A stretch of 64,000 nucleotides of DNA from Chitinophagales bacterium (lineage in GTDB: Bacteria > Bacteroidota > Bacteroidia > Chitinophagales > Chitinophagaceae). Every line of letters starts with the position of its first letter. The first letter of the stretch is position 1. Below, one piece after another: positions 1-64,000 of this stretch. The stretch covers positions 1 through 64,000 of the forward strand of contig JAATGJ010000110.1 in the NCBI GenBank assembly GCA_015654695.1, read 5' to 3'. The notes beneath the pieces are model-generated. The model worked only from the letters and a program-made list of their open reading frames with translations, made no database searches and was not told where the DNA came from. Position numbers and translations under genes: made by a program.

Positions 1-177
1 ACGTACGACCGTGAATATTTAAACAAAAAAATAGAGAGCAACTAAAAAAGCTACTCTCTATACAGGCTGGCTTTTAGCCGCCTAAAAAACAAAAATAAAA
101 AATTTAAATCACTTGGTTCTTAACACAGAATCTTACCGGCAGATATTACTTAATTGACTTTTGGGATAGCCCCGTTT
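1..177. other. Intergenic stretch with weak hairpins
   Basis: No gene is seen here. An imperfect hairpin lies at about 31-60, with arms TAGAGAG and CTCTCTA closing an A-rich loop, and a small GGCT/AGCC hairpin lies at about 67-81. On the minus strand both are downstream of the oxidoreductase that ends at 178, so they could help end its transcript. Neither has a convincing U-run on that strand, so this is only a possible terminator region. Confidence 0.3.
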
Positions 178-1509
178 CTATACTTTAGGAAGTTTATAAC
201 CGTTATGATATTCTTTGAGCAGGTATTGCTTGTTTATTTCGTTATCAGTAAATTTCTTACTGGTATTATCCCAGGTTAGTTTTTTACCGCTGCGGAATGC
301 TATATTTCCCATCTGCGCTACATTGGCAACATGTGAAGCCGCCTGTATATCGCAATGCAGTATTTCCTTTTTGTTGGTCCGGATGGCTTCCGCAAAATTC
401 TGCCAGTGTTTTTCCACCCCGCTATCGCTGCTTTTTTGCAAAGGCTTGCTGACTTTATTTTTACTTTGACGTTCTTCAATTACTTCCCATCCGCCTCTGT
501 CAAGGATCAGCGTTGCATTGTTGCCGATAAAAGCAATGCCATGATTTCTTCCATAGGAACCATTATCAATACCCATAGCAGAATCCCACACTAAATTAAA
601 ACCATCGAATTCGTAAAGGGTGGTTAATGTATCAGGCGTTTCTTCATACAGTTCGGGATAAGCAAACCTGCCACCTAATGCGGAGATCGTTTTTGGTACT
701 TCCGCTTTCATGCCTAATAAAGCATAGTCAAGCAAATGCACACCCCAGTCTGTCATCAGGCCGCCTGCATAATCCCAGAACCAGCGAAAATGAAAATGAA
801 AACGGCTGGCATTGAAGGGACGTTTGGGCGCAGGACCAAGCCATGTGGTATAATCTACACCTGCCGGTGGTTCGCTATCAGGAACAACCGCCTGTGGCCG
901 CATCCATCCCTGGTAACACCAGACTTTTACCGTTCTTATCATTCCCAGCTGACCGCTGTGTACAAAATCAACAGCGTCTCTAAAATGTTGCTGGCTGCGT
1001 TGCCACTGGCCTGCTTGCACCATTTTATTATACTTTTTTTGTGCGGCCACCATCGCCTGGCATTCGCCAATGGAATTGCCAACAGGCTTTTCTACATATA
1101 CATGCTTGCCTGCTGCACATGCATCTATCATTTGCAATGCATGCCAATGATCAGGCGTACCGACGATAACAATATCTATGTCCTTATTATCAAGAATGGT
1201 CCGGTAGTCGCCTGTCGTGCTGATCTTGGAGATATCAATATTCCGTTTCTTTAAATCATCCAGCCGGTTATCCAATACATTTTTATCTATATCGCATAAT
1301 GTCACCAGGTTGGTACCGGCCACTTTTAATGCGGCATTTACGTTGGCCCATCCCATACCTTTAACACCAATGGCGGCGATATTTAACTGATCAGAGGCGG
1401 CAATACCGGTTTTAAAAATAGAAAAAGCATTGCTATCAAAAGCGGGTAACAGGGCGCCGCCGGCAAGTAACGAGGCGGAATTTTGTAAGAATTTTCTGCG
1501 GGTTGACAT
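178..1509 (-). CDS. Gfo/Idh/MocA-family oxidoreductase, Tat-exported
   Basis: Predicted NAD(P)-dependent sugar or sugar-derivative oxidoreductase of 443 aa. The N-terminus has a twin-arginine signal (Arg4-Arg5 followed by KFL and a hydrophobic stretch), which suggests export already folded with its cofactor. A Rossmann nucleotide-binding motif lies near residues 48-53, the family motif GTPDHWH near 117-123, and the catalytic-type EKP at about 140-142. The C-terminal half is the typical alpha/beta domain. Exported members of this family in Bacteroidota often act on glycosides or inositol-like sugars, but the substrate cannot be told from sequence. No linked sugar genes are visible on this side of the window edge. 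Confidence 0.88.
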   Translation of the reverse strand: MSTRRKFLQNSASLLAGGALLPAFDSNAFSIFKTGIAASDQLNIAAIGVKGMGWANVNAALKVAGTNLVTLCDIDKNVLDNRLDDLKKRNIDISKISTTGDYRTILDNKDIDIVIVGTPDHWHALQMIDACAAGKHVYVEKPVGNSIGECQAMVAAQKKYNKMVQAGQWQRSQQHFRDAVDFVHSGQLGMIRTVKVWCYQGWMRPQAVVPDSEPPAGVDYTTWLGPAPKRPFNASRFHFHFRWFWDYAGGLMTDWGVHLLDYALLGMKAEVPKTISALGGRFAYPELYEETPDTLTTLYEFDGFNLVWDSAMGIDNGSYGRNHGIAFIGNNATLILDRGGWEVIEERQSKNKVSKPLQKSSDSGVEKHWQNFAEAIRTNKKEILHCDIQAASHVANVAQMGNIAFRSGKKLTWDNTSKKFTDNEINKQYLLKEYHNGYKLPKV

Positions 1510-1647
1510 AAGCGATCGTTTATAAAAGTAATTCTAATCATGAAATGTACGGAAAAATCAATTATGCTAATTGAGAATCTATTGAACAAGTGAACAAGGC
1601 AAACGCATTAAAGCGAATTTAAAAGCTGCTTGAAATCAAAAAAAGGA

Positions 1648-1812
1648 ACACGGATGACACGGGTTGGACGGATGAAGACGGATTCTTTATTCAGCTTCGC
1701 TGAATAAACCTGTGAAAATCTTTTCAAGTATACTTTATTTATAATAACGATGAACTGATGGGATCTTACGAAAAAAATCTGTGTAAATCCGTTTTACGCG
1801 TGTCATCCGTGT
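1648..1812. repeat. MITE-like inverted-repeat element
   Basis: A perfect 14-bp inverted repeat (ACACGGATGACACG at 1648-1661, its complement at 1799-1812) bounds about 165 bp. The arms continue inward without gaps to about 1684 and 1776, with roughly two thirds of those positions complementary. Inside is a perfect 10-bp hairpin with a 3-nt loop (TTTATTCAGC at 1686-1695, GCTGAATAAA at 1699-1708). There is no ORF. The layout resembles a miniature inverted-repeat element or a large folded repeat. No target-site duplication was recognised, so mobility is not shown. Confidence 0.5.
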
Positions 1813-1886
1813 GTTGTATTAACGGATTTTTAATGCAACAGCCCTGATCTATTAAATAATTCACTTTCGTATTGACCTGATTTCTG

Positions 1887-1895
1887 TAACTTTTG
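1887..1895 (+). promoter_or_regulatory. Possible promoter -7 element for the amidohydrolase
   Basis: TAACTTTTG lies 16 bp before the amidohydrolase start and is one base longer than the Bacteroidota consensus TAnnTTTG. A weak TTTC at about 1865 stands roughly where the -33 box should be. This is a weak call. Confidence 0.3.
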
Positions 1896-1911
1896 TTTCA
1901 AATAAACTAGC

Positions 1912-3489
1912 ATGCGAAAATTTCTGGTTGTTGTTCTGTTCCTTTTACCGGTTTTTGTTTTTTCCCAGATCAAAAAAGCTCCTGAACAAAATGATGGCGA
2001 AGGTCCCTGGCCGCAGTTGATCATTCGTGGTGTTACGTTGATCAATGGAACAGGTGCTCCACCTGTAGGACCCGTGGATATTGTAGTGGAAAAGAACCGC
2101 ATCAAACAAGTGCGCATTGTCGGTTCACCGGGTATGGCCATTGGTTCATCTTTGCGACCCAAATTGGCAGAAGGCGGAAAAGAATTGAATTGTGAAGGAA
2201 TGTACCTGTTGCCCGGTTTTATAGATAGTCATGGTCATATCGGTGGCGCAGAACAGGGAACGCCTGCTGAATACGTTTTTAAATTATGGATGGCACATGG
2301 TATCACCACCATCCGTGATCCGTCAGCAGGTAATGGTTTGGAATGGGTATTGGAAGAAAAAAGACTGAGTAACACAAATAAAATCACAGCGCCGAGAATT
2401 TTTGCTTACACAGCTTTTGGACAGGGTAGTAAGGATCCTATTGTAACACCGGAACAGGCAATTGCCTGGGTAAGAGAGAACGCTAAGAAAGGGGCGGATG
2501 GCATAAAGTTTTTTGGTGCCTCACCGGCAATCATGCAGGCAGCATTGGAAGAAAATAAAAAGCTGGGTTTGCGTTCTGCCTGTCATCATGCACAGATGGA
2601 TGTAGCAAGGTGGAATGTACTGAACAGTGCAAGAGCCGGGTTGACGAGTATGGAACATTGGTATGGGTTACCTGAAGCATTATTCACGGATAAAACGATA
2701 CAAAACTATCCGCTCAATTATAATTATGCCAATGAACAAAACCGTTTTGAAGAAGCCGGTAAGTTATGGAAACAGGCAGCTCCCCCATATAGTGAGCATT
2801 GGAACAAAGTGATGAATGAACTGATCTCGCTTGACTTTACCATTGATCCGACATTTAATATTTATGAAGCCAACCGGGACCTGATGCGGGCAAGAAGAGC
2901 GGAATGGCACGAAGATTATACATTGCCATCATTATGGAAATTTTATGAACCCAGCCGTGTATCACATGGTTCTTACTGGCATAGCTGGGGAACGGAACAG
3001 GAGATACAATGGAAAGAAAATTACAGGCTGTGGATGATGTTTGTGAATGAATACAAGAACCGGGGAGGCCGGGTTACTGTTGGAACGGATGCCGGATTCA
3101 TTTATGAACTGTACGGTTTTTCTTATGTAAGAGAATTGGAATTATTGCGGGAGGCGGGATTTCATCCGCTGGAAGTGATCCGTTCAGCTACTTTATACGG
3201 AGCACAGGCATTGGGTATGGAAAAAGAGATTGGAAGCGTGGAAGCGGGTAAGCTGGCTGATTTTGTTATTGTAGATGCGAATCCTTTAGAAAACCTTCAA
3301 TTGTTATACGGCATGGGTGCTATTATGCTGAATGAAAAAAATGAAACAATAAGAAAGGGTGGGGTTAAATACACGGTCAAAGATGGAATAGTCTATGATG
3401 CAAAAAAATTGCTGGCTGATGTAAAAAGAATAGTAGATGAAGAAAAAGCAAAGACGGGATGGAAATTGACGCAACCGGGAATGAAATAG
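1912..3489 (+). CDS. Exported amidohydrolase-family protein
   Basis: Metal-dependent hydrolase of the amidohydrolase superfamily, 525 aa. An N-terminal signal peptide (hydrophobic residues 2-18, likely cleaved near SQ) points to the periplasm or cell surface. The metal-binding HxH is at His107/His109 in PGFIDSHGH, followed by a likely bridging Lys in DGIKFFG (about 199), an HH pair near 224, a further His in MEHWYG, and the catalytic-type Asp in GTDAGF near 395. The C-terminus returns to the small beta domain (GSVEAGKLADFVIVD). Relatives include imidazolonepropionase-like and Xaa-Pro-dipeptidase-like proteins; the substrate cannot be assigned. It stands alone on the plus strand. Confidence 0.88.
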   Translation: MRKFLVVVLFLLPVFVFSQIKKAPEQNDGEGPWPQLIIRGVTLINGTGAPPVGPVDIVVEKNRIKQVRIVGSPGMAIGSSLRPKLAEGGKELNCEGMYLLPGFIDSHGHIGGAEQGTPAEYVFKLWMAHGITTIRDPSAGNGLEWVLEEKRLSNTNKITAPRIFAYTAFGQGSKDPIVTPEQAIAWVRENAKKGADGIKFFGASPAIMQAALEENKKLGLRSACHHAQMDVARWNVLNSARAGLTSMEHWYGLPEALFTDKTIQNYPLNYNYANEQNRFEEAGKLWKQAAPPYSEHWNKVMNELISLDFTIDPTFNIYEANRDLMRARRAEWHEDYTLPSLWKFYEPSRVSHGSYWHSWGTEQEIQWKENYRLWMMFVNEYKNRGGRVTVGTDAGFIYELYGFSYVRELELLREAGFHPLEVIRSATLYGAQALGMEKEIGSVEAGKLADFVIVDANPLENLQLLYGMGAIMLNEKNETIRKGGVKYTVKDGIVYDAKKLLADVKRIVDEEKAKTGWKLTQPGMK

Positions 3490-3501
3490 TGAATAGTCAA
3501 T

Positions 3502-3525
3502 AATGCGCTTTGTTAACAGCGTATT
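3502..3525. terminator. Hairpin between convergent genes, possible bidirectional terminator
   Basis: AATGCGCT (3502-3509) pairs with AGCGTATT (3518-3525), one G-U pair, around an 8-nt loop. It lies between the convergent amidohydrolase and mnmD-like genes. Neither side has a strong U-run, so function is uncertain. Confidence 0.35.
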
Positions 3526-3531
3526 TGTCAA

Positions 3532-4203
3532 TCACCTTGTTGCTCTTACCATCTCTCTTTTTCCGTGGGGCCCCGGAATCTTTTCTATTGTAAATCCTGC
3601 CGCTTGCATAGCCCTTCTAACATCGCTCTTACTGCAATAGGTAACTAATATTCCGCCGGGAGCCATTATGCTGTATAATTTTTCGAAAACTTCTTTTGTC
3701 CATAGTTCGGGTTGTGTTGTGGGATCAAAGGCGTCAAAATAGATAAGGAAGAATGAATTTTCTGTGGAAAAATCAAGCAGGCTGCATTTTGTTTTTGTCA
3801 ACCTGAAATTATCAGTGATCTCAAACATTTCTTCCCATTCAACCTGGTGCATTTTTTTAAACAATCGTTTATAATGCGGCTGGTTAAGTTGTTCGCAGTA
3901 ATTCAACCCGTTTATTTCTGCTTCGTTTAAAGGATATAACTCTATCCCCGTATAATAAATGCGATTCTTCTGCTTATCGGCTTCTATTAAAGTAAGTAAA
4001 GCATTGAGCCCTGTGCCAAATCCTATTTCCAGCACATGGTTCACTCCAACGAAATCGAAAACTCCCGAATCCCTGAGACCTGCCTGTATAAATACATGCA
4101 TGGATTCCTGTATCGCCCCGTGAACAGAATGATAAGTTACATTCATTTCAGGAATGGAAATAGTATGCGACCCGTCTTTGGTGGTAATAATTTTCCTTTC
4201 CAC
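3532..4203 (-). CDS. mnmD: MnmD-like tRNA wobble-uridine methyltransferase
   Basis: Predicted SAM-dependent methyltransferase of 223 aa that would perform the last step of mnm5(s2)U34 formation in tRNA. It corresponds to the methyltransferase half of E. coli MnmC without the FAD oxidase half, as in stand-alone MnmD. Visible motifs are the SAM-binding loop LEIGFGTG (58-65), an acidic Glu at the end of strand 2 (TGIELY, about 88), and the family signature YFDAFDP (155-161) followed by PELWT. The C-terminal PGPHGKREMVRA segment is also typical. It is divergent from the DNA glycosylase gene across a 62-bp gap. The family assignment is strong; activity is inferred. Confidence 0.88.
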   Translation of the reverse strand: MERKIITTKDGSHTISIPEMNVTYHSVHGAIQESMHVFIQAGLRDSGVFDFVGVNHVLEIGFGTGLNALLTLIEADKQKNRIYYTGIELYPLNEAEINGLNYCEQLNQPHYKRLFKKMHQVEWEEMFEITDNFRLTKTKCSLLDFSTENSFFLIYFDAFDPTTQPELWTKEVFEKLYSIMAPGGILVTYCSKSDVRRAMQAAGFTIEKIPGPHGKREMVRATR

Positions 4204-4226
4204 TTGTCAAATTTTGGGTTCCATCA

Positions 4227-4257
4227 GGGATACCATACTCAAAAGTATGGCATACCT
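4227..4257. promoter_or_regulatory. Inverted repeat in the mnmD / DNA glycosylase divergent gap
   Basis: In the 62-bp divergent gap, CCATAC (4233-4238) and GTATGG (4245-4250) form a 6-bp perfect inverted repeat. It extends outward with one bulge to about 12 bp (GGATA against TACC). It could be an operator or a 5' UTR hairpin for either gene. No regulator can be matched to it. Confidence 0.3.
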
Positions 4258-4265
4258 TAGTTGTT

Positions 4266-4898
4266 ATGCACTATAAAGAACATCTTTCTAAAGACAGGAA
4301 ATTTAAAAAGCTTTTAGAAGCCGCCCAACCGCATAAGCTCAAAATAAGGAAGAATATCTGCAACTATCTCTGTGCTTCCATTATGAGCCAGCAACTCTCT
4401 ACCAAAGTGGCGACAGTAATTCATAACCGTTTCCTGGCTTTGTATGGGGGCAAAGAACCCACAGCACAGCAGATACTGGATATGCCATTTGAAAAGTTGC
4501 GGGGTATTGGTATGTCCAACGCCAAAACTAACTACGTAAAAAACGTAGCACAGTTCGAGATCGAATTTGGCATGGACCATAAGAAGCTGCATAAAATGGA
4601 TAATGAAGAAGTGATCGTTTACCTGACACAAATAAAGGGAGTAGGCCGGTGGACGGTGGAAATGTTATTGATGTTTGCTTTGGGAAGAGAAGATGTGTTT
4701 GCTATAGATGATTTGGGTATCCAGAATGCGATGATCAAACTATATAAACTGGATAATAGCGATAAGAAGAAACTGAAAAAAGAATTGCTGCGGATTTCCA
4801 GCAAATGGAGCCCTTACCGGACCTATGCGTGTAAACATTTATGGGAGTGGAAGGATAATACACCGGTGGTGAAGAAGATTAAAGAGAAGAATAAATAA
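4266..4898 (+). CDS. DNA-3-methyladenine glycosylase (AlkA/HhH-GPD family)
   Basis: Base-excision repair glycosylase of 210 aa that would remove alkylated purines. The helix-hairpin-helix (KGVGRWT at 124-130) is followed by the catalytic Asp in AIDDLGIQ (Asp149). The length fits the compact AlkA-type enzymes that lack the N-terminal domain of E. coli AlkA. No Cys cluster for an iron-sulfur centre is present, which argues against endonuclease III or MutY. It is transcribed away from the mnmD-like gene and ends 10 bp from the convergent Abi gene, so it is probably monocistronic. Confidence 0.88.
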   Translation: MHYKEHLSKDRKFKKLLEAAQPHKLKIRKNICNYLCASIMSQQLSTKVATVIHNRFLALYGGKEPTAQQILDMPFEKLRGIGMSNAKTNYVKNVAQFEIEFGMDHKKLHKMDNEEVIVYLTQIKGVGRWTVEMLLMFALGREDVFAIDDLGIQNAMIKLYKLDNSDKKKLKKELLRISSKWSPYRTYACKHLWEWKDNTPVVKKIKEKNK

Positions 4899-4908
4899 AA
4901 CTCTAAAA

Positions 4909-5808
4909 CTATTCCTTCCAGATCGGTTCATTTCTCCATCCTGAGACAAAACCCATTTCTTTTTCCTCTGTAAGGGAACAACCATCAATAAGTTTCTTCA
5001 AATTTTGGTTAAAGGTATTTCCCGGGCTTATTAAGTGAAGAATATATGTCATGCAGCTAAGTATTGTATAAGTCTTATTGGTATGAATAGAGGTATTATT
5101 TAAAAAAGGAAACAGAGAATTCCTAGGCAATTGAGGTGTAGTGGTTAATCGGCGGTTCCATAAGCGGCCATGGTGGGCGCAAATATTCCTGAGTTGGGCA
5201 AAGGCATGCATCCAGCTTTCTAATACAATTGGATGCGCAAGGCCGAATGCCGCAGCAATTTGTTTTTTCTCCGGCCCCATTTTCAGGTTTTCAAAAAGCT
5301 TTGATAGCAACCCCATACTGGAGACTTCAAGGCTCATCCAGGCTGGAGGGTTCACGGGCTGGGTATATGTTTTCTTGTAATGCTTTATAAAAGTTTCTGA
5401 TGACCTGTCGATTTCGTCATATAGTTTATTCATGTCATTGATAAACCGGTGTTGTTTTTTGTAAAGGCTCACATTTTCATACCAGTGACTGCCATAGTTC
5501 AGGGCATACTGATAAATTATTTTTGTACGCAGGGCAATCTCAATTTTCTCCAATGCATCAAATACCAGCAACCGCAGTTTCCTGTCAAATACATAGAGGT
5601 CAATAATATCCTCAAAGGTTATGGGTTTGATAAAGGGATGATCAGGTCGGGTATTATCCTGGAAGGGATAAGTGTAGGCCCGCAGTCGATAGTAACTAAT
5701 ATTAGAAAGATAATGGGCCGCTTTCTGTTCATCTTTAAACGCCAATCCCCTTTGCTTCAGCAAAGCAATTTGTTGCAATATGGAAAGCGATGGCTTTGAA
5801 TAATTCAT
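4909..5808 (-). CDS. Abi-family (AbiD/AbiF, Abi_2) HEPN-like protein
   Basis: Member of the Abi_2 family, 299 aa, related to AbiD/AbiF phage abortive-infection proteins of lactococci. The diagnostic HEPN-type R-x4-H motif, a candidate RNase active site, is RNICAH (Arg207-His212) followed by HGRLWNR. The conserved N-terminal pattern with LKxRGL and the YRLRAY segment is also seen. It would act in the cytoplasm, probably as a growth-arresting ribonuclease during phage infection (family knowledge). There is no antitoxin-like partner next to it. The only neighbour is a gene remnant just upstream, which suggests an accessory spot. Confidence 0.85.
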   Translation of the reverse strand: MNYSKPSLSILQQIALLKQRGLAFKDEQKAAHYLSNISYYRLRAYTYPFQDNTRPDHPFIKPITFEDIIDLYVFDRKLRLLVFDALEKIEIALRTKIIYQYALNYGSHWYENVSLYKKQHRFINDMNKLYDEIDRSSETFIKHYKKTYTQPVNPPAWMSLEVSSMGLLSKLFENLKMGPEKKQIAAAFGLAHPIVLESWMHAFAQLRNICAHHGRLWNRRLTTTPQLPRNSLFPFLNNTSIHTNKTYTILSCMTYILHLISPGNTFNQNLKKLIDGCSLTEEKEMGFVSGWRNEPIWKE

Positions 5809-5987
5809 AAAATAGGCGGTCTCTGAAAATCGAAAACCCGCCGTGGTGCGCTGTTCTTAAGGGAAGCGAGGCAGGTCTTATTGCTGTAAAAGTAAAACAA
5901 TTATTGAAACGCCGAAACTTTGATTTTATAAGGTATAGCCAACTTTCAAAGCCGGCTACCCCTTTCTGTTCTGCCTCAATATCTTAG

Positions 5988-6125
5988 TTTTGTCGCCGAC
6001 AAACATATCTAACAAAAGATAGTTGGAAATATTTAGAAGTACCTCAGAATCAGTTTGAACAATTATATCCGGATAGTTTTGAAGAATTGCAGGCGGTTAT
6101 TAATCCGCCAACATTGTTCGATTGA
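5988..6125 (+). pseudogene. C-terminal remnant of a lost gene
   Basis: The 321-bp gap between the abi gene and the epimerase has no full gene. On the plus strand a 45-codon open stretch ends in TGA at 6123-6125, and its translation (ending EELQAVINPPTLFD) has protein-like composition. It begins after a stop at 5985-5987 and has no start codon that would give a complete protein. It reads like the tail of a decayed gene rather than a small protein. The family is not recognised. Confidence 0.35.
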
Positions 6126-6129
6126 ATAT

Positions 6130-7248
6130 TTATATAATTACTTTTTCCATTTTATTCAACCAGCTATCATCAACTGTAGCTCCCAGCCCCGCTACCTCCG
6201 GCACTTTCACCACCCCATTCTTTTCATAGATAATTCCACCGGTAACGGGATCTTCGGAGAACATCAATGCTGTATCAAAATCATAATGGACGATCATCGG
6301 GCTGCATAAGGAAAAATGGGCGAAGGCTGTCATGGCCAACCTTGATTCCAGCATGGCGCCAACCTGTAAATGAATATTGGACTGTTCGGCCATCCTTACC
6401 ATTTTCAATGCCTTAAAAATACCACCCGACTTTCCTAATTTGATATTAAAGTAATCACAGGCATTTAATTGTATCAACCGTTCTGCGTCATGATCATCAC
6501 CGCAACATTCGTCTGCCATAATAGGAATGGGGCTTTCTTTTTTCACTTTTGGTAACTGCATAAAATTCCACCGGGCTATAGGTTCTTCACAATGCTGAAT
6601 ATCATATTGGCCTAATGCCTGCAGCGTTTTAATAGCTTCATCAACGCCCCACCCCTGGTTGGCGTCAATGCGTAAGGGAATTTCATTGCCCACCGCCTCG
6701 CGAATGGCTTTTATTCTTACTATATCCAATTCACCGTTATTGCCCAGCTTTATTTTAATAGCGGGATAACCTTGTGCTTTTATCTTGATGGCATCAGCCG
6801 CCATCTTTTGCGATTCACCAATACTTACAGTATAATCGGTGATGATCGTTTTATTATTTGTTCCGCCTAAGAATTTGTACAAAGGAACACCTGCATGTTG
6901 CGAAGCAATATCATAGAGCGCTATGTCAAATGCACTTTTGATGCTGGTGTTGGCGTAGATGAGTTTATCCATGGCGATGATACACTCTTCAATGGCCAAT
7001 GCGTTTTTTCCTTTTAATAGTTTGGCAAAGTATTGACCCACTGCAAAACAGGTGTCTATACTCTCCCCGTTGATCGGCATATAGGGACTGCACTCTCCAA
7101 AGCCTGTGATTCCTTCCCTGGTAATAATTTTCACCAGTACATTTTCTGCATTATCATCCTGTCCGAGAGAAGTAATAAACGGTTCTATCAGCGGTATCGA
7201 AAGTTTGTAGAGCTCAACCTGTTGAATGGTTAGTGTGTGTAAAGCCAT
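6130..7248 (-). CDS. Dipeptide epimerase (enolase superfamily)
   Basis: Muconate-lactonizing-type enolase-superfamily enzyme, 372 aa, most like L-Ala-D/L-Glu and related dipeptide epimerases used in peptidoglycan-peptide recycling. The KxK general base is Lys165/Lys167, metal ligands are Asp195, Glu221/222 and Asp246, and the opposite-face base is Lys270 or Lys273. The DxD (Asp323/Asp325) that dipeptide epimerases use to hold the substrate amino group is present, and it separates this protein from lactonizing enzymes. It lies upstream, on the same strand as the S46 peptidase, separated by 182 bp. A joint role in dipeptide handling is plausible but not shown. Confidence 0.85.
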   Translation of the reverse strand: MALHTLTIQQVELYKLSIPLIEPFITSLGQDDNAENVLVKIITREGITGFGECSPYMPINGESIDTCFAVGQYFAKLLKGKNALAIEECIIAMDKLIYANTSIKSAFDIALYDIASQHAGVPLYKFLGGTNNKTIITDYTVSIGESQKMAADAIKIKAQGYPAIKIKLGNNGELDIVRIKAIREAVGNEIPLRIDANQGWGVDEAIKTLQALGQYDIQHCEEPIARWNFMQLPKVKKESPIPIMADECCGDDHDAERLIQLNACDYFNIKLGKSGGIFKALKMVRMAEQSNIHLQVGAMLESRLAMTAFAHFSLCSPMIVHYDFDTALMFSEDPVTGGIIYEKNGVVKVPEVAGLGATVDDSWLNKMEKVII

Positions 7249-7430
7249 ATCGGAGATGTATGCTTGTTATTAATGAAAAGGATATTATGACTGTATTGCC
7301 CGTACGGGTAAAAAATTTGATTATTGTTTTCAATCAAAAAACTTCTTGCAATGATAAGCAATTAATTGCCCGGGTAAAATATGAAAGCCACCCGTTTTAC
7401 CGGATGGCCCGTTGTATAATTTACAGGCAG

Positions 7431-9602
7431 TTATTTCACCAACTTCAATTCTTTAATGATATTCGATGCACCACCCAGTTTATCAATACACCAGAGCACA
7501 TAACGTATGTCAACATTGATGGTCCGGTTCAGGTCTTTATCATAAGCGATCTTATGGCTCAATGCCTCATAGTTGCCATCAAAAGAAAGACCGATCAGTT
7601 CTCCATTGCCATTCAGGACAGGTGAGCCGGAGTTGCCGCCGGTAATATCATTGCTGGTAATAAATCCGATAACAAGCTCTTTACGGAGCTTATCTGCGTA
7701 TTGACCAAAATCTTTAGCCTTTAGTAATTCTATTTGCCGGGCAGGAAGATCAAATTCATAATCACCTGCTATATACTTTTCCAAAATACCTTTTGACGTA
7801 GTGATATAATCGTAAAATACTGCATCCCGGGGACGATAGGACTTTACAGCGCCATAGCTCACCCGCATGGTAGAAGTGCCATCAGGATACATCATCTTTG
7901 CTTTTACTGTGTCCATTTCCATAACGCCTTTCAGGTATATTCTTCCATAGTCCATATTTTTTGCGTAGAACTGCTGGTAAGAAAACAAGTATTTACTGAC
8001 ATAATTATTGGTATAAAAAGCGCTCAGGTGATTAAAGGCCGGATCTGCCTGTAATACAGAAGCGTCGGGATTCGTAAGAAAAGCCTTCCATTTTGCATCA
8101 TCAAAGATCATTGTCTTGCTGAAAATATCTGCTGCATATTTTTTATAGCTGGCTTCATCAGACAGGCTGCCATACTTATTTTTTAATGATCCATAAAAAC
8201 CAATAGGGTGCTGTTCTTTGTCAATGTCATTATAAAACAGCATGGTTATGGCAGCAACTATATTCTGATCAGATGGTTTGTTTTCTTTTTCCAGGAACGT
8301 TTTACGGTATTCATTGGCGGCATCCCTGGCTTTCTTTACTTCAGCCTGTGTCGCATTTGTTTTTATCAGTGCATTTTCAAGTGGTATCAGGTAAGCCGAT
8401 GCGAAGGCCATTAACGGGGAACCGAGTACGCCTTCGTTAATATACATACGCTGTTTGGCATATTTCCGCCACGAATTATATGCATTACTCCAATCAGTAA
8501 AAAGTGATTGGTATGCTGGCTTGCCTTTTGCCCATGCGATGAATTTTTCTTCAAAGCTTTTCTTTTGACCATAGACATCATATTTCAGCAATTGCTTTGT
8601 TTCGCCGTCATAAAATTTCCAGTAGTTGGCGATACTTCTGTAGGATGCGCCCAACTGCAATTTAATAGCAGGATCTTTTTTTATTTCTTCCAGTATATAT
8701 TTCATCCTTACTGCCCGCAACTTTACCAATGAAGGGTTGTTGATCTCTGTAGCCAATGCTACACCCAGTGATGATTCATAACGGTTGGTGCCACCAGGGT
8801 AGCCCCAGATCATGGCAAAGTCTCCTTCTTTAAATCCTTTGAGAGAAACCGGTAAGAACCATTTTGGTTTCAACGGTACATTCTCTGGCGAATATTTTGC
8901 AGGCTTACCTTCATCGTCTGTATAAACACGAAAGACGGAAAAATCACCAGAGTGACGCGGCCATTCCCAGTTATCAGTATCGCCACCAAAATTGCCCACT
9001 CTTTCAGGCGGTGTAACCACCAGCCGTACATCTGAGTAACGCTGGTAAACAAAAGCAAGGAACTGGTTGCCTTTGAACAAAGCGCTTACCTTTGTTTCAA
9101 TAGCATTCTCCGCGTCAGCCATTCTCTTATTAATACCTGTTAGTACAGTAGTTTGTTTTTGCATTCTTTCCACGCCGCTTAATCCTTTTAATGAATCAAG
9201 TACTTCGACTGTTACATCTTCTATGCGCAATAAAAACTGGATGCTGAGCGTAGAAGGAATTTCGTCGCTTTTATTCCGGGCATAAAAACCATCGCGGAGA
9301 TAATTATGATCAATCGTACTGGCTCCTGCAATAACATCATAGGCGCAATGGTGGTTGGTAAATATCAGGCCTTCGGGGCTCACCACCCCACCGCTGCAGC
9401 CGCTGCCAAAAATAATGATGGCATCTTTCAGTGATGCCTTGTTGATATTATACAACTGGTCTTTTGTCAGCTTCAAACCTTTTTTCACCATATCATTATA
9501 CACCTGCTGACCAAGCAGGAGTGGCAGCCACATGCCTTCATCCGCGGCAGCTCTGAACAACAGGGATGCGGAAAGAAACAATGTGATCAGTATTTTTTTC
9601 AT
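7431..9602 (-). CDS. S46-family dipeptidyl-peptidase (DPP7-like)
   Basis: Exported serine exopeptidase of 723 aa that removes N-terminal dipeptides in the periplasm. A signal peptide ends near Ala20. The triad is visible as His85 in TNHHCAYD, an Asp in GGDTDNWEWPRH (208/210) and Ser658 in GGNSGSP. The S1-specificity position is the Gly of SFDGN (Gly676). Family knowledge links Gly there to DPP7 (hydrophobic or aliphatic P1), while Arg gives the Asp/Glu-specific DPP11, so DPP7-type specificity is inferred. Length matches the family. The products are dipeptides, a possible substrate source for the downstream epimerase. Confidence 0.93.
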   Translation of the reverse strand: MKKILITLFLSASLLFRAAADEGMWLPLLLGQQVYNDMVKKGLKLTKDQLYNINKASLKDAIIIFGSGCSGGVVSPEGLIFTNHHCAYDVIAGASTIDHNYLRDGFYARNKSDEIPSTLSIQFLLRIEDVTVEVLDSLKGLSGVERMQKQTTVLTGINKRMADAENAIETKVSALFKGNQFLAFVYQRYSDVRLVVTPPERVGNFGGDTDNWEWPRHSGDFSVFRVYTDDEGKPAKYSPENVPLKPKWFLPVSLKGFKEGDFAMIWGYPGGTNRYESSLGVALATEINNPSLVKLRAVRMKYILEEIKKDPAIKLQLGASYRSIANYWKFYDGETKQLLKYDVYGQKKSFEEKFIAWAKGKPAYQSLFTDWSNAYNSWRKYAKQRMYINEGVLGSPLMAFASAYLIPLENALIKTNATQAEVKKARDAANEYRKTFLEKENKPSDQNIVAAITMLFYNDIDKEQHPIGFYGSLKNKYGSLSDEASYKKYAADIFSKTMIFDDAKWKAFLTNPDASVLQADPAFNHLSAFYTNNYVSKYLFSYQQFYAKNMDYGRIYLKGVMEMDTVKAKMMYPDGTSTMRVSYGAVKSYRPRDAVFYDYITTSKGILEKYIAGDYEFDLPARQIELLKAKDFGQYADKLRKELVIGFITSNDITGGNSGSPVLNGNGELIGLSFDGNYEALSHKIAYDKDLNRTINVDIRYVLWCIDKLGGASNIIKELKLVK

Positions 9603-9624
9603 GTAAGATTTCCTTTAAAAACAA

Positions 9625-9632
9625 CAAACCTA
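9625..9632 (-). promoter_or_regulatory. Promoter -7 element for the S46 peptidase
   Basis: On the minus strand the sequence TAGGTTTG matches the Bacteroidota -7 consensus TAnnTTTG exactly, 22 bp before the start codon. No good TTTG is found at the -33 spacing, so confidence is moderate. Confidence 0.4.
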
Positions 9633-9660
9633 CTACAAAAATTGAAAGTGGTTATGATGA

Positions 9661-9676
9661 AGGTCAGTACCGACCT
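9661..9676. promoter_or_regulatory. Near-perfect 16-bp palindrome upstream of the S46 peptidase
   Basis: AGGTCAGTACCGACCT is a palindrome apart from one pair. It lies about 60 bp upstream of the peptidase start and 29 bp upstream of its -7 element, a position suited to an operator. The cognate regulator is unknown. Confidence 0.3.
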
Positions 9677-9747
9677 GCTTATTAACCGCAATTGCTTTTT
9701 CAACAAAAGATCAGAAATGGCCTATATTATTTATAACTTCTGCTTAA

Positions 9748-10749
9748 TTATACCTGTGGTTCATTCAACACTTTCCATAGCAGATCTTTCAATGGTGTAA
9801 TGCCTTTGTTAGTAACGGAAGAAATAAAGATGTGAGGGATACCCGGTGGTAATTCTTTTTCGATAGCCGCTTTCAACTCATCATCCAGCATATCCGTTTT
9901 GCTGACCGCGATGATAAACTGTTTGTTCAGGAGTTCGGGATTGAATTGTTCCAGTTCATTGACCAGTATCTCAAATTCTTTTTTATGATCGGGGCTGTCA
10001 GCCGGGATTAAAAAAAGCAAGACGGAGTTTCTTTCAATATGCCGGAGAAAACGATGGCCCAGTCCTTTTCCTTCGGCAGCGCCTTCAATGATACCCGGAA
10101 GATCGGCGATACAAAAACTTTTTCCATCCCTGTATTCTACCATGCCAAGATTGGGGGTAATAGTGGTAAAAGCATAATCAGCGATCTTCGGTTTAGCAGC
10201 CGTGATGACGGATAATAAAGTGGATTTTCCTGCATTGGGAAACCCCACCAATCCTACATCAGCGAGTACTTTTAATTCCAGGACTTTCCAGGCTTCCACG
10301 CCCGGCAACCCGGGTTGTGCATATTCAGGCGCCTGGTTAGTGGGCGTAGCAAAATGACTATTACCCAAACCTCCTTTGCCACCGGGTATCCAGATTATTT
10401 CCTGCCCGTCTTCCAGCATTTCCGCTTCCTGCGCACCGGTTTCTTCATCCCTGGCGATGGTGCCCAGCGGCACTTCAATGACTACATCTTTACCTGCCCT
10501 TCCCGAGCTATTATTACCGCTACCGGCCTCTCCATCTTCCGCTACTACGGTTTTAAAATAACGAAGATGAAGCAGTGTCCATAGATTGCTGTTGCCTTTT
10601 AATATAACATGGGCGCCGCGTCCGCCATCTCCCCCATCGGGACCACCCATTGCGGTGAACTTATTACGCATAAAATGTTTGCTGCCTGCGCCACCGTGGC
10701 CACTGCGGCAAAAAATACGTATCTGATCTACAAAATTGCTTTTTTCCAA
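9748..10749 (-). CDS. obgE: Obg-family GTPase (ObgE/CgtA)
   Basis: Essential ribosome-assembly and stress GTPase of 333 aa. The glycine-rich Obg domain fills residues 1-159, and the GTPase domain has G1 GFPNAGKS (169-176), G3 DLPG (216-219) and the G4 variant SKTD near 283. As in other Bacteroidota members there is no long C-terminal OCT or TGS extension. It would bind the 50S subunit in the cytoplasm. It stands alone: the T9SS gene upstream ends with its own terminator, and a promoter with a perfect TAnnTTTG lies directly upstream. Confidence 0.96.
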
Positions 10750-10772
10750 ACTATTAATTTTTCGACAAGATG

Positions 10773-10780
10773 CAAATATA
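10773..10780 (-). promoter_or_regulatory. obgE promoter -7 element
   Basis: On the minus strand TATATTTG matches TAnnTTTG exactly and lies 23 bp upstream of the obgE start. A partial -33 (ATTC) stands 19 bp further upstream. Confidence 0.5.
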
Positions 10781-10810
10781 CCCTATCGGCAGCCGAATTG
10801 AATTGACCGC

Positions 10811-10853
10811 AAATAAAATCCCCCGGCTAAGTGAATGAACACCTGGCCGGGGG
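10811..10853 (-). terminator. Rho-independent terminator after the T9SS beta-propeller gene
   Basis: On the minus strand CCCCCGGC (10853-10846) pairs perfectly with GCCGGGGG (10827-10820) and is followed by ATTTTATTT. It lies 26 bp beyond the stop codon of the gene at 10879-12123 and separates it from obgE. Confidence 0.75.
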
Positions 10854-10878
10854 AAACTATTTTATCAGAAGCAATGGC

Positions 10879-12123
10879 TTACGGAATAACTATTTTATTA
10901 CTGAAAACCAGCTTGCTGTTGTGGTCAGTTACTTTCACAATATAAATCCCTTTGGCTGCAACGCCATTAAGGTTAACAGCGCTTACATTTCCTTTTCCGC
11001 TTATGCTGACGTTCTTTTGAGTTACCTGTAATCCCCTTGCATCTGTTACCTGGATTGTATAGTTACCGGCTTCAGCATCGGTGAACTGTACATTGAACTG
11101 GTTATTGGTAACCGGGTTGGGATACAATTGAATCTTGTTATCAGTGGCAGTAGTAGCTGCGATCAGTTCAGGAATAGCTACAGGGTTCTTAGTTCTGAGA
11201 ATATTGCTGTTAGCCAGGTCTGAAGTGCGCCATGCATTGTCAGACTTAATCGCCTTAGCGGCTAATGTATTAATGTCAAGAGAATAGAGAGCCGTAGCAT
11301 CCACAGCGCTGGTAACCCATACCTGGTTGTTGTTATCAACAGCAGCCCCATTTACAGTAAAATTGGCGGGCACACCGGAAATAATCCCCAGGTGGGTGGC
11401 CACTTTTGATTCAATGTTGATTTTGAATACATGATTGCGGGCGGAGAATACATAAAGGTTGCCATCATTATCAGCGATCATATCACCGCCAAAGCTGCTG
11501 CAGGAATTATGAACGGATATAGTTTTATTTTCAGCGGCATCTGCTACTGTACCGAGGTCATTAATGGTTAAAATTTTACCGGTAGTAAATTGTACCAGGT
11601 GCATACCATCATTGGTAAGTGCATAACCATTGCCATCTTCAGCGATCACCATGCGGGTGATGATATTGCTCTGATCAGCGGATTTTTGTTTCTGGCCGGA
11701 AAAGTCTTTACCGGAGACAACATAGACATTCATTGTTTTCAGGTCAATATAACGGAGCTGATCAATGAACATTGGTGTGTAGTAAAGCCTGTTATGTTTT
11801 TTATCATACGCCGCAGCGGCTACACCGGTGCCAAAGGCTGCATTGGCAAGGTTGCCAAAACGTGCATCCTGCATGGGGGCAGTGAGTTGTTTTTTAGTGG
11901 CAGCATCGTAAGGCAGCGGGTTCACATCATTACCATTCAGTATTACATCACTAAAGGCGCCGGTCTGCAGGTCAAGCTTGCGGAGAAAACTCCAGTTAGC
12001 CCCGTCTTTATTAATATCAGTTACTGCATAAGCGAAGCGGTCAGACTGGCTTTGCGCAAAATTGGCGGCGAAAAGGGTTCCCATCAGCAGGGAGAAAAAG
12101 CGTAAATTTTTACTCATAAACAA
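10879..12123 (-). CDS. T9SS-secreted protein with beta-propeller-like body
   Basis: Secreted protein of 414 aa. It has an N-terminal signal peptide (cleavage near SQSD, about 27) and a C-terminal type IX secretion sorting domain (about 335-414) with the usual YPNPVTNNQFNV opening and the GIYIVKV/NKIVIP ending. The middle carries repeats such as NRLYYTPMFIDQLRYIDLKT, GNLYVFSARNHVFKIN and NQVWVTSAVDATALYSLD, typical of beta-propeller surface proteins. The function is unknown. The start could be the Met two codons downstream (12117). It ends in a strong terminator and is followed by obgE. Confidence 0.8.
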   Translation of the reverse strand: MFMSKNLRFFSLLMGTLFAANFAQSQSDRFAYAVTDINKDGANWSFLRKLDLQTGAFSDVILNGNDVNPLPYDAATKKQLTAPMQDARFGNLANAAFGTGVAAAAYDKKHNRLYYTPMFIDQLRYIDLKTMNVYVVSGKDFSGQKQKSADQSNIITRMVIAEDGNGYALTNDGMHLVQFTTGKILTINDLGTVADAAENKTISVHNSCSSFGGDMIADNDGNLYVFSARNHVFKINIESKVATHLGIISGVPANFTVNGAAVDNNNQVWVTSAVDATALYSLDINTLAAKAIKSDNAWRTSDLANSNILRTKNPVAIPELIAATTATDNKIQLYPNPVTNNQFNVQFTDAEAGNYTIQVTDARGLQVTQKNVSISGKGNVSAVNLNGVAAKGIYIVKVTDHNSKLVFSNKIVIP

Positions 12124-12300
12124 AGAGATTTTTAGGATAACTAAATATAATGGACTAGTAATTTACTACTATTCCCCGTGAGGGAAAATTATTTTTTTAA
12201 TGAAAATAAGGCAGGAAAAAAGGCATTAGCCTATTTGGTTAATAGACAATTCGTTCTTTCTTTTTAGCGCATAAAATGGGCTTATGGGTAGATAGTAAAT

Positions 12301-12332
12301 AAAAAACCCCCGCTTTATTAGCAAGCAGGGGG
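12301..12332 (-). terminator. Rho-independent terminator after the second T9SS gene
   Basis: On the minus strand CCCCC-T-GCT (12332-12324) pairs with AGCGGGGG (12314-12307), with one bulged base, and is followed by six T residues. It lies 25 bp past the stop of the gene at 12358-14061. Confidence 0.8.
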
Positions 12333-12357
12333 TGTACAACCGGGTCAATTCTTTACA

Positions 12358-14061
12358 TCACCTGGCGATTGTAAATTTCACAGACTGCTGTTCACTGCCA
12401 TTTGCTATGTGCAAAATGTATGCGCCTGCCTGCAAACGTTCAAGCCCGTTGAGCGAAATACTGTTGTTGCCTTCATATACTTTGTTTTGTTGCTGCAAAA
12501 CAATTTTTCCTGAAAGATCAACTACGCTTACGCTGAGGGCAGAGCTGCCGGCTGCCTGTGAGGTAAACCTCACAGTAGCCATGCCATTAATAATAGGGGT
12601 CGGATTAATCGTAATTCCTTTTATGCTGGTTATTTCTTTTCGTATCATGATCACATCACTGTATTTAAACTGCCCATCTATATCCACCATTTTCAAACGA
12701 TAGGTAAACATGGTGCCGCTGACAGCAGAAAGATCATCGGTAAACAGGTAACCCTGCCTGCTGTTCATATTACATGCTGATAGTTTAGTATCAATAGTAT
12801 TATAGTCGCTGTTATTGTTGCTGCGATGGATTTCGAAATAGCTGAAGTTTTCTTCTCCTTCTGTTTCCCAGTTCAGTATCGTTTTTTGATGGAGGTAGCT
12901 GCCGGTAAAACTTACTAATCTTACAGGAAGCGCTGATTGCTGGGGAAATAAATTGCTGGCCAGGTCGGTGAGACCTGATACGTTGCTAACAAGAGCACAT
13001 TGAACCGTGCCAGTTGCCGTATTCACTGTATTTTGATTGATATAAAACAGCCCGGTACTCGTAGAAATATATAAGGAACCCAGAGCGTCAAAGGCGGTAC
13101 CATTTACAGAACCGCTGAAAGGATTGCCATGTTGATTTACCAGGTCCCATTTTTTTGTGAGAACAGTCGAAGCGCCATTGGGTGTACCTGTAAAAATTTG
13201 TGTGACCCCCCCATTCCCGCTGTTGCCCAAAGCATAGATAGTACCATTGCCTGAGATGCAAATATCGCCATTGAAGAAAGTGGAAACATTTCCATTGACT
13301 AATGTAACGGATGGGTCAATCACTGTTATAGTTGTTGAATTGATACCATTAGCGGTAAATTTTGCGAGATATAAAGTAGTATTGTCTCCTGCCAGTATCC
13401 AGCCAGTTCCGGATTGATCTATTGCAAGACGTACAAAGCCAAGATCATTATTATTGCTGCCATTCATATCTATTGACCCGATGATTGTTGAACCTGCCCC
13501 ATTCGGATTAGTGGCATACACAGAAAGAACTCCATTATTACCACTGTAGTCGGCTGGCAAGTAATAATAATATCCGTTTGCGGATAAGCCCAAAGCAGCG
13601 GTTTGAACAGAAGGGGAGAATATTTCTCCGGGCCCGGAAATATAGGTTCCATTTAAAACGGTAAATGCTGATATGGTACTGCCTGAAGAAGAAGATGCTG
13701 CTATGTTTCCCACATTGACAGTGACAGTTGCAGACCGGGAACCACGTGTAAGTGTAAAAGTATAAGATCCTATAGCGGCTGATGAAAAAGCCACCGTTAC
13801 GTTAGCGGTGTTTAAAGATTGAGAATACGATCCGATAGTAACGCCAATAGCAGGAGAAACGCTCCATACATACGTGCCGCTATTTCCCCAGTCTGCGGAT
13901 AACCTGTTAAGGGATATAGAAACAGTACCGGGGCCAAAGGGTCGTATTACGTTTTGCGGACTGGCGGATACATTTTGCGCAGATAATTCAGTAGCAGGGA
14001 GAGTAAGGATTAAACATAGGCACAGAATGCCCATGAGGGTAAAATTTTTATGCATGCTCAA
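12358..14061 (-). CDS. T9SS-secreted surface protein with Ig-like N-terminus
   Basis: Secreted protein of 567 aa. A signal peptide ends near Ala28. An Ig-like module follows (about 30-125, with the FTLTRGSRSATVTVNV strand pattern), then a Gly/Asn/Ser-rich propeller-like region (130-360), a linker of the type WETEGEENFSYFEIHRS common before T9SS tails, and a C-terminal sorting domain (about 480-567). The role is unknown; such proteins are often adhesins or surface structural proteins. A perfect TAnnTTTG (TACATTTG) lies on the minus strand at 14219-14212, which would give a long 5' UTR containing a 15-bp palindrome at 14188-14202. Confidence 0.78.
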   Translation of the reverse strand: MSMHKNFTLMGILCLCLILTLPATELSAQNVSASPQNVIRPFGPGTVSISLNRLSADWGNSGTYVWSVSPAIGVTIGSYSQSLNTANVTVAFSSAAIGSYTFTLTRGSRSATVTVNVGNIAASSSSGSTISAFTVLNGTYISGPGEIFSPSVQTAALGLSANGYYYYLPADYSGNNGVLSVYATNPNGAGSTIIGSIDMNGSNNNDLGFVRLAIDQSGTGWILAGDNTTLYLAKFTANGINSTTITVIDPSVTLVNGNVSTFFNGDICISGNGTIYALGNSGNGGVTQIFTGTPNGASTVLTKKWDLVNQHGNPFSGSVNGTAFDALGSLYISTSTGLFYINQNTVNTATGTVQCALVSNVSGLTDLASNLFPQQSALPVRLVSFTGSYLHQKTILNWETEGEENFSYFEIHRSNNNSDYNTIDTKLSACNMNSRQGYLFTDDLSAVSGTMFTYRLKMVDIDGQFKYSDVIMIRKEITSIKGITINPTPIINGMATVRFTSQAAGSSALSVSVVDLSGKIVLQQQNKVYEGNNSISLNGLERLQAGAYILHIANGSEQQSVKFTIAR

Positions 14062-14315
14062 GGGTTTAATTGACTACGATCAATTGTTATTGAGGGTACG
14101 AAAAAAATAATACAGGGATTTACCTGAGATTTCCTGAAAGGATCGGTTGGATAAAAAGATCAGAGGGTGCGGAAAATTTTTCTATAGAGATATTAAATAT
14201 CTAAAAGGTTGCAAATGTAGGAGAATAAAGTTAGCGATGAGCAGCGCTATTAACGGTGTATATGTTTGCAGGTATGAATCAGGTTATAATATTTTTATTT
14301 GTGGAAAACTAATAG
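14062..14315. other. Intergenic region with palindrome and possible promoter
   Basis: No gene is seen. On the minus strand it has TACATTTG (14219-14212), which fits the Bacteroidota -7 box, and a perfect 15-bp palindrome AGATATTAAATATCT at 14188-14202. Both would serve the T9SS gene that starts at 14061. Confidence 0.3.
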
Positions 14316-14906
14316 CTATTTATTGTTCTTCCATGTCAGGTAAGTATCCTTCTGTTGCTGAATGAATGGTGGAATGTCTCTTAATGGTTCAATTGCTTGC
14401 CAGTTTTTGTGCATCTGACCGGGCAATGCCTGGTATAATTGGGTGCCTTCCGTTTTCCAGGCTATCATTTCATCGCTTACTTGTTTAATAATACGGCCAG
14501 GATTGCCAACTATTAAGCTCCGGGCCGCAATTTTTTCTCCTTCCCTGATCAATGTTAGCGCACCTGCTATACATTCGTCTCCCATGTCCACATTATCCAT
14601 TATCACGCTGTTCATACCGACCAGGCAATTTTTCCCGATGGTGGCGCCATGAATAACAGCGCCATGACCAATATGTGCACCTTCTTTTAGTAATACAGTA
14701 ATGCCGGGAAACATGTGAATAGTGCAATTCTCCTGGACATTGCAGCCATCTTCAATAATGATCTGTCCCCAGTCGCCGCGAAGGGCAGCGCCGGGGCCGA
14801 TATAACAATTTTTGCCAATGATGACATTACCCGTCACTGCCGCCTGAGGATGAATAAAAGATGTTTCATCAATAACGGGAGTATATCCTTCAAATGAATA
14901 AACCAT
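14316..14906 (-). CDS. paaY: PaaY-like hexapeptide-repeat protein (gamma-carbonic anhydrase fold)
   Basis: Left-handed beta-helix protein of 196 aa with hexapeptide repeats from about 15 to 125. The zinc-binding histidines of the gamma-carbonic-anhydrase-like fold are visible in IHMFPG and HIGHGAVIHG. The C-terminal helix with LPGQMHKNWQAIEPLR is the form found in PaaY, a thioesterase of the phenylacetate pathway that hydrolyses dead-end CoA esters. Its start overlaps the stop of the upstream membrane-protein gene (TAATG), so the two are translationally coupled. Placement at the end of a paa operon supports PaaY; a general gamma-carbonic anhydrase role cannot be excluded. Confidence 0.78.
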   Translation of the reverse strand: MVYSFEGYTPVIDETSFIHPQAAVTGNVIIGKNCYIGPGAALRGDWGQIIIEDGCNVQENCTIHMFPGITVLLKEGAHIGHGAVIHGATIGKNCLVGMNSVIMDNVDMGDECIAGALTLIREGEKIAARSLIVGNPGRIIKQVSDEMIAWKTEGTQLYQALPGQMHKNWQAIEPLRDIPPFIQQQKDTYLTWKNNK

Positions 14907-15646
14907 TAAAGTGATTGATCTGGTTTAGGTAAATATTCCTTGTTTTTTTCCGGGCCCCTTTTAATTCGTTTTATTATAGCTATCGCGCCCCAGATGATCC
15001 CGACCGTTCCAATAATGGCAATAGCAACAGCTACTCCTTCCGCCCCACTGCAAGCGATACTGCATGCCAATGCTGCGAGTAAAAAAAACAAGCCCACGGC
15101 GGCGATAATAGTTAATATGATCAACAACGCTTTATCTCCGTTATCTTTTTTACCCGAAATTTTTGCTGCTGTAAATATTTTCAATTGTTTTTTAAATTCC
15201 TGTTTCAGTATCCTTTTTTCTTTTTTAGTAAGCGATTTTTTATCCCTGTGCTGTAAGGAAGAAAGAATTTCTCCGGCGGTAGGTGGATCACTGGCAACAG
15301 TGTTACTGGCTATTAAAGAAGCTGAGTGAGGCATTGTAAAATTAGTATTGACCAGGGTACCGGTCATAACAAAAGAACAGAGAACAATCGCCAGATCGCA
15401 ACATTTTTGCCGGATATAAAATTGTTTTTTTGAAAGCCCGGTAAGATAGTGGCCGGGATATAGAAAAATCGCTGCAACTAAAACGATCAAAGCGATGATA
15501 CAAACGAAAAACGGGATACGGATATTCATTGCAAGCAGTGCTGATCCAATATAGAAGGCAATTGCTGCCAGTAATATTTTAATGACGATAATGGATGTTA
15601 TCGCCGGGAAAGGATGATGCTTTGCCCATAAAGATATTTTTCTCAT
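14906..15646 (-). CDS. Small multi-pass membrane protein in the paa cluster
   Basis: Membrane protein of 246 aa, family not recognised. Hydrophobic segments lie at about 14-40, 44-63 and 84-100. A soluble central part (about 125-170) is very rich in Lys (SLTKKEKRILKQEFKKQLK), and two more segments lie at about 174-200 and 205-228 with small residues. The Lys-rich stretch followed by Ala/Ile-rich C-terminal helices recurs in unannotated Bacteroidota membrane proteins. The gene is coupled to paaY by a 1-nt overlap and lies 163 bp downstream of paaI. It may be a passenger rather than a paa enzyme. Confidence 0.6.
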   Translation of the reverse strand: MRKISLWAKHHPFPAITSIIVIKILLAAIAFYIGSALLAMNIRIPFFVCIIALIVLVAAIFLYPGHYLTGLSKKQFYIRQKCCDLAIVLCSFVMTGTLVNTNFTMPHSASLIASNTVASDPPTAGEILSSLQHRDKKSLTKKEKRILKQEFKKQLKIFTAAKISGKKDNGDKALLIILTIIAAVGLFFLLAALACSIACSGAEGVAVAIAIIGTVGIIWGAIAIIKRIKRGPEKNKEYLPKPDQSL

Positions 15647-15809
15647 TCGATAGCAGTTAAGTTGGTTAAAAGTGTTTAACTCAGCGGCGTACCTAAGATA
15701 AGAAATGTTACGGTTGAAAATTCCGGCAAGAGTTTTTTCTGAATACTGTGTATTTGAGTAACATGTCAGTTTCCCGTTATCCTTTGTAGCTTTATTTGCC
15801 TGGTCACGG

Positions 15810-16229
15810 TTATATTAAAGGCTTCCCTGTACGAAAACAAGTGCCTTTGAACAGTGCTACATGATCATTCTTTTGATTGGTTACTGTTATAAGGTAAACA
15901 CCCGTACTTCTACCATTATGAATTTCTTTTGCTTCAGCGGTTAACACATCACCCACATTCACTGCTTTGGTAAACGTAATGGTTACATCCAGGGCTACAG
16001 ATAAATTGTTCCGGTTGTTGCAGGCAAATGCAAATGCGCTGTCGGCTAATGAAAAGGCCAGGCCGCCATGTACAATACCGAAACCATTCACCATTTCTTT
16101 ACGGATCATCATTTTTATTTTACTGTATCCTTCTCTTACTTCCAGCACTTCCACTCCCATCCACTGGCTGAAGTAATCATTTTCCATCATGTGTGTTACG
16201 ACGTTATTGGCTAATGCAGCGGCACTCAT
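15810..16229 (-). CDS. paaI: PaaI acyl-CoA thioesterase (hotdog fold)
   Basis: Thioesterase of 139 aa expected to release CoA from ring-hydroxylated phenylacetyl-CoA side products of the phenylacetate pathway. The hotdog signature is GIVHGGLAFSLADSAFAFACN (about 52-72). It includes the HGG turn and the catalytic Asp of LADS. The following VALDVTITFTKAV strand is typical. Length matches PaaI. It lies 18 bp downstream of paaG in the same operon. Confidence 0.88.
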   Translation of the reverse strand: MSAAALANNVVTHMMENDYFSQWMGVEVLEVREGYSKIKMMIRKEMVNGFGIVHGGLAFSLADSAFAFACNNRNNLSVALDVTITFTKAVNVGDVLTAEAKEIHNGRSTGVYLITVTNQKNDHVALFKGTCFRTGKPLI

Positions 16230-16247
16230 AGAAAGATTATTAAATGA

Positions 16248-17021
16248 TTATTCTCCTTTGAACTTCGGTTGACGTTTTTTCAAAAATGCATTCACGCCTT
16301 CTTTATAATCGGCGGTCTGCGCCGATCTTTGCTGAAAAACATCTTCATCCTGTAACTGGTCTTCAAATGTGTTGGTAAAAGAAATATTCAACAGCTTTTT
16401 TGTATAGGCCAAACCCCTGGTAGGCATTTGGGATAAGGTAACGGCGATCTTCATGGATTCATCCGCAAATGTTTCATCCGGGAGAATTTTATACAACATG
16501 CCCAACTTTTCCGCATCTATGGCAGATACTTTTTCTCCCAGCATCATCAGCGCTGAAGCTTTTTGCCAGCCGATCAACCTGGGTAAAGTATGCGTGCCGC
16601 CGCTATCGGGTATTAAACCAATTTTTGAAAATGCCTGGATAAAGGAAGCTGATTGTGCAGCTACGACTATATCGCAACACAAAGCAATATTGGCGCCGGC
16701 GCCAGCCGCTACTCCGTTTACTGCGGCTACCACGGGTTTTTCCAGTCTTCGTATTCTGGTAACAATCGGGTTGTAATGTTCAGATAAGATCACATTGAAC
16801 CCGGAGCATCCCGGATCAGTTAATTCAGCAAGATCCTGCCCGGCACAGAAACCTTTACCTGCACCGGTGATATAGACACAGCGAACTTCCTTATTTTGAC
16901 ATTCATCCAGTTTTTGCTGCAATAGCAAAGCCATTTCACGGTTGAATGAATTGAGTTTATCAGGACGGTTGAGTGTGATGATCCCGATATTGTTTTTTAT
17001 TTCAAAAAGGATAGAAGTCAT
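16248..17021 (-). CDS. paaG: PaaG-like enoyl-CoA hydratase/isomerase
   Basis: Crotonase-family protein of 257 aa. In the paa pathway PaaG isomerises ring-1,2-epoxyphenylacetyl-CoA to the oxepin. The oxyanion-hole stretch FCAGQDLAEL and the VNGVAAGAGANIALCCD stretch are clear. IPDSGGT (about 135-141) carries the Asp used as base by PaaG, rather than the Glu of true hydratases. It follows paaD by 67 bp. The alternative is PaaF (2,3-dehydroadipyl-CoA hydratase); the IPDSGGT motif and the position favour PaaG. Confidence 0.85.
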   Translation of the reverse strand: MTSILFEIKNNIGIITLNRPDKLNSFNREMALLLQQKLDECQNKEVRCVYITGAGKGFCAGQDLAELTDPGCSGFNVILSEHYNPIVTRIRRLEKPVVAAVNGVAAGAGANIALCCDIVVAAQSASFIQAFSKIGLIPDSGGTHTLPRLIGWQKASALMMLGEKVSAIDAEKLGMLYKILPDETFADESMKIAVTLSQMPTRGLAYTKKLLNISFTNTFEDQLQDEDVFQQRSAQTADYKEGVNAFLKKRQPKFKGE

Positions 17022-17088
17022 TACATGGGATTTTTACCAAATCTAAAATCTTATTCCGATAATATTGGAACTGCAATCAGTATTTAAC

Positions 17089-17601
17089 TCAATGACATTT
17101 AAAATAATCAAACGGCTCTTTGCAATCATCACATTTATATAATGCTTTGCAGGCGGTACTGCCAAACTCACTGATGCGGCGTGTATGATAAGAATTACAC
17201 TGGGGGCATTGCACTGCTTCATCAGCCGCAAATAATTTATTACTGCAAACCTGTTGTATTGGATTAGGGGGAGCAATACCGTATTGTTTCAGTTTTCTTT
17301 TACCTTTTTCACTCATCCAGTCTGTTGTCCAGGCAGGAGATAAAACCTGGGTGATCTTTTGTTTTTTGAAACCAAGCGTTGATAATAGAATGCGGATATT
17401 CATAGTAATTGTATCCATTGCAGGGCACCCGGAATAGGTAGGCGTAATAATTACTTCTATCCCATCACCATTGATGACAATATCCCGTACAATGCCAAGG
17501 TCAATTATGCTTAATACAGGCACTTCCGGATCTTTTATTTCTTCCAGGCAGGCGTAAAGCGTTTTTTTATCAATCGTAACGGTTGTCATTTTATTTACCA
17601 T
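17089..17601 (-). CDS. paaD: PaaD, phenylacetyl-CoA epoxidase assembly subunit
   Basis: MIP18/DUF59-type protein of 170 aa, the PaaD (also called PaaJ) component thought to help iron-sulfur or metal-centre assembly of the phenylacetyl-CoA epoxidase. The DUF59 part (about 8-95) has LEEIKDPEVPVLSIIDLGIVRD and the TYSGCPAMD Cys motif. The C-terminal part has four Cys-type ligands (CPQC at about 135 and CDDC near 161), a probable metal site. The start overlaps the end of paaC by 7 nt, as in other paaABCD operons. Confidence 0.9.
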   Translation of the reverse strand: MVNKMTTVTIDKKTLYACLEEIKDPEVPVLSIIDLGIVRDIVINGDGIEVIITPTYSGCPAMDTITMNIRILLSTLGFKKQKITQVLSPAWTTDWMSEKGKRKLKQYGIAPPNPIQQVCSNKLFAADEAVQCPQCNSYHTRRISEFGSTACKALYKCDDCKEPFDYFKCH

Positions 17602-18404
17602 TCAGAGCCGGGATAGGCTCTTTGCAGGTATTGAAGTTCTGTAAGTATATAGCCCATATATTCAGTATGTCGTCCCTGTTTGCCACCTTCCTGCATAAAT
17701 GTTTTTCCAGGAAAAGCTAAAGTGGCTTCATTAAATATCTCTTTTACTTTATCAAGCCAGGGATCTTTCAGTTTACTAATATCAATGGCTGATTCTTTTT
17801 CATAGTCCGCGGCAACAAACAATTCGCCTGTATATTTCCATAATTCATCAATAGCCCTCAACATACGCTGATGACTTTCTTCTGTTCCATCACCAAGACG
17901 GATCACCCATTCACTGCTCCAGCGGAGATGATACGTTACTTCTTTCAACGATTTTTCGGCAATGGCAGCCAGTTGTTTGTCTTCGCTTGTTTGCAACTGC
18001 TGGTATAATAAATATTGGCAGTTGCTGAAAAGGAACTGCCGGAGAATAGTCTGGGCCCAGTCGCCATTGGGTTGTTCCACCAGCAGGCAATTTTTAAATT
18101 CTCTTTCTGTTCTTAAATAGGCCAATGAATCTTCTGTAACCTCACCCCCAACCCTCTCTCCGGAGGGAGAGGGGGCGGCTTTCGAACCCTCTGGCTTTTT
18201 TGATTCATTGATTAACTGTGCAGCATATTGATAAAAATTTCTTGCCTGTCCCACGAGGTCAAGTGAAATATTGGTAATAGCAATATCTTGTTCCAGGATG
18301 GGTCCGTGTCCGCACCACTCGCTGTTGCGCTGACCAAGGATCAAAGCATTATCGGCAAGATGAAGAACATAGTTTATAAGAGAATCCTGGTTCATTAAAA
18401 TCAT
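17595..18404 (-). CDS. paaC: PaaC, phenylacetyl-CoA epoxidase structural subunit
   Basis: Ferritin-like non-catalytic subunit of the epoxidase, 269 aa, which pairs with PaaA. Conserved segments include QRNSEWCGHGPILEQDIAI, DLVGQARNFYQYAA, LLVEQPNGDWAQTILRQF and YHLRWSSEWVIRLGDGTEESH. Between YAAQLINESK and TEDSLAYLR, residues 76-90 (AAPSPSGERVGGEVT) are encoded by a G+C-rich palindromic repeat inserted in frame at 18139-18177. The position is a surface loop before the conserved DSLAYLR helix, so the protein is probably still functional. Confidence 0.92.
   Translation of the reverse strand: MILMNQDSLINYVLHLADNALILGQRNSEWCGHGPILEQDIAITNISLDLVGQARNFYQYAAQLINESKKPEGSKAAPSPSGERVGGEVTEDSLAYLRTEREFKNCLLVEQPNGDWAQTILRQFLFSNCQYLLYQQLQTSEDKQLAAIAEKSLKEVTYHLRWSSEWVIRLGDGTEESHQRMLRAIDELWKYTGELFVAADYEKESAIDISKLKDPWLDKVKEIFNEATLAFPGKTFMQEGGKQGRHTEYMGYILTELQYLQRAYPGSEW
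18139..18177. repeat. Palindromic repeat inserted in frame within paaC
   Basis: CCTCACCCCCAACCCTCTC is followed by a short loop and GGAGGGAGAGGGGG, giving a G+C-rich stem. The copy lies inside paaC, adds about 15 codons and keeps the frame. It shares its CCTCACCCC lead and CTCTCC/GGAGAG arms with the copy before asd at 58760. Confidence 0.75.
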
Positions 18405-18425
18405 TTATATCAGCGTAATCAGCGG

Positions 18426-18788
18426 TTACATGTGCTTTACTTCATCCGGCAAATCATAAAATGTAGGATGGCGATATACTTTGTCAACAGCAGGTTCATA
18501 CAACTCACCGGCCTCTTCAGGATTAGAGGCAGTGATATCTTTACTTTCTACTACCCAGATACTCACCCCTTCCATTCTTCTTGTATAAACATCCCTGGCA
18601 TTTTCAATAGCCATTTGTGCGTCGGCTGCATGTAAACTGCCTGCATGTTTATGATCCAATCCCTGTTTGCTGCGGATAAAAACTTCCCAGAGCGGCCAAT
18701 CACTTTTTGTGTCTTTAGATACAATATTTCCGCCTGTTTTGTCTTCGGGAATGTCTCCGTAATAAAATTTTCTAAGTAAGATATTCAT
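18426..18788 (-). CDS. paaB: PaaB, phenylacetyl-CoA epoxidase subunit
   Basis: Small bridging subunit of the PaaABCE complex, 120 aa with this start. The family core is unmistakable: WPLWEVFIRSKQGLDHKHAG, SLHAADAQMAIENARDVYTR, EGVSIWVVES and the PTFYDLPDEV end. The reading frame stays open to 18896, but the upstream codons come from the palindromic repeat at the end of paaA and have no PaaB counterpart. The ATG at 18788 gives MNILLRKFYYGDI and is the better start. It has about 20 residues before the conserved core, a little more than usual. Confidence 0.9.
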   Translation of the reverse strand: MNILLRKFYYGDIPEDKTGGNIVSKDTKSDWPLWEVFIRSKQGLDHKHAGSLHAADAQMAIENARDVYTRRMEGVSIWVVESKDITASNPEEAGELYEPAVDKVYRHPTFYDLPDEVKHM

Positions 18789-18808
18789 TACAAAAAGTTT
18801 TTTAAATA

Positions 18809-19774
18809 TCATGCTGCTGCTAAAGCCCCTCCTTTGGAGGGGTTTGGGGAGGTCTTTCTTTTCTTTGCAAAAGCCGCCGCCGCCTCTCTTACCCATTCGC
18901 CTTCTTCCCAGGCTTTTTTTCTTGCCTCTAAACGCTGTTTATTGCAGGGGCCATTACCTTTTACCACACTCCAGAATTCTTCCCAGTTGATCTCGCCAAA
19001 ATCATAATGCCTTCTCTCTTCGTTCCATTTTAATTTATCGTCCGGCAGCGTCATGCCTAATATTTTTACCTGTTCTGCGATCATGTCCACAAAATTCTGG
19101 CGCAACTCATCATTGGTCTTTCTTTTTATTTTCCATTTCATGCTTTGGTCACTGTTGGTGCTTTCACTGTCTTTAGGCCCAAACATCATCAGGGAGGGCC
19201 ACCACCAGCGGTTGATAGCATCCTGGCACATCTCTTTTTGTTCTTTTGTACCTCTGGATAAAACCAATAATGATTCAAAACCCTGGCGCTGGTGAAAACT
19301 TTCTTCTTTACAGATCCGAACCATTGCACGTGCATAGGGGCCGTAAGAAGTCCTGGTCAGCATCACCTGGTTCAGGATAGCCGCACCGTCAACCAACCAG
19401 CCGATAGCGCCGATATCGGCCCATGTTATGGTTGGGTAATTAAATATGGAAGAATATTTTGCTTTTCCGCTATGCAGGTCATTGATCGTTTCTTCTCTTG
19501 TTATACCCAATGTTTCGCAGGCTGAATATAAATACAGACCGTGCCCCGCTTCGTCCTGTACCTTGGCCAATAATATCGCCTTTCGTTTTAGTGAAGGCGC
19601 CCTTGATATCCAGTTGCCTTCGGGTAACATGCCTACGATCTCGCTATGCGCATGCTGGCTGATCTGCCTTATGTTTGTTTTTCGATATGCGTCGGGCATC
19701 CAGTCTTTAGGCTCAAGTTTGACCTCTTTATCTATTTTATCCTGGAATATTTTTTCCAATTCCTGAACGGACAT
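18809..19774 (-). CDS. paaA: PaaA, catalytic subunit of phenylacetyl-CoA epoxidase
   Basis: Di-iron oxygenase subunit, 321 aa, that makes ring-1,2-epoxyphenylacetyl-CoA. Candidate iron ligands fall in the expected ferritin-like pattern: Glu45, Glu75 and His78 (DEAGH), Asp129, and Glu158 and His161 (EESFH). The C-terminal residues 306-321 ([16 protein letters not shown]) are encoded by a palindromic repeat at 18821-18856, so the tail is an added extension. It is first in this operon, with its own promoter-like element 19 bp upstream. The reductase gene paaE is not next to it but 33 kb away. Confidence 0.95.
18821..18856. repeat. Palindromic repeat forming the 3' end of paaA
   Basis: CCCCTCC-TTT-GGAGGGG (18826-18842) is a perfect palindrome around 3 nt, flanked by TTTGGGGAGGTCTT. 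On the coding strand the core reads AACCCCTCCAAAGGAGGGGC, identical to the copy in the GH43-like gene at 45052-45071. It supplies the last codons of paaA. Confidence 0.78.
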
Positions 19775-19792
19775 GGCAAGATGATTTATTTA

Positions 19793-19800
19793 CAAATTTA
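19793..19800 (-). promoter_or_regulatory. paaA operon promoter -7 element
   Basis: On the minus strand TAAATTTG matches TAnnTTTG exactly, 18 bp before the paaA start. The -33 region is weak (TACT), which suits an activated or derepressed promoter. Confidence 0.45.
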
Positions 19801-19808
19801 CGAAGACC

Positions 19809-19839
19809 TAACGGCTGTAAGTACTCTTTTTAGCCGTAA
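19809..19839. promoter_or_regulatory. Inverted repeat at the paaA promoter, possible operator
   Basis: TAACGGCT (19809-19816) and AGCCGTAA (19832-19839) are inverted arms 15 bp apart, which overlap and sit just upstream of the paaA -33 region. Arm centres are about two helical turns apart. A TetR-type PaaR-like repressor such as the one at 54139 is a candidate binder (inference). Confidence 0.35.
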
Positions 19840-19958
19840 ATATTCTTATATGAGGACAAAAAAAATTTCATCCTGGAAAGGATCATGCTTTTTTTCTGAG
19901 AATTATTCTACCTTGCTCTTGTTTATTTTTCGCTTGTTAACTAATACTACCTATACGA

Positions 19959-20573
19959 TTGCCTGCAAACGAGCAACATACAACAGTTCAGTTGAAAGAA
20001 CTGCAGAACAGAGTTGCCAGTGGAGATGAGAACGCTTTTACAGAGCTTTATCTTCATTTTGGTAAAAAGCTGATCTTATTTGGTGTTTCATTAGTACGTT
20101 CTAAAGAAATAGCTGAAGAGTTGGTAGAGGATGTATTTGTAAGGTTGTGGGCCAACCGGCAGGGTATAAGCGGGATTGATAATCTTACCGTCTATTTATA
20201 TGTCGCTGTAAAAAATAAGGCGTTGAATAAGCTTTCTCAAAAAGCACAAGAACTGGTAGCTGCGCCTTTTGACTACCTGGATACCACCATGAACGAGTTT
20301 GCTGCTGACCCTTACGATATGATGATCACTTCTGAAATGATGGCGCAGATGCAGCATGCCATTGAAGCATTGCCCCCCCGCTGCAAAATGATATTTAAAC
20401 TGGTAAGGGAAGACGGCCTTAAATATAAAGAAGTAGCCGAGATACTGAACATATCGGTAAATACAATAGATGTACAAATGGCTATTGCGGTAAAAAAGAT
20501 ATGCACCGCCCTCCATATAGACAAACCGGGAAATTTTCATCACCCGGTTCCGGCTGGTAAAAGAGAATTATAA
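19959..20573 (+). CDS. ECF-type RNA polymerase sigma factor
   Basis: Sigma-70 family ECF factor of 204 aa, of the Bacteroidota type that pairs with FecR and SusC. Region 2 (about 22-88) includes LVEDVFVRLWANR, and region 4 (about 128-178) has the HTH YKEVAEILNISVNTIDVQM. The only start that keeps the frame is TTG at 19959; the frame is closed by a stop at 19938 and no ATG or GTG precedes region 2. It heads the sigma-FecR-SusC-SusD set, lies 70 bp upstream of fecR, and probably directs transcription of the PUL when signalled from the outer membrane. Confidence 0.9.
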   Translation: MPANEQHTTVQLKELQNRVASGDENAFTELYLHFGKKLILFGVSLVRSKEIAEELVEDVFVRLWANRQGISGIDNLTVYLYVAVKNKALNKLSQKAQELVAAPFDYLDTTMNEFAADPYDMMITSEMMAQMQHAIEALPPRCKMIFKLVREDGLKYKEVAEILNISVNTIDVQMAIAVKKICTALHIDKPGNFHHPVPAGKREL

Positions 20574-20643
20574 AAAAATTATCCTTTCACTTAGTAGATA
20601 GGTTTCATTTGCCTGTCCTTAATAGGACAACGACGAATGCTGC

Positions 20644-21750
20644 ATGGATTCCCCGGATAAAATATGGCACCTTATCGCCAGGGCCTTAAATAATGAAGCT
20701 TCCTCCCGGGAGCAGCAAGAACTAATGGAGGTTCTCCGCCAGGATGAATTATTACAACAGCAGTACGATCTTTTAACCCGCATCTGGAAAGAAAAAGAAA
20801 CACATTTAGAGAACGAGGATAATAATGATGCAGCCCGAAATACTATTTCCAGGATCATCAATAAAGCAGAACTCGAAGGAAGGTATATCGGACCCCCGGT
20901 ACTAAAAAGCCGTTTGAAAAGAAGAAGAGTATGGCTGGCAGTTGCTTCTGCGGCAATTATATTGTTTGCCGGTTGGTTGTTGAAAACAAGCCCATCCCCT
21001 GTAAAAGAAGAAACAAAACAGGAAGCCCTTGAGGCCCGGAAGGGGAGCCGCTCAAGATCTTTATTGCCCGACGGAACTACGGTATGGCTTAATGCCGGCT
21101 CCAAACTTTATTATGAAAATGATTTTACCGGGTCCACCCGTGAAGTAAGACTGGAAGGAGAAGCTTTTTTTGATGTAGTAAAAAATCCGGACCAGCCTTT
21201 CATTGTGCATACTTATGGTATAGATATAAAAGTGCTGGGAACCGCTTTTAATGTAAAATCTTACCCGGAAGATAAAACAACCGAGACCACACTGTACCGC
21301 GGTTCAGTAAGGGTTTTCCGGGAGGAAGAGCCTGAAGCAAAGGCTATTCAATTAAAGCCAAATGAAAAACTCATTCTTCCCAGGCAAGCAGCTAATAAAG
21401 CTTCGTCATTGTCTGAAGATGTGAAACCCACAACAACTGCTAAAGAAATACCTGCAAGCTTCACCATTGCGCATATAGACAGCACAAAAAAAGAAAATGA
21501 ACGTTTTGAAACAGCCTGGCTTTACAGCCGTCTCGAATGCCGGGCAGATAGTTTTGAAGAACTGGCAAGAAAACTTGAAAGATGGTACAATGTCACTATC
21601 GTATTTACAGATGAACAAGTAAAGCAATTAAGTGTTACCGTAATTTTTGAAAATGAAACAGTTGAACAGGCTTTTGCCGCTTTGAAAACCGGGTTTCCCA
21701 TTACCTATAAAATAAATAACCATGAAATATCTGTTGGATCATCTCAATAA
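20644..21750 (+). CDS. FecR-family anti-sigma factor
   Basis: Inner-membrane anti-sigma factor of 368 aa. The cytoplasmic N-terminal part (1-92) would hold the sigma factor. One transmembrane helix lies at about 96-113, a FecR domain at about 130-230 (SLLPDGTTVWLNAGSKLYY, EGEAFFDVVKNPDQPFIVHT, VLGTAFNVKSY), and a C-terminal DUF4974/STN-like domain at about 290-368 (ELARKLERWYNVTIVF). It would carry the signal from the STN domain of the SusC transporter to the sigma factor encoded just upstream. Confidence 0.92.
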   Translation: MDSPDKIWHLIARALNNEASSREQQELMEVLRQDELLQQQYDLLTRIWKEKETHLENEDNNDAARNTISRIINKAELEGRYIGPPVLKSRLKRRRVWLAVASAAIILFAGWLLKTSPSPVKEETKQEALEARKGSRSRSLLPDGTTVWLNAGSKLYYENDFTGSTREVRLEGEAFFDVVKNPDQPFIVHTYGIDIKVLGTAFNVKSYPEDKTTETTLYRGSVRVFREEEPEAKAIQLKPNEKLILPRQAANKASSLSEDVKPTTTAKEIPASFTIAHIDSTKKENERFETAWLYSRLECRADSFEELARKLERWYNVTIVFTDEQVKQLSVTVIFENETVEQAFAALKTGFPITYKINNHEISVGSSQ

Positions 21751-21775
21751 ACTTCACCCAAAATAGTTTCGGTCT

Positions 21776-21848
21776 GCCTTCTCTCTTTATAGAGAGTAAA
21801 TAAAAACGGAGAATGTTGGCGCATTCCCCGTATAATAAAAAAGAAGGC
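21776..21848 (+). promoter_or_regulatory. Structured leader before susC (predicted three-way junction)
   Basis: In the 158-bp gap between fecR and susC, GCCTTC (21776-21781) can pair with GAAGGC (21843-21848) and enclose two hairpins. One is CTCTCT-TTAT-AGAGAG (21781-21796). The other is ACGGAGAATG against CATTCCCCGT (21806-21831) with one mismatch. No U-run follows on the plus strand, so it is not a simple terminator there. On the minus strand the second hairpin is followed by five Ts. Function is unknown. Confidence 0.35.
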
Positions 21849-21908
21849 TAAACGAAAATAAACTAACCTGTCACAGTCAGATTGTTTAACCCCTAATACG
21901 CTAAAAAT

Positions 21909-24900
21909 ATGAAATGTTTTTTAACGGTTATCAAAAAACCGTTGCAATCAAAAGTCCTGCTTGTTATGAAACTGACTTCGCTGCTGCTCCTTGTTTTTAC
22001 ACTTAATGTTTCCGCCAATGGTTTCGGGCAGGAAAAGATCAGTTTACGTGTGAAAAAAACGGAGATAAGTGGCGTTCTCCATTCTATTGAAAAGCAAACC
22101 AATTACAGGTTTCTCTACAATGATAAGCTCGATGACATCCGCGAAAAAGTAACTATAAATGTAAAAGAAGCGGCGTTGGCGGAGGTACTGGCTCTTTTGC
22201 TCGACAAAACACGGTTGTTGTACCAGGTAATGGACAACAACCTGATCGTTATTAAAGAAAACCCCAATGCGCCACCACGTATCCCCGATGTGGTAATACG
22301 GGGAAAAGTAACCGGTGAGGGTGGTGCGCCGATGGCAGGAGCATCTGTAATAGTAAAAGGTACCACTACAGGAACTACTACTAATAACGACGGTTCCTTT
22401 AGCATCACTGTACCGGATGCCAATGCTATACTGCTGATCTCTTCGGTTGGCTACGACCAGCAGGAAATTGCCCTTGAGGGAAAAACTGAAATAAGTATTG
22501 CATTGGTTGCTTCTACAAAGGTGATGGAGCAGGTGGTAGTGGTAGGTTATGGTACACAAAGAAAAATAGATGTGACAGGCACTGTAACGCAAGTACGGGG
22601 CGAAGAGATTTCAAAACAACCTGTCATGAACCCAATCAGTGGTTTGCAGGGAAAAGTTGCGGGTGTTCAGATCACCAATAATGGAGCGCCTGGTTCATCA
22701 CCACAAATAAGAATCCGGGGTGTAGGTACCGTGTATGGTAATGCGAATCCTCTTTATGTTGTAGATGGCGTTTGGTATGATGATATCAGCTTTTTAAATC
22801 CTGCCGATATTGAGAACATGAGTATTTTAAAAGATGCATCCTCTGAAGCTATTTATGGTATCAGGGCTGCCAATGGGGTGGTGTTAGTTACTACTAAAAA
22901 AGGACGAAATGCTCAGGCAGTTGTAAACTATAATGGATATGTGGGTAATCAAATAGTCACTAACCAGGTTAAAATGGCAAACGGGCCCCAATATGCTCAG
23001 ATGGTTAATGAATTGGACGCTATTGGCGGTATTGCAGGCAGGTATACAGATCCAAACAGGTATGGAACTACGGATTGGTATCACCAGGTTTTGAGAAATG
23101 CTCTTACTACCAATCACCAGGTTTCAGTTACCGGCGGCACGGAGAGATCTTCTTATAATTTCTCTTTGGGTTACTTATTGCAGGATGGTATCGTGGAAGA
23201 CAATAGGTTTGAAAGATATACAGCAAAATTGCAAAATGATTTTCAGCTATTCAGTCCTTTAAAAGTAGGATATGTTGTTACAGGTTCTATGAATAAATCA
23301 ACAGATATACCGGGAAGTATTTTTCACCAGGTATATTCCGCTGTGCCAATAGTGCCGGTTTATTATGAAGATGGTACTTACGGCGATCCCAATGATTTCA
23401 GTGTTACAAGTTCTGCAAATTTTAACCCCCAGGTAACGCTCGATTTCTTTAACCAGAAATCAAAGAATTACAGGGTAACAGGTACTGTATATGCTGACTT
23501 GAAATTTGCAAAACATTTTACTTTCCATACAAATGTCGGCGGGGATTTCGGACAAAACGAAGTAAGGAACTATAATCCGGTATATGTTGCCACACTTGTA
23601 CAACGTAATGCCACAAGTAAATTGTCTCTTACCGACGGCAGAACAAGAAACTGGATCCTGGAAAACACACTTACCTATGATAACCGTTTTGGTGATCATA
23701 ATGTAAAAGTGCTTGTCGGGCAGGGAGCACAATCATATAGCTACAGGGAATCAACAGCTTCAGCCGAAAACATACCCAACAACAGCGAAGGCGATTATTA
23801 TTTATCGTTAGGCACAAACAGGAACGTTACAGATTTTGGTTCAATAAATAAGGTGTCATCTTATTTTGGAAGAGTGAATTATTCTTTCCAGAACAAATAT
23901 TTGCTTACTGCCACTATCAGGGCTGATGGATCTTCCAAGTTTTCCGAGGATAACCGGTGGGGATATTTTCCTTCAATAGGCGCAGGCTGGATTATTACCA
24001 ATGAAAAATTTATGGGTAACCAGAAAATATTTGATAACCTTAAACTGCGCGGCAGCTGGGGTAAAATCGGAAACATGTCGGTTCCGGCAAACCTTTCTGT
24101 TCTTAAGGTTACCCAAACTCCTCAACTTATTTATGTGGGAGGAAATGGAACTACTGCTCCCGGCGCTAATATTAATACAATAGTACCACCTGCAACATAT
24201 TGGGAAAAAGGAGTTGGTACAGATATAGGATTGGAAGCAAGCCTGCTTAAAAACAGGTTGTATGCAGAAATCACATTTTATAACAGGAAAACCGAAAATG
24301 CCATTTTTGATATTCCTATTTTGGGATCCCTGGGAACTTCCGGTAGTACTGTGACTGGCAACCAGGCAACTTTCCAAAACCGTGGTATTGAATTCCTCGT
24401 GAACTGGAAGGACAATGCATTTAATAACAAATTGACCTATTCTTTAAGCGCTAATCTTGGTATTAACAATAATAAGGTTCTTGATGTTTCTACCGGTACA
24501 AATCCTATTTACCAGGCAGTAGGTACCACAGGGTCTAATAACTGGAATACAAGAACAATGGCAGGACAACCGATAGGCCAGTTTGTAGGTCTTCACGTGA
24601 TCGGAGTTTTTCAATCCGCTGCTGAAGTTCAAAGCTATGTTTCTAAAAACGCTGTTGTTCTCATGCCTAATGCGAAGGCTGGTGATTTAAAGATGGCCGA
24701 TATTAATGAAGATGGAGTGATAGATGATAAAGACCGTGTGGTATTAGGAAATCCCAATCCGAAATACACATTTGGATTTAATACCAGTTTTACTTACGAA
24801 CAATTTGATTTGTCTTTGGATTTCCAGGGTATTGCCGGTGTAGAAATTTATAATGCTAATCTCGCTCTTCGTTATGGTACAGAAAACTTCACTGAGGATG

Positions 24901-25241
24901 TTTATAACAATCGCTGGCACGGTTCGGGCACTTCAAATACTTATCCTTCGGTTTATTTCGCGGGTGGGCAAAATCCAAGATCTAATTCATTTTATGTAGA
25001 AGACGGAAGCTATCTCAGGGTAAGAAATGTACAGTTGGGCTATACGCTAAGTTCAGGTTTGACCAGCAGGTGGAAGATCAGTAAACTACGGGTATTTGCC
25101 AATGCACAGAATCCTTTAAATTTTTTCAAATACAGAGGATTTAGTCCCGAAGTGGGTGGTTCTCCCACCAGGGCAGGCGTAGATGTGGATGTATATCCAT
25201 TATATGCCACCTACAATTTTGGTGTTAACCTTACTTTTTAA
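21909..25241 (+). CDS. SusC/RagA-family TonB-linked transporter with STN domain
   Basis: Outer-membrane glycan transporter of 1110 aa. A signal peptide ends near residue 40. The order is an STN signalling domain (about 48-115), a carboxypeptidase-D-like beta-sandwich (about 125-205, VIRGKVTGEGGAPMAGASV), the SusC linker VVVGYGTQRKIDVTGTV, a plug domain with YVVDGVWYDD, and a C-terminal barrel ending in the aromatic strand FGVNLTF. The STN domain is the part that talks to FecR. It partners with the SusD lipoprotein 19 bp downstream and would import oligosaccharides released at the surface. Confidence 0.96.
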   Translation: MKCFLTVIKKPLQSKVLLVMKLTSLLLLVFTLNVSANGFGQEKISLRVKKTEISGVLHSIEKQTNYRFLYNDKLDDIREKVTINVKEAALAEVLALLLDKTRLLYQVMDNNLIVIKENPNAPPRIPDVVIRGKVTGEGGAPMAGASVIVKGTTTGTTTNNDGSFSITVPDANAILLISSVGYDQQEIALEGKTEISIALVASTKVMEQVVVVGYGTQRKIDVTGTVTQVRGEEISKQPVMNPISGLQGKVAGVQITNNGAPGSSPQIRIRGVGTVYGNANPLYVVDGVWYDDISFLNPADIENMSILKDASSEAIYGIRAANGVVLVTTKKGRNAQAVVNYNGYVGNQIVTNQVKMANGPQYAQMVNELDAIGGIAGRYTDPNRYGTTDWYHQVLRNALTTNHQVSVTGGTERSSYNFSLGYLLQDGIVEDNRFERYTAKLQNDFQLFSPLKVGYVVTGSMNKSTDIPGSIFHQVYSAVPIVPVYYEDGTYGDPNDFSVTSSANFNPQVTLDFFNQKSKNYRVTGTVYADLKFAKHFTFHTNVGGDFGQNEVRNYNPVYVATLVQRNATSKLSLTDGRTRNWILENTLTYDNRFGDHNVKVLVGQGAQSYSYRESTASAENIPNNSEGDYYLSLGTNRNVTDFGSINKVSSYFGRVNYSFQNKYLLTATIRADGSSKFSEDNRWGYFPSIGAGWIITNEKFMGNQKIFDNLKLRGSWGKIGNMSVPANLSVLKVTQTPQLIYVGGNGTTAPGANINTIVPPATYWEKGVGTDIGLEASLLKNRLYAEITFYNRKTENAIFDIPILGSLGTSGSTVTGNQATFQNRGIEFLVNWKDNAFNNKLTYSLSANLGINNNKVLDVSTGTNPIYQAVGTTGSNNWNTRTMAGQPIGQFVGLHVIGVFQSAAEVQSYVSKNAVVLMPNAKAGDLKMADINEDGVIDDKDRVVLGNPNPKYTFGFNTSFTYEQFDLSLDFQGIAGVEIYNANLALRYGTENFTEDVYNNRWHGSGTSNTYPSVYFAGGQNPRSNSFYVEDGSYLRVRNVQLGYTLSSGLTSRWKISKLRVFANAQNPLNFFKYRGFSPEVGGSPTRAGVDVDVYPLYATYNFGVNLTF

Positions 25242-25260
25242 ACAACTAATTAATTGAATT

Positions 25261-26742
25261 ATGAAAATGAATAATAAAATAATAGCTGTTTTGGGAATAG
25301 GGGCACTATTTCTAATAGCAAGCTGTAAGAAAAATTTTTTAGATGTTCCTCCCCAGGGCCAGCAACCTGCGGAACAATTCTGGACATCTGAAGGAGATGC
25401 GACGAAAGCCGTAAACTCAATTTATGCAAACTTAAGAGGCTGGACCGAAGTAGCATTCGCACCGATTGCTCTTGAAAGTCTTGGTTCAGATGATACCGAA
25501 ACCGGGAGTGACCCTTCCGATGGCTCGGTTCCGTTTATGAACACTTATAACAATTTTACTGTTACTTCTACACAAGGGCAGTTATCGGATTTTTGGATTG
25601 GAAGGTACCAGACCATTAATCTGTGTAACCAGGTTATTGATAACATTCCTGCAATTAACATGGATGCTAATCTGAAGGCGCGATATATAGCTGAAGCAAA
25701 ATTTATCAGGGCGTATGAATATTTTAGATTAGTTCGTGCTTTTGGAGATGTTCCGCTCAGATTACATTTACCTAAAGATGCGTCTGAATATAATATTCCA
25801 AGAACACCTAAGACAGAGGTATGGGCGGCTATAGAGCAGGATCTCACTGATGCTGCAGGTATTTTACCTAACAGCTACACCGGTGCGGATGTCGGCAGAG
25901 CTACAAAAGGCGCTGCACTTTCTTTTCATGCAAAAGCGGCCCTATACCAGGCTAAATGGGCGGATGTAAAAACATATACCGACCTGGTAGCAGGCTTAAG
26001 TATTTATTCTTTGTTTTCGAATTATGAACAACTTTTCAGAATACAAAATGAAAATAATACTGAATCTGTTTTTGAAGTTCAGGCTAAACACATTCCCGGC
26101 AATTGTGATGCATCAAATTCTCAATACTCGCAGGTGCAGGGTGTAAGAAGCGTTGCCCGTGGCGGATGGGGCTTCCATGTGCCCACGACCGATCTTTCAA
26201 ACGCATACGAAGCCGGTGATCCAAGAAAAGATGCTACCATTATTTTCCGGGGAGAAACAACACCACAGGGCGATGCCATTCCGGCCGGCGTTCCCAACCC
26301 CATGTACAATCAAAAATCGTATGTTCCTTTTACTGATCCGAATAACCAGGATTGCAATGAAGGCGCTGATCAAAATATACGTGTAATGCGTTATGCGGAA
26401 GTTCTTTTAATGAATGCCGAAGCAAATAACGAATTGGGGAATACGGCACTTGCATTAGCATCCCTTGAGAAGGTAAGAGCAAGGGCAAGGGCCGGCAATA
26501 ATTTAATTCTTCTTCCCATAACAACCACAGATAAAGCTGCTTTACGAACTGCTATCTGGAACGAGAGAAGAGCAGAATTAGCCATGGAATTTGACAGGTA
26601 TTTTGATGTAATACGCCAGGGGAGAGGACTAATTGTATTTGGAGCCATGGGTTGGAAGGCAAATAAAAATGAAGTATGGCCTGTCCCGCAAAGTGAAATT
26701 GATTTGAGTGCGGGTACATTGATACAAAACCCGGGATATTAA
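25261..26742 (+). CDS. SusD/RagB-family glycan-binding lipoprotein
   Basis: Outer-membrane surface lipoprotein of 493 aa that caps the SusC transporter. The lipobox is IASC (Cys21). The N-terminal NFLDVPPQGQQPAEQFWTSE and the TPR-like helices (ARYIAEAKFIRAYEYFRLVRAFGDVPL) are family hallmarks, as is the C-terminal IWNERRAELAMEFDRYFDVIRQG stretch. The start may be the second Met (25267). It is followed within 20 bp by LamG lipoprotein genes, the usual place for surface glycan-binding proteins. Confidence 0.96.
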   Translation: MKMNNKIIAVLGIGALFLIASCKKNFLDVPPQGQQPAEQFWTSEGDATKAVNSIYANLRGWTEVAFAPIALESLGSDDTETGSDPSDGSVPFMNTYNNFTVTSTQGQLSDFWIGRYQTINLCNQVIDNIPAINMDANLKARYIAEAKFIRAYEYFRLVRAFGDVPLRLHLPKDASEYNIPRTPKTEVWAAIEQDLTDAAGILPNSYTGADVGRATKGAALSFHAKAALYQAKWADVKTYTDLVAGLSIYSLFSNYEQLFRIQNENNTESVFEVQAKHIPGNCDASNSQYSQVQGVRSVARGGWGFHVPTTDLSNAYEAGDPRKDATIIFRGETTPQGDAIPAGVPNPMYNQKSYVPFTDPNNQDCNEGADQNIRVMRYAEVLLMNAEANNELGNTALALASLEKVRARARAGNNLILLPITTTDKAALRTAIWNERRAELAMEFDRYFDVIRQGRGLIVFGAMGWKANKNEVWPVPQSEIDLSAGTLIQNPGY

Positions 26743-26761
26743 TTTTTTAAAACTTCAAATT

Positions 26762-27604
26762 ATGATCATGAAAAAAATATTTATAAAAAATAGCTTACCG
26801 CTACTGGCGATTTGTGTTGTGCTTTTAACCTCCTGTTATAAAAAATTTGATACGGGCTCGTATCAACCTGCGTTTACTGTTAATGGCTATACTTCAGTAG
26901 CTGAAATAGGAGCTGGCAGCCTGGTTGGCTATTGGGCTTTCAATGGTAGCTATGTGGATAGCGTTTCAAATACAGCAGCAACAGGAGTCAATACCAGTTT
27001 TACCGGCGGTTTTAAGGGCCAGGCTTTGCAAGGCTCTGCGAACGGCTATGTGATTTCAGATCTGCCAAATGCTATTAAGAACTTAAACAGTTTCACCATT
27101 GATTACTGGCTGAACAGTCCTATAAACAGTACCGGCATTTTAGCTCCGATTGTCATTTCACGTACGGATCAATTTTGGGGAGCCTTAGATATGTTTTTTG
27201 AAAACGGAAGCACTGCTGCAAGCGGAAACTTAAAAGTACATTTCAACGGGCAAACTGAAGTATGGTTTACGAATGGGTTCATTTCAAATCCGTGGGGTAC
27301 ATGGCTCAATATCGGGCTTACTTATGATGCCGCAAGTTCCACATTTATCTTGTACCAGAACGGAACTAAAGTGGCAAGCCAAACAGCGACAGGATTGGGT
27401 AATCTTGTATTTCCGGCTACAGCAACTAAACTCATTTTTGGCACAGAACAATTTCAAACTTCACCAAGTTTGGGAACTGCAGGAGGTGCCCAGGGTTGGG
27501 CAAGTTACCTTACAGGGCAGATGGATGAAGTGAGAATTTATAACAAGGCATTGAGTGCCTCAGATCTGCAGGCGTTACTTGTTTTGCAGGGTAAAGGGAA
27601 ATAA
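26762..27604 (+). CDS. LamG-domain lipoprotein, candidate surface glycan-binding protein
   Basis: Lipoprotein of 280 aa with lipobox LTSC (Cys25). A LamG/concanavalin-like jelly-roll fills about 55-275: it opens with LVGYWAFNGSYVDSVSN, has SFTIDYWLNS in the middle and ends MDEVRIYNKALSASDLQALL. No catalytic motif is seen. Position directly after susD suggests a SusE/SusF-like role in holding glycan at the cell surface. The start could be the Met two codons later (26768). Its LamG module is clearly related to that in the next gene. Confidence 0.82.
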   Translation: MIMKKIFIKNSLPLLAICVVLLTSCYKKFDTGSYQPAFTVNGYTSVAEIGAGSLVGYWAFNGSYVDSVSNTAATGVNTSFTGGFKGQALQGSANGYVISDLPNAIKNLNSFTIDYWLNSPINSTGILAPIVISRTDQFWGALDMFFENGSTAASGNLKVHFNGQTEVWFTNGFISNPWGTWLNIGLTYDAASSTFILYQNGTKVASQTATGLGNLVFPATATKLIFGTEQFQTSPSLGTAGGAQGWASYLTGQMDEVRIYNKALSASDLQALLVLQGKGK

Positions 27605-27635
27605 AATTTGTTCATTAATTTATCAATCGTCTATT

Positions 27636-28751
27636 ATGAAAAATAGCATCTATATTTTATCGTTTTTTTTGCTGGGTTTTGGGGTTTCAGGTTGCAAAAA
27701 AACAGGGAGCGATAGTGGCATAAAAGTCACTCCTGCTCTGCCAGCAGTCACCACTACAGCAGCTACCAATATAAATGGTACCAATGCAACTGTAGGCGGC
27801 AATATTACTAATGACGGTGGCTCAATAGTTACTGAAGCCGGTATTTGTTATAATACTGTAAGCGGAGTGGATACTTCGAAAAATAAAACACCTAATTATA
27901 CAATATCAGGAAATTTTTCGGTCCCCTTAAGCAACTTATCATTGCTTACAACATACTATTACAAGGCGTATGTAATAAATGAAAAGGGAATTGCCTATGG
28001 TGAAGAAAAATCTTTTTTTGTTCCCGTAAATGGATACAACTCTTCCTCACAGGTGGCGGCTGCTAATTTAGCGGCGTATTGGGCATTTAATGGTGGTTAT
28101 GTGGATAGTGTTTCCAGCACAGCGGGCACCCCTAATCATGTAACAGCAATAAGTTTTGTGTCGGGAAAAATTGGCCAGGCCGTGCAGGTCGCCAGCCCGG
28201 GTTATATAAATTCAAATGTAACCAGCACTATAGCAAATCTAAAAAGCTTTACAATGGTTTGCTGGATCATGCAACCATCAAGTTTAGCCAGCGGCCCCAC
28301 TACCTACATGCCTTTTTCATTGAACCAGGCTGGATATTCATGGGAGCAAACGAAATTTTTCATGTTGTTTGATACCCATGATAATGCATCGAATTCTCTT
28401 GGTAAAGTTTGCTTAATGGATCAATGGTTTGACCAGGGCCAGGTATGGCCCAGAATGTTGGACGGCCATGGGCACCAGATAGCTATCTCATTCGATGGCA
28501 ATACAGGAGCGTTAAGAGTTTATATAGATGGAACTTTGTTACCGCAAAGCAGTACCACCACCTTTGCTCCGCAAACAAACTTTGGGACTGCCGATAGCTT
28601 TACTTTAGGCGGCCCTAATGATGCTACCAATACTGCAAATGGCTGGATGAATGCTTTAAGTGGAAATTTAGATGAGTTCCGGGTTTTCAACAAAACCCTC
28701 ACCGTTGCTGAAATACAGTCATTGTATGCTTTGCAAAGCCATGGCTTGTAG
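27636..28751 (+). CDS. Fibronectin-like plus LamG lipoprotein, candidate surface glycan-binding protein
   Basis: Lipoprotein of 371 aa starting at the ATG that gives MKNSIYILSFF, with lipobox VSGC (Cys20). A fibronectin or Ig-like spacer (about 30-130, GNITNDGGSIVTEAGICY and the YYYKAYVINEKG strand) is followed by a LamG module (about 145-371) with YWAFNGGYVDSVSS and LDEFRVFNKTLTVAEIQSLY. The LamG part matches the upstream gene in layout, so the two probably arose by duplication. The spacer would lift the binding module from the membrane, as in SusE-type proteins. Confidence 0.8.
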   Translation: MKNSIYILSFFLLGFGVSGCKKTGSDSGIKVTPALPAVTTTAATNINGTNATVGGNITNDGGSIVTEAGICYNTVSGVDTSKNKTPNYTISGNFSVPLSNLSLLTTYYYKAYVINEKGIAYGEEKSFFVPVNGYNSSSQVAAANLAAYWAFNGGYVDSVSSTAGTPNHVTAISFVSGKIGQAVQVASPGYINSNVTSTIANLKSFTMVCWIMQPSSLASGPTTYMPFSLNQAGYSWEQTKFFMLFDTHDNASNSLGKVCLMDQWFDQGQVWPRMLDGHGHQIAISFDGNTGALRVYIDGTLLPQSSTTTFAPQTNFGTADSFTLGGPNDATNTANGWMNALSGNLDEFRVFNKTLTVAEIQSLYALQSHGL

Positions 28752-28782
28752 TAATAGAAAATTATTGTTCGAATTATAAAAT

Positions 28783-28838
28783 AAGGGTGCATACTATTAT
28801 TTCTGAACTTGTAATAATTTGTGCACCCTTTATTTTTT
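28783..28838 (+). terminator. Rho-independent terminator after the susCD-LamG genes
   Basis: AAGGGTGCA (28783-28791) pairs perfectly with TGCACCCTT (28822-28830), and is followed by TATTTTTTC. It lies 31 bp after the LamG gene stop and separates the susC-susD-LamG transcript from the 20-gene enzyme cluster. Confidence 0.8.
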
Positions 28839-28928
28839 CTGATTTTTACAGGTTTCTTTTTTGTTTATAAGCCAATCCCAAAGACAAACCTGAGAAGTAA
28901 GATTTTTGGTATCTACAATAAGTAAATC

Positions 28929-30644
28929 ATGAGCGAAGTAAGAAAAAGTGAGAAAGTATTCAACAACATAGCTGTATGGATCGTCCTTTTGATGGCTTTT
29001 TTTATTCAATGCAAAAAATCGTCAACTTCTCCTCCACAGCCTCCACCACCGCCGCCCCCATCAAGTTTTGATGTGCTCACCCGTACAGTTAATTCTCTGA
29101 CTTTTAATTCAACCCAGACTTTATACGGGATAAGCAGTAACCCGGTTATTCGGGTATCTTTTTCAGATAAGGTGGAACGAAACACAGCATCATCTGCCAT
29201 ATCGTATTATAATAAAACCCAAAATTCACCCGGCGTTCCTTTTGCTGTTTCATATCAAAACGATGATAGCGTTATTATCATTACGCCTTCTGCTCCTATC
29301 AGTTATTTGAGTGAATATGTTTTTTCTATTAGTACTTTATTAAAATCAGTTGCCGGAAAGTCTTTATCAGGCAGGGTGGACCTCGACTTTATTACTCAGA
29401 TTGATTCAGCCAGAAAATTTCCGGTTATTTCTGATAATACATTGCTTGATCTTATACAGCAACAAACGTTTAAATATTTCTGGGATTTCGGGCATCCTGT
29501 TAGCGGGCTGGCCAGGGAAAGAAATACATCGGGTGAAACGGTTACATCCGGCGGCTCGGGTTTTGGTATCATGGCAATCGTTACAGCTATCAACAGGGGT
29601 TTTATTACAAAAGCGCAGGGACTCGCAAGAATGCAAACCATTGTTGGCTTTTTAAAAAATACCGCACAAAAATTTCATGGCGCCTTTCCTCATTGGCTGA
29701 ACGGGACAACCGGCGCTGTTATTCCATTCAGTACAAAAGATAACGGGGCCGACCTTGTAGAAACTTCTTATTTATTACAAGGTCTTCTTTGCGCCCGGCA
29801 ATATTTCAATGACGCTGGCGCTGCGGAAACAACTTTACGAAATGATATTAACGCAATATGGAATGGTGTAGAATGGAACTGGTTCAGGCAGGGCACGCAA
29901 AATGTTTTGTACTGGCACTGGAGCCCCGGCTATAACTGGGAAATGAATATGCCAATAAGGGGGTGGAATGAATGTCTGATCACTTATGTATTGGCTGCTT
30001 CTTCCACCGCATTTGGGATACCCGCTATTGTTTATACCAACGGATGGAAAGGGGCCACGGGTTTTGTAAATGGTAATACTTATTATGGTTACCAGTTGCC
30101 ATTAGGCCCGGCACAGGGCGGCCCGTTATTCTTTGAACATTATTCTTTCCTGGGAATTAACCCTAATGGGTTAAGCGATGCCAGCACCAACTATGCTACA
30201 CAAACAAAAAATCATACACTGATCAATTACACGTATTGTAAATTTAATCCCCGTGGTTATTTCGGTTACAGAGATTCTGTATGGGGATTAACAGCCAGTG
30301 ATATTCCCAATGGCTATACAGCAAGCTCCCCGACAAACGATGTAGGTGTTATTGCACCCACTGCCGCTATTTCATCTTTACCTTACACACCCAGTGAGTC
30401 AATGGCGGCGTTGAAATTTTTCTATTATGTACTGGGAGATAAAATATGGAAAGAGTATGGGTTTGTGGATGCGTTTTCTTTAAAAGATTTATGGTTCGCC
30501 AATTCATTCCTGGCCATTGACCAGGGACCCATCATTGTAATGATAGAAAATTACCGGAGCGGCCTGTTATGGAATTTATTTACCAGTTGCCCGGAAGTGA
30601 AAGCAGGAATGACGTCACTTGGTTTTTCCGCACCTTATTTGTAA
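28929..30644 (+). CDS. GH144-type glycoside hydrolase (Glycoamylase family) with Ig-like domain
   Basis: Glycoamylase-family (PF10091) protein of 571 aa. This family is CAZy GH144, founded on an endo-beta-1,2-glucanase from Chitinophaga arvensicola. A lipobox-like IQC (Cys28) and a proline-rich linker (about 37-47) precede a Big_5-type Ig-like domain (50-150). The alpha/alpha barrel catalytic part (about 170-571) carries FRYFWDF-like KYFWDFGHPVSGLARER, HWLNGTTGAVIPF, WHWSPGYNWEMNMPIRGWNECL and LAIDQGPIIVMIENYRSGLLW. It is the first gene after the terminator and probably faces outward to cut long glucan. Confidence 0.87.
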   Translation: MSEVRKSEKVFNNIAVWIVLLMAFFIQCKKSSTSPPQPPPPPPPSSFDVLTRTVNSLTFNSTQTLYGISSNPVIRVSFSDKVERNTASSAISYYNKTQNSPGVPFAVSYQNDDSVIIITPSAPISYLSEYVFSISTLLKSVAGKSLSGRVDLDFITQIDSARKFPVISDNTLLDLIQQQTFKYFWDFGHPVSGLARERNTSGETVTSGGSGFGIMAIVTAINRGFITKAQGLARMQTIVGFLKNTAQKFHGAFPHWLNGTTGAVIPFSTKDNGADLVETSYLLQGLLCARQYFNDAGAAETTLRNDINAIWNGVEWNWFRQGTQNVLYWHWSPGYNWEMNMPIRGWNECLITYVLAASSTAFGIPAIVYTNGWKGATGFVNGNTYYGYQLPLGPAQGGPLFFEHYSFLGINPNGLSDASTNYATQTKNHTLINYTYCKFNPRGYFGYRDSVWGLTASDIPNGYTASSPTNDVGVIAPTAAISSLPYTPSESMAALKFFYYVLGDKIWKEYGFVDAFSLKDLWFANSFLAIDQGPIIVMIENYRSGLLWNLFTSCPEVKAGMTSLGFSAPYL

Positions 30645-30678
30645 ACAGGATTGTTTTAATTTATTAAATCAATATAAG

Positions 30679-32004
30679 ATGAAGGGTAAGGTTATTGCCA
30701 TAGCATTTTTTGTATGTATTGCGGCCTGTTCAACAGCACAAAATAATCAAACTATTAAGCGGCCCGCTAATCTTTCGGATTCCTCCCTGCTTGACCTGGT
30801 ACAAAAACAAACCTTCAGGTACTTCTGGGATTTTGCTCATCCTGTCAGCAATCTTTCAAGGGAAAGAAGTAACGTAGCCTATAATTATGGCAATGAAGTA
30901 GTGACTATTGGCGGCACTGGTTTTGGTGTGATGTCTGTTATTGTAGCTGCAGAACGAAAATGGATAACAAGAGATACCGCCGCGAAGTTTTTATTGAAGA
31001 TGGTAAACTTTTTACTCCAATCTGATTCCTATCACGGGGTATTTCCCCATTGGCTGAATGGAACTACAGGAAAAACAATCCCTTTCAGCCGTAAAGATGA
31101 TGGCGCTGACCTGGTAGAATCTTCCTACCTGTTCCAGGGATTGCTTTGTGCCCGGCAATATTTTAATGGCGATGCAAAAGCTGAAAGAGAATTAAGGAGC
31201 CGTATCGGCTGGTTATGGAATGATATTGAATGGAACTGGTTTACAAAAGGAGGAGAAGAAGTATTATACTGGCACTGGAGCCCCAATAATGGCTGGGCTA
31301 TGAATTTTCCGGTTCGTGGCTTTAATGAGTGCCTGATCATGTATGTATTGGCGGCGAGTGGTGAAAAGTACCCGGTTAGCAGCGCTGTATATCATCGCGG
31401 CTGGGCGGAAAGTAATTTTTTTAAAAACGGCAAAGAGTTTTATGGAATAAAGTTGCCGCTGGGTTTTGATTATGGCGGCCCGCTTTTCTTTTCCCAGTAT
31501 TCTTTCCTGGGATTAGATCCGCAGGAATTAAAGGACCGCTATGCTGGTTACTGGGAACAAAACAAAAATCATACACTGATCAATCATGCTTATTGTATTG
31601 ATAATCCAAAAAAATTTAAAGGGTATGGAGAAAACTGCTGGGGACTAACGGCGAGTGATACCTATAATGGGTATGATGCCCATTCGCCCACCAATGACAA
31701 TGGTACGATAACTCCCACCGCAGCTTTATCAGCATTTCCTTATACACCGGAGTACTCCATGAAGGCACTGAAACATTTTTATTTTGACCTGGGTGATAAG
31801 CTCTGGAGTGAATATGGTTTTATAGATGCATTCAATGAAACACAGAACTGGTATGCCCCATCTCATTTAGCCATTGACCAGGGCCCGATCATTGTGATGA
31901 TAGAAAATTACAGGAGCGGCTTGTTATGGAAATTATTTATGAGTTGTCCCGAGATACAAAAGGGGTTAAAAAAACTTGGCTTTCAAAGCCCCTGGATAAA
32001 GTAA
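30679..32004 (+). CDS. GH144-type glycoside hydrolase, lipoprotein
   Basis: Second GH144/Glycoamylase-family protein, 441 aa from the ATG giving MKGKVIAIAFF, with lipobox IAAC (Cys17). It is nearly all catalytic domain, with TFRYFWDFAHPVSNLSRERS, FPHWLNGTTGKTIPFSRKDD, WHWSPNNGWAMNFPVRGFNE, KNHTLINHAYCIDNPKKFKG and LAIDQGPIIVMIENYRSG. The upstream in-frame start at 30619 would overlap the previous gene and spoil the signal peptide. The gap to the first GH144 gene is 34 bp. It lacks the Ig-like domain, so it may sit in a different place or cut shorter chains. Confidence 0.87.
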   Translation: MKGKVIAIAFFVCIAACSTAQNNQTIKRPANLSDSSLLDLVQKQTFRYFWDFAHPVSNLSRERSNVAYNYGNEVVTIGGTGFGVMSVIVAAERKWITRDTAAKFLLKMVNFLLQSDSYHGVFPHWLNGTTGKTIPFSRKDDGADLVESSYLFQGLLCARQYFNGDAKAERELRSRIGWLWNDIEWNWFTKGGEEVLYWHWSPNNGWAMNFPVRGFNECLIMYVLAASGEKYPVSSAVYHRGWAESNFFKNGKEFYGIKLPLGFDYGGPLFFSQYSFLGLDPQELKDRYAGYWEQNKNHTLINHAYCIDNPKKFKGYGENCWGLTASDTYNGYDAHSPTNDNGTITPTAALSAFPYTPEYSMKALKHFYFDLGDKLWSEYGFIDAFNETQNWYAPSHLAIDQGPIIVMIENYRSGLLWKLFMSCPEIQKGLKKLGFQSPWIK

Positions 32005-32106
32005 GCGGGTATGCTTTTCCAGGCATTCACAGATCGCTATTCAAAAACATATTGCTATGTTTATGAACAGTAAAGTAATGTGGTAAATTCAATAATACGT
32101 CCGGAA

Positions 32107-33390
32107 ATGAATAACATGCTGAAAATGGGTTTTGATACAAGGAAGAAACCGGTAATAAAATATATCTGCATCGCTTTATTGCTTGCTTTGCTGGTTACCT
32201 CCTGTGATTCTCCTTCTCCAAAAACAAGAAAAGCGGTTTTTATAATTGTTGATGGTATCCCTGCTGATGTCATCGAAAGATTGGATACACCTGCATTGGA
32301 TAGCATCAGTAAGGTTGGCGGGTATGCAAGAGCCCATGTGGGTGGTGAAAAGGATGGATATTCGCAAACGCCGACGATTTCCGCTGTCGGGTATAACAGT
32401 TTGCTTACCGGCACATGGGTCAATAAACATAATGTCTGGGATAACGATATCAAAGAACCGAATTATCATTATCAAAATATTTTCCGCTTTTTCAAAACTC
32501 AATACCCCGAAAAAAAGATGGCTGTTTTTTCTACCTGGCTGGACAATCGCACCCGGCTGGTAGGAAGCGATGCAAAAGAAGCCGGCAACCTTCAGCCCGA
32601 TTATTATTTTGATGGATTAGAAAAAGATACTATTAAATACCCGCATGATACAGTTGCCAGGTACATTCACCTGATAGATGAAGCGGTAACAGATACGGCT
32701 GCGGCTGTCATCAGCCGGATGGCTCCTGACCTTTCATGGGTGTACCTGGAATATACAGATGATATGGGTCACCGGTATGGTGATAGCAAACAACTGGATG
32801 ATGGCGTCATGATCATGGATAAACAAATGCAACGGATATGGCAGGCTATTCAATACAGGGAGAAAAACTTTAATGAAGAATGGGTCATCTATATTACAAC
32901 AGACCATGGTCGCGGAGAAGGCGGTCATCACCATGGTGGGCAAAGTGAAAGGGAAAGAACAACCTGGATCGTTACTAATGCAAGAGACCTGAATGAACGC
33001 TTTCTGAAGCAACAACCGGCGATAGTGGATATCATGCCATCAATTGTTTCTTTTTTAAACATCAATATTCCAAGGGAAAACCTGATAGAAATAGATGGTA
33101 TGTCATTGACAGGAAAAATATCAGCTACAGATGCGGAAGCAAGCCTGGAGAATGATGCGATTAGGATAAAATGGAAGGTGATCAATAAAGAAGGAAAAGC
33201 GAAAATATGGATGGCGACTACGAACAATTTCAAAGCAGGTGGTAAAGATGATTATAAATTAATAACAGAAGTACCTGTAGCGGATAGATCAGCTAAAATA
33301 GATATACAACAAACTCCTTCTGATTTTTACAAAATAGTCATTGAAATGCCCTATAATTTTCTGAACAGGTGGGTAGAGGTAAAAAAATGA
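32107..33390 (+). CDS. Exported NPP-like phosphodiesterase (alkaline phosphatase superfamily)
   Basis: Lipoprotein of 427 aa (lipobox VTSC near 36) of the type I phosphodiesterase / nucleotide pyrophosphatase family. The metal-binding AVFIIVDG opens the domain (about 45-52). A nucleophile-type Thr/Ser lies in SQTPTISAVGYNSLLTG. Later metal ligands are in YTDDMGHRYG and TTDHGRGEGGHHH. There is no CxPxR sulfatase motif. The ATG at 32107 is preferred to the GTG at 32080. Being between GH144 genes, it may remove phosphodiester-linked groups (for instance phosphoglycerol) from a glucan; this is inference. Confidence 0.82.
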   Translation: MNNMLKMGFDTRKKPVIKYICIALLLALLVTSCDSPSPKTRKAVFIIVDGIPADVIERLDTPALDSISKVGGYARAHVGGEKDGYSQTPTISAVGYNSLLTGTWVNKHNVWDNDIKEPNYHYQNIFRFFKTQYPEKKMAVFSTWLDNRTRLVGSDAKEAGNLQPDYYFDGLEKDTIKYPHDTVARYIHLIDEAVTDTAAAVISRMAPDLSWVYLEYTDDMGHRYGDSKQLDDGVMIMDKQMQRIWQAIQYREKNFNEEWVIYITTDHGRGEGGHHHGGQSERERTTWIVTNARDLNERFLKQQPAIVDIMPSIVSFLNINIPRENLIEIDGMSLTGKISATDAEASLENDAIRIKWKVINKEGKAKIWMATTNNFKAGGKDDYKLITEVPVADRSAKIDIQQTPSDFYKIVIEMPYNFLNRWVEVKK

Positions 33391-33416
33391 ATTGATGGAA
33401 ATAAAAGAACTAACGA

Positions 33417-34844
33417 ATGAAACGGTTGACTTGTTTGCTTACTGCTTTATTAATGGTTGGTTTTTTATTTGCACAGGTATCCAAAAAAGGGAAATATGGT
33501 GATGGCCCGGATGATGTACCTGTTACAGGCGTTGTCCGGGGATTGAGCGATGATCAGCTATTGGAAGTAGTGCAAAAACAAACCTTTCGTTTTTTCTGGC
33601 ATGGCGCACACCCGTTAAGCGGCCTGGCCCTGGAACGAAGCAATACGGTACTGGCCGAACATTACTGGGATTACATCAACGAAGCATGGGATGAACCGAA
33701 TTTCAGTACAACAAAATTCGGTCCTGATGCTGGCGCTATTGGTGGCACTGGGTTTGGCATCATGAGTATTATTATCGCAGTAGAAAGAGGATGGATAGGA
33801 AGAGATACTGCTGTGAGGCGATTGATCAAGATCGCTGATTTTCTCATCAACGCTGATTGTTATCATGGCATCTACCCTCACTTTATGAACGGGCGGACCG
33901 GAAAAACTATCAAATTTGACAGGCTGGACGACGGGGCTGATATTGTAGAGACCTCTTATCTGCTGATGGGATTTCTTTGTGCCAGGGAATATTTTACCAA
34001 AGAGGATGCCCGTGAGATATACCTGCGCAAAAGAATAAACCAGATGTGGGGCGCTGCCAACTGGAACTGGCACACGAACGGGCAAAATAAATTGTTCTGG
34101 CACTGGAGCCCTAACAATGGGTTTGATATGAACTTTCCTGTATGGGGATACAATGAATGCCTGATCACTTATATCATGGCGGCTTCTTCACCGCGTCATG
34201 GTATTTCAAAAGATGTATATGATGGAACATGGGTGGGAAGCTTTGGTTTTAAAAATGGTAAAGAATACTATGGCTATAAATTACCATTGGGGAATTATGA
34301 TAAAGACAAAGGCGGCCCTTTATTCTTTGAGCAATACACTTTCCAGGGAATTGACCCCAATGGCCTGGAAGATTCTTTAGGCAATGATTATTTTGAACAG
34401 GGGAAAAACCACACTCTTATTAACAGGGCTTATTGCATAGAGAACCCTAATAAGTACAAAGGCTACAGTGAAAAATGCTGGGGGTTAACTGCCGGGGATA
34501 GTTATAAAGGCTATGTGGCTCATAGTCCCGAAAATGATCGCGGCGTGATACAGCCAACAGCAGCCATATCTTCAATGCCCTATACTCCCAAAGAAAGCAT
34601 GGAAGCTTTAAAATATTTCTATTATGAATTAGGAAATAAAATATGGAGTCCTTATGGCTTTGTGGATGGTTTCAGTATTCATCATAACTGGTATGCAAAA
34701 TCGCATTTAGCCATTGACCAGGGACCGGTCATTGTGATGATAGAAAATTACCGTACAGGACTATTATGGAAACTTTTCATGAAAATACCGGATATACAAA
34801 ATGGGTTAAAGAAACTTGGATTTGAAAGCCCATGGATAAAATAA
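33417..34844 (+). CDS. GH144-type glycoside hydrolase, soluble secreted
   Basis: Third GH144/Glycoamylase-family protein, 475 aa. It has an ordinary signal peptide (cleavage near FAQ, residue 20) and no lipobox, so it is probably a soluble periplasmic or secreted enzyme, unlike the other two. Catalytic-domain blocks are QTFRFFWHGAHPLSGLALER, PHFMNGRTGKTIKFDRLDDG, WHWSPNNGFDMNFPVWGYNE, KNHTLINRAYCIENPNKYKG and LAIDQGPVIVMIENYRTG. It has a longer N-terminal loop (about 60-95) than the others. Confidence 0.87.
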   Translation: MKRLTCLLTALLMVGFLFAQVSKKGKYGDGPDDVPVTGVVRGLSDDQLLEVVQKQTFRFFWHGAHPLSGLALERSNTVLAEHYWDYINEAWDEPNFSTTKFGPDAGAIGGTGFGIMSIIIAVERGWIGRDTAVRRLIKIADFLINADCYHGIYPHFMNGRTGKTIKFDRLDDGADIVETSYLLMGFLCAREYFTKEDAREIYLRKRINQMWGAANWNWHTNGQNKLFWHWSPNNGFDMNFPVWGYNECLITYIMAASSPRHGISKDVYDGTWVGSFGFKNGKEYYGYKLPLGNYDKDKGGPLFFEQYTFQGIDPNGLEDSLGNDYFEQGKNHTLINRAYCIENPNKYKGYSEKCWGLTAGDSYKGYVAHSPENDRGVIQPTAAISSMPYTPKESMEALKYFYYELGNKIWSPYGFVDGFSIHHNWYAKSHLAIDQGPVIVMIENYRTGLLWKLFMKIPDIQNGLKKLGFESPWIK

Positions 34845-34855
34845 AAACGGATGTT

Positions 34856-36028
34856 ATGAACGAAACTATTTCCAGGCAAAAATTTCTGCAGTACACGGCA
34901 TCCGCAGGAGCGGTTGTATTACTTTCATCATTGGAGGGGTTTGCATGGGAAAAGCCGGAAAAGAAATTAAGAGTGGCCCTTATCGGTTGCGGCAGCGTAA
35001 GTAACAGGTATATTCCGCATCTGCAAACATCACCGCTAATTGAAATTGTAAGTTTGTGTGACATCAAATACGAGAGAGCGGTTGCGCAGGATAAACAATA
35101 CAATGTAAATGCAGCTACTTACCCGAACATTGATAAGATGCTTGCCGGTGTTCCGTTTGATATGATGATTACCATCACGGATATGCAGGTTCATGGTGAA
35201 TTAAATAAAAAAGCATTGCTGGCGGGTAAACATGTGTGGAGTGAAAAACCCATGGCAAACACTTATGCGGAAGGGAAAGCGCTGTTTGATCTTGCTAAAA
35301 GTAAAAAGCTCGGGATTTGGGGTGCACCTGCTGTGGTCAATAGCCCACAATTTGTATTTATGAACAAATGCATACAGGAAGGAAAACTGGGTAAGGTCGC
35401 CAGCGCCCACGGGCAGTATGGACATACGGGACCTACCTGGAGCGCCTTTTTTTATGAAAAGAATGGCGGCAGTATGCCTGATCTTGGTGTATATAACATT
35501 GCTACTTTAACAGGTTTGCTTGGCCCGGCTAAATCGGTAATGGCTATGCTGAGTATTGTAAAACCGGAACGCACAGTAGATGATAAAGGCAAAATCAAAG
35601 TGGAAGCGGAAGACAATGCGCATATACTAATGATGCATGATAAGAATGTTATCAGCCATGTAATGTGCGGGTTTAATTATTTTGATCCGCATGGTCATGA
35701 AGCAAAAGACCAGCCACTGCATTCGATCCAGATTTACGGGGATTACGGAAATCTCCGGTTGATCGGGTATGATTGGGAAACGAATGGCGTGTACCTTGAT
35801 AATTCCTGGGACGAGCCCGCCAAACTTTACCAAAAGGACTCCGAAGGTTATGTATGGCAGGAGGGGGCGACTAAAATCGGGGAGGCGCTGGTGAAAGGAA
35901 TTGAGCCACGCATTAATGCAGAACATGCTTTACATGTGCTGGAAGTTATTGAAGCGGCAAGAAAATCCTCTGCTACCGGAATGAAAATACATTTGAAGAG
36001 CAAGTTTCCCTGGCCGATGGTAAAATAG
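34856..36028 (+). CDS. Exported Gfo/Idh/MocA-family oxidoreductase
   Basis: NAD(P)-dependent sugar oxidoreductase of 390 aa from the ATG giving MNETISRQKFL; a start at 34832 would overlap the preceding gene. The N-terminus resembles a Tat-type signal but has SRQ instead of a twin Arg. The Rossmann motif is ALIGCGSVSNRYI, followed by SEKPMANTYAEG (the EKP motif) and WGAPAVVNSPQ. It lies 11 bp after the third GH144 gene. With the GMC dehydrogenase further downstream it may handle 3-keto or other oxidised sugars (inference). Confidence 0.85.
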   Translation: MNETISRQKFLQYTASAGAVVLLSSLEGFAWEKPEKKLRVALIGCGSVSNRYIPHLQTSPLIEIVSLCDIKYERAVAQDKQYNVNAATYPNIDKMLAGVPFDMMITITDMQVHGELNKKALLAGKHVWSEKPMANTYAEGKALFDLAKSKKLGIWGAPAVVNSPQFVFMNKCIQEGKLGKVASAHGQYGHTGPTWSAFFYEKNGGSMPDLGVYNIATLTGLLGPAKSVMAMLSIVKPERTVDDKGKIKVEAEDNAHILMMHDKNVISHVMCGFNYFDPHGHEAKDQPLHSIQIYGDYGNLRLIGYDWETNGVYLDNSWDEPAKLYQKDSEGYVWQEGATKIGEALVKGIEPRINAEHALHVLEVIEAARKSSATGMKIHLKSKFPWPMVK

Positions 36029-36073
36029 CAGTTTATATTTAACAGCAGAATAAAAAAGCAATGAAAGAGGATA

Positions 36074-36853
36074 ATGGGAGTATTAAAAAATAAAAATATT
36101 GTTATCATAGGCGGCACAACCGGGATAGGATTATCCGCTGCCAAAGCCTTTATGACTGAAGGAGCGAAGGTAATAGTGATGGGAAGAAATGTTGATAGCG
36201 TTGCTGAGGCAAAAAAGGTGTTGGGAAAAAATGCTGAAGCCTTTAGCGGGGATGCCACTCTTCCGGGAACAGCAGAAAAAGCAATTGAACTTTGCCTGCA
36301 AAAAACGGGTGGCTTTGATGGCTTGTATCATGTAGCGGGTGGCAGCGGAAGAAAAATGGGCGACGGTCCCTTGCATGAATTAAGTTTGAATGGCTGGAAT
36401 CAAACACTGGAATTAAATCTTACTTCATTAATGTTATCAAACCAGGCGGCCATAAAAAAATTTCTTGAATTAAAAAAAGGAGGCACTATTTTGAATATGT
36501 CTTCCGTGCTTGGATTTTCACCTTCACCTGGATTTTTTTCCACGCATGCTTATGCGGCTGCTAAATCAGCCGTTTTTGGATTCAGCAGATCAGTGGCATC
36601 CTATTATATAAAGGAAAACATTCGTGTGAATGTGATTGCGCCGGCATTGGTGGAAACGCCAATGGCCCAAAGGGCAGCCAGCGATAAAAGTATTTTGTCG
36701 TTCATTAAAACAAAACAACCTTTGGATGGAGGAAGAATCGGGAAACCAGGAGACCTGGATGGCCTGGCGGTTTATTTTATGAGCGATCAATCGGGATTTA
36801 CAACAGGACAGGTAGTAGCTGTAGATGGTGGCTGGAGCATCAGTGAAGGATAA
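36074..36853 (+). CDS. SDR-family oxidoreductase
   Basis: Short-chain dehydrogenase/reductase of 259 aa, cytosolic. The cofactor motif is GGTTGIGLSAAKAF (13-26), the Ser is in NMSSVLGFS, and the catalytic Tyr-x3-Lys is AYAAAKSA (about 157-164). The C-terminus has the usual TGQVVAVDGGWS. It sits between the Gfo/Idh/MocA gene and the ROK kinase, which suggests a keto-sugar or sugar-alcohol substrate, but this cannot be fixed from sequence. Confidence 0.9.
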   Translation: MGVLKNKNIVIIGGTTGIGLSAAKAFMTEGAKVIVMGRNVDSVAEAKKVLGKNAEAFSGDATLPGTAEKAIELCLQKTGGFDGLYHVAGGSGRKMGDGPLHELSLNGWNQTLELNLTSLMLSNQAAIKKFLELKKGGTILNMSSVLGFSPSPGFFSTHAYAAAKSAVFGFSRSVASYYIKENIRVNVIAPALVETPMAQRAASDKSILSFIKTKQPLDGGRIGKPGDLDGLAVYFMSDQSGFTTGQVVAVDGGWSISEG

Positions 36854-36863
36854 TCAAACTATA

Positions 36864-37763
36864 ATGACAAATGCAATTGGAATAGACCTGGGAGGTACAA
36901 GGATCAAAGCTGCAGTGATAGACGCTGAAGGAAACATTTTGCATCAATTGTTCGCAGCTACGGATGACAACGAATGGTCAGCGGGCGCCGCCTGGAAGAA
37001 GGCGGTGGCTGAAACCGTAAAGAGCCTGAAAAAAGAATTGAATGGAAATCTTATCTCTGTGGGTATTTCGGCGCCTGGCCTGCCGGATGAGAACAATCGT
37101 TGCATAGCCTTTATGCCGGGTCGTATGCAGGGGCTGGAGAATTTTATGTGGAAAGAATTTTTAAATGAGCCGGCCTATGTTTTAAACGATGCTGTAGCTG
37201 CTTTGATGGCTGAAGCAAAATTTGGCGTAGCAAAAAATAAAAAAAATGTTGTGATGGTCACTCTTGGAACGGGCGTTGGCGGCGCTATTTTAATTGATGG
37301 CAAATTATACCAGGGGGCCTTTAATAAAGCGGGTCATATAGGGCATACAGCTATCAATGATGATGAAGATTGTGATGTAACGGGAATGCCGGGCAGCCTG
37401 GAAGAATGTATCGGCAATTATACCGTTGGAAAAAGGAGCAATGGGAAATTTGCTTCCACCTATGAACTGCTGGATGCTTACAGAAATGGTGATCAGTTTG
37501 CAAAAGAAGTTTGGTTGAAATCAGTAAGACGGCTGGCCATAGGTCTTTCTTCTGTTTCTAATTTTGTTTCCCCGGAAGCGATCATATTAAGCGGCGGAAT
37601 TACGCAGGCAGGTGATGACTTGTTCGAGCCATTGAAAGAATACATGAATAAATATGAATGGCGCCCCGGCGGTAATAAGGTAGAAATTATGAGAGCAAGT
37701 TATGGAGACCTGGCTGGCGCTATCGGTGTGGCCAGTTATGCTATGAGTAAAGATCACTCATAA
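36864..37763 (+). CDS. ROK-family sugar kinase with altered zinc motif
   Basis: ROK-family protein of 299 aa (start at MTNAIGIDLGG, 10 bp after the SDR gene). The phosphate-binding loop is GIDLGGTRIKAAVID, the catalytic Asp is in VLNDAVAALMAE, and the second ATP loop is TLGTGVGGAILIDG. The zinc site of this family, CxCGxxGC, is replaced here by CDVTGMPGSLEEC, so only part of the Cys set is left. There is no N-terminal HTH, so it is a kinase and not a repressor. It may phosphorylate glucose or an amino sugar entering the cytosol. Confidence 0.87.
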   Translation: MTNAIGIDLGGTRIKAAVIDAEGNILHQLFAATDDNEWSAGAAWKKAVAETVKSLKKELNGNLISVGISAPGLPDENNRCIAFMPGRMQGLENFMWKEFLNEPAYVLNDAVAALMAEAKFGVAKNKKNVVMVTLGTGVGGAILIDGKLYQGAFNKAGHIGHTAINDDEDCDVTGMPGSLEECIGNYTVGKRSNGKFASTYELLDAYRNGDQFAKEVWLKSVRRLAIGLSSVSNFVSPEAIILSGGITQAGDDLFEPLKEYMNKYEWRPGGNKVEIMRASYGDLAGAIGVASYAMSKDHS

Positions 37764-37827
37764 AATGATTTACTATGAGTATGTATCATGGCTTCCGGCA
37801 GGCTAAACATTTTAAAATTATTGATGA

Positions 37828-38619
37828 ATGGATGAAAAAGTAACAATAATAGAAGAGTATTTGCGGAAATGCGAACAAATTATTCATAAGATCAGTGAAC
37901 AGGAAAATGAAATAAAAAAAGCGGCGGGCTGGTTTGCTGAAAGCATACTGGCCGGGAGAATGGTTCATGTATTCGGTACAGGCCATAGCCGGATAATGGT
38001 CGAAGAAATGTGGCCGCGTTATGGGTCTTTTCCAGGCTTCAATCCCATAGTTGAACTATCGCTGACCTATCATAACAATGTAGTGGGCGCCAATGGTCAG
38101 CGGCAGGCTATGTTTTTGGAAAATGTTCCGGGGCTGGCTGAAAGAATTCTGAGAAACTTTGGTTTGTCGGAAAAAGATTGCGCATTCATCATTTCATCAG
38201 GCGGCACCAATATCGTGCCGGTAGAAATGGCTGAACTGTTTCAGCAGAAGAAAATAAAAGTGGCAGCCCTGGTAACAAAAGAACATTCAGCAAAGAGTAC
38301 AAGCAAGAGAACAGATGGGAAAAAGCTTACTGATTTTGCAGATATCGTGTTAGACAGCGGAGCGCCGGTGGGCGACTCCATGATCTATATAGATGGGTTG
38401 GAAACGCCTGTGTCACCCGGTTCCACAGTAGGAGGAATAATAGTAGTGAATAGTATAAAAGCGGAAGTTGCCAGGCTCTTAACAGTGGCAGGTCATCCTC
38501 CCAAAGTGCTGACAGCGGCATCCATCGTAGGTGCAGAAAAAGCAAAAACGCTTTTTGAAGAAGCTTATGATGAACATGCGCACCGTATAGCGGAAGTATA
38601 TAAAAATGCAGGTAAATAA
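37828..38619 (+). CDS. SIS-domain sugar-phosphate isomerase-like protein (UPF0309 type)
   Basis: SIS-domain protein of 263 aa, cytosolic. The sugar-phosphate binding fold is seen in RMVHVFGTGHSRIMVEEMW and FIISSGGTNIVPVEMAE. The length and the RYGSFPGFNPIVELSLTYHNNVVG stretch match the UPF0309 / sugar isomerase domain group, which is related to phosphoheptose isomerase and MurQ-type etherases but not functionally settled. It lies between a ROK kinase and a GlcN6P-deaminase-like gene, which points to a hexose- or amino-sugar-phosphate step. Confidence 0.82.
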   Translation: MDEKVTIIEEYLRKCEQIIHKISEQENEIKKAAGWFAESILAGRMVHVFGTGHSRIMVEEMWPRYGSFPGFNPIVELSLTYHNNVVGANGQRQAMFLENVPGLAERILRNFGLSEKDCAFIISSGGTNIVPVEMAELFQQKKIKVAALVTKEHSAKSTSKRTDGKKLTDFADIVLDSGAPVGDSMIYIDGLETPVSPGSTVGGIIVVNSIKAEVARLLTVAGHPPKVLTAASIVGAEKAKTLFEEAYDEHAHRIAEVYKNAGK

Positions 38620-38633
38620 TTTTTTAACTTTTT

Positions 38634-38658
38634 AATCTCCCCTCCCGAGGCTAGGGGT
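38634..38658. repeat. Palindromic G+C-rich repeat before the MetE-like gene
   Basis: CTCCCCTCCCGAGGCTAGGGG carries arms CCCCT (38639-38643) and AGGGG (38653-38657). It resembles the C-rich/G-rich palindromes in paaA, paaC, the GH43-like gene and before asd, and ends 6 bp before the next start codon. Family membership is less certain than for the others. Confidence 0.45.
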
Positions 38659-38663
38659 ATTAT

Positions 38664-39686
38664 ATGATTCCGATCCGAACAACAGTAATAGGTAGTTATC
38701 CCTTTCCGGGATGGCTGGAATTTGCTTCACAAAATTTAAACAAATTTGGTGCGGCAGATATTGATGAAATGATCGAAGATGCGGTCATTGCCGCCATTCA
38801 TGACCAGGTAACTGCGGGCCTGGATGTAATAACAGACGGTGAGCAAACAAGACTGGATTTTAATCTTTCTTTTTATGGTTTTATAAACGGAATAGAAAGC
38901 AATGAAACGGAAACGAGAAAGTTTGGCCCCGCTGCACATGACCAGAGAGGAAAAAATAATATCGTCGGTGACCTTGTGGCTCCCAATGGCTTATGCGCAG
39001 TAAAAGAATTTATGCGTTTAAAAAGATTAGCTCCTGCAGGGCCTGTATTAAAAGCAAGTGTCCCCGGGCCTTATACATTAAGCGGGCGATTGTTGCCGAA
39101 CGATAAGTATAAGGACCGGTATGCTATCACAGAGGCGTTACTGCCCATTGTACGAAGCGAACTGGAAGCATTGGTGAAGGCGGGATGTACCGAGATAACG
39201 GTGGATGAACCTTCGATGAGTTGTTATGCCTACAAAGAAGATACCAAACGGTTTGTTGATATTTTCAACCGGACAGTGGAACCGGTAGTGGGAAAATGTA
39301 ATCTTAGTACCCATTTATGCTTCGGCAATTTTAAAGGAAGACCAGTAGGTTACCGCAGTATCAAACCGATGCTGCCTGATTTCCTGGATATGACCGTGAA
39401 TGAAATTCATATCGAAATGGCCAACCGGGAATTTGCAGAGATAGAGTTACTCAAGCCATTTGCGGAGAAAATGAATGTAGCCGTCGGCATTGTTGATGTG
39501 AAAAACTATTATATAGAAACGGTGGATGATGTGGTGGAACGGATAAAAAAATGCCTGCAATATGTACCGGCAGAAAAGTTATCAGTTGCTCCTGATTGCG
39601 GGTTGAGCCAAACCGCACGGTGGGCTTCACGGCAGAAACTGGTCAATATGGTAAAGGGAGCTAAAAAAGTCAGGGAAAATTTATAG
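38664..39686 (+). CDS. MetE C-terminal-like (core-MetE) zinc methyltransferase-type protein
   Basis: Protein of 340 aa with the catalytic-barrel fold of cobalamin-independent methionine synthase but without the N-terminal half. The zinc site appears complete: HLC in LSTHLCFGNF (about 216-220), a Glu in IHIEMANREF, and a Cys in APDCGL near the C-terminus. VITDGEQTRLDF near 52-63 and DEPSM near 180 are further barrel motifs. Position inside a sugar-catabolic operon, 6 bp before the GlcN6P-deaminase-like gene, is unusual. It could make methionine, or transfer methyl or other groups from a substrate of this operon; neither is shown. Confidence 0.75.
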   Translation: MIPIRTTVIGSYPFPGWLEFASQNLNKFGAADIDEMIEDAVIAAIHDQVTAGLDVITDGEQTRLDFNLSFYGFINGIESNETETRKFGPAAHDQRGKNNIVGDLVAPNGLCAVKEFMRLKRLAPAGPVLKASVPGPYTLSGRLLPNDKYKDRYAITEALLPIVRSELEALVKAGCTEITVDEPSMSCYAYKEDTKRFVDIFNRTVEPVVGKCNLSTHLCFGNFKGRPVGYRSIKPMLPDFLDMTVNEIHIEMANREFAEIELLKPFAEKMNVAVGIVDVKNYYIETVDDVVERIKKCLQYVPAEKLSVAPDCGLSQTARWASRQKLVNMVKGAKKVRENL

Positions 39687-39692
39687 ATCAAT

Positions 39693-40424
39693 ATGGAATT
39701 AAAAATATTTGAAGATTATACGAAGCTATCTGATGCAGCAGCGACAATGGTCATTGAGTGTATAAAAAATAAACCCGGGGCGATTCTTTGTTTCGCCTCT
39801 GGTGATACACCCAAACTTGCATGCCAGTTGATTGCTGAAATGGCAAAAAAAGAAAATATTAATCTTAGTAAATGTTTCTTTATCGGGCTGGATGAATGGC
39901 TTGGCATAGAGCCGGAAAATACGGGCAGTTGTCATTATTTTTTCCAGCAATACTTGTTTGCACCATCGGGTATTGACCGGTCGCAGGTACATTTATTTGA
40001 TGCCCTGGCAACAAACGCGGAAGAAGAATGCAAAAAAATGAACAGGATAATTGAAGAAAAGGGCGGTATTGATCTCATGGTAGTAGGAGTAGGTATGAAT
40101 GGGCATATAGGATTTAACGAACCGGGTACGGATATTGATTCTATTTCTCATGTGGCCTTGCTGGACGAGATCACAAAAAATATCGGGCAAAAATATTTTA
40201 ATCAAACAGTGACGATCAATAAAGGAATAACAGTGGGTTTGAAGCAAATCATGCAGGCGAAAAAGCTGCTGATGATGGCTAATGGAAAAAAGAAAGCGCC
40301 GGTAATAAAACGTGCTGTAGAAGGAGAAATCAGTATAGATTTTCCTGCCGGCCTGATACGAAGACATAATAACGGAATATTAATGGTAGATACAGAAGCC
40401 GCTTCCGAACTTGAAAGAATGTAA
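39693..40424 (+). CDS. nagB: Glucosamine-6-phosphate deaminase-like protein (NagB family)
   Basis: NagB/RpiA-superfamily protein of 243 aa. The family motifs GLDEWLGI (about 68-75) and GVGMNGHIGFNEPG (about 130-143), which hold the catalytic Asp/His/Glu set, are intact. It would convert glucosamine-6-phosphate to fructose-6-phosphate and ammonia in the cytosol. NagB-like paralogues in sugar operons may act on other sugar phosphates. It is directly joined (TAA then ATG, no gap) to the UlaG-like gene. No NagA deacetylase is present in the window. Confidence 0.83.
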   Translation: MELKIFEDYTKLSDAAATMVIECIKNKPGAILCFASGDTPKLACQLIAEMAKKENINLSKCFFIGLDEWLGIEPENTGSCHYFFQQYLFAPSGIDRSQVHLFDALATNAEEECKKMNRIIEEKGGIDLMVVGVGMNGHIGFNEPGTDIDSISHVALLDEITKNIGQKYFNQTVTINKGITVGLKQIMQAKKLLMMANGKKKAPVIKRAVEGEISIDFPAGLIRRHNNGILMVDTEAASELERM

Positions 40425-41282
40425 ATGACAGCTCAACTGATTAAAGCAGTTAAAAAAGATCATGCGCTGGTACAGGAAATGGATAGCCTGGCCGGCGATG
40501 AAAAAGATTTTCATTTATGGTGGCTGGGACAAAGTGGATTTTTATTGCAGTGGAAAGGAAAACGGGTGCTGATTGATCCATATCTTTCAGATTCCTTGAC
40601 TAACAAATATGCAGCGACAGAAAGGCCGCATACCAGGATGAGTGAAAGAGTGATGGACCCGCAGTTGCTGAGTAATATTTCAATAGTTACATCCAGTCAT
40701 AATCATACTGATCACCTGGATGCAGAAACACTGGTACCTGTTTTGAAAAACAATCCCCGGATAAAATTCATTATCCCCGAAGCCAACAGGGAATTTGTAG
40801 CAGAAAGGGTAAAATGTAAAAAGGAATTCCCTGTTGGATTAAATGACCGGCAAGCTGTAACTATAGGAGAGTTCACCTTTCACGGCATACCGGCGAAGCA
40901 TAACGTGATAGAGAGAGATGGGAACGGAAATTGCCGGTATATGGGTTACGTGATCGAATTTGGGAAATGGAGAATTTATCATAGTGGTGATACACTCTGG
41001 TTTGACGAAATGGTTGACTTATTACAGCCTTTTGCCATAGATGTAGCTATATTGCCCATTAATGGAAATGACCCGGCAAGAAAGGTCGCAGGTAATTTAG
41101 ATTACCGGGAGGCAATAAAACTGGGACAGGTGTTAAGGTCAAAGAGTATAATTCCCTGTCATTATGATATGTTCACTTTTAATACAGCGGATGTAAACGA
41201 TTTTATAAAAGAAGCGGAAAGTGTCAAACAGCCATATACAGTCCTTAAAGGAGGCGGACATTTTACAGGTAATAACGATTAG
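40425..41282 (+). CDS. UlaG-like metallo-beta-lactamase-fold hydrolase
   Basis: MBL-fold metal hydrolase of 285 aa, cytosolic, most like UlaG (L-ascorbate-6-phosphate lactonase) and related YtnP/UPF0173-type proteins. It has WWLGQSGFLLQWKGKRVLIDPY at the N-terminus, the metal motif SSHNHTDHLD (about 86-95), a later metal His in FHGIPAKHN, IYHSGDT near 186-192 and IIPCHYD near 242-248. The site for a lactone or a deacetylation step is plausible. Gap to the NagB-like gene is zero, so they are co-translated. Confidence 0.82.
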   Translation: MTAQLIKAVKKDHALVQEMDSLAGDEKDFHLWWLGQSGFLLQWKGKRVLIDPYLSDSLTNKYAATERPHTRMSERVMDPQLLSNISIVTSSHNHTDHLDAETLVPVLKNNPRIKFIIPEANREFVAERVKCKKEFPVGLNDRQAVTIGEFTFHGIPAKHNVIERDGNGNCRYMGYVIEFGKWRIYHSGDTLWFDEMVDLLQPFAIDVAILPINGNDPARKVAGNLDYREAIKLGQVLRSKSIIPCHYDMFTFNTADVNDFIKEAESVKQPYTVLKGGGHFTGNND

Positions 41283-41286
41283 CGCC

Positions 41287-41706
41287 ATGAATACATTTTT
41301 TTCCCCATCACCACTCTGGCAAACTGCCGGTCTTACATTGGTAAGATTGATAGTTGGTTATTTTATGATTTATCATGGCTGGGAGATATTCAGCACGGAA
41401 AAGATGAACGGTTACCTGCAATGGGATCTGTTCAAAAATTCTTCATCCGGCAAGGCAATGGTATATACAGGTAAGATGGCTGAACTGGCAGGGGGAATAT
41501 TTCTTTTTATTGGTTTGTTTACGAGGATCGCGGCTATTATTCTTACAGGCACGATGGCCTGTATTTCATTTTTTGTGGGCCATGGTAAAATATGGTATGA
41601 AGATCAGCACCCTTTTTTATTCGTTTTGCTCGGGCTGGTTTTCTTTTTTATGGGTGGTGGCAGATGGAGCATAGATCATTTATTATTCAAAAGAAATAGC
41701 AACTAA
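41287..41706 (+). CDS. DoxX-family membrane protein
   Basis: Integral membrane protein of 139 aa from the ATG giving MNTFFSPSPLW. Four transmembrane helices lie at about 14-32, 57-75, 80-98 and 106-126, with the DoxX pattern RLIVGYFMIYHGWEIF and GLFTRIAAIILTG. The longer frame from 41221 overlaps the previous gene and is rejected. The stop overlaps the GMC start by 1 nt, so it may serve as membrane anchor or electron carrier partner for the dehydrogenase (inference). Confidence 0.85.
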   Translation: MNTFFSPSPLWQTAGLTLVRLIVGYFMIYHGWEIFSTEKMNGYLQWDLFKNSSSGKAMVYTGKMAELAGGIFLFIGLFTRIAAIILTGTMACISFFVGHGKIWYEDQHPFLFVLLGLVFFFMGGGRWSIDHLLFKRNSN

Positions 41707-43430
41707 TGCCGGATACCCTGCAGGTAAATATTAATACTAAAGGCAAGGAAGCCAACAGCTACGATGCTATCGTGATCGGTAGCGGTATCAGCGGAGGATG
41801 GGCCGCCAAAGAGCTTTGTGAAAAAGGATTAAAAACATTGGTACTTGAGCGGGGAAGAAATATTGAGCATATTAAGGATTATCCTACAATGAATAAAGCT
41901 CCGTGGGAATTTGAACATCGTGGTTCTATGACCAAAAAATTCCTGGAAGAAAATCCTTTGATAACAAAAGCCGCCGGCTTTGCGGAAGATACAGCGCATT
42001 TCTTTGTGAAGGATAAAGATCATCCCTACATACAGGAAAAACCATTTGACTGGATAAGAGGTTACCAGGTAGGGGGCAAATCATTAATATGGGGCCGTGC
42101 CTGTGCAAGATGGGCTGAAGCTGATTTTACAGCTCCGCAACGTTTTGGTTATGCTGTTGATTGGCCGGTCAGGTACCATGATATTGCGCCGTGGTATAGT
42201 CATGTAGAAAAATTTATTGGCGTATGCGGTGTTAAAGAAGGGATTGAATCTATGCCCGACGGAGAATTTTTAACAGGCTACGAATTGAATTGTGTAGAGC
42301 AACATTTGAAAGAAGTGTTATGGGATAAATTTAAAAGATATTATGCTTCAGGCCGGTGGGCGCAGGTCACAGATCCTAATGAAATACAAAAACAACAAGG
42401 CCGTTACTGTCTCAACAGGAACCTATGTATGAGAGGCTGTCCTTTTGGTGGTTATTTCAGCTCAGTTACTTCTACATTGCCATGGGCAAAACAAACCGGA
42501 AATCTTACGGTGCAGCCGTTCGCTGTTGTTCATTCTATTATCTATGATGAAAAAAAAGGGAAAGCGATTGGTGTAAAAGTAATTGATGCCAATACGATGA
42601 AGGCGACTGAATATTTCGCCAATATTATTTTTGTGAACGCATCAGCGCTGAACAGCATTTTAATTTTACTCAATTCAACGTCCCATCGTTTTCCTGGCGG
42701 GCTGGGCAATGACAATGGTTTACTGGGAAAATATGTTTGTCATCATAATTACAGGGCGGGTCTCGGCGGTACATTCGAAGGATACCGGGATAAATATTAT
42801 AAAGTAACAAAACCTGCAGAGTGCATTATTCCAAATTTCAGGAATATACATAAACAGGATACCGATTTCTTAGGCGGCTATGTTATTTTTTCGGGGGCTT
42901 CCAGGGAAAAATTAAGTGAGAGAGGAATAGGATCTGCCGTTGGCGCTGATTTTAAAAAAGCGATCAGTGAACCCGGTGGCTGGGGAGCCTACATGTATAT
43001 GCAGGGCGAAACGATTCCAAAGGAAACCAATCATGTAAGATTAAGTAAAGACAAAAAAGATCAGTGGGGTATTCCATTACTCATTACGTCAGTTGGCTAT
43101 GATGATAATGATGATAAGATGGTAAAAGATTTTTTGGAACAGGGTAAAGCAATGTTTGAAGCAGCGGGCGCCACTATAACTTATGACTATGATAATCACC
43201 AGGCGCCCGGCCTGGATATACATGAAATGGGCGGCGCGAGAATGGGCCGTGACCCGAAAACATCTTTATTAAATGAATGGAACCAGTTGCATGAATGTAA
43301 AAATGTTTTTGTAACCGATGGCGCCTGTATGACAAGTACAGGCAATCAAAGCCCTTCCATTTTATATATGGCGCTTACAGCAAGAGCCGTTAACCGGGCC
43401 GTAGAGGAATTAAAAAAAGGGAATTTGTAA
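41706..43430 (+). CDS. GMC oxidoreductase, glucoside-dehydrogenase-type catalytic subunit
   Basis: FAD-dependent GMC oxidoreductase of 574 aa. The ADP-binding motif is AIVIGSGISGGWAAKELC (20-37), and the active-site His/Asn are in DIHEMGGARMG and TGNQSPSILY at the C-terminus. It lacks its own signal peptide. It is followed by a gluconate-2-dehydrogenase subunit-3-type gene with a Tat-like signal, so the pair is probably exported together. Such pairs include glucoside 3-dehydrogenases that make 3-keto sugars (family knowledge). A Cys-containing loop (RNLCMRGCPFGGYF) near 240 is also typical of this group. Confidence 0.88.
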   Translation: MPDTLQVNINTKGKEANSYDAIVIGSGISGGWAAKELCEKGLKTLVLERGRNIEHIKDYPTMNKAPWEFEHRGSMTKKFLEENPLITKAAGFAEDTAHFFVKDKDHPYIQEKPFDWIRGYQVGGKSLIWGRACARWAEADFTAPQRFGYAVDWPVRYHDIAPWYSHVEKFIGVCGVKEGIESMPDGEFLTGYELNCVEQHLKEVLWDKFKRYYASGRWAQVTDPNEIQKQQGRYCLNRNLCMRGCPFGGYFSSVTSTLPWAKQTGNLTVQPFAVVHSIIYDEKKGKAIGVKVIDANTMKATEYFANIIFVNASALNSILILLNSTSHRFPGGLGNDNGLLGKYVCHHNYRAGLGGTFEGYRDKYYKVTKPAECIIPNFRNIHKQDTDFLGGYVIFSGASREKLSERGIGSAVGADFKKAISEPGGWGAYMYMQGETIPKETNHVRLSKDKKDQWGIPLLITSVGYDDNDDKMVKDFLEQGKAMFEAAGATITYDYDNHQAPGLDIHEMGGARMGRDPKTSLLNEWNQLHECKNVFVTDGACMTSTGNQSPSILYMALTARAVNRAVEELKKGNL

Positions 43431-43447
43431 ATCCTGATGCAGCTATT

Positions 43448-44011
43448 ATGGACAGAAGAGAACTTATTAAACACATCGCTTTATTAACCGGCGTAGCGGT
43501 AGCCGGAAGTGAATTTTTTCTATCCGGTTGTAAAAGCCGTGATAAGCATTCCGTTGGCTTATTCAATGAAAAGGATATTTTATTTTTTGATGAGGTAGCA
43601 GAAACTATTTTACCAAAAACAAATACACCCGGGGCAAAAGATGCCGGAGTGGGAAAATTCATAGCTTTCTATTCTATAGATTGCTATGATGAATTGCAAC
43701 GCAAGACGCTGAAGGAGGGGATCAGCAAATTGAATGAAGCGTCTGAAAAAATGCATAAAGTTTCCTTTATGGAGGCTACTGCCTCACAAAAACAAAACCT
43801 GTTAATAGCAACAGATGCAGAAGCAAAAAAATATAATGATAACAGAAGCAAAGAATCTCCACCACATTATTTTACATTAATGAAGCAACTGACCTTACTT
43901 GGTTTTTTTACATCAAAGCCGGGAGCCACACAGGTATTGCGTTATGTACCAGTGCCGGGTAAGTACGAAGGTTGTATTGAATATAAAGAAGGAGAAACAT
44001 CATGGGCATAG
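43448..44011 (+). CDS. Gluconate 2-dehydrogenase subunit 3-family protein
   Basis: Small subunit of 187 aa for the GMC dehydrogenase encoded 17 bp upstream. The N-terminus has an Arg pair (DRRELIK, 3-4) and a hydrophobic stretch with lipobox LSGC (Cys28), so it is a Tat-type lipoprotein that could carry the catalytic subunit across the membrane. The body (about 45-165) has the family pattern ETILPKTNTPGAKDAGVGKFI and QLTLLGFFTSKPGATQVLRY. Its stop overlaps the GH43-like start by 10 nt. Confidence 0.88.
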   Translation: MDRRELIKHIALLTGVAVAGSEFFLSGCKSRDKHSVGLFNEKDILFFDEVAETILPKTNTPGAKDAGVGKFIAFYSIDCYDELQRKTLKEGISKLNEASEKMHKVSFMEATASQKQNLLIATDAEAKKYNDNRSKESPPHYFTLMKQLTLLGFFTSKPGATQVLRYVPVPGKYEGCIEYKEGETSWA

Positions 44012-45867
44012 GGAAAAAATTACTTTACATTTTTATAACAGGATTTATTCTTTTTGTTTTTTCAGCCGGTCAATCCTGTTATTCGCAACTTGTCCCCCCT
44101 CAGCGGGAGCAAAAGACTTATTGCAACCCGATCAATATTGATTATGGATATACACCCATTCCCAATTTTTCAGAATGGGGAAGGCACCGGGCCACCGCCG
44201 ACCCCGTGATTGTAAATTATAAAGGCGATTATTATTTATTCAGCACCAATCAATGGGGTTATTGGTGGAGCAGCGATATGCTGAACTGGAAATTCATTTC
44301 AAAAAAGTTTCTTCGGCCCTGGAATGAAGGATATGATGAGCTCTGCGCACCGGCAGTTGGAATAATCGGGGATACTATGATCGTCTTTGGTTCTACTTAT
44401 ACAACCAATTTCACTATCTGGATGAGTACTGATCCCAAAGCCAATGAATGGAAACCACTGGTGGATTCATTTGAGATCGGAGGATGGGATCCTTCTTTCT
44501 TCACCGATGATGACGGCCGTTTATATATGTACAATGGCAGCAGTAATAAATTCCCTATGTATGGCATAGAGCTGAACAGGCAAACCATGAAACCTATAGG
44601 CACACGAAAAGAAATGTATTTGTTAGAACCCTGGCGATTTGGCTGGCAACGGTTTGGTGAACACATGGACAACACATTCCTTGATCCTTTCATTGAAGGG
44701 TCGCACATGACGAAATACAATGGCAAATATTATTTGCAATACGGCGCACCCGGTACTGAGTTCAGTGGTTATGCCGATGGTTTGTTGGTAGGTGATCATC
44801 CACTCGGTCCTTTTACAGCAATGCCTGATCCATTGAGTATGAAACTGGGTGGCTTTGTACGTGGAGCAGGGCATGGCGCTACTTTCCAGGATAATTATAA
44901 AAACTACTGGCATGTATCTACAACCGTAATTTCTGTAAAAAATACGTTTGAAAGAAGATTGGGTATATGGCCGGCAGGGTTTGATGCAGATGGAGTAATG
45001 TGGTGCAATACAACTTTCGGCGACTATCCGCATTATATTCCGGCGTCCCTAAACCCCTCCAAAGGAGGGGCTTCCGGAGAGTCTTCAAACAAGAAAAATT
45101 CTATTGATAAAGCGGAGTCTTCCCAAATCCCCCCTTCGGGGGGTGGGGGCGCTTTTACCGGCTGGATGTTGCTGAACTATAACAAACCCGTACAGGTATC
45201 ATCAACGCTGGGTGGTTATCATCCTAACCAGGCTGTGGATGAACTGGCAAAATCTTACTGGAGTGCCGCCACAGGCAACAAAGGTGAATGGATACAATCT
45301 GACCTTGGTACTATTTCAACTGTAAAGGCGGTTCAGATAAATTACGCCGACCAGGATGCGGATTTTTTAGGTAAGCAAACAACTACTTATCATCAATACA
45401 AATTATATTATTCAACAGATGGTAAAAAATGGAATGTACTCGTGGATAAGAGCAATAATAAAACCGATGTGCCGCATGATTATATAGAACTCTCAACACC
45501 GGTACAGGCCCGGTTTATCAAACTGGAGAACATCCACATGCCTACGGGAAAATTTGCCATTAGTGGTTTAAGGGTATTTGGGAATGGTAATGGTTCAAAG
45601 CCGGAAGCGGTACGTGACTTTATTGTATTACGCACCGAAAAGGATAAGCGCAGCGCTTTTATAAAATGGAGACCGGTAGATAATGCGTTTGCTTATAATA
45701 TCTATTATGGCACCCACCCGGATAAATTGTACACAAGTATCATGGTGCATTCCAATAATGAATACTGGATGAAAGCAATGGATTCTCAAAAAATATATTA
45801 TTACTGTATCGAAGCCATTAATGAAAATGGTGTTTCGGAACGATCTAAAATCATTGAAATAAAATGA
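44002..45867 (+). CDS. GH43-like hydrolase with F5/8C (CBM32-like) and fibronectin III domains
   Basis: Exported multidomain enzyme of 621 aa with a signal peptide (about 1-28). The five-bladed propeller (35-345) has the acidic triad in order: Asp67 (ADPVIVNY), Asp163 (GWDPSF) and Glu232 (IEGSHM), as in GH43-type enzymes. A linker at about 348-383 (from SLNPSKGG to PPSGGGG) is made of two palindromic repeats. A F5/8 type C sugar-binding domain (about 385-525) and a fibronectin type III domain (535-621) follow. Arabinose or xylose release is the family norm; the glycosidic target here is unknown. Confidence 0.85.
   Translation: MGIGKKLLYIFITGFILFVFSAGQSCYSQLVPPQREQKTYCNPINIDYGYTPIPNFSEWGRHRATADPVIVNYKGDYYLFSTNQWGYWWSSDMLNWKFISKKFLRPWNEGYDELCAPAVGIIGDTMIVFGSTYTTNFTIWMSTDPKANEWKPLVDSFEIGGWDPSFFTDDDGRLYMYNGSSNKFPMYGIELNRQTMKPIGTRKEMYLLEPWRFGWQRFGEHMDNTFLDPFIEGSHMTKYNGKYYLQYGAPGTEFSGYADGLLVGDHPLGPFTAMPDPLSMKLGGFVRGAGHGATFQDNYKNYWHVSTTVISVKNTFERRLGIWPAGFDADGVMWCNTTFGDYPHYIPASLNPSKGGASGESSNKKNSIDKAESSQIPPSGGGGAFTGWMLLNYNKPVQVSSTLGGYHPNQAVDELAKSYWSAATGNKGEWIQSDLGTISTVKAVQINYADQDADFLGKQTTTYHQYKLYYSTDGKKWNVLVDKSNNKTDVPHDYIELSTPVQARFIKLENIHMPTGKFAISGLRVFGNGNGSKPEAVRDFIVLRTEKDKRSAFIKWRPVDNAFAYNIYYGTHPDKLYTSIMVHSNNEYWMKAMDSQKIYYYCIEAINENGVSERSKIIEIK
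45046..45150. repeat. Two palindromic repeats inserted in frame in the GH43-like gene
   Basis: The first palindrome is CCCCTCC-AAA-GGAGGGG (45054-45070), the second CCCCCC-TTC-GGGGGG (45129-45143). Between them GGAGAGTCTTC and GGAGTCTTCCC are near repeats. The first palindrome matches the paaA copy exactly over its core and flank. The insert adds about 36 codons to an interdomain linker without a frameshift. Confidence 0.78.
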
Positions 45868-46541
45868 AATATTTTTTATACATAACTCTTTTCATTCTGT
45901 CAGCATGTAATTCAGACAGCAACAAGAAGGACAAGACAGGACCGGGTTCACCTTTTTGGAGTGATATTCAAAATTTCAAAAAGCAGGATGCAATTTCATT
46001 TCCACCAAAAAATGCTATTCTTTTTATCGGCAGTTCTTCTTTTACAAATTGGAAAGATGTACAGGATTACTTTCCGGGGCTGGCAATTATCAACAGGGGT
46101 TTTGGAGGTTCTACCTTATTAGATCAATTACGTTATGAGAAGGATATTATTTTTCCTTATCAACCAAAACAAATTGTTATTTACTGTGGCGAAAATGACC
46201 TGGCTTCTTCCGATAGCATACAAGCAGGTATGGTTTATGAGAGGTTTAAAACTCTTTTTAATGATATAAGAGACAAAATTCCAAATGTTCCAATTGCTTT
46301 TATTTCCCTTAAGCCAAGTCCAAGCAGGCGGCACCTTATGGAAAAGATGGACAAAGCAAATATTTTTGTCAGGGCGTTTTTAAATATGCAAAAGAATACC
46401 GTTTTCATTGACGTTTATCATAAAATGCTTAATGAAGCCGGGCAACCACTTCCTGAGATATTTTTAGATGACAGTTTGCATATGAATGCCAAAGGCTATA
46501 CTATCTGGCAAGAAGCGATTGAACCGTATTTGTTGAAATAA
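45864..46541 (+). CDS. SGNH/GDSL-family esterase lipoprotein
   Basis: Lipoprotein of 225 aa with lipobox LSAC (Cys15). SGNH blocks are present: ILFIGSSSFTNW (nucleophile Ser58), GFGGSTLLDQLRY (block II Gly), YCGENDLA (block III Asn111) and DSLHMNAKGY (block V Asp-x-x-His). It would remove acyl groups such as acetyl or succinyl esters from glycans in the periplasm or at the surface. The start overlaps the GH43-like stop in ATGA. In this PUL it is a good candidate for de-esterifying a decorated glucan (inference). Confidence 0.87.
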   Translation: MKYFLYITLFILSACNSDSNKKDKTGPGSPFWSDIQNFKKQDAISFPPKNAILFIGSSSFTNWKDVQDYFPGLAIINRGFGGSTLLDQLRYEKDIIFPYQPKQIVIYCGENDLASSDSIQAGMVYERFKTLFNDIRDKIPNVPIAFISLKPSPSRRHLMEKMDKANIFVRAFLNMQKNTVFIDVYHKMLNEAGQPLPEIFLDDSLHMNAKGYTIWQEAIEPYLLK

Positions 46542-46556
46542 ATAAAACTATAAAAT

Positions 46557-48860
46557 ATGAAACTGTTACAACGATTGATGCCAGGACTATTAGTGATTAC
46601 ACTTTTACAGGTGAATGCCCAATATCATCCACCCAAGGTTATGCAGGCTATAAAAATGGGGAGTTTCATTGATGCCTTGATGAAAAAAATGACACTGGAA
46701 GAAAAGATCGGGCAATTGAACCTGCCGGGTTCCGGCGATATTGTGACAGGGCAGGCGGGTAATTCAGATATTGCTAAAAAGATTGAACAGGGAAAAGTGG
46801 GAGGCTTATTTAATATAAAATCTCTTGCCAAAATAAAAGAAGTACAAAAACTGGCAGTCGAAAAAAGCCGGTTAAAGATCCCGCTGATCTTTGGAATGGA
46901 TGTGATACATGGTTATGAAACGGTTTTTCCTATTCCATTAGGGTTAAGTTGTACATGGGATATGAATTTGATTGAACGCAGTGCAAGAATAGCTGCAACT
47001 GAAGCAAGTGCCGATGGTATCAACTGGACGTTCTCCCCGATGGTTGACATCGCCCGTGATCCACGCTGGGGGCGCATCGCAGAAGGAAGCGGGGAAGATA
47101 CTTATCTGGGTTCACAGATCGCTGTGGCGATGGTAAAAGGTTACCAGGGAACCGATCTTACAAAAAACAATACCATCATGGCTTGTGTGAAACACTACGC
47201 TTTATATGGAGCTGCAGAAGGGGGCCGTGATTATAATACAACCGATATGAGCCACCAACGTATGTATAATGAATATTTCCCGCCTTACAAAGCAGCAGTA
47301 GATGCCGGCGCGGGAAGTGTGATGGCTTCTTTCAATGAAATAGATGGCGTACCTGCAACGGCTAATAAATGGTTGCTGACAGATGTACTTCGCAAACAAT
47401 GGGGCTTTAAAGGATTTGTTGTAACAGACTATACCGGCATTAATGAAATGATAGATCATGGTATCGGTGACCTGCAAACTGTATCGGCAAGGGCGTTGAT
47501 GGCAGGCATTGATATGGATATGGTAGGAGAAGGGCTTTTAACCACCACTCAAAAATCGCTGAAGGAAGGAAAAGTAACCCTGGCGCAGATTGATGCAGCG
47601 TGCAGAAGAATAGTGGAAGCGAAATATAAACTGGGTTTGTTCGATGACCCTTATAAATATTGCGATGATAACCGCACAAAGACAGAAATTTTTACTGACG
47701 CAAACAGAACAGAAGCAAGATCAATCGCCGCGCAAAGTTTTGTATTGCTGAAAAATCAAAACAATGTATTGCCTTTAAAGAAAAGCGGCACCATTGCATT
47801 GATCGGGCCATTGGCAGACAACAAAGAAAATATGCCGGGAACATGGAGTGTGGCGGCTAATTTTTCAAAGGCAACTTCAGTTTTAACCGGGTTGAAAGAA
47901 GTAGTGGGAGATAAAGCGAAGATATTATATGCAAAAGGTTCTAATCTGGATGCTGATGCAAAATTTGAAGAAAGAGCCGGAATGTTTGGTAAAGGATTCA
48001 GCAGGGATAACCGCCCGGCCGCAGACATAATAGCGGAAGCGGTGAATATAGCTAACCAGGCCGATGTTATAGTGGCGGCATTGGGAGAATCGGCAGAAAT
48101 GAGTGGTGAATCATCCAGCAGAAGCAGTATAGAAATACCTGAGTCGCAAAAAGACTTATTGAAGGCCTTATTGAAAACGGGCAAGCCGGTTGTATTGGTT
48201 TTATTTGCCGGCAGACCCATGGCGCTTAAATGGGAAAATGAAAATGTACCTGCAATATTGAATGTATGGTTTGGTGGTAGCGAAGCAGGCTATGCGGTGG
48301 CGGATGTATTATTCGGGGATATAAACCCTTCAGGGAAACTAAGCACTACATTCCCACAGAATGTTGGCCAGGTACCTATCTTCTACAATCATAAAAATAC
48401 AGGTCGCCCGCTGGCAGAAGGGAAATGGTTCTCTAAATTCCGTTCTAATTACCTGGACGTATCTAATGATCCGGTTTATCCCTTTGGTTATGGGTTAAGC
48501 TATACCAGCTTTTCCTACAGCGATATAAAACTCAGTAATACTTCTTTAAAAGGTAACCAGGCATTGACAGCAAGTGTAACGGTAACTAATACAGGAAATA
48601 AAGACGGGAAAGAAGTAATACAATTATATATACGTGATGTAGTGGGTAGTATAACAAGACCGGTAAAGGAATTGAAAGGGTTTCAAAAAACAGCGCTAAA
48701 AGCAGGAGAATCAAAAACCATCTCTTTCAATATTACACCCAATGATCTGAAGTTTTATAATTATGACCTGAAATACGACTGGGAACCGGGTGAATTTGTG
48801 ATTATGATCGGGGGTAATTCAAGAGACGTAAAATCAGGAAAAGTAAATTGGGTTAAATAG
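46557..48860 (+). CDS. bglX: Periplasmic beta-glucosidase, GH3 family
   Basis: Exported GH3 beta-glucosidase of 767 aa with a signal peptide ending near Ala21. The N-terminal barrel holds the nucleophile Asp291 in FVVTDYTGI. The second domain has the usual LGESAEMSGESSSRSSIEIP stretch with candidate acid/base Glu residues. A fibronectin type III-like domain ends the protein (about 655-767, FSYSDIKLSNTSLKG). It would turn short beta-linked gluco-oligosaccharides, such as sophorose units from GH144 action, into glucose in the periplasm. Confidence 0.95.
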   Translation: MKLLQRLMPGLLVITLLQVNAQYHPPKVMQAIKMGSFIDALMKKMTLEEKIGQLNLPGSGDIVTGQAGNSDIAKKIEQGKVGGLFNIKSLAKIKEVQKLAVEKSRLKIPLIFGMDVIHGYETVFPIPLGLSCTWDMNLIERSARIAATEASADGINWTFSPMVDIARDPRWGRIAEGSGEDTYLGSQIAVAMVKGYQGTDLTKNNTIMACVKHYALYGAAEGGRDYNTTDMSHQRMYNEYFPPYKAAVDAGAGSVMASFNEIDGVPATANKWLLTDVLRKQWGFKGFVVTDYTGINEMIDHGIGDLQTVSARALMAGIDMDMVGEGLLTTTQKSLKEGKVTLAQIDAACRRIVEAKYKLGLFDDPYKYCDDNRTKTEIFTDANRTEARSIAAQSFVLLKNQNNVLPLKKSGTIALIGPLADNKENMPGTWSVAANFSKATSVLTGLKEVVGDKAKILYAKGSNLDADAKFEERAGMFGKGFSRDNRPAADIIAEAVNIANQADVIVAALGESAEMSGESSSRSSIEIPESQKDLLKALLKTGKPVVLVLFAGRPMALKWENENVPAILNVWFGGSEAGYAVADVLFGDINPSGKLSTTFPQNVGQVPIFYNHKNTGRPLAEGKWFSKFRSNYLDVSNDPVYPFGYGLSYTSFSYSDIKLSNTSLKGNQALTASVTVTNTGNKDGKEVIQLYIRDVVGSITRPVKELKGFQKTALKAGESKTISFNITPNDLKFYNYDLKYDWEPGEFVIMIGGNSRDVKSGKVNWVK

Positions 48861-48868
48861 CAGGTAAT

Positions 48869-50062
48869 ATGGTGCAAAAGCAAACAATATTTTTCATTGT
48901 TTTAATAGCAGTCGTACATACTATCGCGGCACAGTCATTATACGAAATGCCCAAATCAGCACAAAGCGGGGTAAGCAGTTTTGAAAACCTGAATGGGGTA
49001 AAAGGAAGTGGTGGCAAAACAAATAGAGGAGCAAAAGGGAATGCATTTGAATGGATACAACCCGGTGAGAAAAAACTATTACTGGATATTAATGGACCGG
49101 GAACGATTCAGCGGATATGGCTGACCATTGATCAGACACCCATTAAGCTTCGCAGCCTGCGCCTGCAACTATTTTGGGATGGAGAAACCAAACCGGCGGT
49201 GGATGTGCCGATGGGGGACTTTTTCTGTTATAACTTAGGCAAACCTGTTGCATTTGAATCAGCATTATTTTCCAGTGGAGAAGGGCGGTCATTTAATTGT
49301 TATATCCCCATGCCATTCAGAAAGGCGGCGAAAATGGTATTGATCAATGAAGGAAAAGAAAAAGTAAAACTGTATTACGATGTAGATTTTCTTTTGGAGA
49401 CAATATCAGCGTCTGCTCTCTATTTTCATGCATACTGGACAAGACAATCAACCGGCAAACCGGGAACAGATTTCGAAGTGCTGCCATCGCTACAGGGCAA
49501 AGGAAGATTCCTGGGGATGAGTGTTGGCCTGAATACCGATTCATCTTATAGTAAAAGCTGGTGGGGCGAAGGAGAAGTAAAGATGTATATGGATGGTGAC
49601 ACAGACTATCCTACTATTAACGGAACAGGTGCGGAAGATTATCTTGGCAGCGCCTGGGGACTTGGAAAATTCATCAATCAATACCAGGGATGTACGATTG
49701 CCAATGATTCAACAGGGCAGTTTAATTTTTATCGCTGGCATGTGCCGGATGCCATTTATTTTAATAAGGACATACGGGTGATACTGCAGCAGATCGGCGG
49801 CTGGGGTAAAAACGAAGTAAAAGAGTTATATCGAAAAGGGGTGAACCTTATACCCATTTCTATTGACGGGCCCGGAGGTTTCGTAAGATTGCTGGATGAA
49901 AAAAACGCGCCGGCAATCACTGATGAAAGATTCCCTGACGGGTGGGTGAACTTTTACAGAATGGATGATTACAGCGCTGTTAGTTATTTTTATTTGGACA
50001 AGCCGGTAAGTAAACTGCCGTCATTACCTTCGGCTGATCTGCGAATAAAAAATGTACGATGA
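48869..50062 (+). CDS. DUF2961 / GH172-like protein
   Basis: Exported protein of 397 aa with a signal peptide (cleavage near AAQS, 22). It belongs to the DUF2961 family, now GH172, whose known members act on fructofuranose or arabinofuranose linkages. The two acidic catalytic stretches are recognisable: WWGEGEVKMYMDGD (about 231-244) and GTGAEDYLGSAW (about 251-262). The gap to the GH3 gene is 8 bp. GH172 activity on a beta-glucan is not known, so it suggests that the natural substrate has a second type of sugar or that the enzyme has another role. Confidence 0.85.
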   Translation: MVQKQTIFFIVLIAVVHTIAAQSLYEMPKSAQSGVSSFENLNGVKGSGGKTNRGAKGNAFEWIQPGEKKLLLDINGPGTIQRIWLTIDQTPIKLRSLRLQLFWDGETKPAVDVPMGDFFCYNLGKPVAFESALFSSGEGRSFNCYIPMPFRKAAKMVLINEGKEKVKLYYDVDFLLETISASALYFHAYWTRQSTGKPGTDFEVLPSLQGKGRFLGMSVGLNTDSSYSKSWWGEGEVKMYMDGDTDYPTINGTGAEDYLGSAWGLGKFINQYQGCTIANDSTGQFNFYRWHVPDAIYFNKDIRVILQQIGGWGKNEVKELYRKGVNLIPISIDGPGGFVRLLDEKNAPAITDERFPDGWVNFYRMDDYSAVSYFYLDKPVSKLPSLPSADLRIKNVR

Positions 50063-50137
50063 GAGATGGGGTCAAATTATTCAATTAGCAACTCTATTTC
50101 TACTGGATCAAAAAGACACCGGAAGCTATCCATCAGT

Positions 50138-51259
50138 ATGTTTGAAAAGAACATCACAATATGTTTGATGATATTCCTTGTGAGTATAATAGTATCCTGT
50201 TCATCCGGGGGCAGTAAAAAAAATTCTCAGCGGGACAGCATGATAGCCTGCGAATCCAACCTGCCCTCACGGCTTGCGGGTTCAACAGATACATCTTCTA
50301 TTACCCAGGGAGACAGTTCAATAGAAGGCATGGTGAAAATCCCTGCCGGTGAGTTTATGATGGGTGCTTCGGATGATGAAGGAAGGCCGGATGAATACCC
50401 GCAGCACAAAGTAAAAGTGGATGGGTTTTTAATAGACGCAACAGAAGTGACCAATGCACAGTTTGAGAAATTTATTAAAGCGACCGGTTATATTACTACG
50501 GCTGAAAGAAAACCAGATTGGGAAGAATTGAAAAAGCAATTACCTGCCGGTACACCAAAACCCGATGATAGTTTGCTGGTGGCCGCCTCATTGGTATTTA
50601 CACCATCCGAACAACCCATTTCTTTGGATGATGCTTCACACTGGTGGACATGGACAAAGGGAGCTGATTGGAAACACCCGGATGGTGAGGGCAGTACAAT
50701 AAAAGGAAAAGAAAATTTTCCTGTCGTACATATTTCGTGGGAAGATGCACAGGCTTACTGCAAATGGTCAGGTAAAAGATTACCCACGGAAGCGGAATGG
50801 GAATGGGCGGCAAGGGGGGGGTTGAATGATAATAAATATCCCTGGGGAAATGAAGATATAGAAACAGGAAAAGCGAAGGCCAATACATGGGAGGGAAGTT
50901 TCCCGGATATGAATACTATGTGGGATAAATATTATGATGCGGCGCCGGTAAAGTCATTTGTCCCCAATAGCTATGGCTTGTATGATATGGCGGGCAACGT
51001 ATGGGAATGGTGCAGTGATTGGTATCGCCCTGATTATTACCAGCAGTTAAAGAATCAACCTGTTCAAAATCCTAAAGGCCCTCCGGATAGCTATGACCCG
51101 ATAGAGCCGACAGTTCCGAAAAAAGTGGTAAGAGGCGGATCTTTTTTATGTAATGCCTCGTATTGCAAAGGTTACCGGGTGACATCAAGAATGAAAACAT
51201 CCCCTGACACCAGCCTGGAGCATACAGGATTTCGTTGTGTAAAAAATATTCCGAAATAG
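50138..51259 (+). CDS. Formylglycine-generating enzyme-family lipoprotein with intact Cys pair
   Basis: SUMF1/FGE-sulfatase-domain protein of 373 aa, chosen start MFEKNITICL because it gives a clean signal with lipobox IVSC (Cys21). The frame also opens at 50066, 3 bp after the previous gene. The domain (about 65-373) has GEFMMGASDDEGRPDE, PTEAEWEWAARGG, YDMAGNVWEWCSDWY and VRGGSFLCNASYC. The last segment holds Cys338 and Cys343, the copper-binding pair of genuine FGEs. An exported FGE would act on a Cys- or Ser-type sulfatase, but none is encoded in the window. Confidence 0.8.
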   Translation: MFEKNITICLMIFLVSIIVSCSSGGSKKNSQRDSMIACESNLPSRLAGSTDTSSITQGDSSIEGMVKIPAGEFMMGASDDEGRPDEYPQHKVKVDGFLIDATEVTNAQFEKFIKATGYITTAERKPDWEELKKQLPAGTPKPDDSLLVAASLVFTPSEQPISLDDASHWWTWTKGADWKHPDGEGSTIKGKENFPVVHISWEDAQAYCKWSGKRLPTEAEWEWAARGGLNDNKYPWGNEDIETGKAKANTWEGSFPDMNTMWDKYYDAAPVKSFVPNSYGLYDMAGNVWEWCSDWYRPDYYQQLKNQPVQNPKGPPDSYDPIEPTVPKKVVRGGSFLCNASYCKGYRVTSRMKTSPDTSLEHTGFRCVKNIPK

Positions 51260-51397
51260 AACATTACCTAGGTACATATTTTTTTAAAAAAGGCGGCAGT
51301 GCTATACTGAGTTTTCCGGATGATCTATCTTATGTGCACCCGGTTCATTGTTCTGTTCATCATTATGTATATCTTCAATCACTATAAAAGAAAATTA

Positions 51398-52867
51398 ATG
51401 AAAAGGATACTAATTATTGCTTCAGCCATTTATTTAACCTCCTGCTCGGAAAACAAAACCGAACAACCTTTATCTTCTAAACCAGGGGAGTTTTCAACGA
51501 ATGAGAAAAAAGTAACTGTTTACACTACCGCTGATAGTACAGCTTACAGGTTATCGGTTACAGATAGCAGTTTGCAATTTGCTGATTTTGGCCAGCCGGC
51601 CGAAACACAGGTCTGCGTATTTGTTGATCCTGTCAAAACGTTTCAGACATTTTTAGGTATTGGCGGTGCTTTAACGGATGCAACGGCGGAAACATTTGCC
51701 AAAATGCCCAAAGAAAAGCAACAGGAACTATTGACAGCTTTCTTCGACAAGCAAAAAGGCATCGGCTATACACTGGCCCGTACTAATATTCACAGTTGCG
51801 ATTTTTCCAGCGGCAGTTATACGTATATAAAGGAAGGAGACAAAGAACTCAGCTCTTTCAGCATAGACCATGATAAGCAATACCGTATTCCTCTTATTAA
51901 ACAGGCGATCGCTGCTGCGGGTGGCAAGCTAACATTGTATGCCAGTCCCTGGAGCCCTCCCGGTTTTATGAAAGACAGTACTCACATGTTGCAGGGCGGC
52001 AAATTGAAACCGGAGTTTTATGATGCATGGGCCCGTTACTACGTAAAATTTATTAAGGCCTATGAAAATGAAGGCATACCTGTCTGGGGATTGAGTATCC
52101 AGAATGAGCCCATGGCCAAACAGAAATGGGAATCCTGTATCTATTCAGCGGAGGACGAAGCCAATTTTTTAAAGAATAATCTCGGACCAACACTGGCCAA
52201 AGAAGGATTGGGTGATAAAAAGATCATCATCTGGGATCATAACCGGGATCTTATTTATCAAAGGGTCAGCACTACGCTCCGGGACCCTGAAGTGGCTAAA
52301 TACGTATGGGGTATCGGCTATCATTGGTATGAAACATGGACGGGTGGTGATATGCAGTTTGAAAATCTAAAGAGAGTAGCTGAAACTTTCCCCGATAAAA
52401 ATCTTCTTTTTACAGAAGGTTGCGCCGAATCATTCAACCCGGAAAGAATGACGGTATGGGCATTGGGAGAAAGATATGGTTCTTCTATGATTAATGATTT
52501 TAATGCAGGGACTGTTGGCTGGACGGACTGGAATGTATTTTTAGATGAAACCGGCGGTCCTAACCATGTTGGTAATTTTTGCTTTGCTCCCGTTCATGCC
52601 GATACAAAAACCGGAGAGGTTCATTATACCAACTCCTATTATTACGTGGGTCATTTTTCTAAATTCATTCATCCCGGCGCTAAAAGGATTATCAGTTCTT
52701 CCAACAGGTCTGATCTGCTGACAACTGCTTTCCGTAATGAAGATGGCAGCGTAGCTGTAGTAGTTATGAATAAAGGGAGTAAACAATTTGATTATAAGTT
52801 GTGGGTCGGTGGCAAGACTGTTGATATAAAGGCATTACCACATTCTATTGCTACGCTTGTTTTTTAG
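51398..52867 (+). CDS. GH30-family glycoside hydrolase, lipoprotein
   Basis: GH30 (glucosylceramidase-type) enzyme of 489 aa, lipoprotein with LTSC (Cys16). The acid/base Glu227 is in SIQNEP and the nucleophile Glu340 in LFTEGC, with a C-terminal beta-sandwich (RSDLLTTAFRNEDGSVAVVVM). GH30 subfamilies from Bacteroidota include beta-1,6-glucanases; which subfamily this is cannot be told by eye. The longer frame from 51320 adds a hydrophobic segment that would spoil the lipobox and is rejected. It is the last gene of the cluster, 138 bp after the FGE gene and 29 bp from the convergent paaE. Confidence 0.9.
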   Translation: MKRILIIASAIYLTSCSENKTEQPLSSKPGEFSTNEKKVTVYTTADSTAYRLSVTDSSLQFADFGQPAETQVCVFVDPVKTFQTFLGIGGALTDATAETFAKMPKEKQQELLTAFFDKQKGIGYTLARTNIHSCDFSSGSYTYIKEGDKELSSFSIDHDKQYRIPLIKQAIAAAGGKLTLYASPWSPPGFMKDSTHMLQGGKLKPEFYDAWARYYVKFIKAYENEGIPVWGLSIQNEPMAKQKWESCIYSAEDEANFLKNNLGPTLAKEGLGDKKIIIWDHNRDLIYQRVSTTLRDPEVAKYVWGIGYHWYETWTGGDMQFENLKRVAETFPDKNLLFTEGCAESFNPERMTVWALGERYGSSMINDFNAGTVGWTDWNVFLDETGGPNHVGNFCFAPVHADTKTGEVHYTNSYYYVGHFSKFIHPGAKRIISSSNRSDLLTTAFRNEDGSVAVVVMNKGSKQFDYKLWVGGKTVDIKALPHSIATLVF

Positions 52868-52896
52868 CATTCTGTAGTAAAGTTGTACGATGGCTT

Positions 52897-53976
52897 TTAT
52901 TTGACATCAAAATCCACCACTACTTTTTCCGTTTTAGGATGACTCTGGCAGGTAAGAATATAGCCTTCTTCAATTTCTTCTTCTTCCAGTCCCCAGTGAA
53001 CATCCATCATTACCTCGCCTTCGAGCAATCTTGCTTTGCAGGTGCAGCATACACCTCCCTTACACGCAAAGGGCAGGTCGGCGCCCTGTTGTAATGCGGC
53101 ATCCAGGATAGTTGTATCGCTGCTGAATGAAAGATCGAAATCAAAACTTCTTCCATCGAGTTTGACAGTGATCTTACTTTTTGGCCCGGTGTCACCGGTG
53201 GTTCGTTGTTTATTGCCTGTTGACTGCTTTTGTCCCGGGGTGTTGAAGAGTTCAAAATGAATTTTCTTTTTATCAATACCTTTTGTTTCCAGGAAATCTT
53301 TACTGGTAAATATCATTTCTTCAGGTCCGCAGATGAAAACATGATCTGTTGTTGCATAACTGATCAGCTTTGACAGTTCATTCAGCTTGTCAGCGTTTAT
53401 TCTTCCAAAGTTGACAGGAGCATCTGTTCTTTCACGGCTAAGTATATTGATAAAATTGAACCGCCGGAGATATTTATTCTTTAAGGCTTCCAGTTCTTCA
53501 AAGAAAACAATAGAAGAACGGCTGCGGTTGCCATAGACTAATGTAAAATTACTTAGCGGCTCTGTATGCAATGTAGTTTTGATAATAGAAATAACCGGAG
53601 TGATGCCACTGCCGGCGGCAATAGCGAGATAATTTTTTTTATGTGAAGGATCCAGTTCGGCGTAAAATTTTCCAACAGGCGGCATTACTTCCAGTATATC
53701 TCCTTTTTTAAGATGGTCGTTCGCTAACGAAGAAAACAATCCCCCATCAACTTTTTTGATGGCAACCCGCCATTGATCTTCCAATGGGGAACTGCAGATA
53801 GAATAAGTGCGGCGAACCTCTTCACCATTGATAGCAGTACGCATGGTCAGGCTCTGTCCCTGTTTGAATTGAAAGGTTTTTTTAAGATTATCGGGAATAT
53901 CGAAGAGAATAGTAACGCAGTCGGCGGTTTCCTTGTTTACTTCTTTTACGGCAAGTTTGTGAAAGTGGATAGACAT
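52897..53976 (-). CDS. paaE: PaaE, phenylacetyl-CoA epoxidase reductase subunit
   Basis: Reductase of 359 aa that passes electrons from NADPH to the PaaABC oxygenase. The FAD domain has RRTYSICSSP (about 55-64), the NAD(P) domain has AAGSGITPVIS (about 118-128), and the C-terminal ferredoxin has the 2Fe-2S ligands Cys305, Cys310, Cys313 and Cys343. It is on the same strand as paaA-paaI, but 33 kb away on the other side of the PUL. It is preceded by a TetR gene, 162 bp upstream. Confidence 0.95.
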   Translation of the reverse strand: MSIHFHKLAVKEVNKETADCVTILFDIPDNLKKTFQFKQGQSLTMRTAINGEEVRRTYSICSSPLEDQWRVAIKKVDGGLFSSLANDHLKKGDILEVMPPVGKFYAELDPSHKKNYLAIAAGSGITPVISIIKTTLHTEPLSNFTLVYGNRSRSSIVFFEELEALKNKYLRRFNFINILSRERTDAPVNFGRINADKLNELSKLISYATTDHVFICGPEEMIFTSKDFLETKGIDKKKIHFELFNTPGQKQSTGNKQRTTGDTGPKSKITVKLDGRSFDFDLSFSSDTTILDAALQQGADLPFACKGGVCCTCKARLLEGEVMMDVHWGLEEEEIEEGYILTCQSHPKTEKVVVDFDVK

Positions 53977-54138
53977 CGTTTCTTTTCTCCGTTAATGATA
54001 GAGTGCAAAGTAACATGCTTTTTGCAAATGCTAAGAGGTGAAGTGAAGGAGTACCGGATCCCATGATTTTGATCGGGGCAGGCAAATCCGGTATAAACTT
54101 GTAACGAAGTTGATAGTAGTAATGCAGCCCGTAAAAAA

Positions 54139-54729
54139 TCAATTGCTTTTCAACCCGCCAATGAGGTAGGTTACCATGTTTTCTTCCAGTTCTTCCGGAG
54201 TGTAATTCTTTTGGCTGCGATGCCAGAATTCCAATCCGCGAACCGCTGATAGAATGGTCAATACAGCAACATAAGGGAGTATCGGTTTTATTTCTTTGGC
54301 GGCAATACCTTCACTGACGAAACTTTCTAATCGCTGTACATAGCTGCGGCGCTGGCTGATAAAATCCGCAAGAGGTTGCGGTTCCAGGTGTATCCATTCA
54401 TTGATCATGACATGATAGTCTTCAAATTTCTGAAGCATCATTTGTATATGGAAGCGGATGACTGAATCAATTTTTTGCAGACCTGAGAGACCGGCATTTT
54501 CCAGCTCATCCAGGTGTTTATTGCAATCATCGGAAATACGGGAAATGATATACTGTAATATCTCTGATTTGGACTGGATATGATTATACAAACTGGCGGC
54601 TTCAATGCCTACGCTTTCAGCAAGATCACGCATGGAAGTAGCAGGAAAACCTTTTTCCCGGAACATGCAAGCAGCTTTCTGAACAATGAGTTCTTTTTTG
54701 GAAGCTTTTTTTCGTTGGGCCTTAGCCAT
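54139..54729 (-). CDS. TetR/AcrR-family regulator, candidate paa repressor
   Basis: TetR-type regulator of 196 aa. The DNA-binding HTH is at about 30-52 (TSMRDLAESVGIEAASLYNHI). The C-terminal helices (about 75-190) form the ligand-binding part. It lies upstream of paaE on the same strand. In several bacteria a TetR protein (PaaR) represses paa genes and is released by phenylacetyl-CoA; that role here is inferred from position. Its own promoter is so close to the ATG that its mRNA is probably leaderless. Confidence 0.85.
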   Translation of the reverse strand: MAKAQRKKASKKELIVQKAACMFREKGFPATSMRDLAESVGIEAASLYNHIQSKSEILQYIISRISDDCNKHLDELENAGLSGLQKIDSVIRFHIQMMLQKFEDYHVMINEWIHLEPQPLADFISQRRSYVQRLESFVSEGIAAKEIKPILPYVAVLTILSAVRGLEFWHRSQKNYTPEELEENMVTYLIGGLKSN

Positions 54730-54733
54730 GGTT

Positions 54734-54764
54734 CAAAGATAAGTGAGTTGAAATTAATGGGAAA
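54734..54764 (-). promoter_or_regulatory. Promoter of the TetR gene, nearly leaderless
   Basis: On the minus strand TTTC (54764-54761), a 19-bp spacer and TATCTTTG (54741-54734) fit the Bacteroidota promoter. Only 4 bp separate the -7 element from the ATG at 54729, so transcription would start at or very near the start codon. Confidence 0.6.
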
Positions 54765-54924
54765 TTGGTAATTAGTAGCCAGGTAAGTTTTGGAAACAGC
54801 AGCTATTAGAGGCGCTAATCACTAATTCCCGACCCATGGTTTCCTTTCCGGATTTCTATATCCATTAATTGCAGTAATATTGCCCGCTGAAAATTATTTT
54901 TATTAATACATAATACCCCAGCTC

Positions 54925-55848
54925 ATGTCCCTGATCATTGTAGGCAGTATGGCTTTTGATGCTATTGAAACCCCTTTTGGAAAAACAGATAAGATAGTTG
55001 GCGGAGCGGCTACTTATGCAGCCTATGCAGCTGCTAATTTTGTAAAACCTGTTCAGCTGGTATCCATAGTAGGCTATGATTTTCCCAAAGAGGAAATGGC
55101 AGAACTGAAAAGCAGGGGGGGGCAACTGGATGGAGTGGAAATTGTGCCGGATAAGAAATCTTTTTTCTGGAGCGGCCGCTATCATGAAGATATGAATAGC
55201 CGCGATACATTGGTTACAGACCTGAATGTACTCGCTGATTTTAAACCGAAAGTTCCGGATAGTTACCAGGGTGCGGAGTTTTTAATGCTGGGCAACCTGG
55301 CGCCAGCTACCCAGTTGAGTGTGATAAAACAAATGAAAACCAGGCCGAAGCTGATAGCTATGGATACCATGAATTTTTGGATGGAAATAGCGCTGGATGA
55401 TTTAAAAGAAGTATTAAAGCAGGTGGACCTGCTGATGGTGAATGATGCAGAGGCCCGCCAGCTAACCGGACAATTTTCATTAGTAAAAGCGGCTAAAACT
55501 ATTTTGACAATGGGGCCGAAATTCCTGATCATTAAAAAAGGGGAACACGGGGCTTTATTGTTTCATGGCGACAATGTATTTTTTGCACCTGCTCTTCCAT
55601 TGGAAGAAGTGTTTGATCCAACTGGTGCGGGAGATACTTTTGCCGGGGGCTTTATGGGCCATCTGGCAAAAACGGGTGATATTTCTTTTGATAATATGAA
55701 ACGTGCCATCATTGTCGGTTCTGCTATGGCCAGCTATTGTGTAGAGAAATTCGGTCCGACAAGGCTAAAAGAAATAAATAAAGAAGATATTGACAGGAGA
55801 CTCGAGCAGTTTAAGGAACTCGTGAATTTTGAGATTGAGCTGGTATGA
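54925..55848 (+). CDS. PfkB-family carbohydrate kinase
   Basis: Ribokinase/PfkB-type kinase of 307 aa. The N-terminal GGAATYAAYAAANFV (about 31-45) and the C-terminal DPTGAGDTFAGGFMG (about 231-245), with catalytic Asp in GAGD, are clear. The substrate could be a sugar, sugar phosphate or nucleoside. A possible promoter (TAATATTG, about 54863-54870) lies upstream. It is divergent from the TetR gene and convergent with the membrane-protein gene, so it stands alone. It is outside the PUL block and need not belong to it. Confidence 0.9.
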   Translation: MSLIIVGSMAFDAIETPFGKTDKIVGGAATYAAYAAANFVKPVQLVSIVGYDFPKEEMAELKSRGGQLDGVEIVPDKKSFFWSGRYHEDMNSRDTLVTDLNVLADFKPKVPDSYQGAEFLMLGNLAPATQLSVIKQMKTRPKLIAMDTMNFWMEIALDDLKEVLKQVDLLMVNDAEARQLTGQFSLVKAAKTILTMGPKFLIIKKGEHGALLFHGDNVFFAPALPLEEVFDPTGAGDTFAGGFMGHLAKTGDISFDNMKRAIIVGSAMASYCVEKFGPTRLKEINKEDIDRRLEQFKELVNFEIELV

Positions 55849-55862
55849 TAAACAGGTAGTGG

Positions 55863-56795
55863 CTACTTGCGGAACAGATCTTTAAAATGTTTTTTGTAAC
55901 GTTTATGGCGGCTTCCGTTATAGAAATCTTTGTACAAAGCAGGATTTTTTGTCTGGAAAGATTTTATTTGAATCGCCGTTGGTTTCTTTTTTATGGCAGA
56001 CTTGTATACGCTGAATTCGAGATTGTATAATGTATCACCTTCGAGTTCGTACCAGGGCAATATAAAGAAATCACCCTCCCGCTTTCTTACAAATAAGGTA
56101 GTGTCAGTATTGTGGACCACCGGTGCCCATATTATAGTGCTGTCAGGAGAATTAGTTATCCGCTGGAAGAAATCCCCGGTCTCTGCCACCCGGTAAAACC
56201 TCACAGAATCTTTTTTATATCCCAATTTTTTCGGGTCTAATCTTTCAAGTATATCAGCTCTTGATAAACGAGAGTTAAACTGCATATTATAGGTTACCTC
56301 ATTTTCCCGGTAGGGATAATAGGCCATCTGCCTGGGTATCATTGATGTGGCGCAAAACGATAAAAAAGAAACAATACCGGTAGCATAAATAGCTGCCGTT
56401 CTTATAAAAGAAGCAGGATATTCAGGAGGCGTAATTCTGTCCGCTAATGGCAGAACCAGTAACGCGAAAAGATCTGTATAATCAACAACCCTATGCACCG
56501 GCAATGATAATTGAGAATTGACAAAGTGGATAAAAGAATTACTTAACGAAGATTTCCACCAGCAAAAGAACAAAGCACAAAAGATAATAGCTGGTTTCCC
56601 GGACTGTGGAAACAGGACAACCAGGAAAATGGCAAATACAAACAGGCCTGCAAAATCAGATAGTTTGCCTGTCAGCCAATTGTGGAATTCATACTTTAAA
56701 TAAAAATCATTCAGCAATAATAAAACAAGACTTAAAAGGAAGAGTGGATGTAAAAGCAGTGTGTATGACCGGGTTCTCATGGAAGAAAAGTACAT
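55863..56795 (-). CDS. Hypothetical membrane protein
   Basis: Protein of 310 aa, family not recognised. Hydrophobic segments lie at about 13-30, 46-62, 68-84 and 108-120, with another at 131-150. The C-terminal half (about 160-310) is soluble and Lys/Tyr-rich at its end (SRHKRYKKHFKDLFRK). The motif WLTGKLSDFAGLFVFAIFL near 40-58 is distinctive. A start at the second Met (56780) is possible. No neighbour gives a clue to function. Confidence 0.65.
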   Translation of the reverse strand: MYFSSMRTRSYTLLLHPLFLLSLVLLLLNDFYLKYEFHNWLTGKLSDFAGLFVFAIFLVVLFPQSGKPAIIFCALFFCWWKSSLSNSFIHFVNSQLSLPVHRVVDYTDLFALLVLPLADRITPPEYPASFIRTAAIYATGIVSFLSFCATSMIPRQMAYYPYRENEVTYNMQFNSRLSRADILERLDPKKLGYKKDSVRFYRVAETGDFFQRITNSPDSTIIWAPVVHNTDTTLFVRKREGDFFILPWYELEGDTLYNLEFSVYKSAIKKKPTAIQIKSFQTKNPALYKDFYNGSRHKRYKKHFKDLFRK

Positions 56796-56828
56796 ACTGT
56801 AATGCTAATAAAAATTTAAAATATAGTA

Positions 56829-58538
56829 TTAGTTCAATTTCCCCGCCAGTACCACCGTATTCTTAAACTTATCTTTCTTGCCCTGCAGGTTAAAGATTTC
56901 AGTAAAAATAATATAAACCCCAACGGGTAATTTTTTTCCTTTGTCATCCAGCCCGTCCCAGTTCCAGTAGCCGGATAATGCCAATGTTCCGTTACGAACC
57001 AGGTTTTTCACTGGTCTTCCTGCTGCATCAAAGATGGTGATATTTACTACGTAACCGGGCGCTTCAATTTTATACTGGATAGTAGCAATATCATCAAAGC
57101 CATCATTGTCCGGGGAGAATACTTTGGGCAACACTTCTATGGTTGCTGCGATACCAGGTGGCTGCTTGTGTTGTGAATTTTTATAACCAGGTGTTCCGTA
57201 TCCGGCTGTGGAAGCGGCGCTATGCCAGTTGGTTTCGTTTTGTGATACACCTGCCGGATCAACTCTTTCCAATGCCACCCCTTCTGCATTATCTATTAGT
57301 TTAAAATGCCAGTCGTCCTTATACTTTACTTCATCCACCGCTATTCCCTGGAAATTTAATGCGACCACCGTTCCTTCATCATCAGGAAAAGAAGGGGGTG
57401 ATGAAACAACCAGAACATTATCCGGGTTTTTTACGAGGTAATTCAAAGCAAGATTATCGGCATCTTCCGTTACTGCAATATAATCACCGGGGAAAATATA
57501 AAAGGATGACGAGCTTAATACTTTAATAGAACTAATCACGCCGCTGCTGTTACGGTTGGCTATGTATAATTTTGCCGCATCAAATATTTTATTACTGTTA
57601 TTGTAAAATTCAACGTAATCAAAGGCATTGGGCTTTGGATTAAATAAAATCTCATTGATGATCCATTCTCCTGCAGATGCATCAACTGGCAAACCCACTC
57701 TTGCTTTATTGGCAACACCAATTACGTTGTCTTTACAATCTGTTATGTTGGCGGCTGTGATATTGTAAACTGTATTTGCAACTAATAGAGTGTTTGTTTT
57801 TAATTGAACCGTATTAAATAAGGGAGCCAATGTAACAGCGTTGAAGATTGCTAATCCTCCGTCAATAGTATAATTAGCAATGGTCGCTCCTTTCAAACTA
57901 TCCAGGGGTTCATCAAATACAAGAAGGATCGTCGTATTATCAGGTGTATAAGCTCTTTTTAATTGCGGTGCAGTAGTATCATTATTAACAGCATCAACGG
58001 AATTCTTTTTTCCCGGCGTGCCGCCGGTTGTATTCACACTTGCTTTCCAGTTATTGTTGCCTGCACAGGGACTTTTGGTATCCATCATTTCCAGTGTCCA
58101 GCCTCCCTCTTTCTTTACTTCATTCTGGTACATGGATAAGGTATAGCTGACAGCATGAATGATTTTCCCATCAGCAGCTCTTAAAAAAATCTGGTCACCA
58201 TCATTATCCAAAGAAGGAAAACTGGTAACCGGGATGGCCGTACCGAATATTGACATAGCGGCAACAGCGCTGCCGGTGCATACAATTACAAAACTATCCG
58301 GCTGCAAAATAAAACTGGGTATTGGCCCGCTTTGCCCTGTGGCATCGCCGATCCTCCAGTTTTGCAAGTTGATGGGGGTAGTCGTAGTGTTCTTTAATTC
58401 GATCCATTCATTGTTTGGTAAACCAATTTGCGGTGTCGGGTCAGCCATTAATTCATCAATAACTACATCATACCTGTTCTGTGCATCTATGTACAGAGGC
58501 AACAGGAATATAAGCAGCAATAGCGAGGCTGGTTTCAT
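56829..58538 (-). CDS. Surface protein with lamin-tail domains and CHU_C gliding-type C-terminus
   Basis: Secreted protein of 569 aa starting at MKPASLLLLIF (the frame from 58676 has no signal peptide). After the signal peptide comes a lamin-tail domain (about 25-140, NEWIELKNTTTTPINLQNWRIGD), an Ig-like region (about 195-280, TTILLVFDEPLDSLKG), a second lamin-tail domain (about 285-400, NEILFNPKPNAFDYVEFYNN) and a C-terminal gliding-type domain (about 475-569, VFSPDNDGFDD) used as a T9SS sorting signal. It probably ends up on the cell surface; the function is unknown. Confidence 0.8.
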   Translation of the reverse strand: MKPASLLLLIFLLPLYIDAQNRYDVVIDELMADPTPQIGLPNNEWIELKNTTTTPINLQNWRIGDATGQSGPIPSFILQPDSFVIVCTGSAVAAMSIFGTAIPVTSFPSLDNDGDQIFLRAADGKIIHAVSYTLSMYQNEVKKEGGWTLEMMDTKSPCAGNNNWKASVNTTGGTPGKKNSVDAVNNDTTAPQLKRAYTPDNTTILLVFDEPLDSLKGATIANYTIDGGLAIFNAVTLAPLFNTVQLKTNTLLVANTVYNITAANITDCKDNVIGVANKARVGLPVDASAGEWIINEILFNPKPNAFDYVEFYNNSNKIFDAAKLYIANRNSSGVISSIKVLSSSSFYIFPGDYIAVTEDADNLALNYLVKNPDNVLVVSSPPSFPDDEGTVVALNFQGIAVDEVKYKDDWHFKLIDNAEGVALERVDPAGVSQNETNWHSAASTAGYGTPGYKNSQHKQPPGIAATIEVLPKVFSPDNDGFDDIATIQYKIEAPGYVVNITIFDAAGRPVKNLVRNGTLALSGYWNWDGLDDKGKKLPVGVYIIFTEIFNLQGKKDKFKNTVVLAGKLN

Positions 58539-58597
58539 TGCTACCAAGTTAAACAAACAGTTGTAATCTGTAGCAGAGATAAATTTATTCATGAATA

Positions 58598-58629
58598 TTT
58601 GGGTATAAACTTTCGCCCGCCTATTTTTG
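58598..58629 (+). promoter_or_regulatory. Promoter of the asd leader transcript
   Basis: TTTG (58598-58601), a 20-bp spacer and TATTTTTG (58622-58629) match the Bacteroidota consensus TTTG-N19/20-TAnnTTTG. Transcription would start a few bases before the leader ORF at 58638. Confidence 0.7.
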
Positions 58630-58637
58630 CAACCGAC

Positions 58638-58682
58638 ATGATAACAATGAAGCATACAAAACGCACGAAGAAACATTCCTGA
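58638..58682 (+). CDS. Putative asd leader peptide (attenuation)
   Basis: Short ORF of 14 codons and TGA encoding MITMKHTKRTKKHS. Ten of its 14 residues are Lys, Thr, Met or Ile (4 Lys, 3 Thr, 2 Met, 1 Ile), the four amino acids made from aspartate semialdehyde. It starts 9 bp after the promoter -7 element, so its mRNA has a very short 5' end. A second ATG in frame (58647) is an alternative start. Its last codons form strand 1 of the 1:2 hairpin in the attenuator that follows. It is too short to be a normal gene, but the codon content and the RNA structure fit a leader peptide. Confidence 0.6.
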   Translation: MITMKHTKRTKKHS

Positions 58683-58754
58683 TGGAAGGTTTGCTGTGTT
58701 ATGTATGTTACAACATAAGATTTTAGCAGGCCTTCCTTAACGGAGGGCTTTTTT
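58671..58754 (+). promoter_or_regulatory. asd attenuator: mutually exclusive RNA helices
   Basis: Strand 1 AAACATTCC (58671-58679) can pair with strand 2 GGAAGGTTT (58684-58692), 8 of 9 pairs, over the stop codon. Strand 2 extended, GGAAGGTTTGCT (58684-58695), can instead pair fully (two G-U) with strand 3 AGCAGGCCTTCC (58725-58736). Strand 3 can instead pair with strand 4 to form the terminator. A helper hairpin TTATGT/ACATAA (58699-58704/58713-58718) sits in the 2:3 loop. Stalling at Lys codons 11-12 would cover strand 1 and favour 2:3, letting RNA polymerase go on to asd. Confidence 0.65.
58728..58754 (+). terminator. Intrinsic terminator of the asd leader
   Basis: AGGCCTTCC (58728-58736) pairs with GGAGGGCTT (58742-58750) around loop TTAAC, and T runs from 58749 to 58754. 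It lies between the leader ORF and asd and points toward asd, not away from the upstream gene, which is on the other strand. It would stop the leader transcript 54 bp before the asd start. Confidence 0.75.
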
Positions 58755-58759
58755 ATTAA

Positions 58760-58793
58760 CCTCACCCCTTACCCCTATCCGGGGGAGAGGGGT
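58760..58793. repeat. Palindromic G+C-rich repeat between the asd terminator and asd
   Basis: CCTCACCCCTTACCCCTATC leads into GGGGGAGAGGGGT; ACCCCT (58771-58776) pairs with AGGGGT (58788-58793). The CCTCACCCC lead matches the paaC copy at 18139. No U-run follows, so it is not a second terminator. Confidence 0.7.
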
Positions 58794-58808
58794 AAAAACA
58801 AACAATAA

Positions 58809-59798
58809 ATGAAAGTTGCAGTCGTCGGTGCCACAGGGTTGGTTGGTACTAAAATGCTACAGGTACTGGCAGAAAGAAATTTCCCGGTTACGGAATTGAT
58901 TCCCGTTGCTTCAGAAAGATCAGTAGGCAAGGAAGTAGAGTTCAGGGGAAAGAAGTATAAGGTGGTAAGCATGATAGACGGGATAGCAGCGAAACCGGCA
59001 GTAGCTATATTCTCAGCAGGCGGCGGCACATCATTAGAATGGGCGCCGAAATTTGCGGAAGCAGGAATAACTGTTATTGATAATTCTTCGGCGTGGAGAA
59101 TGGACCCGGCAAAACCATTAATAGTGCCGGAGATCAATGCGGATATATTGACAAAGAATGATAAGATTATTGCGAACCCGAATTGTTCTACTATTCAAAT
59201 GGTGGTGGCATTGAACCCGCTGCATAAGAAGTATGGTATTAAAAGGATTGTAGTAAGTACGTATCAAAGTGTAACGGGTACCGGCGTTAAAGCTGTAACG
59301 CAGTTGCTGAACGAAAGACAGGGCATTGAAGGTGAAAGGGCTTACAAATACCCGATTGACCTGAACGTCATTCCGCAGATAGATGTTTTTTTGGATAATG
59401 GTTATACCAAGGAAGAAATGAAGATGGTGAAAGAAACGTGTAAGATCATGCGGGATGATTCTATTCGTGTCACTGCAACCACTGTACGCATACCTGTTAT
59501 GGGTGGTCATAGCGAAGCCGTGAACGTTGAGTTTGAAGAAGAGTATGATTTGAGTGAAGTAAGATCATTGTTAGCATCATCACCGGGAGTGGTAGTAGTA
59601 GATGATCTTCCTAACCAGCTTTATCCCATGCCGATGGATGCGCATGAAAAGGATGATGTGTTTGTAGGAAGATTGAGAAGAGATGAAAGCCAGCCTAATA
59701 CTTTAAATATGTGGGTAGTTTCTGATAATTTAAGAAAAGGTGCAGCTACCAATGCCGTTCAGATTGCGGAATATCTGCTTGCGAAAAATTTATTATAG
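58809..59798 (+). CDS. asd: Aspartate-semialdehyde dehydrogenase
   Basis: NADPH-dependent enzyme of 329 aa that makes aspartate semialdehyde from aspartyl phosphate, for Lys, Thr, Met, Ile and diaminopimelate. The cofactor motif is VVGATGLVGTKML (5-17), the catalytic Cys is in NPNCSTIQMV (about 128-137), and the substrate-binding His/Arg lie in VRIPVMGGHSEAVNVEF (about 228-245). Length fits the bacterial type. It is preceded by a putative attenuator, so regulation by supply of aspartate-family aminoacyl-tRNAs is proposed. The upstream lamin-tail gene is divergent. Confidence 0.95.
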   Translation: MKVAVVGATGLVGTKMLQVLAERNFPVTELIPVASERSVGKEVEFRGKKYKVVSMIDGIAAKPAVAIFSAGGGTSLEWAPKFAEAGITVIDNSSAWRMDPAKPLIVPEINADILTKNDKIIANPNCSTIQMVVALNPLHKKYGIKRIVVSTYQSVTGTGVKAVTQLLNERQGIEGERAYKYPIDLNVIPQIDVFLDNGYTKEEMKMVKETCKIMRDDSIRVTATTVRIPVMGGHSEAVNVEFEEEYDLSEVRSLLASSPGVVVVDDLPNQLYPMPMDAHEKDDVFVGRLRRDESQPNTLNMWVVSDNLRKGAATNAVQIAEYLLAKNLL

Positions 59799-59830
59799 AG
59801 AGATAGATATCTTCTTTACAAAAAATATGT

Positions 59831-60499
59831 TTATGACTGGATACTCCTATTGACGAAATTTAGTATCGGTTTAAGGGTCTCAAATGCAATCAATACTTTC
59901 TTTGTAAGGTCCTTTGATGTAATATCACTATCCTTTAAACTAACTGTTGCTACAAAGCTTTTCATTTTTAAATAATCAGCAGCGGGGTTGTCCGCCTCGT
60001 ATCCTTTGGGCACACGGGTCAGAACATATTCCGCATCTGTTGACAGGCCGCCATATATGGATTTGAATTTTTTGGAAGCGATGATCTTTTTAAACTCATC
60101 AAAATTATAATCTATCTCCTGTCTTACCTTGCTTAACTCCGGGGGCATGGGCATCCATAATCCGCCACCTACAAAGCTTAGCCCCGGCTGGCAATGAAAA
60201 TAATAGCCCCCTGTTATAGCTTTTTTGCCGCTGCCATTGATATAAGCACCCATATTGTTTTTGTACGGAGATTTGTCTTTGGAGAAACGAACATCCCTGT
60301 TGATGCGGAACATGCATTCTTTTGCTTTCAGGTGTGCAATGCTCTCATCTTTTTTACCATACTTGTCTATTACAATCTGAATGAAAGAAGCGAAATCATT
60401 TTTAGCCTCTTCGTATAGTTTACGGTGCGCATCAAACCAGGGCTTGTTATTATTCTTTTGGAGGTCTTTCAGAAATTTTAGTGTGGACGATTGCAGCAT
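59831..60499 (-). CDS. DUF2461-family protein (TIGR02453)
   Basis: Conserved protein of 222 aa, function unknown. The family pattern is clear: LKFLKDLQKNNNKPWFDAHR at the N-terminus, ECMFRINRDVRFSKDKSPYK (about 57-76), and the GGYYFHCQPGLSFVGGGLWM stretch. The ATG at 60499 starts 7 bp after the ligA stop. The longer frame from 60520 overlaps ligA by 14 nt and lacks support. The gene is probably co-transcribed with ligA. Nothing in the window links it to a process. Confidence 0.85.
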   Translation of the reverse strand: MLQSSTLKFLKDLQKNNNKPWFDAHRKLYEEAKNDFASFIQIVIDKYGKKDESIAHLKAKECMFRINRDVRFSKDKSPYKNNMGAYINGSGKKAITGGYYFHCQPGLSFVGGGLWMPMPPELSKVRQEIDYNFDEFKKIIASKKFKSIYGGLSTDAEYVLTRVPKGYEADNPAADYLKMKSFVATVSLKDSDITSKDLTKKVLIAFETLKPILNFVNRSIQS

Positions 60500-60506
60500 A
60501 GCTATA

Positions 60507-62753
<2,247 letters not shown>

Positions 62754-62755
62754 TT

Positions 62756-64000
62756 ATGAAACGACTGCTGCTTGCCACTGTGTGCCTGTTATTCCTTTCC
62801 CCCTATCTCCATTCCCAGCTATTGACATGGACACCTGACTTTGCTAAGGACAATGATAATATAGTTATTACTATGGATGCCACTAAAGGCAACCAGGGTT
62901 TATTAAATTATACTCCGGCTACGGATGTATATGTTCATATAGGAGTCATTACCAGTTCCAGTACGAATTCAAGTGACTGGCGATATTCAAAATTTACCTG
63001 GGCTACAACACCCTCACTTGCGCAAGCCACTTATATGGGCAGTAACAAATGGCAATATACCGTGACGAATATCCGGGCTTTTTTCAATGCCCCATCCGGT
63101 GTGCCCGCCGGGGAAACAATTCAAAAGATCGCTATCCTTTTTCGTAATGGTGCCGGCTCAGTGGTGCAGCGAAACGCGGATGCCAGCGATATGTATATCC
63201 CCGTATATGACAATGGACTTGCAGTGCGCTTTTCAGTACCACCATTTGAACCCCGCTATATCCCCATACCTGAAACGATCAATAAAGTAGTGGGTGATAA
63301 TATAAACGTGACGGGCATTGCTAACCAAACTTCGGATATGAAAGTATATCTGAATGGGACAGTCATACAAACCGCTATAGGCGTTAGTACCTTATCCGCT
63401 AATCCGGCACTTACTGTACCTGGTAATACAGAAATAGTAGTAGAAGCCATGGCTGCCACTGTTACAAAAAAAGACACTCTCCGCTTTTTTGTTACGCCTG
63501 GTGTAACTGTTGCGCCGCTTCCGGCTGGTGCAAGGGACGGGATCAATTATGCCGCTAATAATACAGAAGCGACCCTGGTATTATATGCTCCCGGAAAAAA
63601 TAGGGTATCAGTGATAGGAGAATTTGCCGGCAGCAACTGGCTAGAGCAATCACAGTATGTAATGAATAAAACACCAGATGGTAATTACTGGTGGTTAAAA
63701 ATCACGGGACTTACGGCTGGAACTGAATATGCTTTTCAATACCTGGTGGATGGTAACTTGAAAATAGCAGAACCCTATGCAGAGAAAATACTGGATCCCT
63801 ATAATAATAATGATCAGAATATTTCTGCAGCTACTTATCCCGGGTTGAGGACTTATCCCGCAGGACAAACCGGTATAGTAAGTTTATTACAAACGGCATC
63901 GGTGGCCTATAACTGGCAGGTTAATAATTTTCAACGTCCTGATAAGAGGACCCTGGTTACATACGAATTACTGGTAAGGGATTTCGTAGCCGCACATGAC
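62756..64000 (+). CDS. Exported alpha-amylase-family hydrolase, 5' part only
   Basis: Open frame of 415 codons from an ATG at 62756 running off the window end, so the gene is partial. The N-terminus is a signal peptide (hydrophobic, ending near HSQ, residue 21). An N-terminal beta-sandwich with ATYMGSNKWQYTVTNIRAFF follows. A CBM48-like early-set domain (about 262-350, TLVLYAPGKNRVSVIGEFAG) comes next. The last residues, TLVTYELLVRDFVAAHD, begin the alpha-amylase (GH13) barrel, matching the YELxxRDF entry of this family. The catalytic residues lie beyond the window. A starch- or glycogen-directed role is likely, with no link to the beta-glucan locus. Confidence 0.85.
   Translation, partial: MKRLLLATVCLLFLSPYLHSQLLTWTPDFAKDNDNIVITMDATKGNQGLLNYTPATDVYVHIGVITSSSTNSSDWRYSKFTWATTPSLAQATYMGSNKWQYTVTNIRAFFNAPSGVPAGETIQKIAILFRNGAGSVVQRNADASDMYIPVYDNGLAVRFSVPPFEPRYIPIPETINKVVGDNINVTGIANQTSDMKVYLNGTVIQTAIGVSTLSANPALTVPGNTEIVVEAMAATVTKKDTLRFFVTPGVTVAPLPAGARDGINYAANNTEATLVLYAPGKNRVSVIGEFAGSNWLEQSQYVMNKTPDGNYWWLKITGLTAGTEYAFQYLVDGNLKIAEPYAEKILDPYNNNDQNISAATYPGLRTYPAGQTGIVSLLQTASVAYNWQVNNFQRPDKRTLVTYELLVRDFVAAHD

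Follow-up and report, generated by a model that had tools for sequence, protein, structure and literature searches.

A predicted lysine- and threonine-reading attenuator upstream of asd in the Chitinophagaceae

The aspartate-semialdehyde dehydrogenase gene (asd) of a Chitinophagales bacterium, whose product is required for the synthesis of Lys, Thr, Met, and Ile, is preceded by a short leader that we interpret, with a probability of nearly 90%, as a ribosome-mediated transcription attenuator sensing charged Lys-tRNA and, at asd, probably also charged Thr-tRNA. The case for it is built from the parts of the leader, their conservation and covariation among relatives, and the geometry of a translating ribosome relative to the helices. 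A sequence-only reading of the window (the whole 64,000-nucleotide stretch of DNA analyzed here) had made essentially this proposal, an asd attenuator read through Lys and Thr codons, and conservation and covariation now support that core claim at the level of sequence. The same comparisons place the anti-antiterminator in a different helix from the one first proposed, set aside Met and Ile, two of the four amino acids noted in the leader ORF, as signals, and show related leaders at another gene of the pathway.

Layout of the asd leader

The features of the leader are collected in Table 1. The product of the downstream gene scores 450 bits against the NCBIfam asd model (cut-off, 223 bits). The spaced pair of a TTTG element and a TATTTTTG box, which from its consensus we take to be a Bacteroidota promoter, agrees with the consensus promoter that had been called here; a TTTG element lies 17 to 22 nt ahead of a -7-like box before 54 of the 62 leaders described below. 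No sigma-70 promoter was returned by a terminator and promoter scan of the region, which does not cover the Bacteroidota promoter type. The leader ORF starts 8 nt past the -7 box, and direct reading gives the composition originally claimed for it, with four Lys, three Thr, two Met, and one Ile among its 14 codons.

Table 1. Features of the asd leader and the gene behind it, in window coordinates
Feature	Positions	Strand	Remarks
TTTG element of Bacteroidota-type promoter	58598-58601	+	Read from sequence
-7 box TATTTTTG of Bacteroidota-type promoter	58622-58629	+	20 nt after TTTG
Leader ORF MITMKHTKRTKKHS, 14 codons	58638-58682	+	Stop codon TGA at 58680-58682
Helix Ia, 5' strand CATACAAAACGCA	58653-58665	+	Codons 6-9 and the next base; pairs with 58695-58707
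Helix Ib, 5' strand AAACATTCC	58671-58679	+	Strand 1 of the sequence-only reading; pairs with GGAAGGTTT, one A.G mismatch
Strand 2 GGAAGGTTTGCT	58684-58695	+	12 bp with strand 3; GGAAGG core conserved
Helix Ia, 3' strand TGTGTTATGTATG	58695-58707	+	Pairs with 58653-58665
Strand 3 AGCAGGCCTTCC	58725-58736	+	Common to antiterminator and terminator
Intrinsic terminator 3:4	58728-58754	+	AGGCCTTCC-TTAAC-GGAGGGCTT at 58728-58750; six T at 58749-58754
asd, aspartate-semialdehyde dehydrogenase, 329 aa	58809-59798	+	ORF; NCBIfam NF011456 and TIGR01296 above cut-off

Helix Ia is interrupted in the window by a single A.A mismatch, and in the predicted fold of the window leader it joins helix Ib in one long hairpin. 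Strands 2 and 3 form 12 pairs, including two G-U pairs. The terminator was picked up by the terminator scan with 2 overlapping hits against a mean of 0.2 in shuffled sequences, and since the nearest long ORF upstream has the opposite direction, the terminator does not belong to that ORF.

Distribution of the leader

Relatives of asd were found in 140 of 148 related genomes, and the upstream DNA was read for 130 of these, the other ten being left out. The full arrangement of promoter, ORF, antiterminator, and terminator precedes asd in 62 of the 85 genomes from the family of the window, Chitinophagaceae, and in 0 of the 45 genomes from other families of the order; no leader was found in 23 of the 85 family genomes with asd (G007, G011, G012, G017, G020, G023, and 17 others). 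Scripts together with manual choice fixed the start codons and strand borders in the 62 leaders: the borders were set by hand in three leaders (G006, G008, and G029), G055 was retained with a terminator below the scan cut-off, in G069 the scan settled on a different site and the terminator was then picked manually, and G083 was assigned a GTG start. Carriers include Limnovirga soli and Niastella yeongjuensis, both from genera of the Chitinophagaceae, and Sediminibacterium roseum, together with MAGs labelled Flavihumibacter, Filimonas, and Parafilimonas, and typical leader peptides of relatives are MMTMKHTKRIKKHS, MNMMKHTKRIKKQFPLKEGA, and MNNTKHIKNTKKHISQREVA.

A covariance model of the leader (R1), whose alignment output covers 96 of the 130 loci and retains two chance rows, matched 154 of 254 family genomes and 67 of 101 genera at an E value of ≤5e-5. 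Across the phylum, matches at an E value of ≤0.001 occurred in 5 of 247 genomes, all five in the family of the window, and an earlier R1 search gave a best E value of 0.0033 outside the family. Sixteen weaker matches that we inspected (L155 to L170; E values of 0.0025 to 0.1) look by eye like unrelated terminators, with the exception of L169, which is described below. Flavobacterial terminators upstream of asd (L297, L305, L306, and L312) were likewise rejected as leaders, as by eye they follow the apparent end of an upstream gene.

Both short ORFs and terminators are frequent, and the same scan found a terminator-like site in 3 of the 45 asd upstream regions from other families, so that a chance arrangement, or an ordinary terminator that happens to follow a short ORF, deserves consideration. 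This explanation is refuted by the conservation and covariation of the element and by its gene specificity, as seen in the swap test and the R1 searches, and we regard it as having a negligible probability. The asd leader is conserved beyond chance.

Leader peptide and ribosome position

Across the 62 leaders the peptide has the core K-H-T-K-R-T-K-K. At the four Lys positions of the core, Lys is found in 50, 56, 56, and 52 leaders, the core ends with two Lys in 48, and at least four Lys are present in 55. Core position 6, a position not covered by helix Ia, has a Thr codon in 33 of 62 leaders (ACC in 11, ACA in 9, ACG in 8, and ACT in 5); selection on the residue would be expected to give such use of all four synonymous codons. 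RNA pairing accounts better for the conserved His, whose first base forms a C-G pair in 33 rows of the alignment and a U-A pair in 5 and stands unpaired in 22 of 64.

Leader starts keep a close spacing to the promoter. The -7 box, searched as a loose motif, lies within 30 nt of the start in 60 of 62 leaders, and the start codon falls 7 to 9 nt past the -7-like box in 48, suggesting that the leader message is probably nearly leaderless. The leader thus has a short ORF near its predicted transcription start, as judged from the conservation of the ORF and of the -7 box.

If the ribosome is taken to cover 15 nt in each direction from the P site, its footprint at the stop codon overlaps the core of strand 2 in 62 of 62 leaders, whether the stop codon precedes strand 2 (21 leaders) or is at or after it (41 leaders). 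With the A site on the last Lys of codons 5 to 14, the ribosome covers no more than 2 nt of this core in 61 of 62 leaders and so leaves it free. We also considered whether the Met and Ile codons are read. They occupy codons 1 to 4, ahead of any stall position that would open the helix, and a ribosome stalled there would leave helix Ia uncovered; such a stall should not signal, and we have rejected a reading of these codons on grounds of position.

These observations also bear on whether a metabolite-binding riboswitch, for example one for lysine, or a T-box might control the terminator, with the ORF incidental. A lysine-pathway gene preceded by an alternative-helix terminator is the kind of setting in which such an element could be looked for. 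Against it stand the constraint at the level of the peptide, visible in the synonymous Thr codons, and a stop codon position that sets the ribosome over strand 2 in every leader. Further, a scan of the whole window against 4,227 Rfam families gave 0 matches at gathering score, and the best weak matches in the region, at 19 bits, were to two amino acid leader families, Trp_leader (19.0 bits; gathering cut-off, 41) and Phe_leader (19.3 bits; cut-off, 55). Neither the lysine riboswitch nor the asd motif RF01732, both of which we take to be in the library, matched in the window at gathering score. We therefore consider a riboswitch or T-box highly improbable and retain the ribosome-mediated attenuator, with Lys very likely as a signal.

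Covariation and folding of the helices

The helices were compared across the 62 leaders with an alignment-free swap test, in which the duplex energy of segments from the same genome is set against that of swapped partners. Helix Ia, formed by the early ORF and the loop downstream of strand 2, had a mean energy of -13.2 kcal/mol against -9.7 kcal/mol when swapped (z = -11.5), strand 2 with strand 3 gave a z of -9.1, and strand 3 with strand 4 gave a z of -13.2. Kinship can inflate these scores; three control segment pairs that share this kinship gave z values of -0.3, -0.4, and -0.5. The ORF segment and strand 2 of helix 1:2, which the sequence-only reading had taken for the anti-antiterminator, gave a z of only -2.4. 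That helix is present in the window, where 8 of its 9 positions pair around an A.G mismatch, but family-wide it shows little covariation; the conserved anti-antiterminator is helix Ia, which had been missed. The intrinsic terminator with its U-run was called correctly, as the scan match, the six T, and the swap score for 3:4 all indicate.

Shuffle tests were run on the R1 alignment (the 62 leaders and two chance rows), for which the model made no use of the 2:3 pairing. Helix 2:3 was paired in 74.8% of cells against 72.6% in shuffles and 40 to 58% when slid, and its covariation score was above all 500 shuffles; two of five covariation measures for this helix do not exceed the shuffles, with 186 of 500 shuffles as high for pairs changed on both sides and 470 of 500 for further pair types. 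The fully paired 12-bp antiterminator originally described is accordingly real in the window, but across the family only its first 6 to 7 pairs are well kept, and the outer pairs are mostly lost beyond close relatives. Helix Ia was paired in 81.4% of cells against 72.8% in shuffles, with 58 cells changed on both sides against 24.7, in an alignment that is itself fitted to Ia. Helix Ib, the original 1:2, was paired in 66.7% of cells against 65.2%. RNAalifold on a MAFFT alignment gave the terminator as the sole helix, with changes on both sides in 7 of 9 pairs; the absence of Ia and 2:3 from this consensus is probably because they exclude each other and because indels shift Ia. The comparison of relatives that the earlier proposal had named as its own test has in this way come out in its favor, with the ORF and the alternative helices conserved and with 2:3 and 3:4 covarying.

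In one asd upstream region from a Flavihumibacter MAG (L250), strands 2, 3, and 4 are by eye all altered, from a GGAAGG/CCTTCC type to a GGGGC/GCCCC type, and both helices are kept.

Folding of the leaders fits the logic of an attenuator for the predicted co-transcriptional states, and not at equilibrium. Masking strand 2 gives the terminator in 62 of 62 leaders, and exposing it in an RNA that ends with strand 3 gives 2:3, again in all 62; Ia and the terminator form together in 60 of 62 when the full RNA is left bare. When the whole RNA is folded at equilibrium with strand 2 exposed, the terminator is preferred in 47 of 62 leaders and 2:3 in 15, so that the attenuator model requires 2:3 to be the first to form. 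Of the bare RNAs that end with strand 3, 31 favor 2:3 and 31 favor Ia, and Ia alone may thus not always block 2:3.

From these parts we infer ribosome stalling, a co-transcriptional order of events, and a response to amino acids, as follows. Transcription would start a few bases before the leader ORF, and a ribosome would initiate at once. When Lys and Thr are plentiful, the ribosome would reach the stop codon and cover strand 2, and upon its release codons 6 to 9 would pair again with the sequence on the 3' side of strand 2; with strand 2 covered or Ia refolded, strand 3 would be available to strand 4 for the terminator, and transcription would stop short of asd. When Lys or Thr is scarce, the ribosome would stall on codons 5 to 12 and cover the 5' strand of Ia, leaving strand 2 free to capture the newly made strand 3, and polymerase would continue into asd.

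A short conserved ORF could also serve in control of translation, and termination might lead to accumulation of an RNA of about 115 nt, such that this RNA or the peptide would act in trans and attenuation of asd transcription would be secondary. The conservation of mutually exclusive terminator and antiterminator helices argues against this, as do the recurrence of the leader at dapA, expected of a cis element, and a terminator-to-asd distance that among relatives ranges between 25 and 208 nt. We judge such a role improbable as the main function and continue with transcription attenuation in cis.

Leaders upstream of dapA, thrA, and hisG

The first lysine-specific gene of the pathway is dapA, and among the matches read it is the only other gene with the asd type of leader. 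All ten strong R1 matches away from asd whose neighbors were read lie before dapA, including the four from the first R1 search (one checked by NCBIfam). Twenty further loci among the matches listed for the 154 genomes, 14 of them from eight genomes with two hits (the second hits of G421 and G535 were left out), comprised 14 asd, 6 dapA, and no other gene. Among dapA upstream regions as such, the leader was present in 4 of 29 (one of 30 loci gave no start). The dapA copies (L151 to L154, L316, L319, L322, L324, L326, and L328) come from ten genomes in five genera.

In codons 5 to 13, the 62 asd leaders have 229 Lys and 99 Thr among 558 codons, and the ten dapA leaders have 43 Lys and 11 Thr among 90. 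This comparison speaks to a variant of the attenuator reading in which Lys alone is sensed and the Thr codons are incidental or structural. Lys is the prevailing residue of the asd leaders and persists at dapA, the control positions end in tandem Lys, and the overall Thr counts of the asd and dapA leaders do not differ significantly (P = 0.078), all of which would suit sensing of Lys only. Yet Thr at core position 6 is maintained in 33 of the 62 asd leaders through four synonymous codons, and a comparison by eye within the same genomes, from five genera, showed Thr at this position, directly before the tandem Lys, in 8 of 10 asd leaders and in 0 of 10 dapA leaders. We consider the Lys-only variant unlikely, and these patterns suggest that Thr is likely a second signal at asd.

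The gene thrA (assigned by NCBIfam) has a leader of another kind. In all 29 upstream regions analyzed (one of 30 loci was dropped), an open frame ends with at least four Thr in its last 14 codons, a property shared by 3 of 29 dapA upstream regions and 0 of 45 asd upstream regions from other families. The last 14 codons of the thrA frames contain 186 Thr, 73 Ile, and 2 Lys among 406, and 27 of the 29 leader ends are free of Lys. The leaders are L203 (G000:C181) and L204 to L232 except L220, with IITTTIITIRRGGL followed by a stop codon as an example of their ends; the stop codon mostly lies inside a small CAACCCGTTAAGGGTTG-type hairpin, and a CATAT...GGGC stretch recurs behind it. Inspection by eye showed no U-run terminator directly after this hairpin, and the mechanism may therefore differ. 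The three thrA leader loci scanned (L203, L218, and L231) had no Rfam match.

The asd, dapA, and thrA leaders are each rich in codons for amino acids of the regulated gene, and with Lys-rich leaders at asd and dapA and Thr/Ile-rich leaders at thrA, the leader codons follow the branches of the pathway. The dapA leader is possibly a duplication of the asd leader. We lean toward a wider picture of the Chitinophagaceae aspartate pathway, held with clearly less confidence than the asd attenuator itself, in which asd carries an attenuator reading Lys and Thr, dapA carries a Lys-reading copy that arose from the same element, and thrA carries an unrelated Thr/Ile leader. Ribosomes would then sense lysine through the asd and dapA leaders, both of them near-leaderless, and in each leader a single stretch of RNA would provide both the sensing codons and the anti-antiterminator.

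The exception among the weak R1 matches, L169 (G030:C120), lies upstream of hisG and encodes MKQTTHIHHHHLPIG, ending in a stop codon, with a hairpin and a T-run; it starts a few bases past a TATTTTTG box and is a classical histidine leader in the same family.

Relation to known systems and implications

The asd leader resembles the attenuators of the Escherichia coli trp and thr operons, in which a short leader ORF with codons for the end product (trpL and thrL) precedes the structural gene and mutually exclusive 1:2, 2:3, and 3:4 helices end in an intrinsic terminator. In the asd leader, the antiterminator 2:3 and the intrinsic terminator 3:4 are mutually exclusive in the same manner, and the part of the anti-antiterminator of trp/thr-type attenuators is taken by helix Ia. 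trpL has 14 codons, with the tandem control codon near its end, and the asd leader of the window likewise has 14 codons. Unlike trpL and thrL, the asd leader has Lys as its main control codon and a near-leaderless start, its strand 1 consists of the core codons themselves, and it precedes a single asd gene in a Bacteroidota family.

Structured RNAs or attenuator-like sequences before asd have been recorded elsewhere. The asd motif RF01732 is listed for Lactobacillales in PMC2864571, which also cites Cardineau and Curtiss (1987), a paper that by its title concerns attenuator-like sequences before the Streptococcus mutans asd. RF01732 comes from a different phylum and, assuming that the scanned library contains it, has no match in the window. 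The same source lists the Bacteroid-trp motif RF01692 for Bacteroidetes, a cis-regulatory candidate that concerns tryptophan by its name; it shares the phylum of the window, belongs by name to another gene, and, on the same assumption about the library, has no match in the window. An attenuator of Corynebacterium ilvB (PMC11109978) combines a uORF rich in the regulated residues, a terminator, and a complementary antiterminator; it is alike in these three parts and differs in serving branched-chain amino acids, in Corynebacterium only.

The sequence-only reading knew of no such leader for asd in Bacteroidota, and a full-text literature search, mostly of papers outside subscription, likewise found no description of one; two older papers, Lopatovskaya 2010 and Vitreschak 2004, could list Bacteroidetes attenuators. 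The mechanism is of a known kind, and the lysine-reading leader, its recurrence at dapA, and the near-leaderless start look new.

These leaders would offer a concrete route for the control of Lys and Thr synthesis in one Bacteroidota family, where the literature searched provided a single listed amino acid leader candidate for the phylum, identified by name (Bacteroid-trp). Similar leaders with different codons at asd and dapA of the same genomes, together with a third kind at thrA, amount to natural codon-swap experiments. The near-leaderless start raises the question of how transcription and translation could be coupled so early in transcription.

Between the terminator and asd, the window also has a hairpin with C-rich and G-rich arms at 58764-58793. 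Among the 130 asd upstream regions, a loose pattern for it matches G000 only, and one other copy, with two mismatches, is present in the genome of the window.
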